From assembly GCF_026914185.1 (NCBI RefSeq), contig NC_070568.1, positions 3,988,001-4,052,000 on the forward strand: a stretch of DNA of 64,000 nucleotides, in the 5' to 3' direction. A program made the position numbers and the translations under genes. The notes beneath the pieces are model-generated. The model did no database searches. It worked only from the letters and a program-made list of their open reading frames with translations, and was not told the DNA's origin. This document shows positions 1 through 64,000 of this stretch, one piece after another; position 1 is the first letter of the stretch, and the number at the start of each line of letters is the position of its first letter. This stretch comes from Puccinia triticina (Eukaryota; Basidiomycota; Pucciniomycetes; Pucciniales; Pucciniaceae).

Positions 1-737
1 TAAGTCGTCGATCGGCAAGCCTGCAGAATGTCCTTCGTCGTGTGCCAGTGGATGTTTTTCGATCACTGAACTCCCAGTGTCTTTCGGTCCTTCCCGAGGT
101 CCCCCGTACCCGCGGCTTTCTACGGGGGGAGGACTCGTTCGGGGTCGTGGTGACCCCGTGGTCTACAAAAAAAGGTCTGCGATCCGATACCTCGGAGCCG
201 GATGTTGGCCGTCCCGCGCCCCTCCCTACAGATATCCGGTACTCTCTCTCTGTTATCATGTATTATCCTAGCAGATATTATCTGTGTTGAGGTATTATTT
301 ACTTCCTTTCTTATCCAATGCATAAATTGTAAGCTAATAAAGATACATGACCTGATTTACCGGGCCCGGGTGGCATCCGTCCAGCAGCCCCTGCAGATGT
401 CGATTAACAGCTGCAAAATTTAAATTTTGATGGGGAAATGGATGTAGTTCCAGAGGCTGGTGATCAGGTTCTGCAGGGTCTGCAGATCTCGAGGGCAAGT
501 CCTCCACATTTGCGTGTCTGGGCCTCCATATTATTGCAGGCGGAATCAGCAAAATGCAGAAATTGATTTTCATCATGTACAAGGGGGTGAGACGAATGTG
601 TCCCTTGTCTTCCGCAAGGAGCTACAGCCTGCAAGGCATTGCCGATGTTCCAGCAGAGATGAATGTTCACTTCATTAAGCGAGCCGAAATTCTAGCTATT
701 GATGTGGCCATGTTATTTCTTTGTTCGCAGAGCGTCC
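1..737. other. no gene recognised
   Basis: Only short overlapping open frames on both strands were seen, none with a recognisable domain or a convincing exon structure. The stretch leads into the promoter of the secreted repeat protein. Confidence 0.4.
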
Positions 738-746
738 GTATAAAAA
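738..746 (+). promoter_or_regulatory. TATA-like box of the secreted repeat protein gene
   Basis: A TATAAAAAA run lies about 55 bp upstream of the ATG at 802. That spacing suits a fungal core promoter and supports this start codon. The role is inferred from motif and position only. Confidence 0.4.
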
Positions 747-801
747 ACGCGAGGATACCGAGGAATAGTTTACACCACAGCTCTTTATCTGGAATCCTAT
801 C

Positions 802-2028
802 ATGAGAGTTGGTTCCCGCGTCTGGGTCATTTTAGCGAACTTAGCTGCTTGCTGCAAATCACCTATCACTCCTAACCCCTCAATTGATATCTCCCATGGG
901 CTTTTCGATGAATGGAATCCAAAATATTCCTGCAACATGCTCGCTGATAACGATAGTCGACCATTGCATGTGATTTCTGCCTCCTCTCCGCCGTATACCA
1001 GTGCCTCTCGCCATTTCCTCTCGGACCACTACCGGCACTCGCTAGGGCCAGACGGACAATTTCAACGTCACACCGTCCCAAAATACTTAGTGGAACATAC
1101 AAACAAACCTCATTTACATATCCAGGAAAACCAAGGAATGTCAATTCCTGTTTCTTCCCATTTCAACAACGATGCAGCCACTGTTTCCATCTCGAGCTCT
1201 CACAATGAGTCACCCGGCGCAATGACAGAAAATGCAAAAAAAAACTTAGGCTTTAGGGCAAATAAACACAATCTACCTAACTTCTCAGTCTTATCAATTC
1301 AAGGAAAGAGGAAGAGGAGGAACCATCAATTATGCTCTATAGCCAGAAAATTCAAAGACCTACGAGTAAAACATCCGGAATACCTAGATTCCTTGTTCCA
1401 AGAGTCGCCAGAAATCAACAGCAAAGGAAGCCAAGGACTTCAGATTCCTTTTTATTCCCATTTGAACAATGATCCAGCCACTAGTGCCTTATCAAGCTCT
1501 CACAATGAGTTACCAAACTCAAAAACTGAGAGTTCACCAAAATACTTGTGTGCAAATAACCATGGCCTACCCAATTTCCAGTCCTGTCACGTGGAGGAAA
1601 GAGGAAGAGGAGGAACTATCAATTATCTGCTGGCTAAAAAATTCAAAGATCTCCAAGTAAAAGATCCGGAATACTTACGCTCTTTGTTCCAAGAGTCATT
1701 GGAAACAAATAGCCAGGAAAGCCAAGGACTTTGGATTCCTTTTTATTCCCATTTCAACAGCAATGCAGCAAATGGTGCCCTCTCAATCTGTCACAATGAG
1801 CCACCCAGTGAAACAAGTTATATTCCACAGGAACCCTTTGTTGGAAACCAACACAATATACCAAATTTCCCATCCTATCAGTTGGGTAAAAGAGAAAGAG
1901 GAGGAAATATCAATTATGTCATTTCTGAAAAAAAAATCAAAGACCTCCAAGTAAAAACTCAGCACCTCTACATTCCTTTTTGCAAGTGTCACCGGAAATC
2001 AACAGCCAAGAAAGTCAAATATTTCTGA
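802..2028 (+). CDS. predicted secreted protein with three ~98-residue repeats
   Basis: A single open frame encodes 408 residues. The N-terminus has a short hydrophobic stretch (VWVILANLAA) after two arginines, followed by CC, as in a short fungal signal peptide. The body holds three imperfect repeats of about 98-99 residues, starting near residues 108, 207 and 305. Each opens with a block like GLxIPFYSHxNN, then SSSHNExP, then a Lys/Arg/Gly-rich block, and closes with KFKDLxVKxPEYLxSLFQES. The third repeat is cut short after KIKDLQVK and ends in a basic tail with two cysteines. I do not recognise the family. Secretion, repeats and a transposon-rich location fit a candidate rust effector, but that role is inference. 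The start is supported by the TATA-like box at 738. No intron is needed. Confidence 0.65.
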   Translation: MRVGSRVWVILANLAACCKSPITPNPSIDISHGLFDEWNPKYSCNMLADNDSRPLHVISASSPPYTSASRHFLSDHYRHSLGPDGQFQRHTVPKYLVEHTNKPHLHIQENQGMSIPVSSHFNNDAATVSISSSHNESPGAMTENAKKNLGFRANKHNLPNFSVLSIQGKRKRRNHQLCSIARKFKDLRVKHPEYLDSLFQESPEINSKGSQGLQIPFYSHLNNDPATSALSSSHNELPNSKTESSPKYLCANNHGLPNFQSCHVEERGRGGTINYLLAKKFKDLQVKDPEYLRSLFQESLETNSQESQGLWIPFYSHFNSNAANGALSICHNEPPSETSYIPQEPFVGNQHNIPNFPSYQLGKRERGGNINYVISEKKIKDLQVKTQHLYIPFCKCHRKSTAKKVKYF

Positions 2029-2304
2029 TTCATTTTACTTTCCATCATAAAACAACGTAGCTAGCAGATCTGGAGCTATGTATCACAATCAACTAATTGG
2101 TGCAAAAACTCAGAATTCCTTGGAGCCCTTAGGTGAAAACAACCAGAATTTAACCCAATTCCACATAGAAATATGACTCATCCTCATCCCACCCTCTAAA
2201 TGTAAGGCCCTGTCTGGGAGCAGTGATGTTATGTAATAACAACCACTTTTCTATAAACGGGCCTCACCAAGGCCCATTTTGTATGACTTGAATGTTTGAC
2301 AGAT
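2029..2304. other. 3' flank, no gene
   Basis: No open frame or repeat of note was seen between the secreted protein gene and the LTR-derived fragment that follows. Confidence 0.4.
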
Positions 2305-2745
2305 CTAGCAAGTGATTGGGCGTAAGCCTGTGTATCTAAGGTGAAAACAGGACACAAGAAAAAGGAAGGTTTCTGCTTGAATTTCTTGGGATAAAGAAAT
2401 AACAAACAGAGGAAGAGAAAGAGAGAGAGAGAAAAAGATAATGATCAGGCCTAGACTTGAAGTCTTTGATTTATGATCTGGGCTATTCTCATCCTGGAAA
2501 AGTTGGATGCCAGCTGTGCAAGGCCAAAGAGGGCGACAGCCTCCACTTGCACCAATGGAACGGTGGAGGGAATCCCTGTGGTGATACTGGGAGGGAATTA
2601 GACCCTGTAAAGTGATCCTGAGGTGTCTCTGGTGGTGGTCCTGGCTTTCTGAAATCTGTGTATCCTCCGGCTGAATGGGGGATCCTGACTTTGAAATTTT
2701 CAAGGTTGGCTGACATAATCACCTATGTACATGTGGTTAGGGAGC
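2305..2745 (-). mobile_element. diverged fragment of LTR family A
   Basis: The stretch shares blocks in the same order with the complete solo LTR at 44253-45186. Examples are GGACACAAGAA, TTTCTTGGGATAAAGAAAT, the GAGAGAGAG run, the CTGGTGGTGGTCCTGG region, and TGTGTATC before CATGTACATGTGG-like sequence. It is strongly diverged, has no clear ends and no visible target duplication, so it is an old relic. Confidence 0.5.
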
Positions 2746-3770
2746 TGGGTTTCACTTTTGTCGAATAAAAAGCGGGACATATAGATAAAGTTGAGTGGCC
2801 ACCCTCCTTCTAGAATAGTTCTGGGCTTGTTTGGTAGTTGGCACTGAAACTCTGCAATCTACAAATCCCTTCAGCACTCCTCCGCGAGTCTGATACAATC
2901 CGCCTAGTCTACAAAGGGTTCAACTGCTCTGCTTCCGCACGCAAGAACTCTGCAAAGTTATGATTTTAGGGTAGGGAAAAACTCTCCACATGCTTGTAAT
3001 CTGTAAAGTGACCCCGAGAAAACAGCTACTACAATTTTGGTACCGTAAGAGTAGTAAGTAGAATGCTAGAAAAATTCCCAAATATCCCCCTGAGAGAAAA
3101 TCTGTCCCCTAAGGTTCCATATCCCCCCCCCCCACTCTTTCTGCCCCGCAGTCCTCCATTCCCACCCAACATTGTCTGCATTCCCCCTTTCCCGCACTAA
3201 CAAACTCCGCCTGCATTGCCTCCCAGCCTAGCACATCTCCGACGCCTGTTCTCCCGCACCCCACAACTAGCCTCCAGAGATAGTCTCTACCCAGCGCTTC
3301 CACCCCAACATCATCCACTGATGATGTCCGCTTCCGCTGCCCCAGTTCACCTAACTCCGTGCCGCTACTAGTCTGTCTGTGCGCTCGATACGCCGCAGTC
3401 CTACTCCAACTCTCAGCTAAATCTCCATCTAGGCCGTGGCTAGAACCCTGGTTCCCCGCACCCGTGTCAGTCTCCCGGTCCGCGCCTGCCTCCGCTGTGG
3501 AACTACTCAAACGGGAGAATAGAGCTTGGAAGGGAAATGTATAGCAACACTAGTTCTAATGTAAGCTATGCAAGGGTGCTGATGAGGCTGCCTTCCTGAC
3601 TAATGCTGAGGGGATGAGAGTAACACTAATAAAAAGAAAGAAAAGGTGTGGCTGATTTCTACTTGATCTTAGGAGCTAGTACTATGAGCTTTAACTACTG
3701 CTTGGCTACTGAGGATGAGAGGGTTGTGGCAATTTACTCTTGCTGTTTCTTCAAAAACCTGGCCCCTTGG
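2746..3770. other. no gene recognised
   Basis: The region holds a C-rich patch near 3120 and pyrimidine-rich sequence from 3120 to 3500. Open frames on both strands lack domains and look like composition effects. Confidence 0.35.
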
Positions 3771-3775
3771 GGCCG

Positions 3776-3905
3776 CAAGTTGGGTCGCGGCGAAGCCGCG
3801 TTTGGCGGCGGAGCCGCCCCCTCAGCAGGAGGAGCAATTTTGCGGCGAAGCCGCCCACTCCGTTGGAGCAGCAATTTTGCGGCGAAGCCGCGGGGCGGGG
3901 TAGAG
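3776..3905. repeat. GCGGCGAAGCCGC hairpin repeats
   Basis: Four near-palindromic units of the type GCGGCGAAGCCGC or GGCGGAGCCGCC lie within 130 bp, two of them preceded by GGAGCAATTTT. A single related unit occurs at 33801-33815. They look like short GC-rich mobile or amplifying palindromes; no coding role is seen. Confidence 0.5.
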
Positions 3906-4409
3906 CTGATGCTCGGCCCCTCGAGGCCTGGTGCTTGAAGAAGTTTTGGACTGAGGAAATGCTCTGGGTTCAGACGCCAATGCGCAAAAACAAGTCTAGA
4001 TGGTCAGGGAGGCTCACGCTGATGCGCTGCAGCCTTAGCAGACCCGGGGTATTTTGGGGTGAAAATAAGAGTCCTATTTAAGCAAATCAGAAAATTGGCG
4101 CAGCTGCTCTATCCCGGTCCTCCCACAGGAGTGGTAACATGGGGTCATCTCCGATGAAGTCATGCCACGATCAGCCCCAGGACCCCCAATCTGGATAGTG
4201 ACCGCGAGTTCGCTCATCTGCTTGCACTGAATACACTTATTCACAGGCTGCCAATCTCAGCCCGGCGCTTTTCCACAAAGGAAACACACGCACCACCTTA
4301 TGCAGAATATCATTCACGAAGCGTCTGACACCACGTAGTTTCAACTTTCCCTAGCCAGAGAGCCAGGATGAGCCCATACATTAAAGACACCGACCCTCAG
4401 AGCCAAAGC

Positions 4410-4900
4410 AAATAAAATCCTGCTTGGCAAGCAGGTGCTGGGTAGCTGCTCTGTGGAAAGGTGTCCTCAACGGCGAGAACATCGCTGAGGAGGAGGCTGC
4501 TCCGGCGAGCGGGTCTTTTCACTGCTTGCTGGGGAGGAATCTTTGTTGGAATCATCCCCGGCAAGCAGATCCCCACTCGCCCGGGAGGATTCCTCATGTC
4601 CAAGGACCTTGCACCTGCTTGCTGAGAAATCTTCCTCAACAAGCAGGTACAAGTCATGGGGGGAATGGAACAAAATCCATCCCGCCAAGTACAAAGGTGT
4701 ACCCGTTTGGAAAGCCCCCCCAGAAAGCAGTTACCATTTTTAACTGCTTGGAGGAATCTTCCTTGGAATCATGCGCCAGCGCAACAATCCCCAAGTAATA
4801 TGTACATGTACCCGCTTGCCCAAGATGATTCCCAGACCTTGGCAAGCAGGTGTAATTTTTATGCCCAAGAGGAAGCCTTCCAGGCAAGCAGGGGAATCCA
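4410..4900. repeat. cluster of inverted repeats around CTGCTTGC / GCAAGCAG
   Basis: CTGCTTG and CAAGCAG alternate through this stretch, with shared blocks such as GAGGAATCTTYSTTGGAATCAT near 4536 and 4750. The pattern suggests several internally repeated hairpin units, perhaps a decayed foldback element. Frames across it are by-products of the repeats. Confidence 0.4.
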
Positions 4901-5093
4901 TCACAAGGTCCTGCAACATTTCACGTCAAAGGTATCAACAGGTTTGAAGCAAGGAAAAGACACACAAAAATGATGAGCCCGGTATATTTTCCCACTGTCA
5001 ATAAAGGCCAGAAATATTACCTTTGTCTGCTACTGTTACACTGACAAGGTATCACTAGCTTCACAGACATGGACACAATCAACAGAGGGACCT

Positions 5094-7066
5094 ATGACAC
5101 TTACTGGAAAACAGCAGAGGTCCTCAGACTTGCATTGCTGCCAATGCTGGCACAAAACTGCAGGCTGGCAGACGGGCAAAGCCCTACATCATTTTTTCTG
5201 CATCCTACTTATCCACAGCCCACTCTCAAACCCTCAAGAATTGTTCAACCAAATTGCTGTTGTGCTCTTGGATGGCCTGCTGCAACAACTCCAAACGGTC
5301 TACCAGGTCAAAAACCCCTCAGATCAACTTCACATCTTGCTCTGCTACTACCTACTGGCAAGGAAGCCTCAGAAGAGTGGAAAAACTCTTGCCGGTTGGA
5401 ATCCATACCCCCGCTTCTGGGGAGGGGGACGTATTGAAAACACTATGCATGAAGAAGATCTCCAGCAAGGGGAGTGTGCAGACCTATTCCAAAAAATGTG
5501 ACAAACCCTGAACCATAAAAAATGGATCATTGTTGACTTAGCTGTGCATTTGGCGGAAGCAAATGCTGCCAGCATGCTATATGTGGATGAGCCCGGTGGG
5601 TGTGGCAAAACCTACACAATGAATACTGTTATCCATTCCCTGAAAGCCATGCACATCCCCGCAGTAGTGGTTTCATCCTCAGATTCTGCTTCCCTAATGT
5701 CAGTCAATGGCGCCACTGCCCACTCCCGGCTCAAATTTCCAATAGTAATCCACTCAACCAGCACCTTCATGTTTGCCCTTTGGTCTCAATGCGCTGAGGT
5801 ATTGAAAGAGGCAGGTGTGATCATATGAGATAAGGTTTCAATGCAACATGACATGCTGTTGAGGTGGTTGCAGACCGCTTTCTTCAAGATCTTATGCAAG
5901 ACGGCCAAACTTTTGGTGGCAAGTTAGTCATATTTGGGAGGGGGGGATTTCCAACAGATGCTCTTGGTTGTGCGCAATGGGACTATCTTTGACCTGGAGG
6001 CAGCCTTCATGGTCACCTCATCTCTATGGGCCCATGTTATCAAGTTCTCCTTGACCAAGAACTTGAGGCTGAGTGGTGGTTCAGACTCTGCACTGACAGA
6101 GCTGAATGCTTCATTCTGCCTCTGGCTACTGACCATTGGAAACAGTACCAGGCAGCACAAATATCATACCCCCCAGACACTGGACTTTGGAGACGTATAT
6201 GCAAGCCTGACTGAGACAGCTGTTTCCAATCATTTTATAACCACCATGTACCCCAGTTCACCTCTGCACTCCCGAGATTGAGCCACCAACGTCAAATATT
6301 ACGGCTCACGTGTGATTTTGGTGTTGCTCAACCATCAATGATGTTTGTTCCCGGCACCTGCCCGGGAGATTTGTTGAGTTCCTCTCAATTGACGCCATGG
6401 CCACCAATATGAATGTGATCAATGAAGAGGAATCAGTGACAGCAGAAGTCCCCCACATCACCAGGCAAAAAAAAAATATCACTTGCCTACAAGTGACATG
6501 AAATAGTAAAAAGGCCCCTTTTTACTTTGCTGTGTCACCTGCAGACAAGTGATCATTGTTTTTTTCCTGGTGTATGTTCTTGATCCCCGGCCTGCCAGAA
6601 TCAACCCTCCAAATCAAGTTTGCCATGCCCATAATACTGCTCTGCAACCTTAACCTGGGAGCAGGACCAGACTATTGATAGATGAGATTGCCCCTGGTGG
6701 GCTCAAGTGCACCATACTTACCAGATTGCATGTCAGCTCTACGTGCACCATCCCCAAGATCAAACTTATCCACAAAGCTAATGCCTCTAATGGTGTATTG
6801 TTCAGTTGGTTCCAATTCCTGGTTGCAATAGCATTTGCGCTCACAATCAACAAGTCCCAGGGCCAATCACTTGCGTAAAGTTCATGGTGTACCTCCCATA
6901 CTCTGTTTTCAGCAATGGCCAACTGTATGTTGCCCTCTCCCAGGTAACATCCATCATGGCTCTCTCAATAGGGATTGTCACACAGCCAACAAAGCCTAAT
7001 TCCAAAATCAATTTTTTTAACCTTGACGTGATCAGGAGGCGCACAACTCACCCAGCACAAGCTTGA
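5094..7066 (+). pseudogene. Helitron-type PIF1-like helicase relic
   Basis: Most of the sequence reads in one frame interrupted by stop codons near 5499 and 5826. Visible features are a block with NPQELFNQ...LLDGLLQQ, a Walker A-like motif (DEPGGCGKTY, near 5591), the PIF1-type TAHSRLKFPI block (near 5720), a degraded Walker B region (GGGDFQQM, near 5940), LTKNLRL (near 6055), and the C-terminal FALTINKSQGQSLA motif (near 6838). The last part continues in another frame with SNGQLYVALSQVTS. Helitron helicases unwind DNA during rolling-circle transposition; here the Rep part was not found and the frame is broken, so this is a dead fragment. It could instead come from a host PIF1 helicase, but GGCGKT plus TAHS/TINKSQGQ is typical of the Helitron-associated group. 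Confidence 0.75.
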
Positions 7067-7149
7067 GTGAACCAAAGATCAGGATTCTTTGCACATGTAT
7101 ATACAATATGGGCCTTCAATGCTGTTGGGGGCCTAAGACCTGGAGCCAA

Positions 7150-7397
7150 ATTGACCCCAGTTGCTCTCATCAATACCCTCACCCCTTTTCCTATCACTGA
7201 TCGCGCGGCGCTATTTACCACGGCCAGTTTTCAGTCACGGGCAACTGTACTTTGCCCTGTCCCGGGTAACGCCCGTCGCGGGTTTGTTGATTGGGATGGT
7301 TTGTGAGCCTATGGATGCCCCATCTGCGACTAACGTCGTCAATCTCGACATCTTCAGATGGGCAGGCGACGGAACCTTACTAGCCAACCAAAGGTAG
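7150..7397 (+). pseudogene. second PIF1-like helicase C-terminus
   Basis: An open stretch reads RRYLPRPVFSHGQLYFALSR and continues to NLDIFRW. It is a separate copy of the C-terminal block that ends the relic just upstream (SNGQLYVALSQV ... FNLDVIRRR). Two adjacent, unequally diverged C-termini mean either a tandem insertion of two Helitron fragments or an internal duplication. Confidence 0.6.
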
Positions 7398-7566
7398 GCA
7401 CACACGGTGAATCTCATGTCCCTATCCCATGATCAAACTTCCCCATTGTCTCTTATAATCATCATTCTTCACTTTGTACATAATATTCTCAACCCTATGC
7501 GCTCTCCCAAATATTGCATTGTACATTCCACTCAGGACGAACTCCCATTTCTTTCCCTTTCCCAAA

Positions 7567-8664
7567 CACCAGGGGAGATATGTTCCCACTCCCCAGGGAG
7601 TGCCTTACCGTAACTTTTTTCCATAACTGTGCTGGAGGCCTTTGGTAAAGGAATATTGAATAGGTATGAACAAGACTGGAAGTCAGCGTGTAAATCAGTT
7701 GGAAATCATCCTGAAATAAACCATAACTTGCCAAAAAATCATCCAGAACTCATCTATAATTCATCCAGAACTCATCCAGAATATAGTCCTTTCTTGGCTC
7801 CATGACCAGTGTGTCCTTTCCATGGAGATGTGAAAGGCCCAGCCTGTGATTTTTTCCCCCTCATGTACTCGCGTACATCATAGGGACAATTGGTGTCTCA
7901 AAACAAATTTTTTACTTTTCATGTGGCTGTGAAAGGCCCATCCTGTGATATTTCCACCTCAATGTACGCGCGTACATCAGGGTGACTATTAGCAAAGTGC
8001 AAAAAGGTTAACTTGCATGTGCACATGTGAATTTTGAAAAGAAAAAAAATGCAAAATTCCCTAGATCATTTTCGTGAGGAGGACAGGATATATGGCCAAA
8101 GTGAATTGGCACCGCAATCCAACCTTGACTTAACTCAGACTTTCACCCTATTAAAACAGTTTTTTGTCATTTTTATCAGCCAAATTCAAATTAATTCCCG
8201 CATTTCCAAGAAAATGGGTTTCAATTTCAATGACTGCAACATTACCACATTCCAAAAATCTAAACCCAATAATACCAAGTCAACTTTTAGTTTAATTTTG
8301 TACATCAGGGTATATAATGTGAATTACAAGAAACCCATTTTTTTGGAGGAATTACTTTTGAGAATGGGAATTTTGCTTTGCTATCCTTAAAAATCAGTAA
8401 ACAGGAGCAATTGATGAGTTGGACTTTGGTGAAATATCATTTCATCATATTTCTTCCTACAGTTGTACATAGAAAACAAAAGAATTCTACACAACATTGT
8501 GTTGACTTCCAAATCAATTGTGACTGACTTTTCACTAAATTCTCCATCCAATTTACTATTTTGGGGATGAGTTACTAATCCACATCAGGCTCACATCCGA
8601 CCAAAACTCACATAAAATTCAGCTCTGGCACTCCCTGGGGAGTGGAAACATATCTCCCCTGGTG
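7567..8664. mobile_element. CACTA-like non-autonomous TIR element (family C)
   Basis: The ends are inverted repeats of about 38 bp, starting CACCAGGGGAGATATG on the left and ending CATATCTCCCCTGGTG on the right. Both flanks read AAA, compatible with a 3-bp target duplication and with CACTA-type termini that begin CAC. The interior has no transposase. Related sequence recurs at 11819-11930 and, inverted, at 33840-36104. An internal palindrome GTACGCGCGTAC lies near 7965. Superfamily assignment rests only on termini and duplication length. Confidence 0.6.
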
Positions 8665-9302
8665 AAAGCTCGCGGCGGATATGCCGCGATTTCCTCTAGT
8701 GGTAGAAAGGGGGGAAAGCAATGGCAATGAATCAATAGCAATGGTTTGATGAGAATGGGGACTATAATTTCTGTATATAAAATTCTGCATGAGGTACAAG
8801 TGAGGGGGTAAGGACAGTTCTTATATGAAGGAAGGATGAGCACAGACAATGAAGAGTTCTGGCTATGGGAATGAAGGTTGTACAAATGGGGAAGAGTGAT
8901 GTGAACATAGTAACAGCTTGTAATGATGAGCACTACTGAAAAGGGTAAGCACAGATCCAATTATGTAATGTGTACAATAGCCATAGTACACAATGAGTAA
9001 TGTATGTAAAGGGTTTAGTATGTGAGAAAATATCTATGAAAAGAATGTGATGCAATGATTTAACTAAGTTACTAATGAAATGAGTATTGTAACTAATGAA
9101 GACTGTAAGGTTTCTGTAAGTCTTATATCCTCTATAACTATTGAACCATTGAAGATAAAGGGGTACTATGTATGAGTGACTATAGGTGAAATGAGGTGTA
9201 AAATCTGAATATGCAATAATAATGAGGTATTTGTGAAGGAGTGTGGGGTAATAGGCAATGTAATGATGAATATATGTAAAGGAAAGCAATAAAATACTAC
9301 TT
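8665..9302. other. no gene; A/T-rich simple-sequence stretch
   Basis: The plus strand is rich in ATGAATG/TGTAATG-like words. The minus-strand frames here are low-complexity (Tyr, His, Ser, Ile) and are judged spurious. Confidence 0.4.
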
Positions 9303-9419
9303 GTGGTTTGGAATGGAGCACCACACCGCCTGTTGACTTTCCGCATGCTTTTGTTTGGTTGTACATTCAAGGTTCCCTCAGCAGCATATAAGAACATGTG
9401 CTTTTCTACTCTCTCAGGA

Positions 9420-9740
9420 ATGCACAAGCTTTCCAATGAGCTCAGCTGCCCGCGCTTTCTGGCCATTCTGCTTTGTGGGCATTTTCTGACGGACCACCTA
9501 TTTATACCACCACACTGTGCAGCGGAATTCCACGTCACACCGGGAAACACAGAATACCATGAAAGAGTGGAGCTATTAAAAGGTAGTCAGTGAAGACTAG
9601 GGTTGAATTTGCATGAAAAGAAACAGAATCTGAAGTCAAAAAAAGGCTAAAAATTCAATGTAAAAAGATATAAGCGGTTTTAGACAGAAATAATGATAAA
9701 GGCAGACTTTAGGTCAGCTGTGCTGACTTCAAGGCTGACA
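9420..9740 (-). mobile_element. partial LTR, family A (terminal part, inverted)
   Basis: The block from AGACTAGGGTTGAATTTGCATG to GGCAGACTTTAGGTCAGCTG...GGCTGACA matches the last ~150 bp of the solo LTR at 44253-45186. The upstream part is diverged and the left limit is approximate. It ends at the expected GGCTGACA terminus. Confidence 0.5.
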
Positions 9741-9810
9741 TTAGGTTCATCACAAATCCCCTTGTGACTTGTCATCATCAAATCAATGTGCCAAGTAGTA
9801 CCCCTGGGGG

Positions 9811-10437
9811 TGTGAGCTTGAGTCTCTATAGTGACAGCAGGACACAAGCAAATGGGTGGGGCAATATTTGGATTTCTTGGGATAAAGAAATTACAAATAG
9901 TAGAGAAAAAAAAAGAGAGAGAGAGAGAAGAAGATCTGAGATAAGATATGCAGAGTTTTAATGATATTCTGGTGGGTACTAACTTCCACTGGTAATGCTA
10001 CCTCCTTAAGGGAGTGCTGCCAAGCTGTGCTAGAGATTGCAACAGCCTCTTCTCACCAAGGAAACATGGAAGGCCTCTGAATTAGACAATTCTAATCAGC
10101 CAAAATTCTTTAGACTTCTCTCTGAATAGTCAAGGTTCTTTAAAGGGAAACCTATGTGGTCTGTTTCTCACAAAAACCACAGAAAAAGAAGGATGAATAG
10201 CAGCAGAATCCTTTGGTTAAGAGGTCAAAATATGAGAAGACCTGTGATCAAAGATGGGCAAAAGAAAGCAAATAAAGAGAGCAATCAAGGAGACATAGAG
10301 ATGTAACTCTGAGATAATCAAGGTTCAGTGAAAGATTTTACTTGCTGTCAATATCCTAGGTGCCTGTGATGGTAGGTATACTGGGAGTGTGGTAATCTCT
10401 TTGGTGGTGATCCTGGGGTTATCTGGGGCAATGGTGA
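9811..10437 (-). mobile_element. truncated LTR, family A
   Basis: It starts at the family terminus TGTGAGCTTGAGTCTC and runs colinear with 44253 onward through the GGACACAAG, TTTCTTGGGATAAAG, CAAGCTGTGCTAGAGA and TTCTTTAAAGGGAAACC blocks. It stops within GGTTATCTGGGG, where the CAGCG-rich palindromic sequence begins. The remaining third is missing. Confidence 0.65.
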
Positions 10438-10439
10438 AA

Positions 10440-10730
10440 CCGCTGCACTGCGCTGAAATCAGCGGCACCTTTAGCGCAGCGCAGCGGTCTACCACTGATC
10501 CTCCAGCCCAATCAGCGTTAGCGCTGCGCTAACGCTGAATCCAGCGGTTTTCCGCGGACGCCTGCTGTTGATCAGCGTTGGTGCAGCGCTGCTGAAAATC
10601 AGCGCAGCGCAGTGGAATGACCGCTCACGGCTGCTGACTGCTTTTTCAGCGTCAGCGCGCTGATTTTGCTGCGCCCAACTAGGCGCTGAACATGGCAGCA
10701 GTGACAGCGGCGCTTCCAGCGTGTTAACTA
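10440..10730. repeat. CAGCG-rich palindromic (foldback-like) element
   Basis: About 290 bp are dominated by CAGCG and CGCTG words in both orientations. They include the near-perfect palindrome CAGCGTTAGCG-CTG-CGCTAACGCTG near 10515. The block truncates LTR family A on its left. No coding capacity is seen; a foldback-type MITE is the simplest reading. Confidence 0.5.
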
Positions 10731-11273
10731 CATAGTTTCATTCACTCAATCAACCTCCCCACTACCTTTTCACCCCCCATTGGACCTCACCTGGTCCTTA
10801 TTGAAATAAATATGGCCAAGATGAAGGGCAATGAGCTGGAAAAATCAGGAGCACAGAATGCTCAGGGAATCAGAACAGCAGAACAGAAGTCTCCAGCGGA
10901 GCGGGTCTGGCTACTATGGGCTCGGAAATAAGGGCCTGTACCATAGCAATCAAAAAGCAGTTTTTTGGCCGGAAATCTGCTTTTCTTACAGAAGACAGTT
11001 TCCCCTCAAAAACGTGTACCACAGCACACGTTTTTTGGGGAATCCAGTAATCTATTTCCTTCAGGAATTGCCAATTTCCAGAAACAGGTCTGACCCTGTT
11101 TTCTCAAGCAATTTCCACACTCGCTGCGCCCGCCTGTCCCACCTCTTGGACAATACAACACTCATCCTGGATATTCCTGCCACCAATACAAACTACTGGT
11201 TTGAGAGGAGCTCTGTCCTCCACCATCCCGGACCACCTATCATATAGGTCCAAGAGGAATTTTCCCCTCTTTC
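10731..11273. other. no gene recognised
   Basis: A 138-codon frame at 10831-11247 lacks recognisable domains and overlaps the edge of the following LTR. Near 11195-11262 a GGTCCAAGAGGAA motif recurs as in 11610-11820. Confidence 0.35.
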
Positions 11274-11593
11274 TGTAAGGGTCTGGTGGACCCTCACTGG
11301 AGGTAAGGAGGAAACGGGTGAGTGGGACGAGGCCGGAGCCTTTGGAGCTTTCTAGTTCCAACATGTACTGGATTTCAGGGGGCTAGCCAGTAGAGAGAAG
11401 GGTCCAAGATCTCTCTGTAAGTACAACTAGAGGAAAGAGAGAGAGGAGAAGGAGAAAGGCTTTCCTAGCCAGTAGAGAGAAGGGTCCAAGATCTCTACTG
11501 GTCTAGGAGAGAAGAGAGGCAAGACTAAGTAAAAGGAGCTTATGTAATCATGTGATAGGCCTTGTGAAGCCACACTGAAGGTGGGGGTTTACA
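11274..11593 (-). mobile_element. solo LTR, family B, target duplication CTTTC
   Basis: A 320-bp element starts TGTAAGGGTC and ends GGGTTTACA, obeying the TG...CA rule. The five bases on each side are CTTTC, a perfect target duplication. It matches in reverse orientation the 317-bp solo LTR at 39006-39322 (GGGTCYRGTGGACCCTCAC and GAGAGAGG blocks). No internal region is left, so it arose by LTR-LTR recombination. The related solo LTR has its own intact duplication, which confirms the ends. Confidence 0.85.
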
Positions 11594-11818
11594 CTTTCCA
11601 CCTGATATAAATTGATTGGTCCAAGAGGAAGTAGTGGAGTGTTCCCCTTGGACCGATACAATGTATAGGTATTGGTCTGAGAGGATCAGTCTCCTCTTCT
11701 ACCTTGGAAGGAACAACCTGCTTCTTTCATATCACTCAAAACAAACCCTTCTTCCTGTCCACCCGATTTAATTTGATTGGCTTGAGAGGAAGAAGGGGTG
11801 TTTTCCCCTTGGACCAAT
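11594..11818. repeat. inverted repeats ATTGGTCCAAG / CTTGGACCRAT
   Basis: Two to three hairpin-like units occur in tandem, for example ATTGGTCCAAGAGG with CCCCTTGGACCGAT (11617-11657) and ATTGGCTTGAGAGG with CCCCTTGGACCAAT (11776-11819). They look like small palindromic repeats and carry no gene. Confidence 0.45.
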
Positions 11819-11935
11819 CACCAGGGGAGATATGTTCCCACTCCCCAGAGAGTGCCAGAGCTGAATTTTATGTGAGTTTTGGTAGGATGTGGGCCTGATG
11901 TGGATTAGTAACTCATCCCTAAATCCAAGTATATT
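11819..11935 (+). mobile_element. end fragment of CACTA-like family C
   Basis: It begins with the family terminus CACCAGGGGAGATATG and continues like the inverted right end of the element at 7567-8664 (GCCAGAGCTGAATTTTATG, GATGTGGATTAGTAACTCATCC). Similarity is lost after about 11930, so only one end is present. Confidence 0.6.
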
Positions 11936-13251
11936 AAAGTCTCAGGTTCGTAGAAAAAAAATTCAAGGGTTTCCCCTACAACTTGACAAATTACAAAAAG
12001 AAAATCAGAGGTTTTCCCCCCTACAAAACAAGCAACAGCCAAACCGCAACAGCCACAGTAAAAAAAAAAAAAACACAAAAAAAAAAGCGCACAAAATTAC
12101 AAGTGTCACAGAGGGAAAACAGAAAACCGCGCCCAGCCACCTAGCGCAGCAAGCTGACACATCGTGGCCCTCCGCCCATCCCTGTCTAGCAGGGCCAAAA
12201 GCGTCGGGAGGAAGGCCCCCAGCCCTAAAGCACAAGGGGGGCCCACGAGTATCCCCCGCCGGACTGCGCAATTGCAACAGCGGACGGGGGTGAGACGACC
12301 CCCAAGCTGGAATTACAGCTGGTGAGTCGCCTGAGGAAAACTAACCTCATCCCCCCCCCTCCTTTTATAGACCACGCCAATGCTTTGATACCCTCCAGGC
12401 ACACTACCCACCCCCCCAAGCCACGGACACCAAACCCCGCCGTATCTAGCTACCACACTGCAACCGTACTAACGGCCACTTCGCCACACGACCACGGCCT
12501 TGACGACAGAGTCACATCACCAGGCCGACACGACATAACCCCCACAACAACCCGCACGGCACACGACAACACCGAACCTTTGCCGCGCGGCTTGATGAGA
12601 AGTTTCTAGGCCGTTTCCACACATCCCCCGCCACGGCGTCAGCTTGTATCCAAACAACCGCCGGGCGTATCCAAACTAACACCACGGTCCAAGCTTGTAA
12701 CCAAACCACCACTGCCATATTGCCAATCCTGACCCAGCAACTCCACATTTCAAGCTTCTACCCTGCTGATTGTTGATCAATTCTTTGACCTGATCTAAAC
12801 ACCAGCCACACACATTCTCCCTAGAACACTCCGTTGCGGGAAAGCCTTGCCCGCCTCCTCGCGGCCTTTCGCGCCCTTCGATTTGTCCATCGACCCTTTG
12901 CCTCTGCTGCTATTTCTAGGGCTGGGGCTGGGGCTGTGGGCTCCGGCAAACATTGCGCTCTAAGGGTACGTCTCTTTCCTCGGCTTCACATGATTATTCC
13001 AAGCGGAGAAGCCATCCTGGCCCAGGCTGGAGTTTAGCTGATCCAAACTTTTTCAGCCCGTCATTGAGGTCAGTTAGCAGTTCATTTTGTGACTTGGCAA
13101 AAGGTTGGCTCGCAATGCTTCCACTTGCTGATTGCAAAGGATTCATCAATCAACCTTGCACTTGACACCGGGCCACCTCGACCTCACCGCTAGCACAGCA
13201 CACTCCTGATATTGATTGCAAGTCAACCCGTTCCTCTCAAAGTCCTCAAAA
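11936..13251. other. no confident gene; upstream region of ATP18
   Basis: C-rich and A-rich patches, frames with no domains. The 300 bp before 13252 should contain the promoter and 5' UTR of the subunit J gene; CT-rich stretches are present but no clear TATA box. Frames at 12834-13165 (Arg/Ala-rich) might be leader sequence or chance. Confidence 0.35.
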
Positions 13252-13540
13252 ATGGTATGTACAATCTTTTGAGAATTATATCCCCTCGTGAAAGCCCATC
13301 TGATGTGCTTTTCTTTCTACCATATTTGCTTGCTTTGCTTTCTTTCAGTCTTTCTTTGGTGTCCGAGCTTGGCCCACTCCCGTGTTCAGGCCAATGAGTC
13401 ACTTCATGATTGGTGGGGCCATTACGTCTTTTTACCTGGTTAACAAGACGCAAAACGCCATGCTCAAATGTTGGTCCTCTTGCCCCCTGTTGATCATTTA
13501 TTCTTTTGCACCAGCGGAGCTCTCTAACCCATTGTATTAA
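13252..13540 (+). CDS. ATP18: mitochondrial F1Fo ATP synthase subunit J (Atp18)
   Basis: The first exon is only the ATG (13252-13254), followed by a GTATGT donor and a 94-bp intron ending TTTCAG at 13348. Exon 2 (13349-13469) encodes SFFGVRAWPTPVFRPMSHFM, a hydrophobic segment IGGAITSFYLV, then NKTQNAMLK. A 45-bp intron (13470-13514, GTTGGT...CACCAG) would join to SELSNPLY and a stop at 13538. The result is about 49 residues; without the second intron it is about 64. Fungal subunit J is a roughly 60-residue single-span protein of the membrane Fo sector with the same plan: FFG-R-[WF]-PTPV-RP, membrane helix, K-Q-A--KSE, short tail ending near DPRNP. It acts in the inner mitochondrial membrane. 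The Tc1-type transposon begins only 143 bp after the stop. The second intron is less certain than the first. Confidence 0.75.
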
Positions 13541-13682
13541 CATACATTACGCAACGTTGTACATACAGCTCACGATTATGCCAAGAATCCTAGGAACCCG
13601 CATGGTCAGTTATTCTTTGATTCAGATTGAAATCTCCCTCGCCGTGCAGTGCTGCCCCACCCAACTGTTTTTTTCATATGTA

Positions 13683-14149
13683 CAGCAATACCAAAAAAGC
13701 TTGCGGGTGGGCGAGGCTGAAAATCCAACAGACAAAATTTTCGCTTCAGCCCCGCCCCCTGTATTCTTCCAATTCTTCTCATCTTCCAGCCCCTTTGCCC
13801 TTGACCATATCCCATATCCCCTCCCACCTCCGCCATCAGAAATGGCCTCCGACCGAATCCCCCCCCACCGGACCCAACCACTGCCCAGCCGCCCCCAACC
13901 GCCAGCCAGGAACCAATCCAGCAACCACCCAAAAAAAATTTTCACCGGTAAGCCGCCACCCTTTTTCCGCATCCATGATCAATCACTCACGTCCGCTCTG
14001 AAACTGCCCAGCCGCTGCAAGACTAGCCACCACCCAGTATCCCACCCGGCCCCCCAAAAAAAATCTTTGGTGAGCCCCCTTTTTTGCATCCTTTGACCGC
14101 CGGATCAACCACTGACAGTGGTTGTTGCCACCCTCCTTGTCCCCGGCCC
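13683..14149 (+). repeat. left terminal inverted repeat of the Tc1-type element
   Basis: It matches the reverse complement of 31807-32318 over nearly its whole length. Shared landmarks are AAAAAGCTTGCGGGTGGGC, CCCCGCCCCCTGTATTCTTC, GACCATATCCCATATCCCC and CCGCCGGATCAACCACTGA. The main differences are a segment near 13975-14020 and an extra block in the right copy. Frames read through it on both strands are by-products. Confidence 0.8.
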
Positions 14150-14250
14150 AATTTTGTAGCCGCTGCCTGATTCTCGTGAGTTTAGTTTTTTATTGTCCCC
14201 CCCCCCCCCGCCCCGCAAACCGTTGCTGACCAAAATCGTACCCCCAGACA

Positions 14251-14648
14251 ATGTCAATTCCACCTTCCAACAAGCGATTCAGCGTCACCCGCCGGGTGGA
14301 CCCGCTGCCCTTCGCCAATGTGCATGGCGAGCCGCAAGAGTCTTACCTGCTGCCGAGTCAGCCGCCTGACTCTCAGGCGCAGGCCTGCCGGTTGTTCTTT
14401 GAAGATGGCGACCCAGCGGCGGCAGAGAATTCCACGGAACCGACCGCAACCGCACCCGCGCCCAACGGGAGCCGACCCGGCCCAGCAACTCCTGGCACTC
14501 ACCATCAACCCGGCCGCGGGCCACCGTCCCCCAAACTACCCGGGCAATAACCGTGGAGCATCATGTCTTCATCCGCACTCCCGCGGGCCAGCTAGCTCTT
14601 GCAAATCCAACTGCCCCCATTGCGTCAACCACGAAGATTTGGGAGCGG
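14251..14648 (+). pseudogene. accessory gene of the Tc1-type element, 5' part
   Basis: The ATG at 14251 opens a frame of 99 codons (MSIPPSNKRF..., Pro/Ala-rich). The coding signal then appears to shift frame twice: near 14470 to a frame with DPAQQLLALTINPAAG, and near 14545 to a frame with VEHHVFIRTPAG...TTKIWER. The last frame runs exactly up to the gypsy LTR at 14649 and resumes in register after it (27473, VIPKGEAVLK). No GT-AG intron explains the shifts, so this part looks decayed. The protein family is not recognised. An intron ending CCCCCAG just before 14251 may carry a 5' UTR. Confidence 0.55.
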
Positions 14649-15630
14649 TGTGGTAACCCTGTTCCCACTCATATCACCATTCTCATATCATAAATATCCC
14701 TCACATATCCATCATTATTATTCCAGATTCAGATTCTACACCTCATTTTACCCCTAGTCACTCACTCATACCACCCTGAAATTCCCTTTGGATCAGAAGT
14801 TATTAGCATATACAGTTTCATTGGTATTTTCCTGCTTCTCACATTTCATCTACATTACATATTCCAGTCATCATCACCATAGCTACATATATTACACATT
14901 ACATAGTGCTCATCATTACATCACTTCATCATTACATTACATAGTGCTCATCATTACATCACTTCATCATTACATTACATAGTGCTCATCATTACTTCAC
15001 TTCATCATTACATTACATAGTGCTCATCATTACTTCACTTCATCATTACATTACATAGTGCTCATCATTACTTCACTTCATCACTACATTTCATCATTGT
15101 TCATCTTCAGACCTTGTCACATTGTGCTCATCATGATTTCCCCTTGTTGTATTTCCTCACATATATACTCCCCTCTATATGTTGTATCCCCACATTGAAT
15201 TTCTACTCCATACACCCTGTATGACCTTTTCACCACACCATTAGATACACCTTCATCAGTACATATTTCACCACACCATTAGATAACATTGCCATTCACA
15301 CATCTTATACACTTTCATACATACCAGAAATATATCCCCCTGCATATATCATTCACATTTGCACATCACCTTTCATCTTTGCCCCCCGCTACTCCTCCAC
15401 TCCTCCTCATACCCTACAGGTACAAGTAGTCAGCTCATAGTATTAGTCAGTCTAAGATTATAGTAGTAAAGCCACACCTTTCTTCTTTTTCTTAGTGTTA
15501 CACTCATCCCCAGTAGTATTAGTCAGGAAGGCAGCTCTTATATCAGCATCCTTGGCATAGCTTACATTAGTACTAGTGTAGTTATATATTTCCCTTCCCA
15601 GCTCTATTCTCCCATTTGAGTAGTTCCACA
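14649..15630 (+). repeat. 5' LTR of the gypsy element
   Basis: It starts TGTGGTAACC and ends GTTCCACA, with imperfect terminal inversion (TGTGG/CCACA). It contains five tandem units of about 38 bp with the core ACATAGTGCTCATCATTAC (14903-15075). The copy at 25545-27468 has the same plan with one unit shortened by 16 bp. Confidence 0.9.
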
Positions 15631-15632
15631 AG

Positions 15633-15649
15633 TGGTGTCCCAACAGTGG
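15633..15649 (+). promoter_or_regulatory. candidate primer binding site
   Basis: TGGTGTCCCAACAGTGG begins 2 bp after the 5' LTR. It starts with TGG, complementary to a tRNA 3' CCA end. Which tRNA it matches was not determined. Confidence 0.5.
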
Positions 15650-15919
15650 CCTTTCTATACTTCAGAAACATTCAGTCTTAGTAACACTCTTACCATCAGC
15701 TATATACTACTTCTCATACCTCCCTCTTCTCCATCCCTCTTCTCCATCCCTCTTTTCCATACCACTCTTTTTCCCTTCCTCTTCATTTCTACAAAAATCA
15801 CACAAAAACAATAGTCATCAGTTCCTCTTCCACTTTCAGTACCTTCAGTCACTACATACCTATACCTCCTACCTTTCCATCCTCTCCTTTCACCTAACTT
15901 CAGCTACCTTTATCCAGCC

Positions 15920-18313
15920 ATGTCTCAAGCAGGAAACTTCATCAACTTCATAGCTCCCAACCTTTACCCTCCTATGGAAGAAGCTGCCAACCAGGAACCT
16001 GTTGCTAGTACCTCTGCCAATATTCTCCCCAACAACAACAAAACCAATCCTCCAGACATGGCTCCTCCTACTATACCTAGTTTTGGACCCTACAGAAACA
16101 GCTCCCATACATCAGAGGAATCAGACTTTCTAGGAATCCCCATTCATACCTCCAGGAATCCATCCCCTAGAATCCCTTCCAACAGGACCTACATACTCAG
16201 GCCAACAGCACCAGAATCAGTCAGATCAGCCACTCACTTTTTGGATAGGGAAGCAGTCATGCCAGTCTACCAGGCCCCCACTTCCAAAGGAGTCAAGATC
16301 AGACCCATGGACAAGGAACTCTTCTTTGATGGTACCAATATGCCTGTGGAGAAGTTTATTAGGAGGTATGAAAGTGCAGGAGAACATGATGGTGCTAACT
16401 CAAGGGAGCTTGCTGCACAGATAATCTCTTTTCTCAAAGGAATGGACCTAAAGGATGAAGTAGAAGACATGTCAGGCTATGAGGACAGAGACTGGGAAAC
16501 ACTGAAGAAACAATTACTCAACAGATTTGGATCCTCTCAACCTCTGGTCAGATACACTAGACAGGACCTAAGGAATCTAGTCAGCACCACTGCTCAGGGA
16601 GGAGGTATCAGGACTTTGGAGGACTTCAAAACCTTTAGGACTAAATTTGAAACTATTTCTCATTATCTAGTAAGAATGAACTATAGCTCTGACCTGGAGG
16701 AATTTAGAGACCTTTTACTAGAAGCCCTCAGCCAGGAATTGGAACTTGCAGTCACAGATGAACTTCTCAGGGACAACCAAATGCTTTCTACCAAGGATGG
16801 AGGGGATATTCTGCCAAGTACTGAGGTTTTGCTCACCTACATCCACAAAAAGGTCAAATCAGTAGCAGTCATCAACAGGAGGAGACTCAACAGGACAGAT
16901 ACCCCACAGACTAAGGACAACTTACCTGGCATTGCTCCCAAACCTTCTCCTTCCTTGGCTCAACCTTCTCCCTCTATGGCCAAACCTTCTCCTTCCATGG
17001 CCCAACCTGTCAAACCTGCTGAAACAAACCCTTTACAACAACAGCTTGATACTCTCACCAAACAATTTGCTGCCTTCTCAGTTGGAAAATCTATACCACC
17101 TCACATGGACAACACCATTGCAGGATTCAGACCCACCAGATGCTACTACTGCTTTCAGGATACCCATGGAACAACCAGATGCAGCAGGCTCACCAAGGAT
17201 ATCAACTCAGGCCAGGTCATCAAGGAAGGCAGGGACTATAAACTCCCAGATCAAACACCAATTCCATGGGATACTAGGAGACCTATTCTGGATGTAGTAG
17301 AAAAATTTGCCAAGGATTCAGCCAAACTCACTACTTCTTTTGGACAGTTGGAAGATGATGACACCCCTCAACTCACTGCATATGATTCAGACATGGGCAA
17401 AAGGACCAGAGCTTCAGAGGACCAGGAGGAACCAGCACAGCCAGAGAAAAGGACCAGAAAGGAAAAGACCACTCTAATGGATATGGATGCCCAGGACCTC
17501 ATTAATATGGCCAGACCACCAGCTTCTCCAACATCTCCCTCTCCAGCAACCAAAGTCAGATTCCAAACTTCAGATCAGCAATCTTCCAGTAACCCCACCA
17601 AAGAGAAACCTGCCAGAAAAACTTACCTGGAGAAAACCTTGGCCAAAGAATACCCTGGAATAGATGAAGAAATTGCCAAAAGGATCCTTAACCAACAAAC
17701 TATTCAACTCACCATTGGAGAAACTTTTGCCATCTCTCCATCACTCTCTGAGGCAGTAAAAAGGAGGATCACCAACAGAAGAGTTCCAGTAGAGGACTCC
17801 AAATCAGCAAACTCTGGAAATCTAGACCAGGAAGAAGAGGAACCACAGGAACCAACCACTCACTATTCTTGCCCTCTTGGATATATCAACATCAGCATCA
17901 GTGGACAACAACATCAGGCCCTTCTGGATACTGGATCAATGATCAACATCATACCTGAAACTTTGGCCAACAAACTAGGACTCCAGATGACAGCCAAACC
18001 AATGAAGCTCAAAGGAATTGGGGGACACCTTACAGAAATGCCAGGAATTGCTGAAGATGTAACAGTCACCATTGAGAAAGTATCTAGGACAGTTCACTTC
18101 TGGGTAGCCAGGGGATCAGTTCAACTTATCATTGGGAAGCCCTTCTTAATGGATGTATCAGCAACTATCAACTACCATGGGGAGAGAGGAGAATCACTTT
18201 CCATTCAAAGCACCTCAGGACAAACTTACCTGGTTCCAATCCTGCTACCTAGCCACCAGAAATGGAAAACTACTCTACCAGCAAACTCAGCAACTCTGGA
18301 TTTTTTAGTCTAA
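15920..18313 (+). CDS. gag: gypsy Gag-protease polyprotein
   Basis: The 797-residue frame has a Gag region around residues 130-290 (ELFFDGTNMPVEKFIRRYE, MSGYEDRDWETLKKQLLNRF), a Pro/Ser-rich linker with KPSPSMAQP-like repeats, one CCHC zinc knuckle at residue ~408 (C-YY-C-FQDT-H-GTTR-C), a basic/acidic linker, and an aspartic protease with the catalytic DTGS motif at residue ~670, followed by a LIIGKPFL block. Gag packages the RNA and forms the virus-like particle; the protease cuts the polyprotein. The frame ends at TAA 18311-18313, directly after a T TTT TTA heptamer, so pol is expected by -1 frameshifting. The frame is intact and the element could be active for these functions. Confidence 0.92.
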   Translation: MSQAGNFINFIAPNLYPPMEEAANQEPVASTSANILPNNNKTNPPDMAPPTIPSFGPYRNSSHTSEESDFLGIPIHTSRNPSPRIPSNRTYILRPTAPESVRSATHFLDREAVMPVYQAPTSKGVKIRPMDKELFFDGTNMPVEKFIRRYESAGEHDGANSRELAAQIISFLKGMDLKDEVEDMSGYEDRDWETLKKQLLNRFGSSQPLVRYTRQDLRNLVSTTAQGGGIRTLEDFKTFRTKFETISHYLVRMNYSSDLEEFRDLLLEALSQELELAVTDELLRDNQMLSTKDGGDILPSTEVLLTYIHKKVKSVAVINRRRLNRTDTPQTKDNLPGIAPKPSPSLAQPSPSMAKPSPSMAQPVKPAETNPLQQQLDTLTKQFAAFSVGKSIPPHMDNTIAGFRPTRCYYCFQDTHGTTRCSRLTKDINSGQVIKEGRDYKLPDQTPIPWDTRRPILDVVEKFAKDSAKLTTSFGQLEDDDTPQLTAYDSDMGKRTRASEDQEEPAQPEKRTRKEKTTLMDMDAQDLINMARPPASPTSPSPATKVRFQTSDQQSSSNPTKEKPARKTYLEKTLAKEYPGIDEEIAKRILNQQTIQLTIGETFAISPSLSEAVKRRITNRRVPVEDSKSANSGNLDQEEEEPQEPTTHYSCPLGYINISISGQQHQALLDTGSMINIIPETLANKLGLQMTAKPMKLKGIGGHLTEMPGIAEDVTVTIEKVSRTVHFWVARGSVQLIIGKPFLMDVSATINYHGERGESLSIQSTSGQTYLVPILLPSHQKWKTTLPANSATLDFLV

Positions 18314-21300
18314 GGCCAGGCTTCCAACTTCACTCCTTTACAGATGGAATCCTGGACAAAAACCCAAAAGAACCAACTTTAGTCACTCATTCAGCAAAAT
18401 ATAAATCCACTCTAAAAAAAGTAAAACCAGTAAACCTACCTATGCCACTCTCACTCAACCCACCTCTATCAAGGCCTCCACTCTCTAGGGACCCTTACAC
18501 CACTCCTTTGACTCCTTTCCCTCCACCTTTCACTCCTACCTCTAAAATCACTCAAGAAAGACTGGACCTCATCAGCTTTGGACCCCCTGGATGGCTATCA
18601 GAACAAGAATACCTCTTATTAGTTTGGGTCATCACCATCAGACAAGCAGCCTTGGCCTTCTCAGAATCAGAAAGAGGACTGCTCAAACACACCTATGGCC
18701 AACCCTATGTCATCCCAGTCATCCCACATGAACCCTGGCAACAAAAACCAATCCCAATTCCAGCACCCATCAGAAACCAGGTCATAGAATTAGTAAGGGA
18801 AAGACTCAGAACTGGCCTCTATGAAAAATCCTTCTCCAGTTACTCCAGCCCTATTTTCTGTGTCAAAAAGCAGGATGGCAAGTTATGGATAGTCCATGAT
18901 CTTCAGAAACTCAACAAAGTCACTATAAAGGATGCAGGCCTACCACCATCGCCAGAGGAGCTCATAGAATCATTCACTGGAAGGGCATGCTATGGACTAG
19001 GAGACATTATGGGAGGATATGATGAAAGGGAGCTAGCACCAGAATCCAGGCCTCTTACCACTTTTGAAACACCTTTAGGCAGATTCCAACTCACCAGACT
19101 ACCCCAAGGAGCCACCAATTCAGTTGCAGTTTACCAGGCCCAAATGATGTGGATCCTCCAGGATGAACTCCCTCAGCACCTTGGAATCTTCATTGATGAT
19201 GGAGGAATTAAAGGACCAACCTCAGACTATAATGGAGCAACTCTGGATTCCAACCCTCAGATCAGAAAATTCATCTATGAATATGCCATCACCTTGGAAA
19301 GGATACTCTTTAGGATTGAAGAAGCTGGCTTAACTATCTCTGGTAAAAAGTTTGCTTGTTGTGTCCCTGCCTTAGATCTAGTGGGCCATGTTGTCTGCAA
19401 AGAAGGAAGGAAGATATCAACCAAGAAACTCAACAAAATAGAAACCTGGCCAACTCCCAACACAGCCTCTGCAGTCAGAAGCTTTCTAGGTATCTGTGTC
19501 TATGTTAGGATGTTCATCAAAAACTACTCAACTATCACTGCTCCCCTTAGGCATCTTACCAGGAAGGACTCTTCTTGGGATTGGACTCAAGACTGTCAGG
19601 AGGCCTTTGAAGAACTAAAACAAATCATTGGATCAGACATCACTCTCAAGAAGCTGGAATATGGATCAGAAGCTGGCCAAATCAAACTCTCTGTGGATTC
19701 AAGTGTTATTGCAGCAGGAGCAGTACTTACCCAAGTGGATTCCTCTGGACTGGATAGACCTGTGATTTATGAGTCAGTAGTATTTTCAAAAAGGGAATCA
19801 GAATACTCACAATCCAAATTAGAGCTCTGTGGGGTCACCAAAATTCTCAAGAAACTTCAGCATAAACTTTGGGGCCAACATTTTCTACTCAGAGTGGATG
19901 CCAAATGCCTTATTGGAATGATCAACAACCCCTCTCTTCCAAATACTCCTATGAACAGATGGATTGCCTTCATTCAGCTCTTCTCTTTTGATCTAGAACA
20001 TACCCCTGGAAAAACCTTCACCCTCCCAGATGGACTCTCAAGAAGGCCCCCTGATCCTGGTGAAGAAGATTGTCCTAGCTTTGATGAAGATGAACCTTGG
20101 ATTAAGCCACACCCTGGATTTGGACTCAAAAATTCTTCCCTTGGACTCCTTTCTTTTCCTGGATTGCTTCTGGGGACATCAGCTCAGTTGGGGGAGGGGG
20201 TAAAGACCTTACAACAGGGAATATGGAAACACTTACAAGAATATCTCTCAACTATGAACAGACCACCTGGATGCAGCCCCCTGGAATTCAAACAAATTTT
20301 GCACAAATCAGCCAACTTTTTCCTTTCTAATGGAGTCTTGCATAGGATCAACAAACCCTTTTCCCAAATAGTAGTCACCACTCCTTTAGCCCAAATCAAC
20401 ATCCTCAAATCTCTTCATGAAACACTAGACCATAGAGGTATTTCAGAAACATACAGAAGAACTAAACTCAGGTTTTGGTGGCCAGGACTCAAAAGAAGTG
20501 TAACCAGGTGGGTCCAATCCTGTGAAGCCTGCCAGAAAAGGAATTCAGTACTACCCATGGAGCCCAAGAAACCTACTGGAACATCAACAATCTTTGGAAG
20601 GGTCAGCCTGGACACAGTTCACATCAAGGCAGGCAAATGGAAATACTTGGTAATTGCTAGAGATGACCTCTCAGGATGGATTGAAGCTGTTGGTTTGGAA
20701 AATATTCAGGCAAAGAAAATCTCCCAATGGTTCCTGGAAAACTGGATCTACAGATATGGAGCACCTTGGTCAGTTACAGTGGATGGAGGATCAGAATTTG
20801 GACAACAATTTCAAAAATCTCTTCTGGAAGCTGGAATCAAAGTCAAAGTCACCACACCTTACTACCCAGAAGCTAATGGAATGGTGGAAAGAGGACATCA
20901 AGCAATCAAGGACACCCTGGTCAAACTCTGTGGACAAGAAGGCAAGAAATGGAGGAATTATTTACCCTTAGTTTTATTTGCAGATAGGATATCCACCAAA
21001 AGATCAACAGGCTATTCCCCATATGAACTGGTTCTTGGACAATCTCCCATCTTACCCATTGACTTAGAATTGGAGACTTTCTTTGGCATAGACTGGACCA
21101 AAGTGGAATCAACCCAGGATCTTCTTCTAGCTAGGACTCTTCAACTGGAAAATAGGGATTCCACTCTTCAATTGGCACATCAAAAATTACTGGACACCAG
21201 GAAAACATCTGTGGATTACTGGAACAACAAGAAAACACCCAGAAAACCTTTACAGACAGGAGAATTGGTATTAGTATACAACAAATCACTGGACTCTCAA

Positions 21301-21474
21301 TTTGGAAAACTCTTTGAAAATAAATGGAATGGACCTTCCAAAGTAAAATCTCAAAATCCTGGAGGCTCTTATATCCTGGAGGAACTAGATGGAACAGAAC
21401 TGGCCAGGAGATATGCATCAACTCATGTCAAAAAGTATCACTCTAGGACTCTAATATCTGAAAACCCACCATAA
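18262..21474 (+). CDS. pol: gypsy Pol polyprotein: reverse transcriptase, RNase H, integrase
   Basis: The pol frame is open from before 18262 to TAA 21474 and overlaps gag-pro by about 50 bp in the -1 frame; translation probably enters by slippage at 18301-18307 rather than at an ATG. RT shows the catalytic DD as FIDDGG (codon ~312 from 18262), plus GDIMGGYDERE and LTRLPQGATNS. RNase H follows (LSVDSSVIAAGAVLTQVD). The integrase has an HHCC zinc finger (HETLDHRG ... CEACQKR, codons ~718-755), then the DDE core: SLDTVH, TVDGGSEFG (~841) and ANGMVERGH (~876). No chromodomain is seen at the C-terminus. The domain order fits Ty3/gypsy. All catalytic residues looked for are present. Confidence 0.93.
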   Translation: MENYSTSKLSNSGFFSLRPGFQLHSFTDGILDKNPKEPTLVTHSAKYKSTLKKVKPVNLPMPLSLNPPLSRPPLSRDPYTTPLTPFPPPFTPTSKITQERLDLISFGPPGWLSEQEYLLLVWVITIRQAALAFSESERGLLKHTYGQPYVIPVIPHEPWQQKPIPIPAPIRNQVIELVRERLRTGLYEKSFSSYSSPIFCVKKQDGKLWIVHDLQKLNKVTIKDAGLPPSPEELIESFTGRACYGLGDIMGGYDERELAPESRPLTTFETPLGRFQLTRLPQGATNSVAVYQAQMMWILQDELPQHLGIFIDDGGIKGPTSDYNGATLDSNPQIRKFIYEYAITLERILFRIEEAGLTISGKKFACCVPALDLVGHVVCKEGRKISTKKLNKIETWPTPNTASAVRSFLGICVYVRMFIKNYSTITAPLRHLTRKDSSWDWTQDCQEAFEELKQIIGSDITLKKLEYGSEAGQIKLSVDSSVIAAGAVLTQVDSSGLDRPVIYESVVFSKRESEYSQSKLELCGVTKILKKLQHKLWGQHFLLRVDAKCLIGMINNPSLPNTPMNRWIAFIQLFSFDLEHTPGKTFTLPDGLSRRPPDPGEEDCPSFDEDEPWIKPHPGFGLKNSSLGLLSFPGLLLGTSAQLGEGVKTLQQGIWKHLQEYLSTMNRPPGCSPLEFKQILHKSANFFLSNGVLHRINKPFSQIVVTTPLAQINILKSLHETLDHRGISETYRRTKLRFWWPGLKRSVTRWVQSCEACQKRNSVLPMEPKKPTGTSTIFGRVSLDTVHIKAGKWKYLVIARDDLSGWIEAVGLENIQAKKISQWFLENWIYRYGAPWSVTVDGGSEFGQQFQKSLLEAGIKVKVTTPYYPEANGMVERGHQAIKDTLVKLCGQEGKKWRNYLPLVLFADRISTKRSTGYSPYELVLGQSPILPIDLELETFFGIDWTKVESTQDLLLARTLQLENRDSTLQLAHQKLLDTRKTSVDYWNNKKTPRKPLQTGELVLVYNKSLDSQFGKLFENKWNGPSKVKSQNPGGSYILEELDGTELARRYASTHVKKYHSRTLISENPP
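18301..18355 (+). promoter_or_regulatory. programmed -1 ribosomal frameshift signal (gag-pro to pol)
   Basis: The heptamer T TTT TTA (18301-18307) is in the correct register in the gag frame (gaT TTT TTA gtc taa). After an 8-nt spacer, the arms CCAGGCTTCC (18316-18325) and GGAATCCTGG (18346-18355) can pair with one C/T mismatch around a 20-nt loop. A -1 slip here continues as FFSLRPG in the pol frame. All three parts of a classic site (slippery heptamer, 5-9 nt spacer, stem) are present. Confidence 0.8.
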
Positions 21475-21495
21475 AAAAAAAAAAAAAAAAAAAAA
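21473..21495. terminator. A-tract between convergent pol and antisense gene stops
   Basis: A run of about 23 A lies between the pol stop (21474) and the antisense gene stop (21503-21505). It may act in 3' end formation for one or both transcripts; it may also be a length-variable homopolymer with no role. Confidence 0.3.
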
Positions 21496-21502
21496 TTCCT
21501 CC

Positions 21503-23174
21503 TCATAAGTCTCTGCCCTCCTCCCTTCTAAATCTAGCCCACTCAATAGGATCCCATTCTAATATACCATAAAAGATAAAAGAATTAAAAATACGGACTT
21601 ACTTCGCGCACTGCGAAAAGCTCTTCGCGCACTGTGCAGTGCGCGAAGTTTGCAAACACTTCTCGCACTGCGCGTGAAGGGCGCAACTTTTTCAAATTAT
21701 TTTTTGACCAATCAATAGACAAGCTTATTATTGTCCTCTGTGAATTTATTTGGAGTTTTTTGAAGCTTCCTTGTATGCTTAAAAATCCCACCAATAAAAA
21801 AAACAAGTACAGCCATTTGGGGACCTGGAATTCATATTCCCACAGGCCAAAAAATCCAATTAATTTATAGAATCATATTAAACATGTATTTAAAAGTTTT
21901 AGAACTTTTTGGCCACTTTGTACAAGGACAAGGCTTTCAAAAACCAGTAACTGTTTCTCAAGATATGCCAAAATGCGCCAGTAAGTGGTGAACTTTCCTA
22001 ATTTTTGAAAGCCTTATTCTTGCACAAAGTGGCCAAAAAATTCTAAAAAGTTTGAATTCATATGTATCATTATTCACTAAATTATTTGGATTTTTTGACT
22101 GGTGGGAATATGAATTCCAGGTCCCCAAATGGCTGTACTTGTTTTTTTTATTGGTGGGATTTTTAAGCATACAAGGAAGCTTCAAAAAACTCCAAATAAA
22201 TTCACAGAGGACAATAATAGGCTTTTCTATTGATTGGTCAAAAAATAATTTGAAAAAGTTGCGCCCTTCACGCGCAGTGCGCGAAGTGTTTGCAAACTTC
22301 GCGCACTGCACAGTGCGCGAAGTGTTTGCAAACTTCGCGCACTGCACAGTGCGCGAAGAGCTTTTCGCAGTGCGCGAAGTAAGTCCGTAAAAATAAGAAA
22401 ATTAGTAAAATAAACACAAAAATAATGATAATAATAATAAAAGAAAAGAAATGTATAAATATTAAATAGAAACACTAGGACTTACCAGCATCAGACATTC
22501 TTCGGGCTCTCTCTCTATCTTCTCTAGTTCTCAACTCTTCATCGCGTTCTCTTCTCAAGCTAGCGGCTTCCTCTCGTTCTCTTTTGCGTCGGACTCGGCG
22601 GCTGGCGCGGTTTCTTTGGCGACGGAGGCGCATTGTGTTGGCACGACGTTCTTGGCGCTCGAGTTCTGCTCTCGCAATAGTCTCAAGGTCTTCGGTTCGA
22701 GTATTCGACAGATCAATCATCTATCACGCCAGATACGGATAAATAGCTTAGCTAAAAATAAACCGATATAATATATAAGACAGATAAAATAAAACTGACT
22801 CGGTTGTAGTGTTCTTCAAATTGAGCAAAGAGTAGTTCCTTAGCTCGTCTAGCGGCCATGGGATCTTGGTGTTCGGCCTGCACGAACTCTACGAATTCCT
22901 GTTCCATCGCGCTGTGGAAAACTTGGGCCCCACGAAAGGGAATATTCTCGGCTACAAAGGCCGCTTGGACAGGCATGAATGGCGTATCGAAAGCAAGAGA
23001 GTCTGGCGTATGCGACTCGTCATTTTGGATTGGAAACATCACGTGGTCGGATTCGCTCGAAACGTCTCTCATAGAGGTACCATCAATGCTGGAGGCGTAA
23101 GAATCGAAGTCGATGGGGTGGGCAAAGGAACTGCCTTCAATCAGGGCGATAGGAGCGGCGTGGATAGTGGACAT
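21503..23174 (-). CDS. antisense three-exon gene inside the gypsy element
   Basis: On the strand opposite to gag-pol a spliced frame can be built. Exon 1 is 23174-22800 (MSTIHAAPIALIEGSS..., acidic, Ser/Asp-rich, ending QFEEHYNR), with intron 22799-22721 (GTCAGT...GATAG). Exon 2 is 22720-22486 (MIDLSNTRTEDLE..., then an Arg/Glu-rich region with RRQRNRASRRVRRKRE). Intron 2 is 22485-21559 (GTAAGT...TATTAG). Exon 3 is 21558-21503 (EWDPIEWARFRREEGRDL, stop). Phases agree and give 221 residues. A TATATAAA box lies 50 bp upstream of the ATG. The foldback element 21592-22389 sits inside intron 2, so the frame survives it. The basic block resembles a bZIP basic region only loosely and no regular leucine zipper follows. 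Function unknown. A longer in-frame start exists at 23270, but the TATA position favours 23174. Confidence 0.6.
21592..22389. mobile_element. foldback (long-inverted-repeat) MITE in an intron of the antisense gene
   Basis: A 798-bp element has arms of about 360 bp that are near-perfect inverted copies, from TACGGACTTACTTCGCGC to GCGCGAAGTAAGTCCGTA. Repeated words GCGCGAAG and CTTCGCGCACTG make up the outer parts. A-rich flanks (AAAA on both sides) hide any short target duplication. No coding capacity: frames on the two strands mirror each other. Confidence 0.8.
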
Positions 23175-23223
23175 CGTTGGATAATTGGATGAGTTGTGGA
23201 CATAAATGACGGATAACGCTCGG

Positions 23224-23231
23224 TTTATATA
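23224..23231 (-). promoter_or_regulatory. TATA box of the antisense gene
   Basis: TATATAAA on the minus strand lies about 50 bp before the ATG at 23174. It is the best core-promoter match nearby and supports transcription opposite to the retrotransposon. Confidence 0.55.
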
Positions 23232-23333
23232 TGTTGTGGAGTCACCCTTACGGCTCGAACGTTTGGCCAAAGCATCCTGGTCTCAGCCTATGGACGAATC
23301 AGGACGGTTTCTTTCTTTGATCTCTTCACATGG

Positions 23334-23519
23334 CGACGCCGGTGTACGACCCGGATTGGTTTCCTCTTTTTTTTTTTATCTCTAATCACTAGGCGACGCC
23401 GGTGTACGACCCGGACGGTTTCTTTCTTTGATCTTTTCTCATTAAGCGACGCCGGTGTGCGACCCGGATTGGTTCCTTTTCCTTTTCATTGCACATTTCG
23501 ACGCCGGTGCGCGACCCGG
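23334..23519 (-). promoter_or_regulatory. four upstream repeats with CGCCGGTGTRCGACCCGG core
   Basis: Four near-identical cores start at about 23334, 23394, 23447 and 23499, spaced 52-60 bp, separated by pyrimidine-rich stretches. They lie 100-290 bp upstream of the antisense TATA box. Each holds CGG and CCG triplets eight bases apart, the kind of site bound by fungal Zn2Cys6 factors. An upstream activating array is likely; the binding factor is unknown. Confidence 0.5.
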
Positions 23520-25529
23520 ATTGGCTTTCATTTCCTTTATGGTTGACTTCCTTTTCATTTACCTACCTACCTTGGGCATTATTGGATTGCGCGCGACCTA
23601 CGCGACGGACTCGCCGCAGCACGCGACTTGCTACATGGATACAGACCGGCATCTGGAAACTGGACATTTGGGGAAAAATCAACAAAATTCCCTACAATAT
23701 AAAAGAAAGGGAGAAATCCTATCATTCCACTTTTTGGGGGGGGGAGAGATATATATAGATATATAGGGAAAAGGAGGCACTCAGAGAACAATCATCTTCA
23801 TCTTCATCCACAAAATCAACAAGCTTATGGACCCAAAGGGGCATAAAATACCCTCCTATCTCATATAAATTCCATCACCTGGATAACCATTTTATCAGAC
23901 ATCTTTTCCTCCTTCCTCTATTCCTCCTTCCTCTATAAAATCCTTCCATCACCTCTTCCAGATAAATCATCCTCTTTTATACTCATTTTAGAATATCAGA
24001 ATCAGTCAGGTTAAGCATCAGAAAAGACATCATCCCACCTCATTACAAATATGTAGAACTTCAACAAATCAACTCATCCTCAACTCTTCATCCTTCCTCT
24101 ACTTCTTCTATCTGAAATCACTTCATCCTACATATTTCCCTCTTCTGATTAGGCTTTTCCTAAATTTTTCTCTCATCATCACTTCCACCATTCCCTCATC
24201 AAACATCTCATTCATCATCTCACTGGATCTTTTCCATATCAGTTCCCTATTTTTCTGCAGTTTAGTTATCCCTTCTTTTAGAACACTGGACCTGGCTTTA
24301 TCCACTATTGGAACCTTCAGAAACTCAGCCTATCTTGGACACCATCTCAACTCTCTTTTCCCTTATGAAACACTGGATCTAGCTACTTCATGGATTGGAA
24401 CCCTCAGGAACTCAGTCACTATTGGTCACCATATCACTTTTTCTTCCTCATCACAAATTTATCACTTCACATCATTCAGACATCAACATCATCTTCAATT
24501 TCTATTCCCTGAATCTGGACCCCTCATTCTTTCCTTGGATCAGTCATCAGTTTCTTTCAGAAATAGTTATATGGCCATACTGGATCTTCTGGAGTTCTTG
24601 GACAGTTGCTAGATATACCCTTCCTCTTATCTTATGATTTAGACTTCCCACCACTCTGGACCATCATTAGTTTCACTGGCATTTTTGAAGAGACCTTCAC
24701 TTACTTCTATTCTAAAGCTGAACCCCATCCTCTCAGATTCCTAGAGTGATAGTTTACTATCTAGGTCTTTTCCATCATCTCAGATTCCTAGAGTGATAGT
24801 TTACTATCTAGGTCTTTTCCATCATCTCAGATTCCTAGAGTGATAGTTTACTATCTAGGTCTTTGTTTATCATCCCATATTCCTAGAGTGATAGTTTACT
24901 ATCTAGGTTATGTCCATCATCTCATCTTCCCAGAGTTATAGTTTACTATCTAGGCTTGTTGTTGTTGTTTACCCGCCATATGTCTATACTGTTTTGAGTA
25001 TAGCAAGGGTCTTCTCATTTAGCTTCCATCATTTGTAGTAACCTCTAGTGTGTTACTGGTGATATTGTTATACCAATCCCTCAGCTTTAGTTTTTAGAAA
25101 TAGTTTAGTATCAATATTAGTAATAGTGGATCTTCTAGATATATGTAGTGTTAAGATTTTTCATATCATAGTTTATTAGTTAGTTTTATCAACCTTCTGG
25201 ACCTGGACTTTGGACTTTTCTTTGGACATTGGACCCCTTGGATTGGATCATCAGGACTTCTCCTTTTGGACTTGGACCCTTGATAGTATACCTGGATTCC
25301 ATTTTCCCTTGTTTGTGTTTGAATAATAGGCCTCCTTGGTTGGACACTTGATTCCCTCTTTGGATTTGGACCTCCTGGACTTGGCATCTTTGGTTGGATG
25401 GTACTTCCCTCCTTGGATTGGATCAACTCCTCAATTTTCCTTCTTATCTTTTTCCTTTAAATCTTACTTCTTATTTTACTTTACTTCTTCTTAATTTCCC
25501 TTTTTCCTCTGATGTCTGGGGACAGACAT
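23520..25529. other. noncoding 3' internal region of the gypsy element
   Basis: About 2 kb is pyrimidine-rich (CTTCATC, TTCCTC words) with no convincing frame on either strand. It contains the tandem array listed at 24729-24952. Confidence 0.55.
24729..24952 (+). repeat. tandem array, five units of ~47 bp
   Basis: Units share CCTAGAGTGATAGTTTACTA followed by TCTAGGT and a variable TTTTCCATCATCTCA spacer. Each unit contains an inverted pair (CCTAGA...TCTAGG; ATAGTTTACTAT). Five copies are visible, the last with GTTATA in place of GTGATA. The role is unknown; RNA hairpins in the retrotransposon transcript are possible. Confidence 0.75.
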
Positions 25530-25534
25530 TTACT

Positions 25535-25544
25535 TGGGGGGGGA
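25535..25544 (+). promoter_or_regulatory. polypurine tract
   Basis: A run of eight to nine G followed by A directly precedes the 3' LTR start TGTGGTAACC. This is the expected place and composition for the plus-strand primer of an LTR retrotransposon. Confidence 0.75.
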
Positions 25545-27468
25545 TGTGGTAACCCTGTTCCCACTCATATCACTGTCAGCCTTAGAGTCAACACAGCTGA
25601 CCTAAAGTCTGCCTTTTTCTACTTTTTACATATGAATTACTTCATATCTTTTTCATCTTATGAGATAACCTTGTTTTGACTTCATATTCTGTTTCCTCAT
25701 GCAATTTTAACCCTAGTTACAACTTACCAATTCTCTGTAACTCTACTCCTTCCCTGAGTTCTTGAGTTGTGGCGCGCATGCGCAGTTGTGATGTGTCAGC
25801 GCTACCAGGCGCGCCAAACCACATGTACATATGTAATTACATAAGCAAACTGTGAAAATTTTCGAAGTCAGGATCCCCCTTGCCTGAGGAGGATCTACAG
25901 ACTTCAGCAGACCAGAACCACACCTCCAGACAACCCAGGATCACCAGAACAAGGCCACTACACTCCCAGTATCACCAACAGGAATATTGACAGTTAGTAC
26001 CCTTTTCATTGAACCTTGATTATCTCAGAGGAGTTCCTCTCTGTCTCTTTGACTGCTTTCTCTCCTCTCTTGTTTGTTTCTCTCCTCTTTGATCACAGGT
26101 ACATATACCTCTAGACATCTACTCTCAAGGATCAAATCACTTCATATCCTTCTTTTTCTGTGGTTTTTGTCAGTAACAAACCACATAGGTTTCCCTTTAA
26201 AGAACCTTGACTATCCACAGAGAAGTCTAAAAAATTGTGGCTGATTAGACTTGTCTAATTCAGATACCTTCCACGTTTCCATTGTGAGAAGAGGCTGTTG
26301 CAATCTCTGGCACAGCTTGGCAGCACTCCCTTAAGTAGTAGCATTGCTAGTGGATGTTAGTTCCCACCTACAGGTCAACAGAACCTTGAATATCATCTCT
26401 CAGATCATCTATTTCTCTCTCTCTCTTTTTCTCTTACTGTTTGTTATTTCTTTATCCCAAGAAATCCAAGCAGTGCCCACCCATTTTTCTTGTGTCCTGC
26501 TGTCACATAAGAGACACAGGCTCACAATCACCATTCTCATATCATACATATCCCTCACATATCCATCATTATTATTCCAGATTCAGATTCTACACCTCAT
26601 TTTACCCCTAGTCACTCACTCATACCACCCTGAAATTCCCTTTGGATCAGAAGTTATTAGCATATACAGTTTCATTGGTATTTTCCTGCTTCTCACATTT
26701 CATCTACATTACATATTCCAGTCATCATCACCATAGCTACATATATTACACATTACATAGTGCTCATCATTACATCACTTCATCATTACATTACATAGTG
26801 CTCATCATTACATTACATAGTGCTCATCATTACTTCACTTCATCATTACATTACATAGTGCTCATCATTACTTCACTTCATCATTACATTACATAGTGCT
26901 CATCATTACTTCACTTCATCACTACATTTCATCATTGTTCATCTTCAGACCTTGTCACATTGTGCTCATCATGATTTCCCCTTGTTGTATTTCCTCACAT
27001 ATATACTCCCCTCTATATGTTGTATCCCCACATTGAATTTCTACTCCATACACCCTGTATGACCTTTTCACCACACCATTAGATACACCTTCATCAGTAC
27101 ATATTTCACCACACCATTAGATAACATTGCCATTCACACATCTCATACACTTTCATACATACCAGAAATATATCCCCCTGCATATATCATTCACATTTGC
27201 ACATCACCTTTCATCTTTGCCCCCCGCTACTCCTCCACTCCTCCTCATACCCTACAGGTACAAGTAGTCAGCTCATAGTATTAGTCAGTCTAAGATTATA
27301 GTAGTAAAGCCACACCTTTCTTCTTTTTCTTAGTGTTACACTCATCCCCAGTAGTATTAGTCAGGAAGGCAGCTCTTATATCAGCATCCTTGGCATAGCT
27401 TACATTAGTACTAGTGTAGTTATACATTTCCCTTCCCAGCTCTATTCTCCCATTTGAGTAGTTCCACA
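25545..27468 (+). repeat. 3' LTR of the gypsy element, interrupted
   Basis: The first 29 bp (25545-25573) and 26532-27468 together match the 5' LTR. They are separated by the solo LTR 25574-26526 plus the repeated ATCAC. Only three base differences from the 5' LTR were noticed (near 26547, 27144 and 27424), plus one 16-bp deletion in the tandem units. Confidence 0.9.
25574..26526 (+). mobile_element. solo LTR, family A, target duplication ATCAC
   Basis: This 953-bp insertion begins TGTCAGCC and ends GGCTCACA (inverted termini TGTSAGCC). It is flanked by ATCAC at 25569-25573 and 26527-26531. Removing it and one ATCAC restores the gypsy LTR sequence seen at 14649. It matches the inverted copy at 44253-45186 over its length. 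It is younger than the gypsy insertion. Confidence 0.93.
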
Positions 27469-29839
27469 GCGGGTCATTCCGAAGGGCGAGGCAGTGCTGA
27501 AGACGGTCCTCCACCACGCCGTCTGGCCTGTTTTCAAGACAAACTGCATCGCCGCAATCGATGGGACGATCCCCCTCCTTGGCAAGCACCTCCTTGCTTG
27601 CGAGGAAGAAGGCCTGCTCAAGTGGCAGGGGATTATACCGAGGGACGAGGTGTACGGGAAGGCAATCAACGCCATGATCACGTCACCCAAGGATTTTCGC
27701 GCATTTGTGGATGCGTGCCACGCCAACCCGTTGCGCAAGGTGTTGGTAAAGGTCTCGATGGCGGACCCGGCAAAGGTGGCGAAGGCCCTAGAGGTGGTAA
27801 GTCTGATGGTTCACCCTTTTCTCCTTCCCACCACTGGATGATGTAAATTTCTAACGCGTATTGCACACGCTGGCCTTCCCAGGAACGTGCGCAGCTCGAT
27901 AGCTTGGAAATGGGCTATGGGCCCAACGATACTCAATTGGCGTTGGAACGCACGGCAACTTGGCTGGTCCGTAATGTAAGCCCCTCCCCCATTGTGCTGT
28001 GAGGATCCGTGATCATCGGCTGACTGGGGTTGTATTTGGTCCAGCCAAATGCCGACGTGGTTGAGGGCGAGCGGTTGGCTGAGCGCATCCAGATTTGCGC
28101 AGAGCTGCAGCTCTATCTGAAGGGCAAATACGGCGGGAATGACGAGTCCCTACGAATCAAAAACCCGGCGGATCCCGCAACCTCCATCCGCGTGACTCGC
28201 GACGGCTTGAGGTGTTGGAGTAGGTGCTTACTCCACAAGCTCGAGGGGGTAGATTTCGACCATCCCCCAGATGTCCCTGATCTATTCACCAAGGACCCGC
28301 GGCCGGCACCCACTTTGGCCGAGTTGGCCGCAAAACAGACGGCTCGGCTTGATGCGCACAGGTTGGTCGGCGAGCGCACGCCATCATCCGTCTCATCTGG
28401 ACCGCCGATCCTCCCAGGCGCAACTCACTCCAAAGTGGGCTCACCACTCAAGCAGGGCCACCTGGCTGCCGATCCGGCAATTCCCTCCAAATTCACGGAA
28501 CCTGGGAAGGCGTCGTCAATTTTCACACCTCCCCGCCGCTTATCATCCGGCCGATTTGCCCCGCCGCGCCTCGTGGCGACTCCAGCGGCCCAGGGGCCTT
28601 CAGGACCTCAACCCGGTATACAAAACACAGCGCTATCTAAGCCATTGGCCACCTCTGCGGGTGGCCGAGCATCGGCCGCAGCGACCCACTCAACAACCCC
28701 TACCCCGGCCGTGCGCGACGCAGCTCCTCCGCGGGAGGCCGCACTGGTCCCTGAAGCAGACGAGCTAGAGTCATCGGCCTCAGACCAAGAAGTCAAATTT
28801 TTCAGCCCTGCGACCAGGGCCCCCAGTCCTACGAGCTCTATCGAGCTCATGTCCCCGCCGGAAGGCCGAGATGCTGGTGTTCATCGCTCCCCGGCTCGAA
28901 AAGTTCCTCGAGGCCGAGCAGATGGCATTGCCCACACAATCAGCCGGCTTGAGTTGGCACGACCCAGGTCACCTCCCATGTTTCCTTGTACCCAAAAGGT
29001 GCCAACACCTAAATCCGACACGCTCAGCTTGAGCTCTTGGATTAGCAATTCTTCCCCAACCTCACAACTCCAACTCAACGAGGCTGGCCGGCGATTAACA
29101 ATGAGCCAGTTCCTAGACCTCTGCAATTTCGAGCCGGATGATCCCCTCCCACGCGGCTTGATCAAACTGGCCCACATTGGGAGGTGGGATTTTTTCTTGG
29201 ACACCAGCGACACGCAGCTCAGGCAACTCAACTTCCCACCCGCCGTGGCATCCCAGCTCATGAAAGGAGCGCGCTGGTTAATTCCAACGCACGCGATCTC
29301 ACCCACCCCGGCCGAGTATATCCCTCCCGTGGCGCCCGAGGGAACGCAGGACCCGCTGGTCTTGCCCAAGATAGGCGCCCCGCAAGGACCTGCGATGCCA
29401 AGGGTCGCCCCCCTCCCCGCGGCGAAAGAACCGGCTATCACCTTGCCTGAAACCATAGGCGCCCCGCAAGCCATGAGCCACGCCACGGCCCCCCCCCCCC
29501 CCCCCCCCCCCCCTCCGCGACCGGAGCCGCTCCTCAAGGCCCGACCGACGCCACGATCGCCCCCCCGCCCTCCGCGACAGGAGCCCCTCCTCCGGGCTCC
29601 TCTGGCTCAGACTCTGAGCCATCCCTTAGTTGTATTATGCGGGCCCAAGCCGAACCATCTCAGGAGATCTGACTTGGGCTACTCAGGCCTCACTAAATCG
29701 GGTACTAGACCCGTGGTAAGTTATTTCTCTATGTTGTTATCAATGTTCTCCGTGGTTTTTTTCTCTGTGGTTTTTGCTTTCCCTCGCGGCCTTTCAGAGC
29801 CGCGACCGCAATGAGGAACCTCCTTTTGAACACAAATGA
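27469..29839 (+). pseudogene. accessory gene of the Tc1-type element, 3' part (four exons)
   Basis: After the GCGG duplication the frame resumes at 27473. Exons: 27473-27796 (VIPKGEAVLKTVLHHAVWPV, ..., VAKALEV), 27883-27975 (ERAQLDSLEMGYGPNDTQLA...), 28045-29715 and 29798-29839. Introns have GTAAGT/GTAAGC/GTAAGT donors and CCCAG/TCCAG/TTCAG acceptors; all junctions keep the frame. The N-terminal ~240 residues look globular. The long third exon is Pro/Ser/Ala-rich, with a poly-Pro run encoded by about 20 C at 29490-29512. The gene ends EEPPFEHK at 29839. I do not recognise the family. Its position, opposite the transposase within shared TIRs, suggests a transposon accessory protein. It is cut in two by the gypsy element, hence pseudogene here. 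Confidence 0.6.
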
Positions 29840-29943
29840 GAGAGATGCCCTCCCCCCCCTTTTATGTCCAACGCCCCCCGCGGGGCTGACAGAATGGGCG
29901 TGAGGATTCCGGATGGAATTCCACCTGACTTGAGTCATTTGGT
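29840..29943. other. spacer after the accessory gene
   Basis: C-rich sequence between the accessory gene stop and the minisatellite; nothing recognised. Confidence 0.3.
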
Positions 29944-30356
29944 CCCCCCCCAGCTGGGCAAGGGCCGCAAACCGGGCACTTTGTGATTCCTGGTTCCTGC
30001 CTGGGCAAGGGCTGCGAACCAGGAACTTGGTGAATTCTGGTTCCTGCCTGGGCAAGGGCCGCGAACTGGGAACTTAGCGGTTCCTGGTTCCTGCCTGGGC
30101 AAGGGCCGCGAACCGGCAACTTAGCGGTTCCTGGTTCCTGCCTGGGCAAGGGCCGCGAACCGGGAAATTAGCGGTTCCTGGTTCCTGCCTGGGCAAGGGC
30201 CGCGAACCGGGAACTTGTTGATTCCTGGTCCATGCCTGGCCAAGGGCCGCAAACCGGGCACTTCAGCAAAAAAGTGGCCCACTTGAGCAAAAGTGGCCCG
30301 CCTGGCCAAGGGCCGCAAACCGGGCACTTCAGCAAAAAAGTGGCCCACTTGAGCAA
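29944..30356. repeat. minisatellite, ~47-bp units
   Basis: Units carry the core GCCTGGGCAAGGGCCGCGAA followed by CYGGGAACTTAGCGGTTCCTG. About six close copies are followed by two longer variants with CACTTCAGCAAAAAAGTGGC. The array lies between the accessory gene and the transposase inside the Tc1-type element. Minus-strand frames across it are repeat by-products. Confidence 0.75.
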
Positions 30357-30629
30357 AACACCTATGTGTCTTGTGGCACTGGCCTCGGACTTTGCAGGAG
30401 GTGGCCGTCCCCTTGGAGGGGAGCGAAACTTGGTCTTGGATCATATTTTTCCCTCGCTCTTAAGCCCTCTTGTTAATTGGGTTTAAGAGCCTCACATTAC
30501 TTTGTGTTGCAGAACCAAAAGAAAACAACCAATCAAAAGAAAACAACGGAATTCTTATCCCTATCTGAAGGGATAAGAACCCCATCAGATACCTACACCA
30601 GAAAGATAGTTAAAGCAAAATGAGTGCCA

Positions 30630-31767
30630 TCAATGTCGGCCCTCAGAATAGCCGCTCCCCCGGTAGAGGCCCCTCATCAAGGCCGGTGTGACGACTGTGG
30701 GCAGGAAAGCCTTGACCAGCTCTGCGTCCGCCCGAGTACCGGTCAGAATCTGCGCGCGTTTGAGCTGGGACTTGAGCGTGGAGAACACCTTCTCTATTGG
30801 GTTGAAATCCGGCGAGTAGGTTGGGAGGTACTGGAGCAAAACTCCCGCCGCCGCGCAAATCTGTGGAACCCGCCCGCCGTGATGAATGCGTGCGTTGTCC
30901 AGCACGAGAATTGAGTTGCGACCTGGGAACGGATTCATCTCGGGGATCTGGGGGAAATGAGGACATCAGACGCCCAGTGTGAGCAACTCTCGCCAGGAAA
31001 GGAGCGTGAGGGGGGTGATAAGCTTACCAACACGTCCTGTATGAAATACTCTGTGTCCAAGCGGGACATCGAACCCACTTGGGCTATGCAGCCCATCAAG
31101 CCGTCCAACGATACGGCGGGCATGACCGTGACCCGATTTGCGCGAACGGCCTTTGGGATCCTTTTAGTGCGCCGGCCCCGAAGTGCCCAAGCAGTGTCTC
31201 GGGAGTGGGACCCCAGTGACACACCAGCCTCATCTGTTCCAAGGTTCATATCAGCCACCCGTGCAATCAAAGAAGGAACAGCGCAATAAAGGGAATGAAC
31301 TTACCCATGAAGACGAGATACTCGACAGGAAATCCGCCAATCCTGTCGGTATATGCCATCCGAGACACCTTGTCTTGGTTGGGATCTACTGTTTGGGCCT
31401 TCTTCTTCGTCAAGAGCAGGCGGGCCGTCAACTCATCTCGGATGGTGGAGATTGGATGTTGAGTTCCGGTCATTGCTTGAATATGATTCTGGATTTTGTC
31501 CAGATAGAGGGTTGGTTTGGCTTCGAGCGCGGCCAAGACAAACTCCGCCTCTTCACGGGTGAAGGCCAATGGGCGGCCACGCTGGTCGTATAGGGCAGGA
31601 TCCCTCACAACATCTCTGGTTCGGCGGTATAGGTTGTTCCAGCGGGTGAGCGAGTCGGCCAATATGTTGTAGTCAATCAAGTTGTTGATCTCTGCAAGGG
31701 ACTTCCCTCGCAGGCTGAGCTTAACCACGATGGCTTTGACCTCCCGCGGATATTTCACAAACGCCAT
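30630..31767 (-). CDS. Tc1/mariner-type DD34E transposase (DDE_3 superfamily)
   Basis: Three exons: 31767-31305, 31233-31028 and 30947-30630, with introns GTAAGT...AACAG (71 bp) and GTAAGC...CCCAG (80 bp). The 328-residue product starts MAFVKYPREVKAIVVKLSLRG with helix-turn-helix segments in the first ~125 residues. Catalytic residues: D155 in VFMDEAG (the codon spans intron 1), D240 in ILVLDNARIHHG, E275 in YSPDFNPIEKVF. The D240-E275 spacing of 34 residues is the classic Tc1 DD34E. The enzyme cuts the TIRs and inserts at TA, in agreement with the TA flanks at 13681 and 32319. Length and frames are intact, so the protein may be functional even though the element is loaded with insertions. 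Confidence 0.88.
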
Positions 31768-31806
31768 CGTACCGCTAACCTAATCAAAAGGACCGCGGAT
31801 AATGGG

Positions 31807-32318
31807 AGCCGGGGACAAGGTGGGAGGCGACAACGACTTGTCAGTGGTTGATCCGGCGGGCCATTGATGCAAAAAAAAGGAAAAAAAGGGGGCGGCTCAC
31901 CAATGGATATTTTGTTTTGGCCGGGTGCTGGATGGGCTCCTGGGCGGTGGCAGGGATGTCTGGCCTGTGCAATTGCAGAGCAGAGCAGACATCAGTGGTT
32001 GATCCGGCGGGTGATGGGGGCAAAAAAGGGGAAAAAGGGTGGCGGCTTACCGGCGAGAAAAATTTTTTGGGCGGTTGCTGGATTGGTTCCTGGCTGGCGG
32101 CTGGGGGCGGCTGGGCAGTGGTTGGGTCCGGCGGGGGGGGGATTCGGTCGGGGGCCATTTCCGATGGCGGAGGTGGGAGGGGATATGGGATATGGTCGAG
32201 GGCAAAGGGGCTGGAAGATGAGAAGAATTGGAAGAATACAGGGGGCGGGGCTGAAGCGAAAAATTTTGTCTGTCGGATTTTCAGCCTTGCCCACCCGCAA
32301 GCTTTTTCGGTATTGCTG
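31807..32318 (-). repeat. right terminal inverted repeat of the Tc1-type element
   Basis: Inverted copy of 13683-14149, ending GGTATTGCTG before the flanking TA. It carries an internal extra block: GATCCGGCGGG appears twice (near 31850 and 31998), so a segment of about 145 bp is duplicated relative to a simple TIR. The transposase ATG lies 40 bp inside its inner edge, so the TIR probably contains the promoter. Confidence 0.8.
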
Positions 32319-32344
32319 TAAATTAGTATTGGGGCATATGTATA

Positions 32345-33024
32345 GCAGTACGGCCCAGACTCATTAGATCCCAGCACGCCAGGGAACTGGCAGTCGTCCT
32401 TGGTCCTATTACCCCTGCACCGCTCTGCCACCTTTGTCCGATGGTCGCCCGGCGAGGCCCAGTTTGCCGTCGGCTCAGGCGCACGGAAAATCGCGGCGTG
32501 CCAGGGTGGGTGGCCAAGCATCTCAAGAAGCTGCTCCGCCCCACCGTCCCCAGTCCTCCCCAACTCGGTCTTGCCTGCCGTCGGCTCGGCCAAGGCGACC
32601 TGTTGAGTCTCATCACGTACATCGAAAGCGTCAACTCCAAGCCCGCGCCCACCGTCTGGGGCGAGCGGATCCCATTCAACACAATCTGTGTAGACTTCGC
32701 CGCGACCGGTGGATGGGTGCACAACATCTGCATCTTGCACAGTGAGGAACTTCCCGCCTTCGTCACCCACGACTCCGCCGTCACGCTGGTCCACCCCAGC
32801 GGACCCGACGCAGCTCCCCATGTGATCCATGTCATCAAGCTCGCCTGCAATCCATGTCATTAAACCTCCAGTCTGCCCTTCGTCTCGCTCAGCTTCTGCT
32901 CCGAGACCAAGCTCGTTGCTGCAGGCCACAAATGTCAACCAATCCTCTTCCGGGGCAACCTTCCGGCCGGCAGGCAGCTCGTCAAGACCCTCGATGAGGG
33001 AAAGAGGGCCTCCGCGTCCGCACA
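32345..33024 (+). pseudogene. ARC40: ARPC1 pseudogene (Arp2/3 complex WD40 subunit)
   Basis: Blocks characteristic of the 40-kDa Arp2/3 subunit appear in order but in changing frames: HRSATFVRWSPGEAQFAVGS (near 32410), VAKHLKKLLRPTV (near 32510), LPNSVLPAVGSAKATC, SKPAPTVWGERIPFNTICVD (near 32640), GGWVHNICI, AFVTHDSAVTLVHPSGPD, then CSETKLVAAGHKCQPILFRG (near 32900) and VKTLDEGKR. The intact protein nucleates branched actin with Arp2/Arp3. Here frameshifts, a small deletion between GSGARKIA and VAKHL, and missing N- and C-terminal parts make it non-functional. The Tc1-type right end with its TA lies about 25 bp upstream. No introns are evident in the surviving part. Confidence 0.75.
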
Positions 33025-33839
33025 GAACAATTCCTAAACTTAGTGAGGAGGAAGGCATGACAAAGGCCTATGTCATGGTGTTTTCCATGCCACTAAACCT
33101 TGTATGTTTTGAACTTTTTTCAATTCCAGCCAATTGAGGTCCATATGCTTTCCAGTCACTTTTTCATGGTCTGTAGAGATTGGTACCTCAGTGAAAAATC
33201 AATACTGCCCATACCCTGCCTTCTCCCTCCAAAAAGTAGATCATTTGCAAATAACAAACATCATGATCATGTTTTGGCTTCCAAATCTTCCAACGGCCAT
33301 CATTCTGTTGAAAAAGTCAATTCCAAAAATCACTTATATCTACTCCAATTTGTCTTTTTTTCTATAAATCTGTAGTAAATTGCAATGAATCTGTGTTGGG
33401 TCATTTGATTGAGTTTTAAAAATTGATCCCCAAGCATTTTAGGTTCTTGTTAGCTTGAACAAAGATGCTCATGGTTGATAGTTATCAAAAGTAAGCTGCA
33501 GAGTTGATTCAAGGATTTGGTTTAGTTGTTGGTGAGCCTTCTTGATAACAGTTTAAATTGAAATCTATATGAAGCCAACAGGCTTCCAGAGACGCTTTAA
33601 TGGTGATATTGGTGGAAATAAATCCCACAACACTTTCAAGACCAATTTGAGCTTTGAAAAATAATGGAATCTCAGAGCAATTTCCAATTCATTTCATGGA
33701 AGGTTGAAGAAATGTGTAGTAGCTTTAGTCATAGGATGGGATTTTTACTACATTTCAATGCTCCAAGAGAGACAAGCAAGTGCATTAGACCTTGTGTTTG
33801 CAGCGGCGAAGCCGCCTTGGCCTTTAGTGAATTGTAAAG
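33025..33839. other. no gene recognised
   Basis: A/T-rich sequence; one GCGGCGAAGCCGC palindrome at 33801-33815. Open frames lack domains. Confidence 0.4.
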
Positions 33840-36104
33840 TGGATGAAGAAGTGATTCAAAAGTCAGTCAGAATTGATTTGGGACTCAACACAATGTTGTG
33901 TAGGATTTTCTTGTTTTCTAGGTACAACTGTAGCAAAAAATATGATCAAATGATATTTCACCCAAATCCAACTCATCAACTGCTCCTGTTTACTGATGTT
34001 GAAGGATAGTGAAGCAAAATTGACATTCTCAAATGGAATTCCACCAAAAAATGGGTTTCTTGTAATTCAAATTATATTCCCTCATGTAAAAAATCAAAGT
34101 AAAATTCAACTTGGTACTATCGGGTTTAGAATTTTGGAATGTGGTAATGTTGCAGTAAAATTAGGGAAACCCATTTTCTTGGAAATGTGGGACATAATTT
34201 GAATTTGGCTAAAAAAATGGTGAAACAATTTTTTAATAGGTTGAAAGTCTGATCAGTCAAGTCAAGGTTGGACTATGGTGCCACTCCAGTTTGGCCAGAC
34301 CTTCCTGCCTCCTCACAAAAATGATCTGATGAATTTTACTTTTTTTTTTTTGCTTTTCAAAATTCACATGTGCACATGCAAGTGAACTTTTTCACACTTT
34401 GCTAATTGTCACCCTGATGTACAGCGTACGCTATGGAGCTCTGTCCGGTGCAGGCCGGCGGCAGTGCTGGGAGGGCAAAGATGTTGGAGTGACTTCCCTC
34501 TGTGGTGGTCCGCAAAAGATTCGTGAAGATCGGATAAATAGCGTTGGCAATGGGGGGGAGAGTGGTTTTGAGTTTGGTACGGCGAGAGTTTGATACTTGT
34601 TGGCGGTTTTGAGTTTTGGTTTTGGTGGGAGCTTATCAGAAGAAAAGATTGAAGGGGCGCGTGCGTAAAAATCAAGGTTAGATTGGCGAAAGATATCAGA
34701 AAGATCAATAATATTTTGATAGCCTCCAACTTGGATCAGTCCAGAATGCTATGGCCTTCCCTTCTCCAAGTTCGCCCAGAACTTGGATTCCTGGAGACCT
34801 GTCACATACGGGTCATCATCTCCCTCGCGCGCCTCGCGCGCGCACCCACCATAAACAACAGAAGAAAAGGAAAGGAAAACACAAACAAGAAAAACATAAA
34901 AAAAACAGGAGCATGAATGAGACAAGAGATGACTAAAAGATGAGAGCAGACAGAAGGAACAGCAGCAGATTGATCAGAAGAAAACAACAAACTAGAAATA
35001 AACCCACAGGGACAAAACTCTGTGTTAGGACCAAGAAATGTAAACAATGAGTTTGAGAAAGAAAGGAAGAAACAAAAATAACTGGGGGGGGGGGGGGAAA
35101 GGAAAGGTTGGAAATGAGGAGCTGGAATCCTGAAGACCTGAACCGTGAATCTTGATGACTGATGCTGGCGAGAACAGAAACTGAGAACTGATCTTGATTG
35201 TCTTGATCCTTCACGTGCACCGGTCCGGCCACCACAACGCGCGTACATTCATGTGGAAATATAACAGGATGGGCCTTTCACAGCCACATGAAAAGTAAAA
35301 GCTTTGTGTTGAGAAACCAATTTTCCCCCTGATGTACGCGAGTACATGAGGGGGACAATATCACAGGCTGAGCCTTTCAAATATCCATGAAAAGGACACA
35401 CTGGTCATGGAGCCCAGAAAGGCATACATTCTGGATGAGTTCTGGATGAATTGTAGATTAGTTCTGGATGATTTCTTGGCAAGTTATGGTTTACTTCAGG
35501 GTGATTTCCAATTGATTTCCACAGCTGACTTCCAGTCTTTTTCATACCTATTGTTGGATTTCTGTCTTCCCTCTGTCTCATCCAAACTCCTCACAGATTC
35601 CTGTCTCTCTATGTTGTCTTTTAGATCTGGTTATGTCCTTCTTTTTCTAGTCCAGTGACCTTGATCCTTGTCTCGAACTGTCTGTGTGCTCTCCTGTCTA
35701 CTGATGACCTTGTGTGTGATATCTTGAATGTCACTGATTCTCATTGTTCCTTCTTCCATCCGTTTCCACTCGCTTCCTTGCATATTCAATATGTCACTCG
35801 ACCACAACTTGATACTTGTACTTATTCTATTTATACCTAGCCTAGTCCAAGCAATCAAGTCCTCATTGGTTCTTCTTCTTCATTATCTGCGCCTCCAATC
35901 CAAGCCGATCCGGTGAGCTTTCATCCCCTCACTGTCCCCTCTCAAGCCCAAAGGCTCATCTCTGTGCTTTCTTTGTGCGGCGGTCTTCATTTCAAATCCC
36001 TTCACCTATCCAATTTTTATTTACCAAAGGCCTCCAGCACAGTTATGGAAAAAATTTAAGGGAGGGCACTCCCTGGGGATTGGGAAAATATCTCCCCTGG
36101 TGAA
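33840..36104 (-). mobile_element. CACTA-like family C, inverted larger copy with an insertion
   Basis: Segments 33860-34430 and 35234-35550 match the reverse complement of 7620-8560 in the element at 7567-8664 (for example TCAACACAATGTTGTG, ATTCACATGTGCACATGCAAG, ATGTGGAAATA, CATGAAAAGGACACACTGG). The right end, GGGCACTCCCTGGGGA...ATCTCCCCTGGTG, is the family terminus at 36066-36104. The left terminus is missing. 34431-35233 interrupts the homology, and 35560-36030 has no counterpart in the short copy. Confidence 0.55.
34431..35233. other. 0.8-kb insertion within the family C copy
   Basis: The insertion splits a GTACGCGCGTAC palindrome of family C: the left side ends GATGTAC and the right side resumes GCGCGTACATT. 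It holds a G13 run near 35085, A-rich sequence and CACGTGCACCGGTCCGG near its right end. No coding region or clear inverted termini were recognised. Confidence 0.4.
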
Positions 36105-36950
36105 TACAATGTGTCTGGGGAGGGTTTGTCTCCCTTTACCCTTGGACAGAGCAGTTTGTTTATTGGTCAGGACAGACTTGTCTCCCTCTTCCTCTCTGAC
36201 CAACACAGTTCAATTAGTCTGCTTATTATCCGCAGAGACCGCGAGCTATTTCCCGGCAACTGTCAAGACTTGGGCTTGTCCCTAGAGCGCAGGAAGCACA
36301 AGGAACAAAACCCTAACCCCACAAGGGGCGATGGTGAGTTCCTAGGCCCATGCATATGCATGTGGCTCCAAGACAGTAGTTTGATGCGCATGCTGAAAAC
36401 TCTGTTCCTCTCCATAGCCACGTCAACACCAGACAAAGCGCCTAAGCGACCAAGGACCCTTAAATAGGTAAGTCATGCCTGTATAAGGTCAGCCACAGCT
36501 AGTAAAGCGCAGATGACTGATCATTACTACATGTATGAACAGCAGCAAGCTCGCAACCAAAGCCACCTCAGACCCAACGGGTTCCAGCCTCAACAAACGT
36601 ATATTGGACCCCTCCACAGGAGGTGAGTCAATTGTTGCAGAAGCTAAAGTTAAACTAAGAGAATCAGAAGACTGACTGCTTGTCACCTATGTGTTAGACA
36701 ACAGCTGCTTTGGTTCCTTAGCAGCTTGAATTTGGAGTCCGTGAGGGATTAAGCTCCATTGAGCCCAAGTAAGAAACATCTTACTCTTTAGCTCGACTAT
36801 GATTGAGGATAGGCGCTGATACTGATATCAGTCGCTCCAATAGAACTTTCAGTTCTCCCAGAACAAACTTGTGTCCTAGCCTGCATTGCAGTGTTTTCTT
36901 TTCTTTCTTTATCATCATAACTAGCCGGTCTTGTATCCACTCTTAGGTAC
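36105..36950. other. no confident gene; scattered splice-like signals
   Basis: An ATG followed at once by GTGAGT (near 36331) and a small open stretch at 36513-36624 (MTDHYYMYEQQQARNQSHL..., ending at a GTGAGT donor) resemble exons, but no full model could be built. Confidence 0.25.
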
Positions 36951-37212
36951 ATGACCGTTTCTCTTTTTCTATCTACATCTCTGAACATGTCAGATTAGAT
37001 TGCATACTTATACAAGAAATAAAATCTCTTAGTCTTGTGAATTCACACATCAACATCATGTTTGCTGATGTTCTGATAGAGTTGGTCCAGATCCCCAGCA
37101 CTCTGGAAACCAATATGGAGGTGCGGGTCATGGAGTCTGAACTGGGCCCAAATCCGACCAATGCACAGGTTGATGCAATTCTCACAAGGGAGGTTGCCCT
37201 TGACGAGTAATG
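36951..37212 (+). other. orphan exon-like open stretch
   Basis: The plus frame reads ISEHVRLDCILIQEIKSL, then LVNSHINIMFADVLIELVQI and ends MEVRVMESELGPNPTNAQVD ... LTREVALDE, stop at 37210-37212. Codon use and composition look protein-like, but no start, upstream exon or family was identified. It may be the last exon of a decayed gene. Confidence 0.3.
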
Positions 37213-37912
37213 CGGCCTTGCCTTTTCCGCTTCAAAGGTACTGTTTTTTGCTCTCATCCTCTAACTTCCGACTTTATTATTATGTAGTTAGTTATGTTTC
37301 AAAATTTCAAAACACCAGTGAAAAATGAACCAAAAAAAAGTAGAACAAAACAAAGCCAAAAAAAACCACCACAAATTAGTACTAAATAATACAACCTAAA
37401 AAAAAGTATAAAAATGCAATCAAAACATAAATAAATGGCCCTGGTGGCCTGAATCTGCCTGCCTGACTTCGGTCAGGGTGCCCTGTGAGCTGTCCGGAAG
37501 AATGTTGCCCAAGAACAATTGGATTGTGAGAGTGCTGAGTGAGCCAATATGGGTCCATCCAGGCCAACTCTGGGTTCCGGGAAGGGTGTTGGGTTGGTGA
37601 AATACCAGTGGTTTGCCGGCGTGAGGGGTCAAACTGACCGGTGGTTTGCCGGTGTGAGGTCAAACTGACCGAGACCACCAATCTTGGGGGGAGCGGGCTG
37701 GACGGCAATGTGTCCTTGCCGTCAATCAACCCTTAAGTTTGCCCGGGGTTTGACTGGATGCGCATGGGCAGGGGGGTTGCGACGTTGACGGCCTTCGTGC
37801 CGGCTTCCCGGAGGTCCCTTTTTGAACAGTCAAAGCGCGCTCGTTGGTCAATTTGACCACCGAACTTACACCCTTTTTGCTGGCCTCCCGCAACCGCCGT
37901 GTAGGTTTGGGT
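37213..37912. other. no gene; short duplicated stretch
   Basis: GGTTTGCCGG(C/T)GTGAGG with GTCAAACTGACC occurs twice at 37611-37675. An A-rich stretch lies at 37330-37430. Nothing else was recognised. Confidence 0.35.
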
Positions 37913-38955
37913 TAGAGATCGCCAAGTGGACCCGGGTACCCGCCGCGTGTCCGGGTACCCGCGGTGTTTTTTGTGATATTCAAACACCCGTACCCGTACA
38001 CGGCACCCGCGGGCGGGTACCGGCAGTACTTTTTGCGGGTACCACGGGTACTTGAGCTTTTTTTTATCCAACACCCTCACTTGATGACAGCTACAGACTG
38101 TTCATTGGGAGTGATGGTTCCTCCCGATGACTAGGCTCTGTCCCAGTCATCGGGAGGGTTGTTTCCTCTTGATGACCGGGATAGAACCCGCTCATTGGGA
38201 GTGATGGTTCCTCTCGATGACCGGGATAGAACCTGCTCATCGAGAGGCTTGTTTCCTCTTGATGACCGGGGTCTGTCCCAGTCATCGAGAGGAAACAACC
38301 CTCTCGATGAGCGGGTTCTATCCCGGTCATCGAGAGGGTTGTTTCCTCACGATGACCAGGTTCTGGCCTGGTCATCGAGATGGTTGTTTCCTCTCGATGA
38401 CCAGGATCTGTCCCGGTCATCGAGAGGGCTGATTCCCCTTGATGACCGAGATCTGTCCGGGTCACCTAGAGGGTTCCATTCCCCTCAATGACCGGGGTCT
38501 GTCCCGGTCATCAAGAGGGTTGATTCCTCCCGATGACCAGGATCTGTCCCGGTCATCAAGAGAAAACAACCCTCCCAATGACCAGGACAGATCCCGGTCA
38601 TTGGGAGGGCTGATTCTTCTTGATGCGGTCATTGAGAGGGCTGTACTGTTCCTCTCAATGACCGGGGTCTGTCCCGGTCATTGAGAGGGCTGATTCCCCT
38701 TGATGACCAGGATCTGTCCCGGTCATCTTGAGGAATCAACCCCCTTGGTGACCGTAACAGCGGGTACCCAGGTACCTGGAAGACCCGCCTGCCGCGGGTA
38801 TTTTTGGCGGGTATCTGGGTACCTGGTGCTTTTTTGCCCAAAATCCTGCACCCCAACCCGTACACAGCACCCGCGCGCGGGTACCCAATGCCATGTGGCG
38901 GGTACCCGCCCACGGGTGCCGTGTACCTGCGCGCGGGTCCACTTGGCAATCTCTA
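37913..38955. mobile_element. hAT-like non-autonomous element, 8-bp target duplication GTTTGGGT
   Basis: Terminal inverted repeats TAGAGATYGCCAAGTGG are present at both ends, flanked by a perfect 8-bp duplication GTTTGGGT (37905-37912 and 38956-38963). TIRs starting TAGAG and 8-bp duplications mark the hAT superfamily. Inside the TIRs are GGGTACC/GGTACCC-rich stretches that are inverted relative to each other, then a palindromic satellite core (38100-38750). No transposase is encoded. Total 1043 bp. Confidence 0.85.
38100..38750. repeat. palindromic satellite core of the hAT-like element
   Basis: About 20 copies of a ~30-bp half-unit (YSATGACCRGGRTCTGTCCCR followed by GTCATCGAGAGG) alternate in opposite orientations, so ~60-bp units are near-palindromes. 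Both strands give meaningless Asp/Arg/Ser-rich frames. The DNA or RNA could fold into a long series of hairpins. Confidence 0.75.
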
Positions 38956-38979
38956 GTTTGGGTCAATCCCTATTTGAAA

Positions 38980-40070
38980 GGGGCTGGCTTTATGCACTCC
39001 AAATATGTAAGCCCTGCTCCTCATAGGCTTACACAGACATGTCACCAGATTACATAAGCCTAGTTCTCCCTTGTACTTAGTCTTCACCCTCTGCTTCCCT
39101 AGTCCGGCAGAGAGCTTTCCTCTCTCCCGGATAGGTAAGCTCCTTTCCATTTTCTCTCATTCTGTTCTAGTTGTACTTACAAGAGAGCTTTCCTCTCTCC
39201 CAGCTAGCCCTTCTGCAATCCAAAGCCCCACTGTTTGGAACTAGAAGCTCAAAAGGCTCTGGCCTTGTCCCACTTGCCCACTTTCCTCATTGTCTCCAGT
39301 GAGGGTCCACCGGACCCTTACAAAATATTTACTACATGCACTCCAAAAAGGGAGTGAACTTGGGTCTACTCCAATAAATATTGGAGTGAACAAAGGTTCA
39401 CTCCAAAAGTGGAATAAATTGGAGTGTTCAGAAGTTCACTCCAATATATATTTGGAGTGAACCTTTGTTCGCTCCAAAAGTGGGCTAAATTGGAGTGTTC
39501 AGAAGTTCACTCCAATATTTATTGGAGTGGAAACTTGTGCACTCCAAAAGTGGGCTAAATTGGAGTGTTCAGAAGTTCACTCCAATATTTATTGGAGTGG
39601 AAACTTGTGCACTCCAATCTTGAAACTTGGTCTGTTTCAAGATTGGAGTGTCCTACTGTGCGCTAAATGACCACTTTTTTTAGTGCAGTGCAGCGGTTAC
39701 AATCTTGATGGGAATCACTGGCCACACTTTTTTGGAGTGCCCAGTGGTCCACACTCCAAAACAAAATGGAGTGGGTTGAACTCCACTCCACAGTTTGAGT
39801 GCCTAATTTTATACTCCATTTTTTTTGGAGTGCACAAGTTTTCACTCCAATAAATATTGGAGTGAACTTCTGAACACTCCAATTAAGCCCACTTTTGAAG
39901 TGAAAAAAGGTTCACTCCAAGTATATATTGGAGTGAACTTCTGAACACTCCAACTTAGCCCACTTTTGGAGTGAACCTTTGTTCACTCCAACATTTATTG
40001 GAGTAAACACAAGTTCACTCCTTTTTTGGAGTGCATGTAGTAAATATTTGGAGTGCATAAAGCCTGCCCC
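38980..40070. mobile_element. Mutator-like foldback element, 9-bp target duplication TATTTGAAA
   Basis: The ends are GGGGCTGGCTTTATGCACTC and, inverted, GAGTGCATAAAGCCTGCCCC, flanked by TATTTGAAA on both sides (38971-38979, 40071-40079). A 9-bp duplication with long TIRs is typical of Mutator-like elements. The arms are filled with inverted GGAGTGAAC/GTTCACTCC units around AATAAATATT and can fold on each other over about 350 bp. The left arm is interrupted by the solo LTR 39006-39322. No coding capacity. It sits 16 bp from the hAT-like element's duplication. Confidence 0.8.
39006..39322 (+). mobile_element. solo LTR, family B, target duplication AAATA
   Basis: A 317-bp element, TGTAAGCCC...ACCCTTACA, is flanked by AAATA (39001-39005 and 39323-39327). 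Removing it restores CTCCAAATATTTACTACATG, which is present (inverted) in the opposite arm of the foldback element. It is the forward copy of the family seen at 11274-11593. Confidence 0.9.
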
Positions 40071-40079
40071 TATTTGAAA

Positions 40080-40458
40080 ACGTTGTCCGCCACTTCAACT
40101 CTCATACAACCTACAACATTACTCAAGCCGGACATATCCGGGCCATCCTTACGAGCGGGCAGAAAGCTAATGAAGATAGCAAACGAGAAACTTGGTGCAA
40201 ATTTCGAGCCGGGCGCTTTTGCATTGTGGGATTACTTCAGCTTGGAGCTTATAATTTTGGAACCGAAAAAAAACTCCAAGAAGGGGTCTGTTTGAAGTTC
40301 AACTCGATCGGGTATTCACATGCGAAGAAAGAGTCTGGCCGATTTCCTCTGAAACTTGTGTGAGAGTGGCAGGGTCCAGTCGCCCCTCGGCTTCCGTACA
40401 AATGACACATAAAATCCAGTCTTGGATGTAGTCCTCCGAAGGGCTTGAAACTGGTCCA
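40080..40458. other. no confident gene
   Basis: A plus frame ending near 40295 (AGRKLMKIANEKLGANFEPG...) and a minus frame at 40316-40669 are both open but unrecognised; neither has a supported start. Confidence 0.25.
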
Positions 40459-40829
40459 ATGGATGCCCGAACTGTGTCAGCTGGAACTTGGGGAAGATCC
40501 TGGTCATGGGACCACACTGAGCGAAAAACCATGTTTGCTTCAAACCCGAATACCCTCTGGCTTGACGACGCATTGAAACCAGCTCTAGGCCACAGTCAGC
40601 GAACTCTTGCCTTAGCCATCGTTCGAAACCCTTGCACCTCGACATCTTTATCATCTCCTCCTGCATCATTGCAATCGGACCCTGAGGAAACGGTCTGGTG
40701 AGTAAGGTTTATCTGGGCCGTTGCATTTAATCTTTCCGCCATCACTAACATGCTGTCGTTTTTTGTTTTAGTTTGTTTTTTCTTTCCGGGACCTATTGGC
40801 GAGACCCCCGTTTTCCACTTGGCCAGTGA
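40459..40829 (+). CDS. possible small two-exon gene, unknown
   Basis: An ATG at 40459 opens MDARTVSAGTWGRSWSWD and continues to DPEETV. A GTGAGT donor at 40698, a CTAAC-like branch site near 40744 and a TTTTGTTTTAG acceptor at 40771 define a good 74-bp intron. The join gives LFFLSGTYWRDPRFPLGQ and a stop at 40827-40829, about 97 residues in all. No family is recognised and a minus-strand frame overlaps it. The intron signals are the only real support. Confidence 0.25.
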
Positions 40830-40942
40830 CTTGTAAGCTCAATGACAGATCCCTCTCAAAATCTACGTGAGTAGCTCAATCTGGTACAATAGTTAACGCC
40901 TCTATTCCCGCCAGAAATTCCAAACGGACGGCGCGACACAGC

Positions 40943-41956
40943 ATGCTCTCCCGATTTTTGATTGTTGCGCTGCTTTGTACCGTCACCCATGTCTGGGGGG
41001 TCGGTAAGATTGTTCCGGCGGAAAAATTTGAAGTCATTCCGATCGAGAAGACCGGTCTGGTCGATCGATATCCATACATGATGGTCTATCATACCGGTCC
41101 ATATCTCTACGTCCATTATTCGCTGAAAAAACCAGGGACCAAGGATGCTATCGTAAGGAAGAAGACTTGGGACCTGCAAGCTATGACCACCGCCTTGCGA
41201 CGGGAGATGCCAGACGGGGAACAAGCTGCCACAGAACTGGAACTTGCCGAGTTGCATTCGCTGGTTGTGGATGAAACTCAGGAAAACGAGACGCTTTCCA
41301 CGTCACACTGGTGGAAACACAACGGCTCACCGACACCGCGCAGGACTCGAACTGAAATAGAAAATCTGATCAATCGCGTCTTTACTCGCCAACTCAGCGC
41401 CCTGCAATCCATCATCCTCCATCCCGTCGGGGAGTGGGTTTACATCCAATATCCGCAGATTGACTCGGATCCGCAGATTGGCTCGGATCCGCAAATTGGC
41501 TCGGATCCGCAGATTGGCTCGGATCCGCAGATCGGCTCGGATCTGCAGATTGGCGCGGATCCGCAGATTGGCTCGGATCAGGAGACAAAAGGCTTCATGC
41601 GAAAACATATAACGGTCGCAAAGTTAATATCCACCCTGCAGACGCTGGAGGAACAGGAAAACACAAGCTTCGATTGGGCTATTAGCCAAATCAGGGGAAG
41701 GGCCGCTACTGAGTTTGACCTTTTGCATCGGCAAGGTCGTTATATCTGGCCTATCGAATCTCTAAGCAAGCATTGGTCAGATCAAAACAACGGGATATTG
41801 CTCTGTGTGCCGGATGTTAGCGTAAGATCACCAATCCTTCGAGCTCTCAAACAACTCTGGCCGGAAACTAATTTCTTTGAGATGGATGTGCACTTCCTGG
41901 AGGCAGTTGTAACACTCAAACCCCCGCCACTTCTTTCCCGACTTTTGTGCTGTTAG
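40943..41956 (+). CDS. predicted secreted protein with DPQIGS hexapeptide repeats
   Basis: The 337-residue frame starts with a good signal peptide (MLSRFLIVALLCTVTHVWG, cleavage likely near residue 19-20). The mature protein has two globular-looking parts joined by a linker (about residues 173-213) of seven or so perfect to near-perfect hexapeptides DPQIGS, coded by an 18-bp tandem repeat at 41460-41580. The parts before and after the repeat share YIxPI/YIQYPQ-type aromatic patches and end LLSRLLCC. No known domain was seen. Secretion plus a repeat linker in a transposon-rich setting suggest a rust secreted effector or apoplastic protein. The 18-bp array is likely to vary in copy number between strains. 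No intron is needed. Confidence 0.7.
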   Translation: MLSRFLIVALLCTVTHVWGVGKIVPAEKFEVIPIEKTGLVDRYPYMMVYHTGPYLYVHYSLKKPGTKDAIVRKKTWDLQAMTTALRREMPDGEQAATELELAELHSLVVDETQENETLSTSHWWKHNGSPTPRRTRTEIENLINRVFTRQLSALQSIILHPVGEWVYIQYPQIDSDPQIGSDPQIGSDPQIGSDPQIGSDLQIGADPQIGSDQETKGFMRKHITVAKLISTLQTLEEQENTSFDWAISQIRGRAATEFDLLHRQGRYIWPIESLSKHWSDQNNGILLCVPDVSVRSPILRALKQLWPETNFFEMDVHFLEAVVTLKPPPLLSRLLCC

Positions 41957-42012
41957 CAACTGGTTTCCTTGTTTCATAACCAATTTCTTCCATTTTAATT
42001 CTTATCCATAAA

Positions 42013-42259
42013 CACTGCAAAAATAACTTGGTCAACTGCTTGCAGTTGACATGCAGGATATGCAAGCCAAGCTGCCATTGTAACTCCACATGAATGCAGA
42101 AGTGCCTTTGTTGGCACAGTCACTGTGCAAGGTGCACAGTGACTGTGCATTGAAGCTTGGGTTAAGTCAAACCTTAAGTAAGGCTGGTGTAACACCACAA
42201 GCTTCCTCAGAGTTGCCGCATGTCAACTGCTCACAGTTGACACAGTTTTTTTTGCAGTG
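42013..42259. mobile_element. small CACTG-type MITE (247 bp)
   Basis: The ends CACTGCAAAAATAACTTGG and, inverted, GTTTTTTTTGCAGTG match, followed inward by GTCAACTG...CAGTTGAC palindromes in both arms. A central hairpin GCACAGTCACTGTGC/GCACAGTGACTGTGC lies at 42116-42150. Both flanks read AAA (possible 3-bp duplication), compatible with the CACTA superfamily. Confidence 0.65.
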
Positions 42260-44252
42260 AAAGCTTTCTCTTGAGTCGGATAGTGATAACCCTCACCAAT
42301 ATAACCTGTGAAAGCCAGAACCTGTGCAGAAAAGTCCAGACCACATGACATGAGGACTTCCAACCTCATGTGCTTGCAATTTCCCCCTGGGTCTTTTATA
42401 TTCATTCCAAAAATTCCTCAATGTGAGGGCCCAAGATGACCACACCATTTTGACGCATGTCAGGCTCTCAGCTCCCATAGTTTTAAGGTTTTGATCCCTT
42501 CCCTGGAGTAGCTGGTGGAGCAAGCTTTTTACAAACTTAGCACAAGTCCCTTGCCTGGCGCAAAGCGCCTTGCACAAAGTGAAACCTCCCGTTAGGGAGG
42601 GACTTGCATGCAATACCTGGCTTGGTGTTAGATCCCCAACCAGGCTCCCGCCCACTCAATAGGAAAGAGGAGAGAGAGAAGTGATACAGTTTGAGTTTGA
42701 ACAATGGAAACAAAGAAGAGAGATTGTAGGGCTTCATATGGCGCAGAGAACAAAGCAAAGGTGAGAGACAAAAGGGGAGAGGAGGGGGGTCAAGGCGCTG
42801 GAGTTTCAGACTCATTATGGTAGCCTTCAGGAGGTGAAATGCTGGATTTTGTTTTTTGAAAGCTGGGAAATCTCTGTAGGAGATGACTTGGAAACTTACC
42901 TCCGTTTGGCTATAATTGATCTCTACAACAAGTATACCTGAGGCTGCTTAAAGAGTTTGGGTATCCATCATTGGTGACTCTTCATGCCTTTGAGCAGGGC
43001 AGAGCTGATCAATCACGGCTTTCCCATTGAAATCACAAGAGTTCAATTTCAGGGGGTTGCAATCCTTGAGTGACATCATAAAGGCAAATCCAAGATAGAA
43101 TAGGACTCTGACAGTGATGTTTGCCACCAAGCCAATCTGGGATCCTGATTTGACAATATAATAAATCCAGTTTTAGCCACATGCCATGGTACAACTTCAA
43201 ATGATCCAAAATGTGAGTTTTATCAGCTTCAGTGTTGATGTCACTACTTTTTGGTACACCAATTTTGGGTGAGAAACCCCCTCTGTAAAGTGGTTTAACG
43301 CAGTAAACCTTGTTGTGCCACCCAGATTTCCAGCAGTGGCAGAAAGAAACTGAAAGCTGTGAGAATGCATGCCTAGGTAAATGGCATTGATCTCATAAAT
43401 TAAAAAAGATGCCAGGCTCTAATTTTGTTGTGAAAATAGGTAAGCAAATAAACCATTTCCGCAGTCTAATGCAGTTCTGCAAAGTCTTAAAATTTATTAC
43501 ATCTTTTTGGTGCATGCAGTTTAGAAATCCATGAGCAGCAAGATTAGGCTCCAGGAAAGTCCCAGCCAAATTTCACTGCTCAAGAGAATAATTGCAAGTG
43601 CCAAAGGTAAGCAGCATCATTTGACTAGCTAACAGTTGATCAGATAATAGCTAATGCCTTATCCAATTCATCAAGTCAAAGAGGAAGAGACCAACCAAGC
43701 CTTTTCATTTCATAGAGTTTTTCAGGGTGTGTCTCTGAAGTGACAACACCATGATTCAAACCTGTAAGTTCCTTAAGGTTCAGACTGAAAAAAAGGGGTT
43801 TCAACTATACTAGTTCAATTTGAATAATAAACTCCCTCAGCCAGAGGAGAAAGCTGCACCACCATCTGGAGGGGCTGGTTGACTTCTATCAACCAGATTA
43901 TATTACAACTTATCCACCAGGAAGGATGAGTTGAGGAGGTCAAAACTGGAGTAAAAGATAAAAGGAAAAGAGTTTGATAAAAAGCCCCAATAGCAGTGTG
44001 GGTTATAATTGAGAGCTAAAATGTGGTTGGGCATGGTAAAATCAGAACTGAGGGACCTCTGTCTTGGAGGATTCATCCGTACTTGTACTTTGTTGATCTG
44101 GAGATCTCTTGCTGCAGTTGCACAGCGCTAATTCAGCCGCCTTTCACCTAGTAAAAGGTTTCTGCGGGATGATTTTTCAGATGCTGGGCTGTCTGGAATA
44201 GCAGGTAGCTGCCAGATTTGGGGAGAAAATTGGGGAGTACCCTTGTCAAGAG
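42260..44252. other. no gene; one AGTCCCT hairpin unit
   Basis: About 2 kb without convincing coding sequence. A small inverted unit CAAGTCCC...GGGACTTG lies at 42543-42606, a member of the dispersed family also seen at 47741, 55280 and 62942. Confidence 0.45.
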
Positions 44253-45186
44253 TGTGAGCCTGAGTCTCTATAGTGACAGCAGGACACAAGAAAGAAAGGG
44301 GGAATATTTGGATTTCTTTGGATAAAGAAAATACAAATATAAAAGAGAGAGAGAAACAGAGAGAGAAACTGAGCAGGATCAAGATAAGCAGATATTCAAG
44401 GTTATTCTGGTGGGAATGCACGTCCACTGGCAATGCTAACTCTTCAGACGAGTGCTGCCAAGCTGTGCTAGAGAGTGCTACAGCCTCCTCTCACCAAAGA
44501 AACGTGGAGGGATCCTGGATTAGATAATTTTAATCCAGCCAAAATTTTTTAGCTTCCTTCTGGATAGTCAAGGTTCTTTAAAGGGAAACCTATGTGGTTT
44601 GTTTCTTACAAAAACCACAGAAAAAGAATGCAGTTAAGGAGGGACAGCCCTGTGATCAAGAATGAGGCAAAGGCCAACAGAAAAGAGCAGATCAAGCAAG
44701 ACACAGATTTGTACCTCTGAGATAAACAAGGTTCAGTGAAAGAGGTTACTTACTGTCAATATCCTAGGCGCCTGTGACAGTAGGTATACTGGGAGTGTAA
44801 TAATCTCTTTGGTGGTGATCCTGGGGTTATCTGGGGTGTGGTTCTGGTGTGCTGAAGTCTGTGTATCCGCCTCAGGCAAGGGGGATCCAGACTACAAAAA
44901 TTTTCACAGTTTGCTTATGTAATTTACATATGTACATGTGGTTTGGCGCGCCTGGTAGCGCTGACACGTCACAACTGCGCATGCGCGCCACAACTCAATA
45001 ACTCAGGGAAGGAGTGTAGTTACAAAGAATTTGTAAGTTGTAACTAGGGTTAAAATTGCATGAGGAAACAGAATATGGAGTCAAAACAAGGTTATCTCAT
45101 AAGATGAAAAAGATATGAAGTAATTCATATGTAAAACGTAGAAAAAGGCAGACTTTAGGTCAGCTGCGTTGACTCTAAGGCTGACA
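44253..45186 (-). mobile_element. solo LTR, family A, target duplication AAGAG
   Basis: A 934-bp element from TGTGAGCC to GGCTGACA is flanked by AAGAG (44248-44252 and 45187-45191). It is the inverted counterpart of the 953-bp insertion in the gypsy 3' LTR. It contains GAGAGAGAG simple sequence, TTCTTTAAAGGGAAACCTATG, and a GCGCATGCGC palindrome near 44977. No internal region remains. Confidence 0.92.
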
Positions 45187-45952
45187 AAGAGCCAGTCTGA
45201 AAGAAGTCTCAAAGGTATCAAATTGCAGCAATTCAGATGACGTGGAGAGAATGCTCCATGGTTTTGCCAAAGCAAGCTCAGCTAGATAAAAAGAGCCATA
45301 AGCTCTATTTTTCCTAGGACCAATGTGTCTCCAATCTGTAGATCAAGAGTTATGGATAAAAGAGATCAGATACTAACACAATCTCCTGCTCTTAGTTATT
45401 TCATAAAATTAATTTCTCTAGATTGCTGCTTGTAATTGCGTTGAGATAGAGTCTAACAAAGGGAACAACTCCTTTGGAATCTTTCCACACCCAACATGCT
45501 ACCAGCAAGTTTCTGATTTGTTTTTTTTTCTGTGCTACTGCTACACTGATGCTAGCTGACCCAATACTGATCTTATTATTCAAGTTGGAAAACAGTGGGA
45601 TGAAACTGCTCCAGGCCCTTATTTGTGTGAGCCCTCCATCCAGACCCTACTCAAATTTTCAACAGGAGGCTACAGCTGCCAAAACTGAATCTCAGTGAGA
45701 CATTCAACTTTACCAAAAGGGGCTTATATCAGCCACTGTCCACTGCCCCCTTTCCCCAGTTGAACCATTCCTACTCTCTGCAAGAATAATTGATTATGTT
45801 TTTACCAATGGGACTGTTTCCTTGGTTGATAATCCTATCAGTTAAGTGCTCTTTGGGTGTTCCACAATAGGCCCCTTGATCTAAAGCTCTTACCACCGCC
45901 TGTTTGACCCTTTACTCAGCTTGTTGGACTTGGCTTCAGAGCAGAAGCAGCA
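45187..45952. other. upstream region of the RING gene, no gene
   Basis: Only short frames; no repeat or domain recognised. The last 200 bp should hold the promoter of the RING protein gene. Confidence 0.4.
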
Positions 45953-46438
45953 ATGGATCCGGGCCAGCTGTCTGCCGTCAAACAGGCTGCAAGGGATCGA
46001 AATGCTGGACACTACATCAATCCACAACCCTCGGCCCAATTGGAGAGCGACATAACGGCTGGTGTATGTGGATTTTCTGCTTATCTGGGAACCGGGCCAG
46101 TTGGTGGGCTGATGATGGTGGTTTGCGATACCTGGAACTCCCCGAAGCGCACGACAGAAAATGAGGGGAATGGATGCACAATGCCTTACTGTGACAACGC
46201 AGAAAGCCCGATTGCTCTTGCGTGCGGCCACCATTACCACAAGGAATGCATCTCTCCGTGGCTGCGCAAGAGGCTTCACTGCCCGCTATGTCGCGGAGAA
46301 GTCACCTATGAGTTCAAGACCGAACTCACCGGCGATTTTGATTTTGAAGCTTTTCAACGGAAGATGTTTGCCTTCGTATGCTTCATACTGTTTATCTGCT
46401 GGGTTAAAACTCCTGAATATGTGATTAGAAGTAGGTAA
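45953..46438 (+). CDS. RING-H2 finger protein with C-terminal membrane segment
   Basis: The 161-residue frame starts MDPGQLSAVK at an ATG in a favourable context (GCAATGG). A RING-H2 finger spans residues ~75-113: C75-x4-C80 ... C91-x-H93-x2-H96-x2-C99 ... C110-x2-C113. The first pair is spaced by four residues instead of the usual two. A hydrophobic segment (about 138-152, FAFVCFILFICWV) near the C-terminus suggests a tail-anchored membrane protein. RING-H2 proteins usually act as E3 ubiquitin ligases with an E2 partner; substrate and membrane are unknown. The N-terminal 70 residues have no known domain. An AG|GTAAAA at the very end could be a donor, so a further exon is possible. Confidence 0.7.
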   Translation: MDPGQLSAVKQAARDRNAGHYINPQPSAQLESDITAGVCGFSAYLGTGPVGGLMMVVCDTWNSPKRTTENEGNGCTMPYCDNAESPIALACGHHYHKECISPWLRKRLHCPLCRGEVTYEFKTELTGDFDFEAFQRKMFAFVCFILFICWVKTPEYVIRSR

Positions 46439-47066
46439 AAGGCTTTGACTATGTAAGTGTAATCTACGTGGCCTACTCTTTAGGGTATCAAACTGACTGA
46501 ATGTGTCTGGGACTATTTGCACAAAGCTCAGATTGATATAGAATTGGTTGCTGCCCAGCTCATTCTGCTTAGCTGTCCAACCACAAACAATATGCATATT
46601 TATGATGTCCTGTAGATCAACCTGGGTTTCCCATTGGAGGACTTCCTGCCGATGTACAAAGCAGGCTATTTTGTGTTTTCTATTTCTATTTTCTGTCCCT
46701 TAGCCAAGAAACCGCTGTTGCTCCCCGTTGAAAATAAATATAAAACAGCAAATTATATTCTAGCTTATTTGTTATACATACCTTCTTCTATCAGCCAGAT
46801 CGTTGTTATCTTCCTGATGAGTCAATGGTTAGATCGCGGTTGAAGGGCAATCATGGGGAACAGCAGCAGATGTGAGACCCGCCAATACACACCACGGCAG
46901 TCCACCGACGTCGGGTTACCAATTGTTTTTGCGGGCAGTCTGACCCTCCCCGACCCCGCCAAACTTTGTTGGTTGCCGCCGTCGAGCTGCCGAGGTTTGC
47001 AGCCACCCTGTCGGCCAGACGACAAAGGCTGTCGCATGTCCGACCGCCAGCAGGGGCGAGCTTAAC
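46439..47066. other. no gene recognised
   Basis: A/T-rich up to 46840, then GC-rich sequence with open frames on both strands (46851-47267 minus) that show no domain. Confidence 0.35.
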
Positions 47067-47114
47067 TAAGCCTCTCCGAGGAGGCGCGAAGCGTCTCCGA
47101 AGGAGAGGCTTATG
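47067..47114. repeat. small hairpin repeat TAAGCCTCTCC / GGAGAGGCTTA
   Basis: Perfect outer inverted repeat TAAGCCTCTCC...GGAGAGGCTTA around GAGGAGGCGCGAAGCGTCTCC. A related unit lies at 61950-62010. It looks like a very short GC-rich MITE. Confidence 0.5.
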
Positions 47115-47740
47115 ACTAAAGTCCCATGCTTGGCCTGAGGCTGACGGGGTTTTACAGAGAAAATCGTGTTTTTTGAAATTACATCTCTTTTTACTCCCCT
47201 CTTTCGGCTTCAATTTCCATGCCTCATGTGCCAGTTTGTAGGCCTTGATCTTAGCTATCTTGTACAACTTTTTTCAAGTAAATCCATTCATCACTGACCG
47301 CTCAGCGGCCATTCTTGCAAGGGCTCTTCTTGAGCAATGTGAACAAGCCATTGGATCATCCGAAGGTCGCCGTTGGACATGCTCTCATGGGTTCGTTTGG
47401 TATTAACTTAAAAATGACTGGTCTCTCAAAGAGTGCCATCCCATGCAGGCAGCTTGCGGTAGAGATGTCCAACCTTATTTTCATGTGTTTAGGCCGGACG
47501 CGCTATCCGGTCTACACCAGGCCGGATAGGCTCTAAAGTGGGGTTTTTTACATCAATTTCTCTTTGAGGGGATGGGGGTAGGTATTGTGCTGAATACATG
47601 CTGTTATGTAGAAATGAAAGCTGATTCTAATGGTACTCAAGGCTGTGAAAAAATCAGAAGGGTATACGGTGATAGGTGGGTTGGAAGGGAATTTTGGACA
47701 AATGGCTGGGCAGCCTCAAGCCAAATTTGGGACATTAGGC

Positions 47741-47800
47741 ACAAGTCCCTCCCGCAAGCGGGAGGGTGCTTGCGCCCCGCGAGCACAAGGAGGGACTTGT
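47741..47800. repeat. small hairpin repeat ACAAGTCCCTCC / GGAGGGACTTGT
   Basis: A 60-bp unit with perfect outer inverted repeat ACAAGTCCCT...AGGGACTTGT and an inner CCCGCAAGCGGG palindrome. It is the clearest member of a dispersed family (others near 42543, 55280, 62262, 62942, 63053). Confidence 0.55.
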
Positions 47801-48215
47801 GTTAAGTTTGCAGCAGGGGCAGCCCGTCGTCGTCCCGACCCTCGTGAGATACTTCCTACCAATCCATGAGACATCGCAAGGCAGCATCCTGCGGTCGGGC
47901 TGCCCCGTCCTCGGCGTCACCCCGGCCCATGGGATGGGCAGGCAGTTGTCAGGCCGCCGAGTGGTTGGCGTCAACCCACTGGCCGCAAGAGGTGTCACCT
48001 GCCTGCTGAACCGGTTGGCAAATCTAATCCACGGATCCCGTGTCCAAGGATTATGAGACAGTTGGGCTAATGTCCAACGGATACCGGAGCATGCTATACA
48101 GCTTGATAGTCCGGATTTCTGCTGAACAATCGGTGACAGACGGATAATTTTATTGCTTTGACCAGGCTATATACAACAGAGTGTCCCCAAAATATGTTTG
48201 GGGGCCTCAAAAAAC
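47801..48215. other. GC-rich stretch, no gene recognised
   Basis: GC-rich until about 48060 with frames on both strands but no domain; then short intergenic sequence. Confidence 0.3.
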
Positions 48216-48470
48216 ACGGCAGGGCAGGACGACTATAACAGGGCAGAGGACGATATATCAGGAAGGCGGGCAGGACATTGCTAAGAGGGCAGGCAGGCAG
48301 GATAACTATAAAAGGGCGGGGGCAGGCAAGACAACTATGTATAACAGGGCAGGCAGGCAGGCAGGCAGGACGGTATATCTGGGAGGTGGGCAGGACAACA
48401 ATAACAGGGGCAGACGCAGGCAGGACAACAATAACAGAGCGGGGGCAGGCAGGCCGGACAATAACTCAGG
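48216..48470 (+). repeat. minisatellite of GGCAGGCAGGACAAC-type units
   Basis: Irregular units built from GGGCAGGCAGGCAGGACAAC and TATAACA or AATAACA repeat about eight times. Purely tandem; frames in it are Gly/Gln/Arg-rich by-products. Confidence 0.7.
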
Positions 48471-48477
48471 TGACAGT

Positions 48478-48678
48478 TCAGTGTGCATGCTGATCTGCCG
48501 CGGGCGTCCGGTTCAACTCCTCCACCTCAGCGGCAACCTCGGCGGGGGTCGGGAGTCGGAAGCCTCCGCGCTCGATGTCCTGTACCATTGTAAATCCATC
48601 AAAGTATTGGGCATCCAACCTCATGTAGAGGTTGATTTGTCTGTGGTGAATATATGTTGAGTCAGAGCTTGTGGACAC
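48478..48678 (-). other. short unexplained minus-strand open frame
   Basis: The frame includes YIHHRQINLYMRLDAQYFDG, then ERGGFRLPTPAEVAAEVEEL and ends at 48478. It looks protein-like at its C-terminus and is preceded on the minus strand by a GTAAGTAATT donor-like sequence near 48703. No family recognised. It may be the end of a decayed gene. Confidence 0.25.
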
Positions 48679-48744
48679 AAGGAATGTGGAATAAATTACT
48701 TACGCTCAAACCTCTACTGGACTGACGCAGCCAAGCATCTCTAG

Positions 48745-48872
48745 ATGGCAATCAATCAATTGCGACGTTTGCGTAACTTCTCAATCGTCAGAGGGTCTTC
48801 TCTCAAGTCAAGTTTTGTGCCAACCAAGATGAGCGAGATGTTGGGAGCACAGTGTCAGATCTCAGGGTACCG
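48745..48872 (-). pseudogene. Rho/Rac-type GTPase fragment
   Basis: The minus strand reads YPEI-stop-HCAPNISLILVGTKLDL, then REDPLTIEKLRKRRN and a stop. This is the G4 region of Rho-family GTPases (WYPEVxHHxPxxPxxLVGTKxDLR). An in-frame TGA and the absence of G1-G3 and the C-terminus make it a relic. Confidence 0.7.
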
Positions 48873-49423
48873 CTTATGGTTTTTGGATGATGATGATCAA
48901 TCAGTCAATGGCTTTTTTTGTGGTGACGGTGGTGGTGGGAGAGAGAGGGGGAAAGGGAGGAAGAAAAGAAGGGTGTTAGGTGAGTGACTTTAAGTTTTGG
49001 TCGGACGTTCCCAAATGATGGGGGGGAGGTGAGACTGAAGCAGATCAAGAATATGTTGGTCTGGGGGTAGGACAAGGTTCTTAGCCAGTTGTAATCATAA
49101 GGAAGACAATCAGCGAGCGCGATTTTGAGTCAGTTGGATAGTCATCTGGCTGGGAACTCTCTCTCTCTCCCAAGAGGGGGGGGGGGGGGGGTACACCACG
49201 GCTGCAAGAAAAGTTCCTTGAGTCCAAGTGTTAACGTTTCCCGGGGAAAGTATGGTCTTACGGGTGAGAGTATGGTATTTAGAAAGTTTCAAAGTTAAGA
49301 TCTGGATACGGAAACGTTTACAGGTTAAGAAGCAGTTCTGGAGAAGTTCTGGGGTTAAGAAGCAGTTAAGGAGACGTTTTCAGGTTAAGTGGCGGTCATG
49401 GAGAAGGTTCCAACCCCCTCGGG
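48873..49423. other. no gene; short internal repeats before the retroelement
   Basis: Between 49280 and 49420, GTTAAGAAGCAGTT and GAGAAGTTC/GAGACGTTT words repeat about every 36-40 bp. A G18 run lies near 49175. No coding sequence was recognised. Confidence 0.4.
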
Positions 49424-50737
49424 GCAGTCATCAACGGTGACAGGTCGCTACGCCCGATCAACGACCTCTCTTTCCCGCAAGACGACCCCATAGTTCCGTC
49501 CGTCAATTCCTTTGTGGACGTGGATAATTTCCAAACAACCTGGGATGATTTCAACCGAGTCTCTAGTTTCTTCCAAGGCTGTACAAAACCTTGCTTACTA
49601 GCGCTTTTTGACTGGGAAAAGGCTTACCGCCAAATCCCAACAGCAAAGGACCAGTGGCCATACCTATTAGTCCAAGATTTCAACAATCAGCTCTACGTAG
49701 ATACAAGAATCACTTTTGGCGGGGTGGCCGGCTGCGGGTCTTTTGGTCGCCCAGCGGATGCGTGGAAACACCTGATGATGAAAGAGTTTGACCTTGTTAC
49801 CGTATTCCGTTGGGTTGACGACAACCTGTTTGTTAAGGAACTCAATTTGTCAGTGGATATGACCGAAGTGGTCAATTGGTCCGCCCAATTAGGGGTGAAG
49901 ACAAATGAAGAGAAGTTCTGCAACTTCGCCAAAGAACAGAAGTTCATTGGCTTCATTTGGAACGGAACACGGAAAACGGTGCACCTAACACCAGGGAAAT
50001 TGCGAGAGCAATTGACCCAGATCCGCAAATTCCAGGCTCCCAAGAAGAAATTCCTCTATAACCAGGTAGAGGTCTTGGCAGGACGTTTAAACCATGTCTC
50101 CTACCTCCTCCCACAGCTGAGGTGCTACCTCTGTGGACTCTACGCGTGGTTGAAGAGCTGGAAGAACAAAAAGGTGAAGCGCCCCGTCACAGCTACCGTG
50201 AAATTGGACCTAGAACACTGGCTGTTGACGTTGTGCTCTTTCAAAGAGACCCGCATCATTCCCAACCCAGAGCCAACTGAAATCGGTTGGATGGGCGACA
50301 TATTGACCAGCTACGGCATAGGCGTCCTAGTCGGCCAACACTGGGCCCGATTCCAGCTGGCGGAAGGTTGGGAACAAGTTTCCAAACCACGCAGAAACAT
50401 CGCCTGGGTGGAAACGATAGCAATTTGTATCGGGATCTGTATGCTCCAGAGACTCGGGGCCCGAGCCGGCAAGACTTTCATTGTCTGGACCGACAACAGT
50501 ACGACTGAGGCCGCTATACGCAACCAAAGATCGCATGACTTCCATGTCAACAAAGAATGGAAAGCCATTCAGAAACTCTTGGTAGAATTGCAGATAGATA
50601 TTGTGGCAAGGCGAGTCACATTGGCCAAGAACACGGCAGATGCGCTCTCCAGAGGGGACAGAAAAGGGCTAGGAAACGAGTTTCAGCTCCCAATTATGTT
50701 ACCGCTAGACCTAGACCTCCTGTTTTGGCAACATTAG
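49424..50737 (+). CDS. DIRS-like retroelement: reverse transcriptase and RNase H, 5'-truncated
   Basis: The frame is open from about 49424 (LGAVINGDRSLRPINDLSFP) to TAG 50737; the first ATG-like start inside (49514) is too far downstream to be the true start, so the 5' end is missing. RT blocks: LLALFDWEKAYRQIPTAKDQ, RITFGGVAGCGSFGRPADAW, and the catalytic FRWVDDNLF (codon ~98 from 49514). RNase H follows, with WVETIAI, IVWTDNSTTEAAIRN and NTADALSRG supplying the E and D residues. This RT-RH type, followed by a tyrosine recombinase, matches DIRS-like retrotransposons rather than LTR elements with a DDE integrase. The frame is intact over 430 codons. Confidence 0.75.
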   Translation, partial: AVINGDRSLRPINDLSFPQDDPIVPSVNSFVDVDNFQTTWDDFNRVSSFFQGCTKPCLLALFDWEKAYRQIPTAKDQWPYLLVQDFNNQLYVDTRITFGGVAGCGSFGRPADAWKHLMMKEFDLVTVFRWVDDNLFVKELNLSVDMTEVVNWSAQLGVKTNEEKFCNFAKEQKFIGFIWNGTRKTVHLTPGKLREQLTQIRKFQAPKKKFLYNQVEVLAGRLNHVSYLLPQLRCYLCGLYAWLKSWKNKKVKRPVTATVKLDLEHWLLTLCSFKETRIIPNPEPTEIGWMGDILTSYGIGVLVGQHWARFQLAEGWEQVSKPRRNIAWVETIAICIGICMLQRLGARAGKTFIVWTDNSTTEAAIRNQRSHDFHVNKEWKAIQKLLVELQIDIVARRVTLAKNTADALSRGDRKGLGNEFQLPIMLPLDLDLLFWQH

Positions 50738-50900
50738 AACAGCCGTAACATGTTGTGTGGGGAAACCTGTAATCAATAAATGCATACCGCTCCCTCCCTC
50801 CTTTCTGTTCATGGTGTCGCATGAAGTATTGAGCCATACAGGGCAAAACACTTGTAGCCGACAGCCCAAGCGAGAAGTCCTCCCCGTAGAGACTCCCTAA

Positions 50901-51695
50901 GTGTCCACCTCCAGACACCCAATCTGTTGGGCTGGGAAAGACGATGATAACCTTGAGGGACACAAAGTTGCTGCCACCACGCTGGTGAAATACCTATCGG
51001 GCCTCAAGGCGTGGCATTTATATCACAAGAAGCCCTACCCAAGGCAGTGGGAGGACTGTATTGACATCTTCTTCAAAGCTTCAGCAAAAGCCGACGCGTC
51101 AACACCCAAGAAAGAGAAGAAAGAGGCGGTCCATCTTCACCACCTCTTCTTCCTAGCCGAACAACTGATCAAAGGTACCGCTGAAGAGAAGGCCACCCTA
51201 GATCTTGCACTCGTGGCGTTCTGGGGGATTGCGAGGTTAGCGGAACTAACCTATGAGTCAAAGGAGGGGTTGCTGGACAAGTCGATGAAGCTACTCACCT
51301 CCGATGTTTCCACAATCAATCCGACCCAAACTGTCCTAAAACTGCGCAGCGCTAAGACGTGCAAACCTGGGGAGACACAACAGATAAAGCTGGCAAAGCT
51401 ACCCCACGCTCTCTGCCCGACTCTGGCGGTTCAGAGGCGACTGGACGAAGCCAGCAGCAAGAAAACCTCACTCTTTGGTTACAACATAGACGGAAAACGC
51501 CGACACCTAACTCAAGCAGCAGTGATTTTGGTTCTATCCAGGACATGGGCACGAGGCGGCTTTCACAAGCTATCCGACCACTCAGAGGGCACAAAGCTTG
51601 TCCCTACCCCACCCACTAAGTCCCTGAGGGGCTTAGTCACGGTAGTTGCAAGGAATGGATACACCACAAGAGCGATTTTGGCTCCCTCTTCTTAG
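50901..51695 (+). pseudogene. DIRS-like tyrosine recombinase, C-terminus damaged
   Basis: A 264-codon frame 160 bp after the RT has a SAM-like N-terminal part (HKVAATTLVKYLSGLKAWHL) and the start of the catalytic domain: LALVAFWGIARLAELTY supplies the first Arg, followed by LKLRSAKTCKPGE. The later HxxR and Tyr motifs are not found: after FHKLSDHSEG the frame runs into a TAAGTCCCTGAGGGGCTTA palindrome (about 51617-51635) and unrelated sequence. Tyrosine recombinases integrate the circular DNA copy of DIRS elements. Loss of the catalytic end makes this copy inactive. Confidence 0.65.
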
Positions 51696-52028
51696 TCTTT
51701 CAAGAAAACGGCGCTGGATTATGGGCATCCCTCAAGCAACACCCGCAATTACGAGCGAGCCTCTCCGGTTCAATGGACTTGAAGGCCTTCCGTGCTCAAG
51801 CCGGCCTACAAAACTTGGTTGCTGGCAGCTGTAAGCTCCATGTGCTCTGTATACCAGCCTTCTTGAATATTGCCTCCGTGAAACAATCCAAGGCTGACAT
51901 TTGCTTTCCCAGTTTTCAAATCCGTTCACCCTTAGTTGAAGCAACACATGCACTCTTTTTGGACATTCGCTATTTATTCATTTGCTTTGGTTCGCTGTCG
52001 AGGAGCCCCAAAACTCTCGGCAAATTAG
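51696..52028 (+). other. open stretch of unknown origin
   Basis: A plus frame from about 51670 reads FGSLFLVFQENGAGLWASLK, then QHPQLRASLSGSMDLKAFRA and LQNLVAGSCKLHVLCIPAFL. It looks coding-like but no family was recognised; perhaps the remainder of the retroelement or a gene fragment. Confidence 0.2.
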
Positions 52029-52639
52029 TCAGGCTTCTCCAGATAACCCGAGTTGATTGATTTCGCTTTTCATGTACATCCCTTTGCCAATTAATTTGTT
52101 TTGAAAGAGCACTTGAAATGAAGCCACAAGGATGGCAGCTACGCCCCTACAACTTTTGGGATAATTCAAATTAGCAACTATGCCGGAGGTGCCCTTGATC
52201 ATGTGCGCAGAATTGTCGATGAAGATGACTCTTCCGTGAGTGACATCGATCCAGGCCAAGGCTTTCATTGAACCTGTCCCGACGACACCTTCCACATCTG
52301 TACCACAATGTGAGTAATATGCTGCAGAATCATTTAGCTTGATCTTTGACGAAAACACCGCGCTGTATCTACTGTGTTTTGTTGAATCATCGCCATTGTG
52401 TGATACGTCTTCTAAGCAAAGTCGCGATTGCTCATGTAGCTTGTCAGAAAATTGGATTGAATATAATGGATGCGCCCTTCATCATCTCCAACCATCCATG
52501 TGATGTTGGAGAGTGCTTGTTTGTGGTTGGTTAGCGTGAGGATCCCCGCTCCCCAAGGCAAAGCTGGGTCCAAGCATGGGTTATAGAATGTATTTTGCCA
52601 GCCTGCTTCAGGCTGTTCATCTGATTGCCGCCGCAGCAC
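52029..52639 (-). other. two unexplained minus-strand frames
   Basis: Frames at 52412-52639 (EAGWQNTFYNPCLDPALPWG...) and 52029-52358 (YYSHCGTDVEGVVGTGSMKA, IFIDNSAHMIKGTSGIVANL) have protein-like composition and may be two pieces of one decayed gene. No domain was identified. Confidence 0.25.
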
Positions 52640-52802
52640 CGACAGCAGGCCGGCCTAGGCAGCTATTCCAACCACGAAAGCCCGGTGTGGCAGGTCAGAT
52701 GCTCCGGCCGGGGTGAGGCCCCGGGGGGTGGTACATACTTTATAAGCCGGCGGTGTCGATCGGGAGATCCCAGAAACGGCCATCGGACAACCAGCGGCTG
52801 CG

Positions 52803-54795
52803 ATGCCCTTCCCACTCTTCTCGAACCCATTCCACTCCAGAAACAACACCACCCACGAACCAACCAGCAGCGAACCCAAAAACAGCAGCGAACCAAACAG
52901 AAGCACCATCCTCAGACCCATCGTCAACTCAGCCCGGAACCGCACACAGTCACTCGCAACAGCCCACCACCCAACCAGCCGCCCGAAAACCGCACAGGAA
53001 ACACAGCTCATCAAGAAAATCAAGTCCTATGGCGCACCCGAGAAGACCCGCCCACCCCCGCTCAAGCTCGCGTCCCCCCTCAGAGTGAGCATCCCCACCC
53101 CCACCCGCTCTGCATCTGCCCCAAGACTCACCCCTCCCCGGCCTGCAGCCCCACCCCGTCCGCACCCACCGCCCCTCAGGCTCCGTAGGAACACCGCCCT
53201 CCCCGAGATCGCGCTCCGCATCGGCCGCCGCAACCGTCTTCGACATCGTCCGCCCCAGCCGCCGCCGAGCAGAACCCCCCCAGCACCCCGCCACCATCAC
53301 CCCCTTCACCCCGCCCCTGCCCGTCGCCCCCCTGGTCTTTGCCGTCCGCCCCTCCAAGGCCACACGACCCTCCCCCCTCTCCGTCCCTCGGCATCCGCAG
53401 CCTCCCCAGAAGGCCTCCTCCCGCCCCACCGTCCCGCGTCGCGCGAGCAGCCTCGACTCGATCACCGCCGGCTTCCAGCTCCCCCCTCCGCCCCCGCCCC
53501 ACTCGCCCCACCAGCAATACCTCCAGAACGCCGGCTTCCTGCAGACCCCGCGGACCCTGTCGGGGTGGTCGAGCGGGCCGGCCTTCTCGGAGTCCAGCGA
53601 AGAGCTGCTCGCCCGGCCCTCCTCGCGCCCAAGCACCGCCGGCACCACCCCGCTCTCCTCAGCGGGCGCGCTGCGCAGCCGGTTCAGCCCGCGCGACACC
53701 CGCCCGCTCTTCGCGCCCCACCAGGCGCTGAAGCCGCGCCTGCTCCTCGCCGCCTCCGCCTCGCGCACCTCGCTCAGCCCCCCCAAGCCCGCCCAGCCCC
53801 CTCCCGCCAGCCCCTCCAAGCTGCTCGACCCCCTCGAGATCGTCTCCTCCGTCGCCAGGCCGGCGCCCGCAGCCGCACCCGCCTCGTGGACCCTCGACGT
53901 CTCCGGGGCCCCCTCCTGCGTTCTCGCCGACCTCCCCGGGCCCATCCTGCGTCTCACACACGCCCCCAAACACCCCGCCTCGCCCGCCTGGCTCGAGCCC
54001 CATCTGCAGAAGATCGTCACCACCGCCGCCGACGGCGCCGAGCGCGTCGAGTGGGAGCTGCGCCTCGCCCCGCCGGCCGTCTCCCCCGCGGCCTCCCCGT
54101 GCTCCTCGCCGCAGAGCAGCACCGTCGCCGCGTCCCCGAAACAGCACCCCCAACGCGCCCGGCCCCCCTCCCGCATCCCCCACCCCCCGAGGCCGGCCCC
54201 CGGACACGCCCTCACCGCCCCAAGCCCGCCCCGCGCCCTCGCCAAGCCCGCGCCGTCCGTCGTCATGCTCAACCTCAACACCTTCCGGGCCAGCGCCTGG
54301 CCGGACGCCGGCCCGCGTCGCAGCCCCCCGCCGCGCGCCGCCCCGCTCGCCGCGCTCTTCGGCCCCACGTCCCCGCCCGGCCGCCGCCACCTCTCCCGCT
54401 CGCCCTCGCCCGTCTCCCCGCTCTCGGACCCCTCTTCCTCCTCCTCCTCCGAGGACGACGAGCGGGCGCAGCCTCTCTCCGCCACCAAGCCCGCCCGCAG
54501 ACGCCTCAACACCGTCGTCGCCCGCCCCCTCCCCGTCCATCCCCCGTCCACCGGGCCCCGCCCCGGCACCCCGCTCGGCCGTCCCTCCTCCCAGGAAGAC
54601 ACCGGGCTCCGCAGCCGGCCCCCGCTCGCCCGCGGCCCCAGCGCCGCAAGCTCCGCCTCCTCCCGCCTCGAGAAAAGCTACTGGTCCGAGACCGATACCG
54701 CCACCGGAAGCAGCATCGGCGGCGGCCTGCCCTTCTCTGACCTCGCTGCCTCCCCGCTCGCTGGCCCCGGCCCCAACCCTGCGCCCGAGCTTTGA
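52803..54795 (+). CDS. Pro/Ser/Ala-rich intrinsically disordered protein, two exons
   Basis: Exon 1 (52803-53084) encodes MPFPLFSNPFHSRNNTTHEP... to LKLASPLR. A 64-bp intron (GTGAGC at 53085, CTGCAG ending 53148) joins in phase 0 to exon 2 (53149-54795), which continues PHPVRTHRPSGSVGTPPSPR and stays open to TGA. The product has 642 residues, mostly Pro, Ser, Ala and Arg, with a six-residue poly-Ser and acidic patch (SSSSSSEDDE), SP/TP motifs throughout, and one more ordered part (LEPHLQKIVTTAADGAERVE...). The intron explains why single frames break here. High GC (well above the flanks) makes long antiparallel frames on the minus strand that I reject. Many SP/TP sites suggest phosphorylation-regulated scaffolding, but no family was recognised. 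Confidence 0.65.
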
Positions 54796-55279
54796 GGCCT
54801 TCTTCCGGGCCCGGCTCTCTCCCACGCCCCTCCCTCCGCTGCGAGCCCTTTCGGGTCTACCAGGCTCCATCTGCGTCGTCTGTCATATCCATTGCCGTCG
54901 TTCTTGTTCTTGTTATCATCATTGCCATCGTTATTGTTATCATCATCATGACCGCCATCGTTATTGTTATCGTCCTCATCCCCCCCACCACCATCCTGTT
55001 GTGTGCCCCGCTGTCTTCCTCCGCCGTTGAGCCCCGTCGTCCCCCCGTCCCGTCCTTTCTTCGCCCCCCAGCTTCCCTCTCTTCTTTCTCTGCCTGTCGT
55101 CGTTTTTGGGGTGTTCGGCTCGTGTGTCTGTCGCGCTGTGTCCGGGCTTGTTCCGTCGATGTTGTTGTACCATCATGCAATCATAGATCCGTAGCGGTGC
55201 CGGGCGGCGTGCGGCCGTATTGGGCCCTTGTGACGGGGGGGCTTGTGGCGTCTGCAGGGTGCTTGGGCGCGAGCTTGTC
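54796..55279. other. 3' flank with simple repeats
   Basis: GTTATTGTTATCATCATC-type simple sequence at 54895-54975 then C/T-rich sequence; no gene. Confidence 0.4.
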
Positions 55280-55353
55280 AAGTCCCTCTTCTTCCTAACT
55301 TCTCTGCGGGGCTGAGTGGGGAGCAGAGTGCCGCCGACCGCAGGGAGGGACTT
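55280..55353. repeat. small hairpin repeat AAGTCCCTC / GAGGGACTT
   Basis: Outer inverted repeat CAAGTCCCTC...GGAGGGACTTC encloses GCCGCCGACCGCAGGG. It belongs to the dispersed GTCCCTC family. A second partial unit (CCGGAGGGAGGGACTTA) ends near 55633. Confidence 0.45.
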
Positions 55354-56039
55354 CGCCCTTGTGTGGGGGTGCTCGCCTGAGAGCATCGGGCGGAAATCTG
55401 GCTCAGCTTTGAGAGGATCCAGCTCGCTCGTTTTGCGAGCTACATACATACGAGGTTCCAAGCATGGGCGGATGCGAATGCGTCCCGTCTGTCTTGCTAT
55501 CCACTCCGTTCTTGGAGAGACTCACTCCAACAACAAAAGCGAAGGAGGAGAAAGAGAAAAGCACGAACTACTCCGTTGCGGGCCGTGCAGCGTTTGGCTG
55601 GTCGCGAAGCGACCCCGACCGGAGGGAGGGACTTACATATTAAAACCCCTTTCTCGCGTGAGACGATTCCACGGTTTGGCTGGGAGCGGCCTTGTTTCCA
55701 TCGCCACACCTTCAATACCTCCGAGTTTCTTTCTAGGTTCTAGCACCTAATAGATCTACATAATCTTGATTTTTCTATATTTTTTTTACTGCAAAATCTT
55801 GTTTGCATCCATGGAAAAAAATTTATTGAAATTCATGATTTTCAACTTTTGTACTCGAGGCCCATATGACAAGGACCGAGCGCAATCACACTACAAAGAT
55901 ATTTATGCTTAACGGGCACCTCGGTAATGAAACTACCGAGGAGTTCACATCACACGGTAACTCTCAAAACTTCATCCATCCGATCACCCGATCAAAATAC
56001 ACGATCACACTCCTCAGCCTTGCCTTCCAATAATTCACG
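55354..56039. other. upstream region of the DUF6589-like gene
   Basis: No gene recognised. A hairpin CCTCGGTA-TGAAAC-TACCGAGG lies at 55919-55941, 100 bp before the start codon, followed by repeated GATCAC/CGATCA words (55980-56010) that may be regulatory. Confidence 0.4.
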
Positions 56040-58763
56040 ATGCTCCCGCCCCCCGACCGACCTGCCGATCTGACAACTGAGGCGTCAAAAGTGACCTATA
56101 TTTGCGAGGTGATTAACTCACTAAACCTGACCCCGAAGAAATTTTTTCTTGCTTTTGTGGAGCAAGAAGACATTGAAATAGTCAGCAGGCGTCGGCTTTG
56201 GTCTAATGAACGCTGGGACTCGACGAAAGGCCTTCTTGATGCAATTGGAAAGATGATTTCCTCTCACGAACCTGGCGCAACCAACTGGAGTGATTTCGTC
56301 CTTGGCCAGGTGGGTTTCTTTTTTCATAAGAATTAAAATTACTTGGCGTTATAAATTCTTCACTAACCTGATTCTGTGTTGCGTTGATCTTCAGGCGCAG
56401 AACATTCTCAAAGTCGACAGAAAACGGGAAAAGCCTCGAGGCTTGTATTTCAACTCAAAAACAATAAAAGCCGATTTTTTCAGCCAGGAAAACCGCGCGA
56501 AAAGGGACAAGCAAATGACGAACGAGGAGCATCCATTTCTTTACAAACTACTCAAGTCAAAAATCCTGCACCAATCTGCTTTGCAGAATGACAATCTAGA
56601 CGGCGAAGGAGACGACAAGGACGATAACGACTCTCTCCGGGGTCCCTTTGACGAACCTATCGAACTGGACGAGAACGCTAAGGCTGCGGCAAAGATTCAG
56701 CGAGCCCATGTGGTGAGTCACTTTCCCTTCTAATCCTTGGTGACTCTTTTTCGCTAAAGCAAATTTCTGTTTGATTTGGTATCTACGCAGATAGCTAAAA
56801 CAATCTGTTCAATGCTAACCTACACTTCTAACCGGCGCAAAAACGCAATGCAACTTGAGAATGCTATCACCTTCGTAGCATGCGGCATCTCGGATCGGGT
56901 CAACAAGTACCTGAATTTCATTGGATTGAGCTCCTGTCGTCAGACTGCTCATTCAGCATTGCGCACGCTCGGAAGTGCAGCCGAACAATCAATCAAGAAT
57001 CACATGAAAATCGGTCCAGCCGCTTCTCCGAACTTTTGCCCGCTCATTTGCATTGACAACCTTGATTTCCAAGAAACCGTTCACGTTAAATCGGTCGAGA
57101 AGCAAAGCACCATGTTCCACGGTACCTGGGGCTATCTCCATCGTCCCAACCCTAGAATACTAGCTAGTGTCGACCCCAAAGACCTGACACTTGAAGCTTA
57201 CCGGACCGCTATTGCAAAATCGGCCGATGAAGTCATCTCCCCTGGTATGTTTGTCTTGAACAAGGACGAAAGCTTACACTACCGATCCGTCTTGAAAAGC
57301 CAAGTCGCCAGTGTTTTCTTAACCTATATCGCCGAGGCCCAGGATGGCACAACCACGATCCCACTAAAACCGCCGGCAATCGAAGTACTAGACGCAAAGA
57401 AACCTGACATAACCATGCTTAAATTGATGGTTGCATCCGATAACAGTTCCGAAGGTGTTAGCGAGGTATTTGAAGGGCTTGCGCGACAAAGTGGACTCAC
57501 TGCGGCAAAGTTTGCATCAAGGCTCATGATACTCGAAGGTGATCTAGGAACTTGTCTCAACTTCAGCAGCTTGAAAGCCCAGCGTAAACCCAACAATCGC
57601 CCTGAGGAGAGTCTGGCCAACACTTTCACTTTATTAGGCGGCGCGCATACTCTCTGGAACGTTGCGCAGGCGCTTATTTCCCTACATTTTGGCGACAGTT
57701 CGGATTCAAAAGACCTTGGTTGCTGGCACTTCCTCGAGGCGCTAGGGGTCAAATCAAATCAAGTCCTCAACAAGAAGGATTTCTCGCTGATGCTTGTTCA
57801 AGTACAGAAGGTTCATGAAGCAACGATTGCTTACCTCATCTTGTATGCTTCCTCTCCTCATCTTGCTGTTTCTTGATGCCGTAAATGGAAAAGTTTAACA
57901 TTATTTCTCATCATTTCTCTCTTTCATTCAGATTGATTATGGGGAAACAAACCGACTCTTTCCCCAAAGAGAAGCTCTCAATGAAAGCACAGGAGATCAA
58001 TGCCGTTATTGACTCAGTTTACAATAACTATCTCTCTCCGCAGGCGCTGTCCAAATCAAAGAATTTGAAAGCCCCCGGTCTTGCCAACATGCTCCTCCGC
58101 CTTCGCGACTTCTCAACTATTGTCAAATGCAACCGCGCCATGAAGGCTGGGGATATCGGCCGTGTTCTGAATATTTGGAAGCGGTGGGCGGTTATGGCTG
58201 TGGGAATCCAAGGGCTCACAAATTATGCAATCGACCTGCCGCGCATGTATCTGCTTCTCACAAAGGTGCTTCCCCCGGGTCTGCGGTTGGTACTGAAACA
58301 TTCACTCCTCATTTCTCCGACCGGGAGACCCAATCACTTTGTGGCAAAAGACTTTTACTTGGAAAATCAGAACTTCTTCTTGAAGTATTTCTATAACAAT
58401 ACTGGTATGGGTACCAAAATTGATTGGTTAAAAGATGAGTATTCACTTGCAATTCCAGTTGTGAGTTTACCAATCTTCTTTCTACTGTTTCCTACAATTA
58501 AATATGCTCATTTTTCACAGCTGCGAGAACTACTCGACTCCCTTAATGAACAATGTGGACAAGCGCACATTTATCAAACACACAAAAACACAATTTCAAT
58601 GCCATCCATGGTTAGTTTTATGAAGATGGTGAACCAGTACGACATTTGCGGCGTCTCATCAAAAACCAACAGAAAGAAAAAAAAAGAAGTCGTGGACATC
58701 TACAGCAACGGCTTCAAGGTGATGCAATCCGATGTGAAGAAGGGGAGTGCCAAGATGAATTGA
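56040..58763 (+). CDS. DUF6589-like protein, five exons
   Basis: Exons 56040-56309, 56395-56712, 56791-57842, 57932-58460 and 58521-58763 join through GT-AG introns of 85, 78, 89 and 60 bp, all in frame, to 803 residues. The last intron lacks in-frame stops and could be retained. The N-terminal ~196 residues are acidic and basic with no known domain. From about residue 260 the sequence fits the fungal DUF6589 family: PLICIDNLDF (D~285), QSTMFHGTWGYLH, then RLMILEGDLGT (D~447) and LGGAHTLWNVAQALISLHFG. The two conserved Asp blocks recall RNase H-fold transposases, which is inference. The TGA at 58761 is followed in the same frame by 33 acidic codons to a stop at 58865, so it may be a premature stop. 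It converges with a RecQ-like helicase gene; the extended frame would overlap it by 31 bp. Confidence 0.75.
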
Positions 58764-58834
58764 TTGCGTCCGGCGACCACCCTCCACCAGGAGACAATTG
58801 ACGACACGGAGGAGCTTGGCGACGAAGATCAGGT

Positions 58835-61521
58835 TCAGGATGAAGACGATGATCCTGCTGCTTGAATCCGGTCAGGTATGTTTATTGGCGAGATTCCGGG
58901 AGGTTCAGCCGGCCTGGGTCCCAATAGTGGTGCAACTTTAACCGGTTTGAATTTTTTTGGTACAGATACGGGATTCACCAATTCAATTGCCTCGTGAGGC
59001 ATTGCGGGTACATCCTCGTGAGGCGTTGTGCGTACATCTAAAACAAGATCTCCTGTTATGAGAGGTGCAGCTATTCGTGCTTCTTCAGGTGGCCCCGGTC
59101 CTGGTAAAGTATCCTTACCCCAAAGCCGCTCTTCATTTTCCCTTTTGTACTTTTCTAAAACAACCCGATCCTCGAGCCATTTTAGTCTTTTCCGTTCTCT
59201 CTCCATCTTGGTTTTGGTCGGTGGTTTCCTTGAGTTTGTACCGTCCCCTTCTGTACATTTTCTTTTTTGACTTGTTTTTCCTCTTGCATAATCCTGGTAA
59301 GTACTGCCCAAGCAATAAATAGTCACCACATTTTTTTGCAAGTGCTCCATCTGGCCAATGATCATCTCGCCACCGATAATCCGGGTGATTTCTGTCAGGG
59401 GAAGGCCCCTTTTAACTGCCAGGGCAAATGCTCTTGCTTGTTGTATTTCGAACATTTGCTCGGTATGTACTTCTGCGGTTTCTGGATCAAACGTCTCTTT
59501 GAACAGTTGGGCAAATTCACGAACAAGTTGAGCGGCTAGTTCTTCAAGCACCGGACAAAGTGGGCTCTTTGTTGATCCAAGCCGATAAGATGAGCGTTGA
59601 GATGGTCTAATGTAAGTGGTGTTCAAAGGGTCGTTCGGCAAGTCTTCCCCGGTTTCCATGAACTGATCAAAGTTTGATGTTGTGAATTTTCGGAAGTTAT
59701 CCAGCACGCTGGACACTTTGGTTGGCTCGCAGTTAGAGCACAAACACAAGGGAAAATTCATATCCCTTTGGCGAGCACGCTCCCGGATCACATTGGGATC
59801 ATCAACGGATAAAGGTATATATCCAACCCCGTACAAAATGAGAAAACAGCAACGTTGTAAGTATTTCATGATTAAAAATTTATGCATCTAGATGACTTGT
59901 CTTACATGTTATCAATGGCAAAACATATTTGTAAGCAGACCGGCGTTATCGCAAGAGCATCCATCCTTTCATCATCGGTTTGTTTAGCTGGCGTAACAAA
60001 TTCTTCAACACAATTCTTACCCGATCTTCGATTCGCCTCAACAAACAAGATAGCTAATCCGTTGGTTCCCCCTCTTCCACAACGCCCAATCATCTGGCAT
60101 ATCGATGCGGGATCTCCTCGTCCAACGTGAACAACCGATTGGACCCGCTTCCAGTTCTGCCCAAGGCCCAGGGCCATTGTACAGGAGATTACCGGAAATT
60201 CCCCCGCTGCGAATTGCTTTGTGGTTTCTTCTTTGCTCACATCCCCGGAACATGCGTGGAACCTCCGGGCAAAGGTACTATTTGCGTCTCCGTGGCCACC
60301 CTCAATTCGTCTAGCCTTGTGGATCACTTTTGAAGCTTGCATGGTAAGGTTACGAGTGGTGGAATATATTAAGGTAGGTATTATTTCTTTGTTGGGGATG
60401 CAGGAACGTGGGCCGTATAGGGTCAGGAGATCATCACACGATCTCAGCGAAGATTTCATTGGCACCCGGATGATGCAAATTTCCGGTCGGCTGAGCTCCG
60501 CGTGTCGATAAGATATTGAATCTTCGGTAATCTTTAGGCTCTTGAGTATACCTTTGATTGCTTGTGGTCTACAGGTAGCTGATAGGAGTAGCAATGGTGC
60601 ATTAATTCCTAAAAGCCGGGCCGCAATATCTCCGTATGAAGGACAAAAAACCGCCCGATCCTGATGACGGCCATGCGAAAAGAGCTTCTTCGATTTTCCG
60701 CTGGCAACCAAGCCCCACACATAGATCATATGTGCTTCATCCACCACCACCAACAAAACGCAATTCTGGAATGTTTCATTGTAAAATATCCTGCTGAATA
60801 TTGCATTATTCAACAAGACCTCGGGGCTCTTCGAATCCGTCAGCTCAAATATCAATGCTAAGTCCAGTTAAATTGTCAGCTTACCAGGTAGATGAAAGAG
60901 TAATCCCCCTTCAATATGTCCTTTTCAACTTTCTCGTTTAAGTTCATCTTTGTGAGATTGATTGCTGAGATTCCAAGACTTTTCTTCTCCTCTACCTACA
61001 TATGTAGCTTGGTTTAGTTAGTAAGTGCCATATTCTAGTTTGACAAAAGCACTTACCTGATTATCACCAAGCGAGTCCAGCGGGTTCAAGACCAGCACAA
61101 TCGGCTTCCTATATTTGGGAAATAAATCCCAGTACATCTCAGCAATCCGACTCTTGCCAACTCCAGTTCCGGCAATGACAAAAGTATCCCGGAGATGAAT
61201 CAGATCAATAACTGAGTCTAGCTGGACTAGTTTTGGCGCCTGGGGCCCGTAAACTTTTGCAGACCGATTCTGCAGCATTTCGATCGTTTTCTCATGCGTC
61301 ATTTCAGTGATTGTCTTATTCAAGGTAAGTTGGCCTGCTTTGTTCTTCAACACTCGCCCAGAGCCTCCCAACGGTGATTCATCTGTGATGTTTTCTGATA
61401 TTTCTTCAAAAGGCAGGGGATCTTCGGTCGTAATATCGAGCGGCAACGATTGGAGAAAATCCAAGGGATCCTCCGCTCCAGACAGTGGTAAGGGGGCCTC
61501 ATTCATCCGGATGTCCACCAT
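58835..61521 (-). CDS. RecQ-like DEAH-box helicase
   Basis: Exon 1 61521-61057 (Walker A AGTGVGKSR at ~117-124), exon 2 60995-60885, exon 3 60828-59906, exon 4 to 58835. Introns 1 (GTAAGT...TGTAG, 61 bp) and 2 (GTAAGC...CGAAG, 56 bp) join cleanly; intron 2 restores IYLSPEVLLNN. Exon 3 holds the DEAH box (VVVDEAHMIYVWG), LLSATCRP (motif III), and QMIGRCGRGG (motif VI). Exon 4 has GYIPLSVDDP, a CLCSNC cysteine cluster and a long charged C-terminus with KMERERKRLKWLEDR coiled-coil-like sequence. Exon 3 ends at AT|GTAAGA, but no AG acceptor exists before exon 4 that gives the right frame, so the last junction is unresolved or broken. Such RecQ-like helicases are expanded in rust genomes and often sit near DUF6589-type genes; a role in mobile DNA is inference. 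Confidence 0.72.
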
Positions 61522-61949
61522 CGCGATCTGAAAGAGCAGGTGTGGATGTGGACTGTTGATGTTTACCGACTTGCGCTTGCGTTAATTGATGTGTCATGTA
61601 CCGACTTGGATGTACCGACTTGGGATTTCTTTAGTCGTCATTGAGCTGCTCTCTATATAATTACTGTTTTGTTAATTATTCTTAGTGATCATCATAACGT
61701 GATATTGTTAATTATAATCCTTCCGCTTAATTAAATGGAAGGATTTATGTTGAATTTCTTGTTGTCCGTTTTCAAAAATGAAGGAGGGGAAATACAATGA
61801 TAAAAAAAATACTGAAAAATCAGACGCTTGATGAAGATTCCGAAAAATAAAACGGCAAAGTATTACATTGAAAGGCATGGAAACCAGGCGAGAAAGTCTG
61901 GAAAGTGGCCTCTATATCACGTGCGGCTCACGCGAGTTTGGTGTGCTAA
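61522..61949. other. upstream region of the helicase gene
   Basis: Three copies of TACCGACTTG lie at 61564, 61599 and 61613, 40-100 bp upstream of the helicase start. A hairpin AATCCTTCC-N12-GGAAGGATT lies at 61716-61745. They may be promoter elements or subterminal repeats of a mobile unit. No gene. Confidence 0.45.
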
Positions 61950-62340
61950 TGCATAAGCCTCTCTGGTGAGACTGGGCTGCCGCCCAGACCCGCTCACCAC
62001 GAGTGGCTTAGTTAAGCTCGAGAAAAGCACCATTCCCCGCTCGGACCTGCGGGGCCAGGCACCGCCCAAGAAGAGGCGGCCTTGAGGCTGGCCGCTTTTC
62101 TCCAAAATCACTCAAAATACCCTGGATGGTACCTTGATCAGGTGAAGAGCTTAAAAAATCAATCATGTATATATCTCCTGAAGTCCTGACAATGGGGGGG
62201 GCAGCGTTGAAGCTGCAGGCTACAGAATTCAAAGAGCGAATTTCCACTAACTTCACTAAGTCCCTCCTGAGGGAGGCCAAAGGCCTCCCTCTGGGAGGGC
62301 CTTCTGCCTTACAGGTGATTTTGGCCTGAGAGTTATGCCC
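61950..62340. repeat. GC-rich hairpin repeats
   Basis: ATAAGCCTCTC...GAGTGGCTTA encloses GGGCTGCCGCCCAG at 61950-62012. AAGTCCCTCCTGAGGGAGGCC-like palindromes lie at 62260-62312. Both belong to the dispersed short hairpin families of this window. Confidence 0.45.
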
Positions 62341-62940
62341 CAAATCCTTGCCTTTTTGTGCTCAGGTCCCTGTACGGTGGTGTGTTTTTGTGATCACCGC
62401 GTACATTTTCACAAAGACTCATCAGAAGCGTGGCTATCTCCAGCCACCTTCTGGTGTATTTTTCTCCTTGCCAAACGTGAGATACAGGGGATGTAAACAC
62501 AAAAGAACTTGTCCTGGCTAGAACAGATGATTGGTCGCTGTTTTTCCAACTGGCTCCCTCGGGATATGGAGTGAATAGCCGAAAATGCATGTTCCCACAC
62601 GCATCCTGCAGCTTTGTGACATTCTCAGATCTGTCAGAGCAGTGAGTCCTGGACACCTGTCATTTTTTTTTTCCTCGAGGCAAGTGTATGGATTTGCACT
62701 AAAAATGCTGTTTTAACAGTCTCCGGGTTGGCTTTTGCCATCCACCATCTTTGATGGATCATTGTGAGTGAGGCAGGAGGACTCATGATGATATTGATGC
62801 ATCAAAAATTAGACAAGATGTTGATATTTCATCTGATCCAAAAACATTGTTGGGATCCTTGGAGGTGAAGTAGCTATGGGAACATTTGTCAAAATCAGTG
62901 TTTTTGGCCTTTGCTCTCAGTCCTAAATCACCAATACCGC
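62341..62940. other. no gene recognised
   Basis: Minus-strand frames at 62333-62656 have no domain. Nothing else seen. Confidence 0.4.
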
Positions 62941-63255
62941 ATAAGTCCCTCCGGTGGAGGCGCTTCCCGCCCCCACCTTCGGACTGAGTTAAGTTTGGAA
63001 TTTCCATCACTTTTTGGTGGGTGGTCTCCCACCCAAACCATTGCTTTGGTCCTAAGTCCCTCCCTGCGGGGAGGGGTGGCTTTGCCAGCGGCCAAACTTA
63101 AGCTCCACCCAAATGAGTTACCCCCCGTACCACCACCTGATCTCCAAACTCTGACCTCCCACATGGGGAGGTACTTTGATAAGTTAGCTCTTCTTTGGGG
63201 GGGCAGGCAGCCCTGGTCGCGGAGCGACCCCTCCGAAGGAGGGACTGGAGTCTAA
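62941..63255. repeat. three AAGTCCCTCC hairpin-type units
   Basis: Units start ATAAGTCCCTCCGGTGGAGG (62941), TAAGTCCCTCCCTGCGGGGA (63053) and end CTCCGAAGGAGGGACTGG (63230). A GGTGGGTGGTCTCCCACCC palindrome lies between them (63015). They produce open frames on both strands that are not genes. Confidence 0.45.
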
Positions 63256-64000
63256 AACTGACTTACAACCATGTCACGGTTGGCCAGTTTTGGTGTAGCC
63301 AACTTTTGGACGGCTGCACCTCCTCTACATCCATCTCACCGTAGGTAAAAATTTGGGTCGGAGATAGAGCAGAATGGTGCGGACCTCCTCATCCAATCTT
63401 CAAAGGAAAATATTGGAAATTGGACCAGCAGGAATTTTTGCAAGATCACAAAAATCTGAAAATCTGACTCTTCAAGATTGAACTGAAGTTGATTCTTGGC
63501 TTCTCAACCAGGATCCCTCCTTCACAAAATTCCTCCAAAAATTCTCTATCTACCATCCTGGGATGACAGTCTTTTCCTCTATTGATTACATAAGGAGTAG
63601 TTTGGTTTAAAGAAAACTGCACTTCACCCCACAAACTCAGAAAAACTTAATTTGTTTTTCAGCATGGATGATGACCTGCATCTTGCCATCATCATAGTCT
63701 ATTCAGAATCTTGATTTTGAGCTTACAAGCATTGTATCTATTTTTTTTGAAAGTTGCTGTTTTGGGGATCCCTTGTTGACCATCTCAATCAAACTGCACA
63801 ATCTGGTGTAAAGAACCCAAATTAAATCTCTTGTACCTTTTCTCCTTCTTTTCCCACCAACCTGAACAAAAGAAACCAATAGCACAAAGTAATATTGGGT
63901 ATTTCAATGTACAAGAACAGCGGTTTGACTGGATTTTCTTTTTTCACTAGAAATTCAGTTTTACACAGTACAAAAAAGCTCCATATCACCAACAATATTT
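63256..64000. other. no gene recognised
   Basis: Short frames only; no repeat, domain or splice structure stood out up to the window end. Confidence 0.4.

What the first reader, a model, noticed from the sequence alone, without database searches (positions are those of the whole stretch)
21503..23174. Spliced antisense gene carried between pol and the 3' LTR of a gypsy retrotransposon
Three exons with matching phases, a TATA box 50 bp upstream and four upstream repeats form a complete gene opposite to gag-pol. Being antisense, its introns are not removed from the genomic retroelement RNA, so it can be copied with introns intact. Its stop lies only 29 bp from the pol stop. The product (221 residues, acidic N-part, Arg/Glu-rich C-part) matches no family I know. 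Antisense genes occur in some plant gypsy elements and in deltaretroviruses, but I know of no spliced example in a rust element.
Basis: partly seen in the sequence, partly recalled or inferred. Interest (0 to 1): 0.85.

Follow-up and report, generated by a model that had tools for sequence, protein, structure and literature searches.

The report
Spliced antisense gene in rust retrotransposons
A lineage of virus-like jumping elements in a rust fungus carries a real, spliced gene on the strand opposite to its other genes, found beside nearly every copy examined and kept by selection, and its first exon comes in several old, divergent versions while neighbouring genes are almost identical.

Summary
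The minus-strand gene (exons 23174-22800, 22720-22486, 21558-21503; 221 aa) has GT-AG introns, a TATA-like box and four upstream 21-bp repeats. Intron 2 is long mainly because an ~800-bp foldback element sits in it (91 bp in a sister copy). The gene belongs to a whole Ty3/gypsy lineage of this genome (probably Puccinia triticina): 126 of 131 scored pol-end matches have an antisense gene within 5 kb on the opposite strand, none on the same strand. Intron phases (0, then 1) recur in the A/B, C and D1 families. Selection acts on the protein: dN/dS 0.12-0.19 in the more divergent comparisons, 0.42 in the closest pair, shifted frames 0.85-2.7. A public P. triticina gene model (PTTG_07521) shows the same two junctions. 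Unexpectedly, in sampled copies of the >100-copy C family the antisense promoter and exon 1 form an island of old divergence (dS 0.92; sample chosen partly for divergence) between similar pol (0.095) and LTR, with a recombination break near exon 2. Antisense accessory genes here are known in plants and Botrytis, so the kind is known. Function is inferred: a small trans-acting regulator.

The parts
14649..15630 (+). 5' LTR (TGTGG...CCACA), lacks about 950 bp that the 3' LTR has; GCGG flanks the element on both sides
15815..18313 (+). gag-protease ORF (stop to stop)
   Evidence: Pfam aspartyl protease
18253..21474 (+). pol ORF (RT, RNase H, integrase), in the -1 frame relative to gag
21503..21558 (-). 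exon 3 of the antisense gene, TGA stop at 21503-21505
21559..22485 (-). intron 2 (GTAAGT...AG), phase 1
   Evidence: 91 bp in the C6 copy
21592..22389 (.). foldback (long inverted repeat) element inserted in intron 2, flanked by AAAAAT
   Evidence: absent from the C6 copy
22486..22720 (-). exon 2, Arg/Glu-rich
22721..22799 (-). intron 1, phase 0
22800..23174 (-). exon 1 (125 aa), acidic N-part and a stretch weakly predicted as two helices
23224..23231 (-). TATA-like box (TATATAAA)
23334..23519 (-). four 21-bp repeats CCGGGTCGYRCACCGGCGTCG, start spacing 60, 53, 52
25545..27468 (+). 3' LTR, preceded by a G-rich polypurine tract

Best explanation
SHOWN (about 0.93): the element carries a protein-coding accessory gene on the minus strand between pol and the 3' LTR, with two introns whose positions and phases are conserved in three family groups, and selection keeps the protein. 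Because the gene is antisense, its splice signals are reversed in the sense genomic RNA, so new copies keep the introns (logic, not measured). It is a standing part of this gypsy lineage in this genome. INFERRED (about 0.4): it is expressed from its own internal promoter (TATA box plus repeat array) and encodes a small trans-acting regulator of the element's own life cycle, as proposed for plant antisense proteins (Grande gene23, Retand TRP28) and known for HTLV HBZ. The most conserved part ends exon 1 and is weakly predicted as two helices, perhaps a protein-contact surface, between an acidic/Ser-rich N-part and a charged tail that is basic in A/B and acidic in C. The divergent, shuffled exon-1 blocks suggest that the partner or target differs between sublineages. 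The confidence given below is for the whole statement.
For: Splice solution. Same junctions and phases in A, B, C and D1. dN/dS: C exon 1 median pairwise 0.135 in 21 copies, shifted frames 1.43 and 2.33; A vs B 0.142, last 155 codons 0.087, but dS saturated and no shifted-frame control run for this pair; D1 pair 0.194 vs 0.957 and 2.726 shifted. On the sense strand over C exon 1 all three frames have stops in 21 of 21 copies. 126 of 131 pol matches have the gene, 0 same-strand. A/B-C profile match, E 6e-4, ending at the same intron. PTTG_07521: 79% identity over 99% of my spliced C prediction; RNA-Seq-guided gene set (passages). Upstream motif conserved in A and B; a weaker form, 5 mismatches, upstream of C. 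Plant precedents (passages).
Against: No expression data seen. No Pfam family passes its cut-off in five antisense proteins (A, B, C as P0001, D1, D2), no PDB sequence match for A/B exon 1, poor structure models (mean pLDDT 54.5 and 49.8). A/B-C profile probability is only 28%. The closest pair, A vs C6, gives 0.416 overall and 1.128 in exon 2 on few changes, with shifted frames 0.851 and 1.283. One sense-strand frame over C exon 1 has pN/pS 0.367, though with stops in every copy. The basic tail is not shared by C. The motif array also occurs where I saw no antisense ORF, so it may not be only that gene's promoter.
Confidence: 0.6

Rival explanations
1. The protein is a partner of Gag or the particle (assembly, copy-number restriction or nuclear entry), not a transcription regulator.
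For: Weakly predicted helices and a charged tail could serve protein contacts. The first 300 bases of the fetched gag stretch are also more variable than the rest in 6 C copies (0.14-0.17 vs 0.02-0.06).
Against: Exon-1 and gag-start distances do not correlate in those 6 copies (r 0.04; little power). No domain evidence.
Confidence: 0.2
2. The protein counters host silencing, and the divergence of exon 1 reflects an arms race.
For: Fast divergence between families; exon-1 third positions differ more (0.36 over all pairs) than intron 1 (0.19).
Against: Within C the protein is under purifying selection (0.12-0.135), not dN/dS above 1. Per-site tests were not run.
Confidence: 0.2
3. The antisense RNA itself (dsRNA with the genomic RNA) is the functional product and the ORF is incidental.
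For: Tail-to-tail arrangement can form dsRNA; discussed for plant elements (passage).
Against: Conservation is at codon level against shifted frames; splice sites and phases are kept.
Confidence: 0.04
4. A host gene was captured recently and rides along passively.
For: Gene capture by LTR elements is known (recalled).
Against: Present beside 126 of 131 pol matches, integrase 71-100% like the window's. The A protein search of the genome gave 60 rows at about 23 places, which look like A/B copies or fragments from their exon order; not every surrounding was read.
Confidence: 0.03

Closest known systems
Plant Retand/Grande/RIRE2 antisense ORFs between pol and 3' LTR (gene23, TRP28 domain PF04195)
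   Same: Antisense ORFs at the same place; own promoter reported for Grande gene23; regulatory role proposed (passages of PMC7264820 and PMC11963269)
   Different: No TRP28 hit here. The word intron occurs 0 times in either main text. Plant, not fungal, hosts.
Botrytis cinerea Boty/BcGypsy1 antisense gene brtn (Zhao 2011)
   Same: Extra antisense gene in a fungal gypsy element (title in reference list; passage of PMC8365987)
   Different: The 2011 paper was not read and the sequence not compared; ascomycete host; whether it is spliced is unknown to me.
HTLV-1 HBZ
   Same: Antisense gene of a retroelement, described as nuclear and critical in the virus life cycle (passage of PMC11963269); a spliced form is recalled
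   Different: HBZ is a bZIP protein (recalled) and HTLV has its antisense promoter in the 3' LTR (passage). No bZIP hit here and a TATA-like box lies inside the element.
PTTG_07521, PTTG_28437, PTTG_02592 (P. triticina BBBD hypothetical proteins)
   Same: PTTG_07521 is a C-family antisense protein with the same two junctions; PTTG_28437 spans both junctions too
   Different: Named only as hypothetical proteins in the sources shown; PTTG_02592 departs before the first junction.

Membership tests
Antisense additional ORF class (aORF-3R) of LTR retrotransposons | ORF between pol and 3' LTR, antisense to gag-pol, in most copies of a family | tested here: met
   126 of 131 scored pol matches
Antisense additional ORF class (aORF-3R) of LTR retrotransposons | transcribed from its own promoter | not testable with these tools
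   TATA box and repeats only; no reads available
Retand TRP28 proteins | Pfam PF04195 domain | tested here: not met
   No PF04195 hit for A, B, C (P0001), D1 or D2 proteins at E up to 10; the filters drop most hits above about 0.1
HBZ | bZIP domain | tested here: not met
   No bZIP Pfam hit under the same limits
HBZ | promoter in the 3' LTR | tested here: inconclusive
   TATA-like box 50 bp upstream of the ATG, about 2.3 kb from the 3' LTR; true start site unmapped
Botrytis brtn | sequence homology to BRTN | not tested
   BRTN sequence was not obtained
Ty3/gypsy | order protease-RT-RNase H-integrase between LTRs | tested here: met

The most novel reading that the evidence does not exclude
The antisense promoter plus exon 1 is a recognition or immunity cassette of the retrotransposon: many old allele-like versions are held in the element population by frequency-dependent selection, recombination moves them between otherwise homogenised elements, and each version acts on its own sublineage (like repressor-operator blocks of temperate phages).
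Probability: 0.15. Interest if true: 0.9.

Novelty: new variant of a known kind. Interest (0 to 1): 0.72.

Why it matters
It gives a fungal case where an antisense accessory gene of a retrotransposon is supported by codon-level selection, splice conservation and a public gene model as a real, lineage-wide part of the element. The island of deep divergence over exon 1 makes a question testable that is otherwise hard to pose: do retrotransposon families carry recognition alleles that are swapped between copies? It also warns that at least one rust gene catalogue lists such accessory genes as plain hypothetical proteins.

Tried and rejected
Chance ORF: rejected by dN/dS with shifted-frame controls. 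Sense-strand protein as cause of conservation: stops in 21 of 21 copies in all three sense frames. Host promoter origin of the repeat array: 6 places outside the gene copies were fetched; 5 (L063, L064, L065, L067, L068) show gag- or leader-like frames by eye and no pol in the stretch, L066 was unclear (two printed). LTR and exon 1 as one co-varying module: suggested, withdrawn because the C9 copy did not align there; without it the LTR-side stretch is only 3-11% divergent and exon-1 and LTR distances are uncorrelated in 6 copies (r 0.03). Fold search was not run because both models had low confidence. The protein search with A found nothing (982 candidates); with C it found three P. triticina entries among 122 candidates. 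Paper searches listed nothing I recognised as this lineage.

Full report
WHAT IS THERE. The window lies in an 18-contig, 122.8-Mb genome. It is probably Puccinia triticina: the protein matches of the C-family gene are P. triticina BBBD entries; the species was not otherwise shown. A Ty3/gypsy element runs from 14649 to 27468, with gag-protease and pol in a -1 frame relation. Its LTRs share a 958-column alignment with 3 mismatches and one gap opening (98.0% identity with gap columns counted), which suggests a young insertion. Between the pol stop (21474) and the 3' LTR (25545) the minus strand carries the reported gene. The stated features check: three exons, GT-AG junctions, 221 aa, TATA-like box and four 21-bp repeats.

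INTRON 2. Its 927 bp contain a foldback element (arms 92-98% complementary) flanked by AAAAAT. The sister copy on contig C6, 92% identical, has a 91-bp intron 2 and no insertion. The C6 copy does not have the window's stop codon at the same place; its frame runs on.

DISTRIBUTION. DNA and protein searches of the genome gave the A family (window, C6, fragments) and a B family of near-identical copies with the same three exons. Of the 16 B copies aligned, C4, C5a, C8b and C11a carry a stop and C1b and C11c a one-base indel. Most exon-2 rows list one TAG; this is the acceptor TAG of intron 1 that the match ran into. Four relatives with integrase 71-88% like the window's were then fetched. The C family (L051) has an antisense gene with introns in phase 0 and phase 1. 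D1 (L053) has a 3-exon gene with the same phases, repeated in a second copy 52% identical in exon 1 (L094). D2 (L052) has an intronless 138-aa antisense ORF; 33 of 35 rows are near-full and 32 of those 33 have no stop. In the fourth, L054, I saw no antisense gene by eye; a D1-type exon with 2 stops was found there later.

Of 131 scored matches to the pol end (2726 candidates, the rest not scored), 126 have an A/B, C, D1 or D2 antisense match on the opposite strand within 5 kb and none on the same strand. Of the five without, four have such a match on the opposite strand 5-11 kb away in the lists; one (C12:4351174) has none. One search was given part of the lists: 24 A/B places, the C list without some fragment and weak rows, 14 of 24 D1 rows, and of D2 only the 3 rows beside scored pol matches. 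In one search, 128 rows matched C exon 1; 104 cover at least 112 of 118 residues and 90 of these have no stop (recount; frameshifts not assessed).

HOMOLOGY OF THE FAMILIES. A and B proteins align over their length. A/B and C exon 1 match by profile over 41 columns (E 6e-4, probability 28%, 22% identity), ending at the same phase-0 intron. Low-confidence models of both put two helices there. B and the second D1 copy share the start MSYxNPII. D2 homology is not shown.

SELECTION. C exon 1 in 21 copies (22 loci, one duplicate place dropped; one copy, L081, has a stop): summed pN/pS 0.234, median pairwise dN/dS 0.135; shifted frames 1.43 and 2.33; sense-strand frames pN/pS 1.03, 0.37 and 2.16, each with stops in all 21. 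A vs B: dS 2.5 (saturated), dN/dS 0.142; last 155 codons 0.087; pol of the same families dS 0.67, dN/dS 0.109. A vs C6: 0.416 overall, 0.268 in exon 1, 1.128 in exon 2, on 34 changes; shifted frames 0.851 and 1.283. D1 pair: 0.194; shifted frames 0.957 and 2.726. The protein is what is conserved.

PUBLIC GENE MODEL. The spliced C protein matches PTTG_07521 at 79% identity over 99% of the query, both 195 aa. That model uses the same two junctions and, from its last residues, seems to add a third intron and a tiny last exon, which suggests transcript evidence (inference). The paper on that genome says gene sets incorporated RNA-Seq data and that strand-specific libraries were made for most samples (passages); it does not mention this gene by its PTTG name (0 occurrences of PTTG).

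THE ISLAND. In 18 of 20 C copies (two lacked 200 pol codons), exon 1 has mean dS 0.92 and dN 0.114, the last 200 pol codons 0.095 and 0.011. Gag-protease in 6 copies has dS 0.18. Along 6 copies, divergence is 3-11% in the LTR-side stretch, 15-37% from about -1400 to +500 around the antisense ATG, and 1-8% beyond. A seventh copy, C9, was dropped because its upstream part did not align. In 20 copies the distances of exon-1 halves and intron 1 correlate strongly (0.78-0.87) but not with intron 2-exon 3 (0.06-0.09); exon 2 is in between (0.49-0.51 with exon 1 and intron 1, 0.60 with intron 2-exon 3); with pol (19 copies) they correlate weakly or not (-0.01 to 0.23). This marks a recombination break near exon 2. 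Caution: the copies were chosen because their exon 1 was divergent (11 of the 18, 5 of the 6), so the exon-1 values are too high for the family as a whole. In the full list exon-1 identity to L051 still spans 65-100% in the near-full rows.

THE REPEAT ARRAY. CCGGGTCGNNCACCGGCGTCG has 66 exact matches in the genome and none for the reversed control. Many lie upstream of A and B antisense genes; at least five other places lie in what look like element derivatives without pol nearby (by eye). CGG-N8-CCG resembles sites of fungal zinc-cluster regulators (recalled, not tested). That such derivatives keep the array suggests a cis-acting role beyond one promoter (inference).

HOW IT MOST LIKELY WORKS. 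The host transcribes and splices the minus strand from the internal promoter; the protein acts in trans on the element. The genomic RNA carries the gene in reverse, so introns survive reverse transcription. A regulator role is the best guess by analogy with plant and retroviral antisense proteins (passages), at about 0.4; a Gag partner or silencing antagonist are close rivals.

NOVELTY. Antisense accessory genes at this place are a known kind (plants, Botrytis). I did not find a spliced, lineage-wide one in rusts, searches limited to open papers and read as listings; the Zhao 2011 paper itself was not read. The divergence island over exon 1 is the most surprising result.

Noticed in passing
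window 14649-15630 and 25545-27468: The 5' LTR lacks about 950 bp of the 3' LTR although the shared parts are nearly identical; inverted pieces like the missing part lie at 9695-10333.
   Followed up: partly
window 21592-22389; L076 3' flank: A foldback element with long inverted repeats; what looks like the end of the same repeat appears beside the antisense gene of another C copy (by eye).
   Followed up: partly
G000:C13:5464160-5474899: Four copies of C exon 1 with starts spaced 3462 bp, each with one TAA: probably a tandem array of an element piece.
   Followed up: no
G000:C17:2497625-2509830: B-type antisense exon 1 and exon 2 about 12 kb apart, probably one gene split by an insertion.
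   Followed up: no
L063, L064, L065, L067, L068: Stretches that keep gag- or leader-like pieces and the 21-bp repeat array without pol (by eye).
   Followed up: partly
L088-L093, first 300 bases in gag orientation: The start of the fetched gag stretch is 14-17% divergent among 6 C copies against 2-6% for the rest.
   Followed up: partly
C exon 1 vs intron 1: Exon-1 third positions differ more between copies (0.36) than intron 1 (0.19), not the usual expectation.
   Followed up: no
window 29907-30329: Tandem 47-bp repeats.
   Followed up: no
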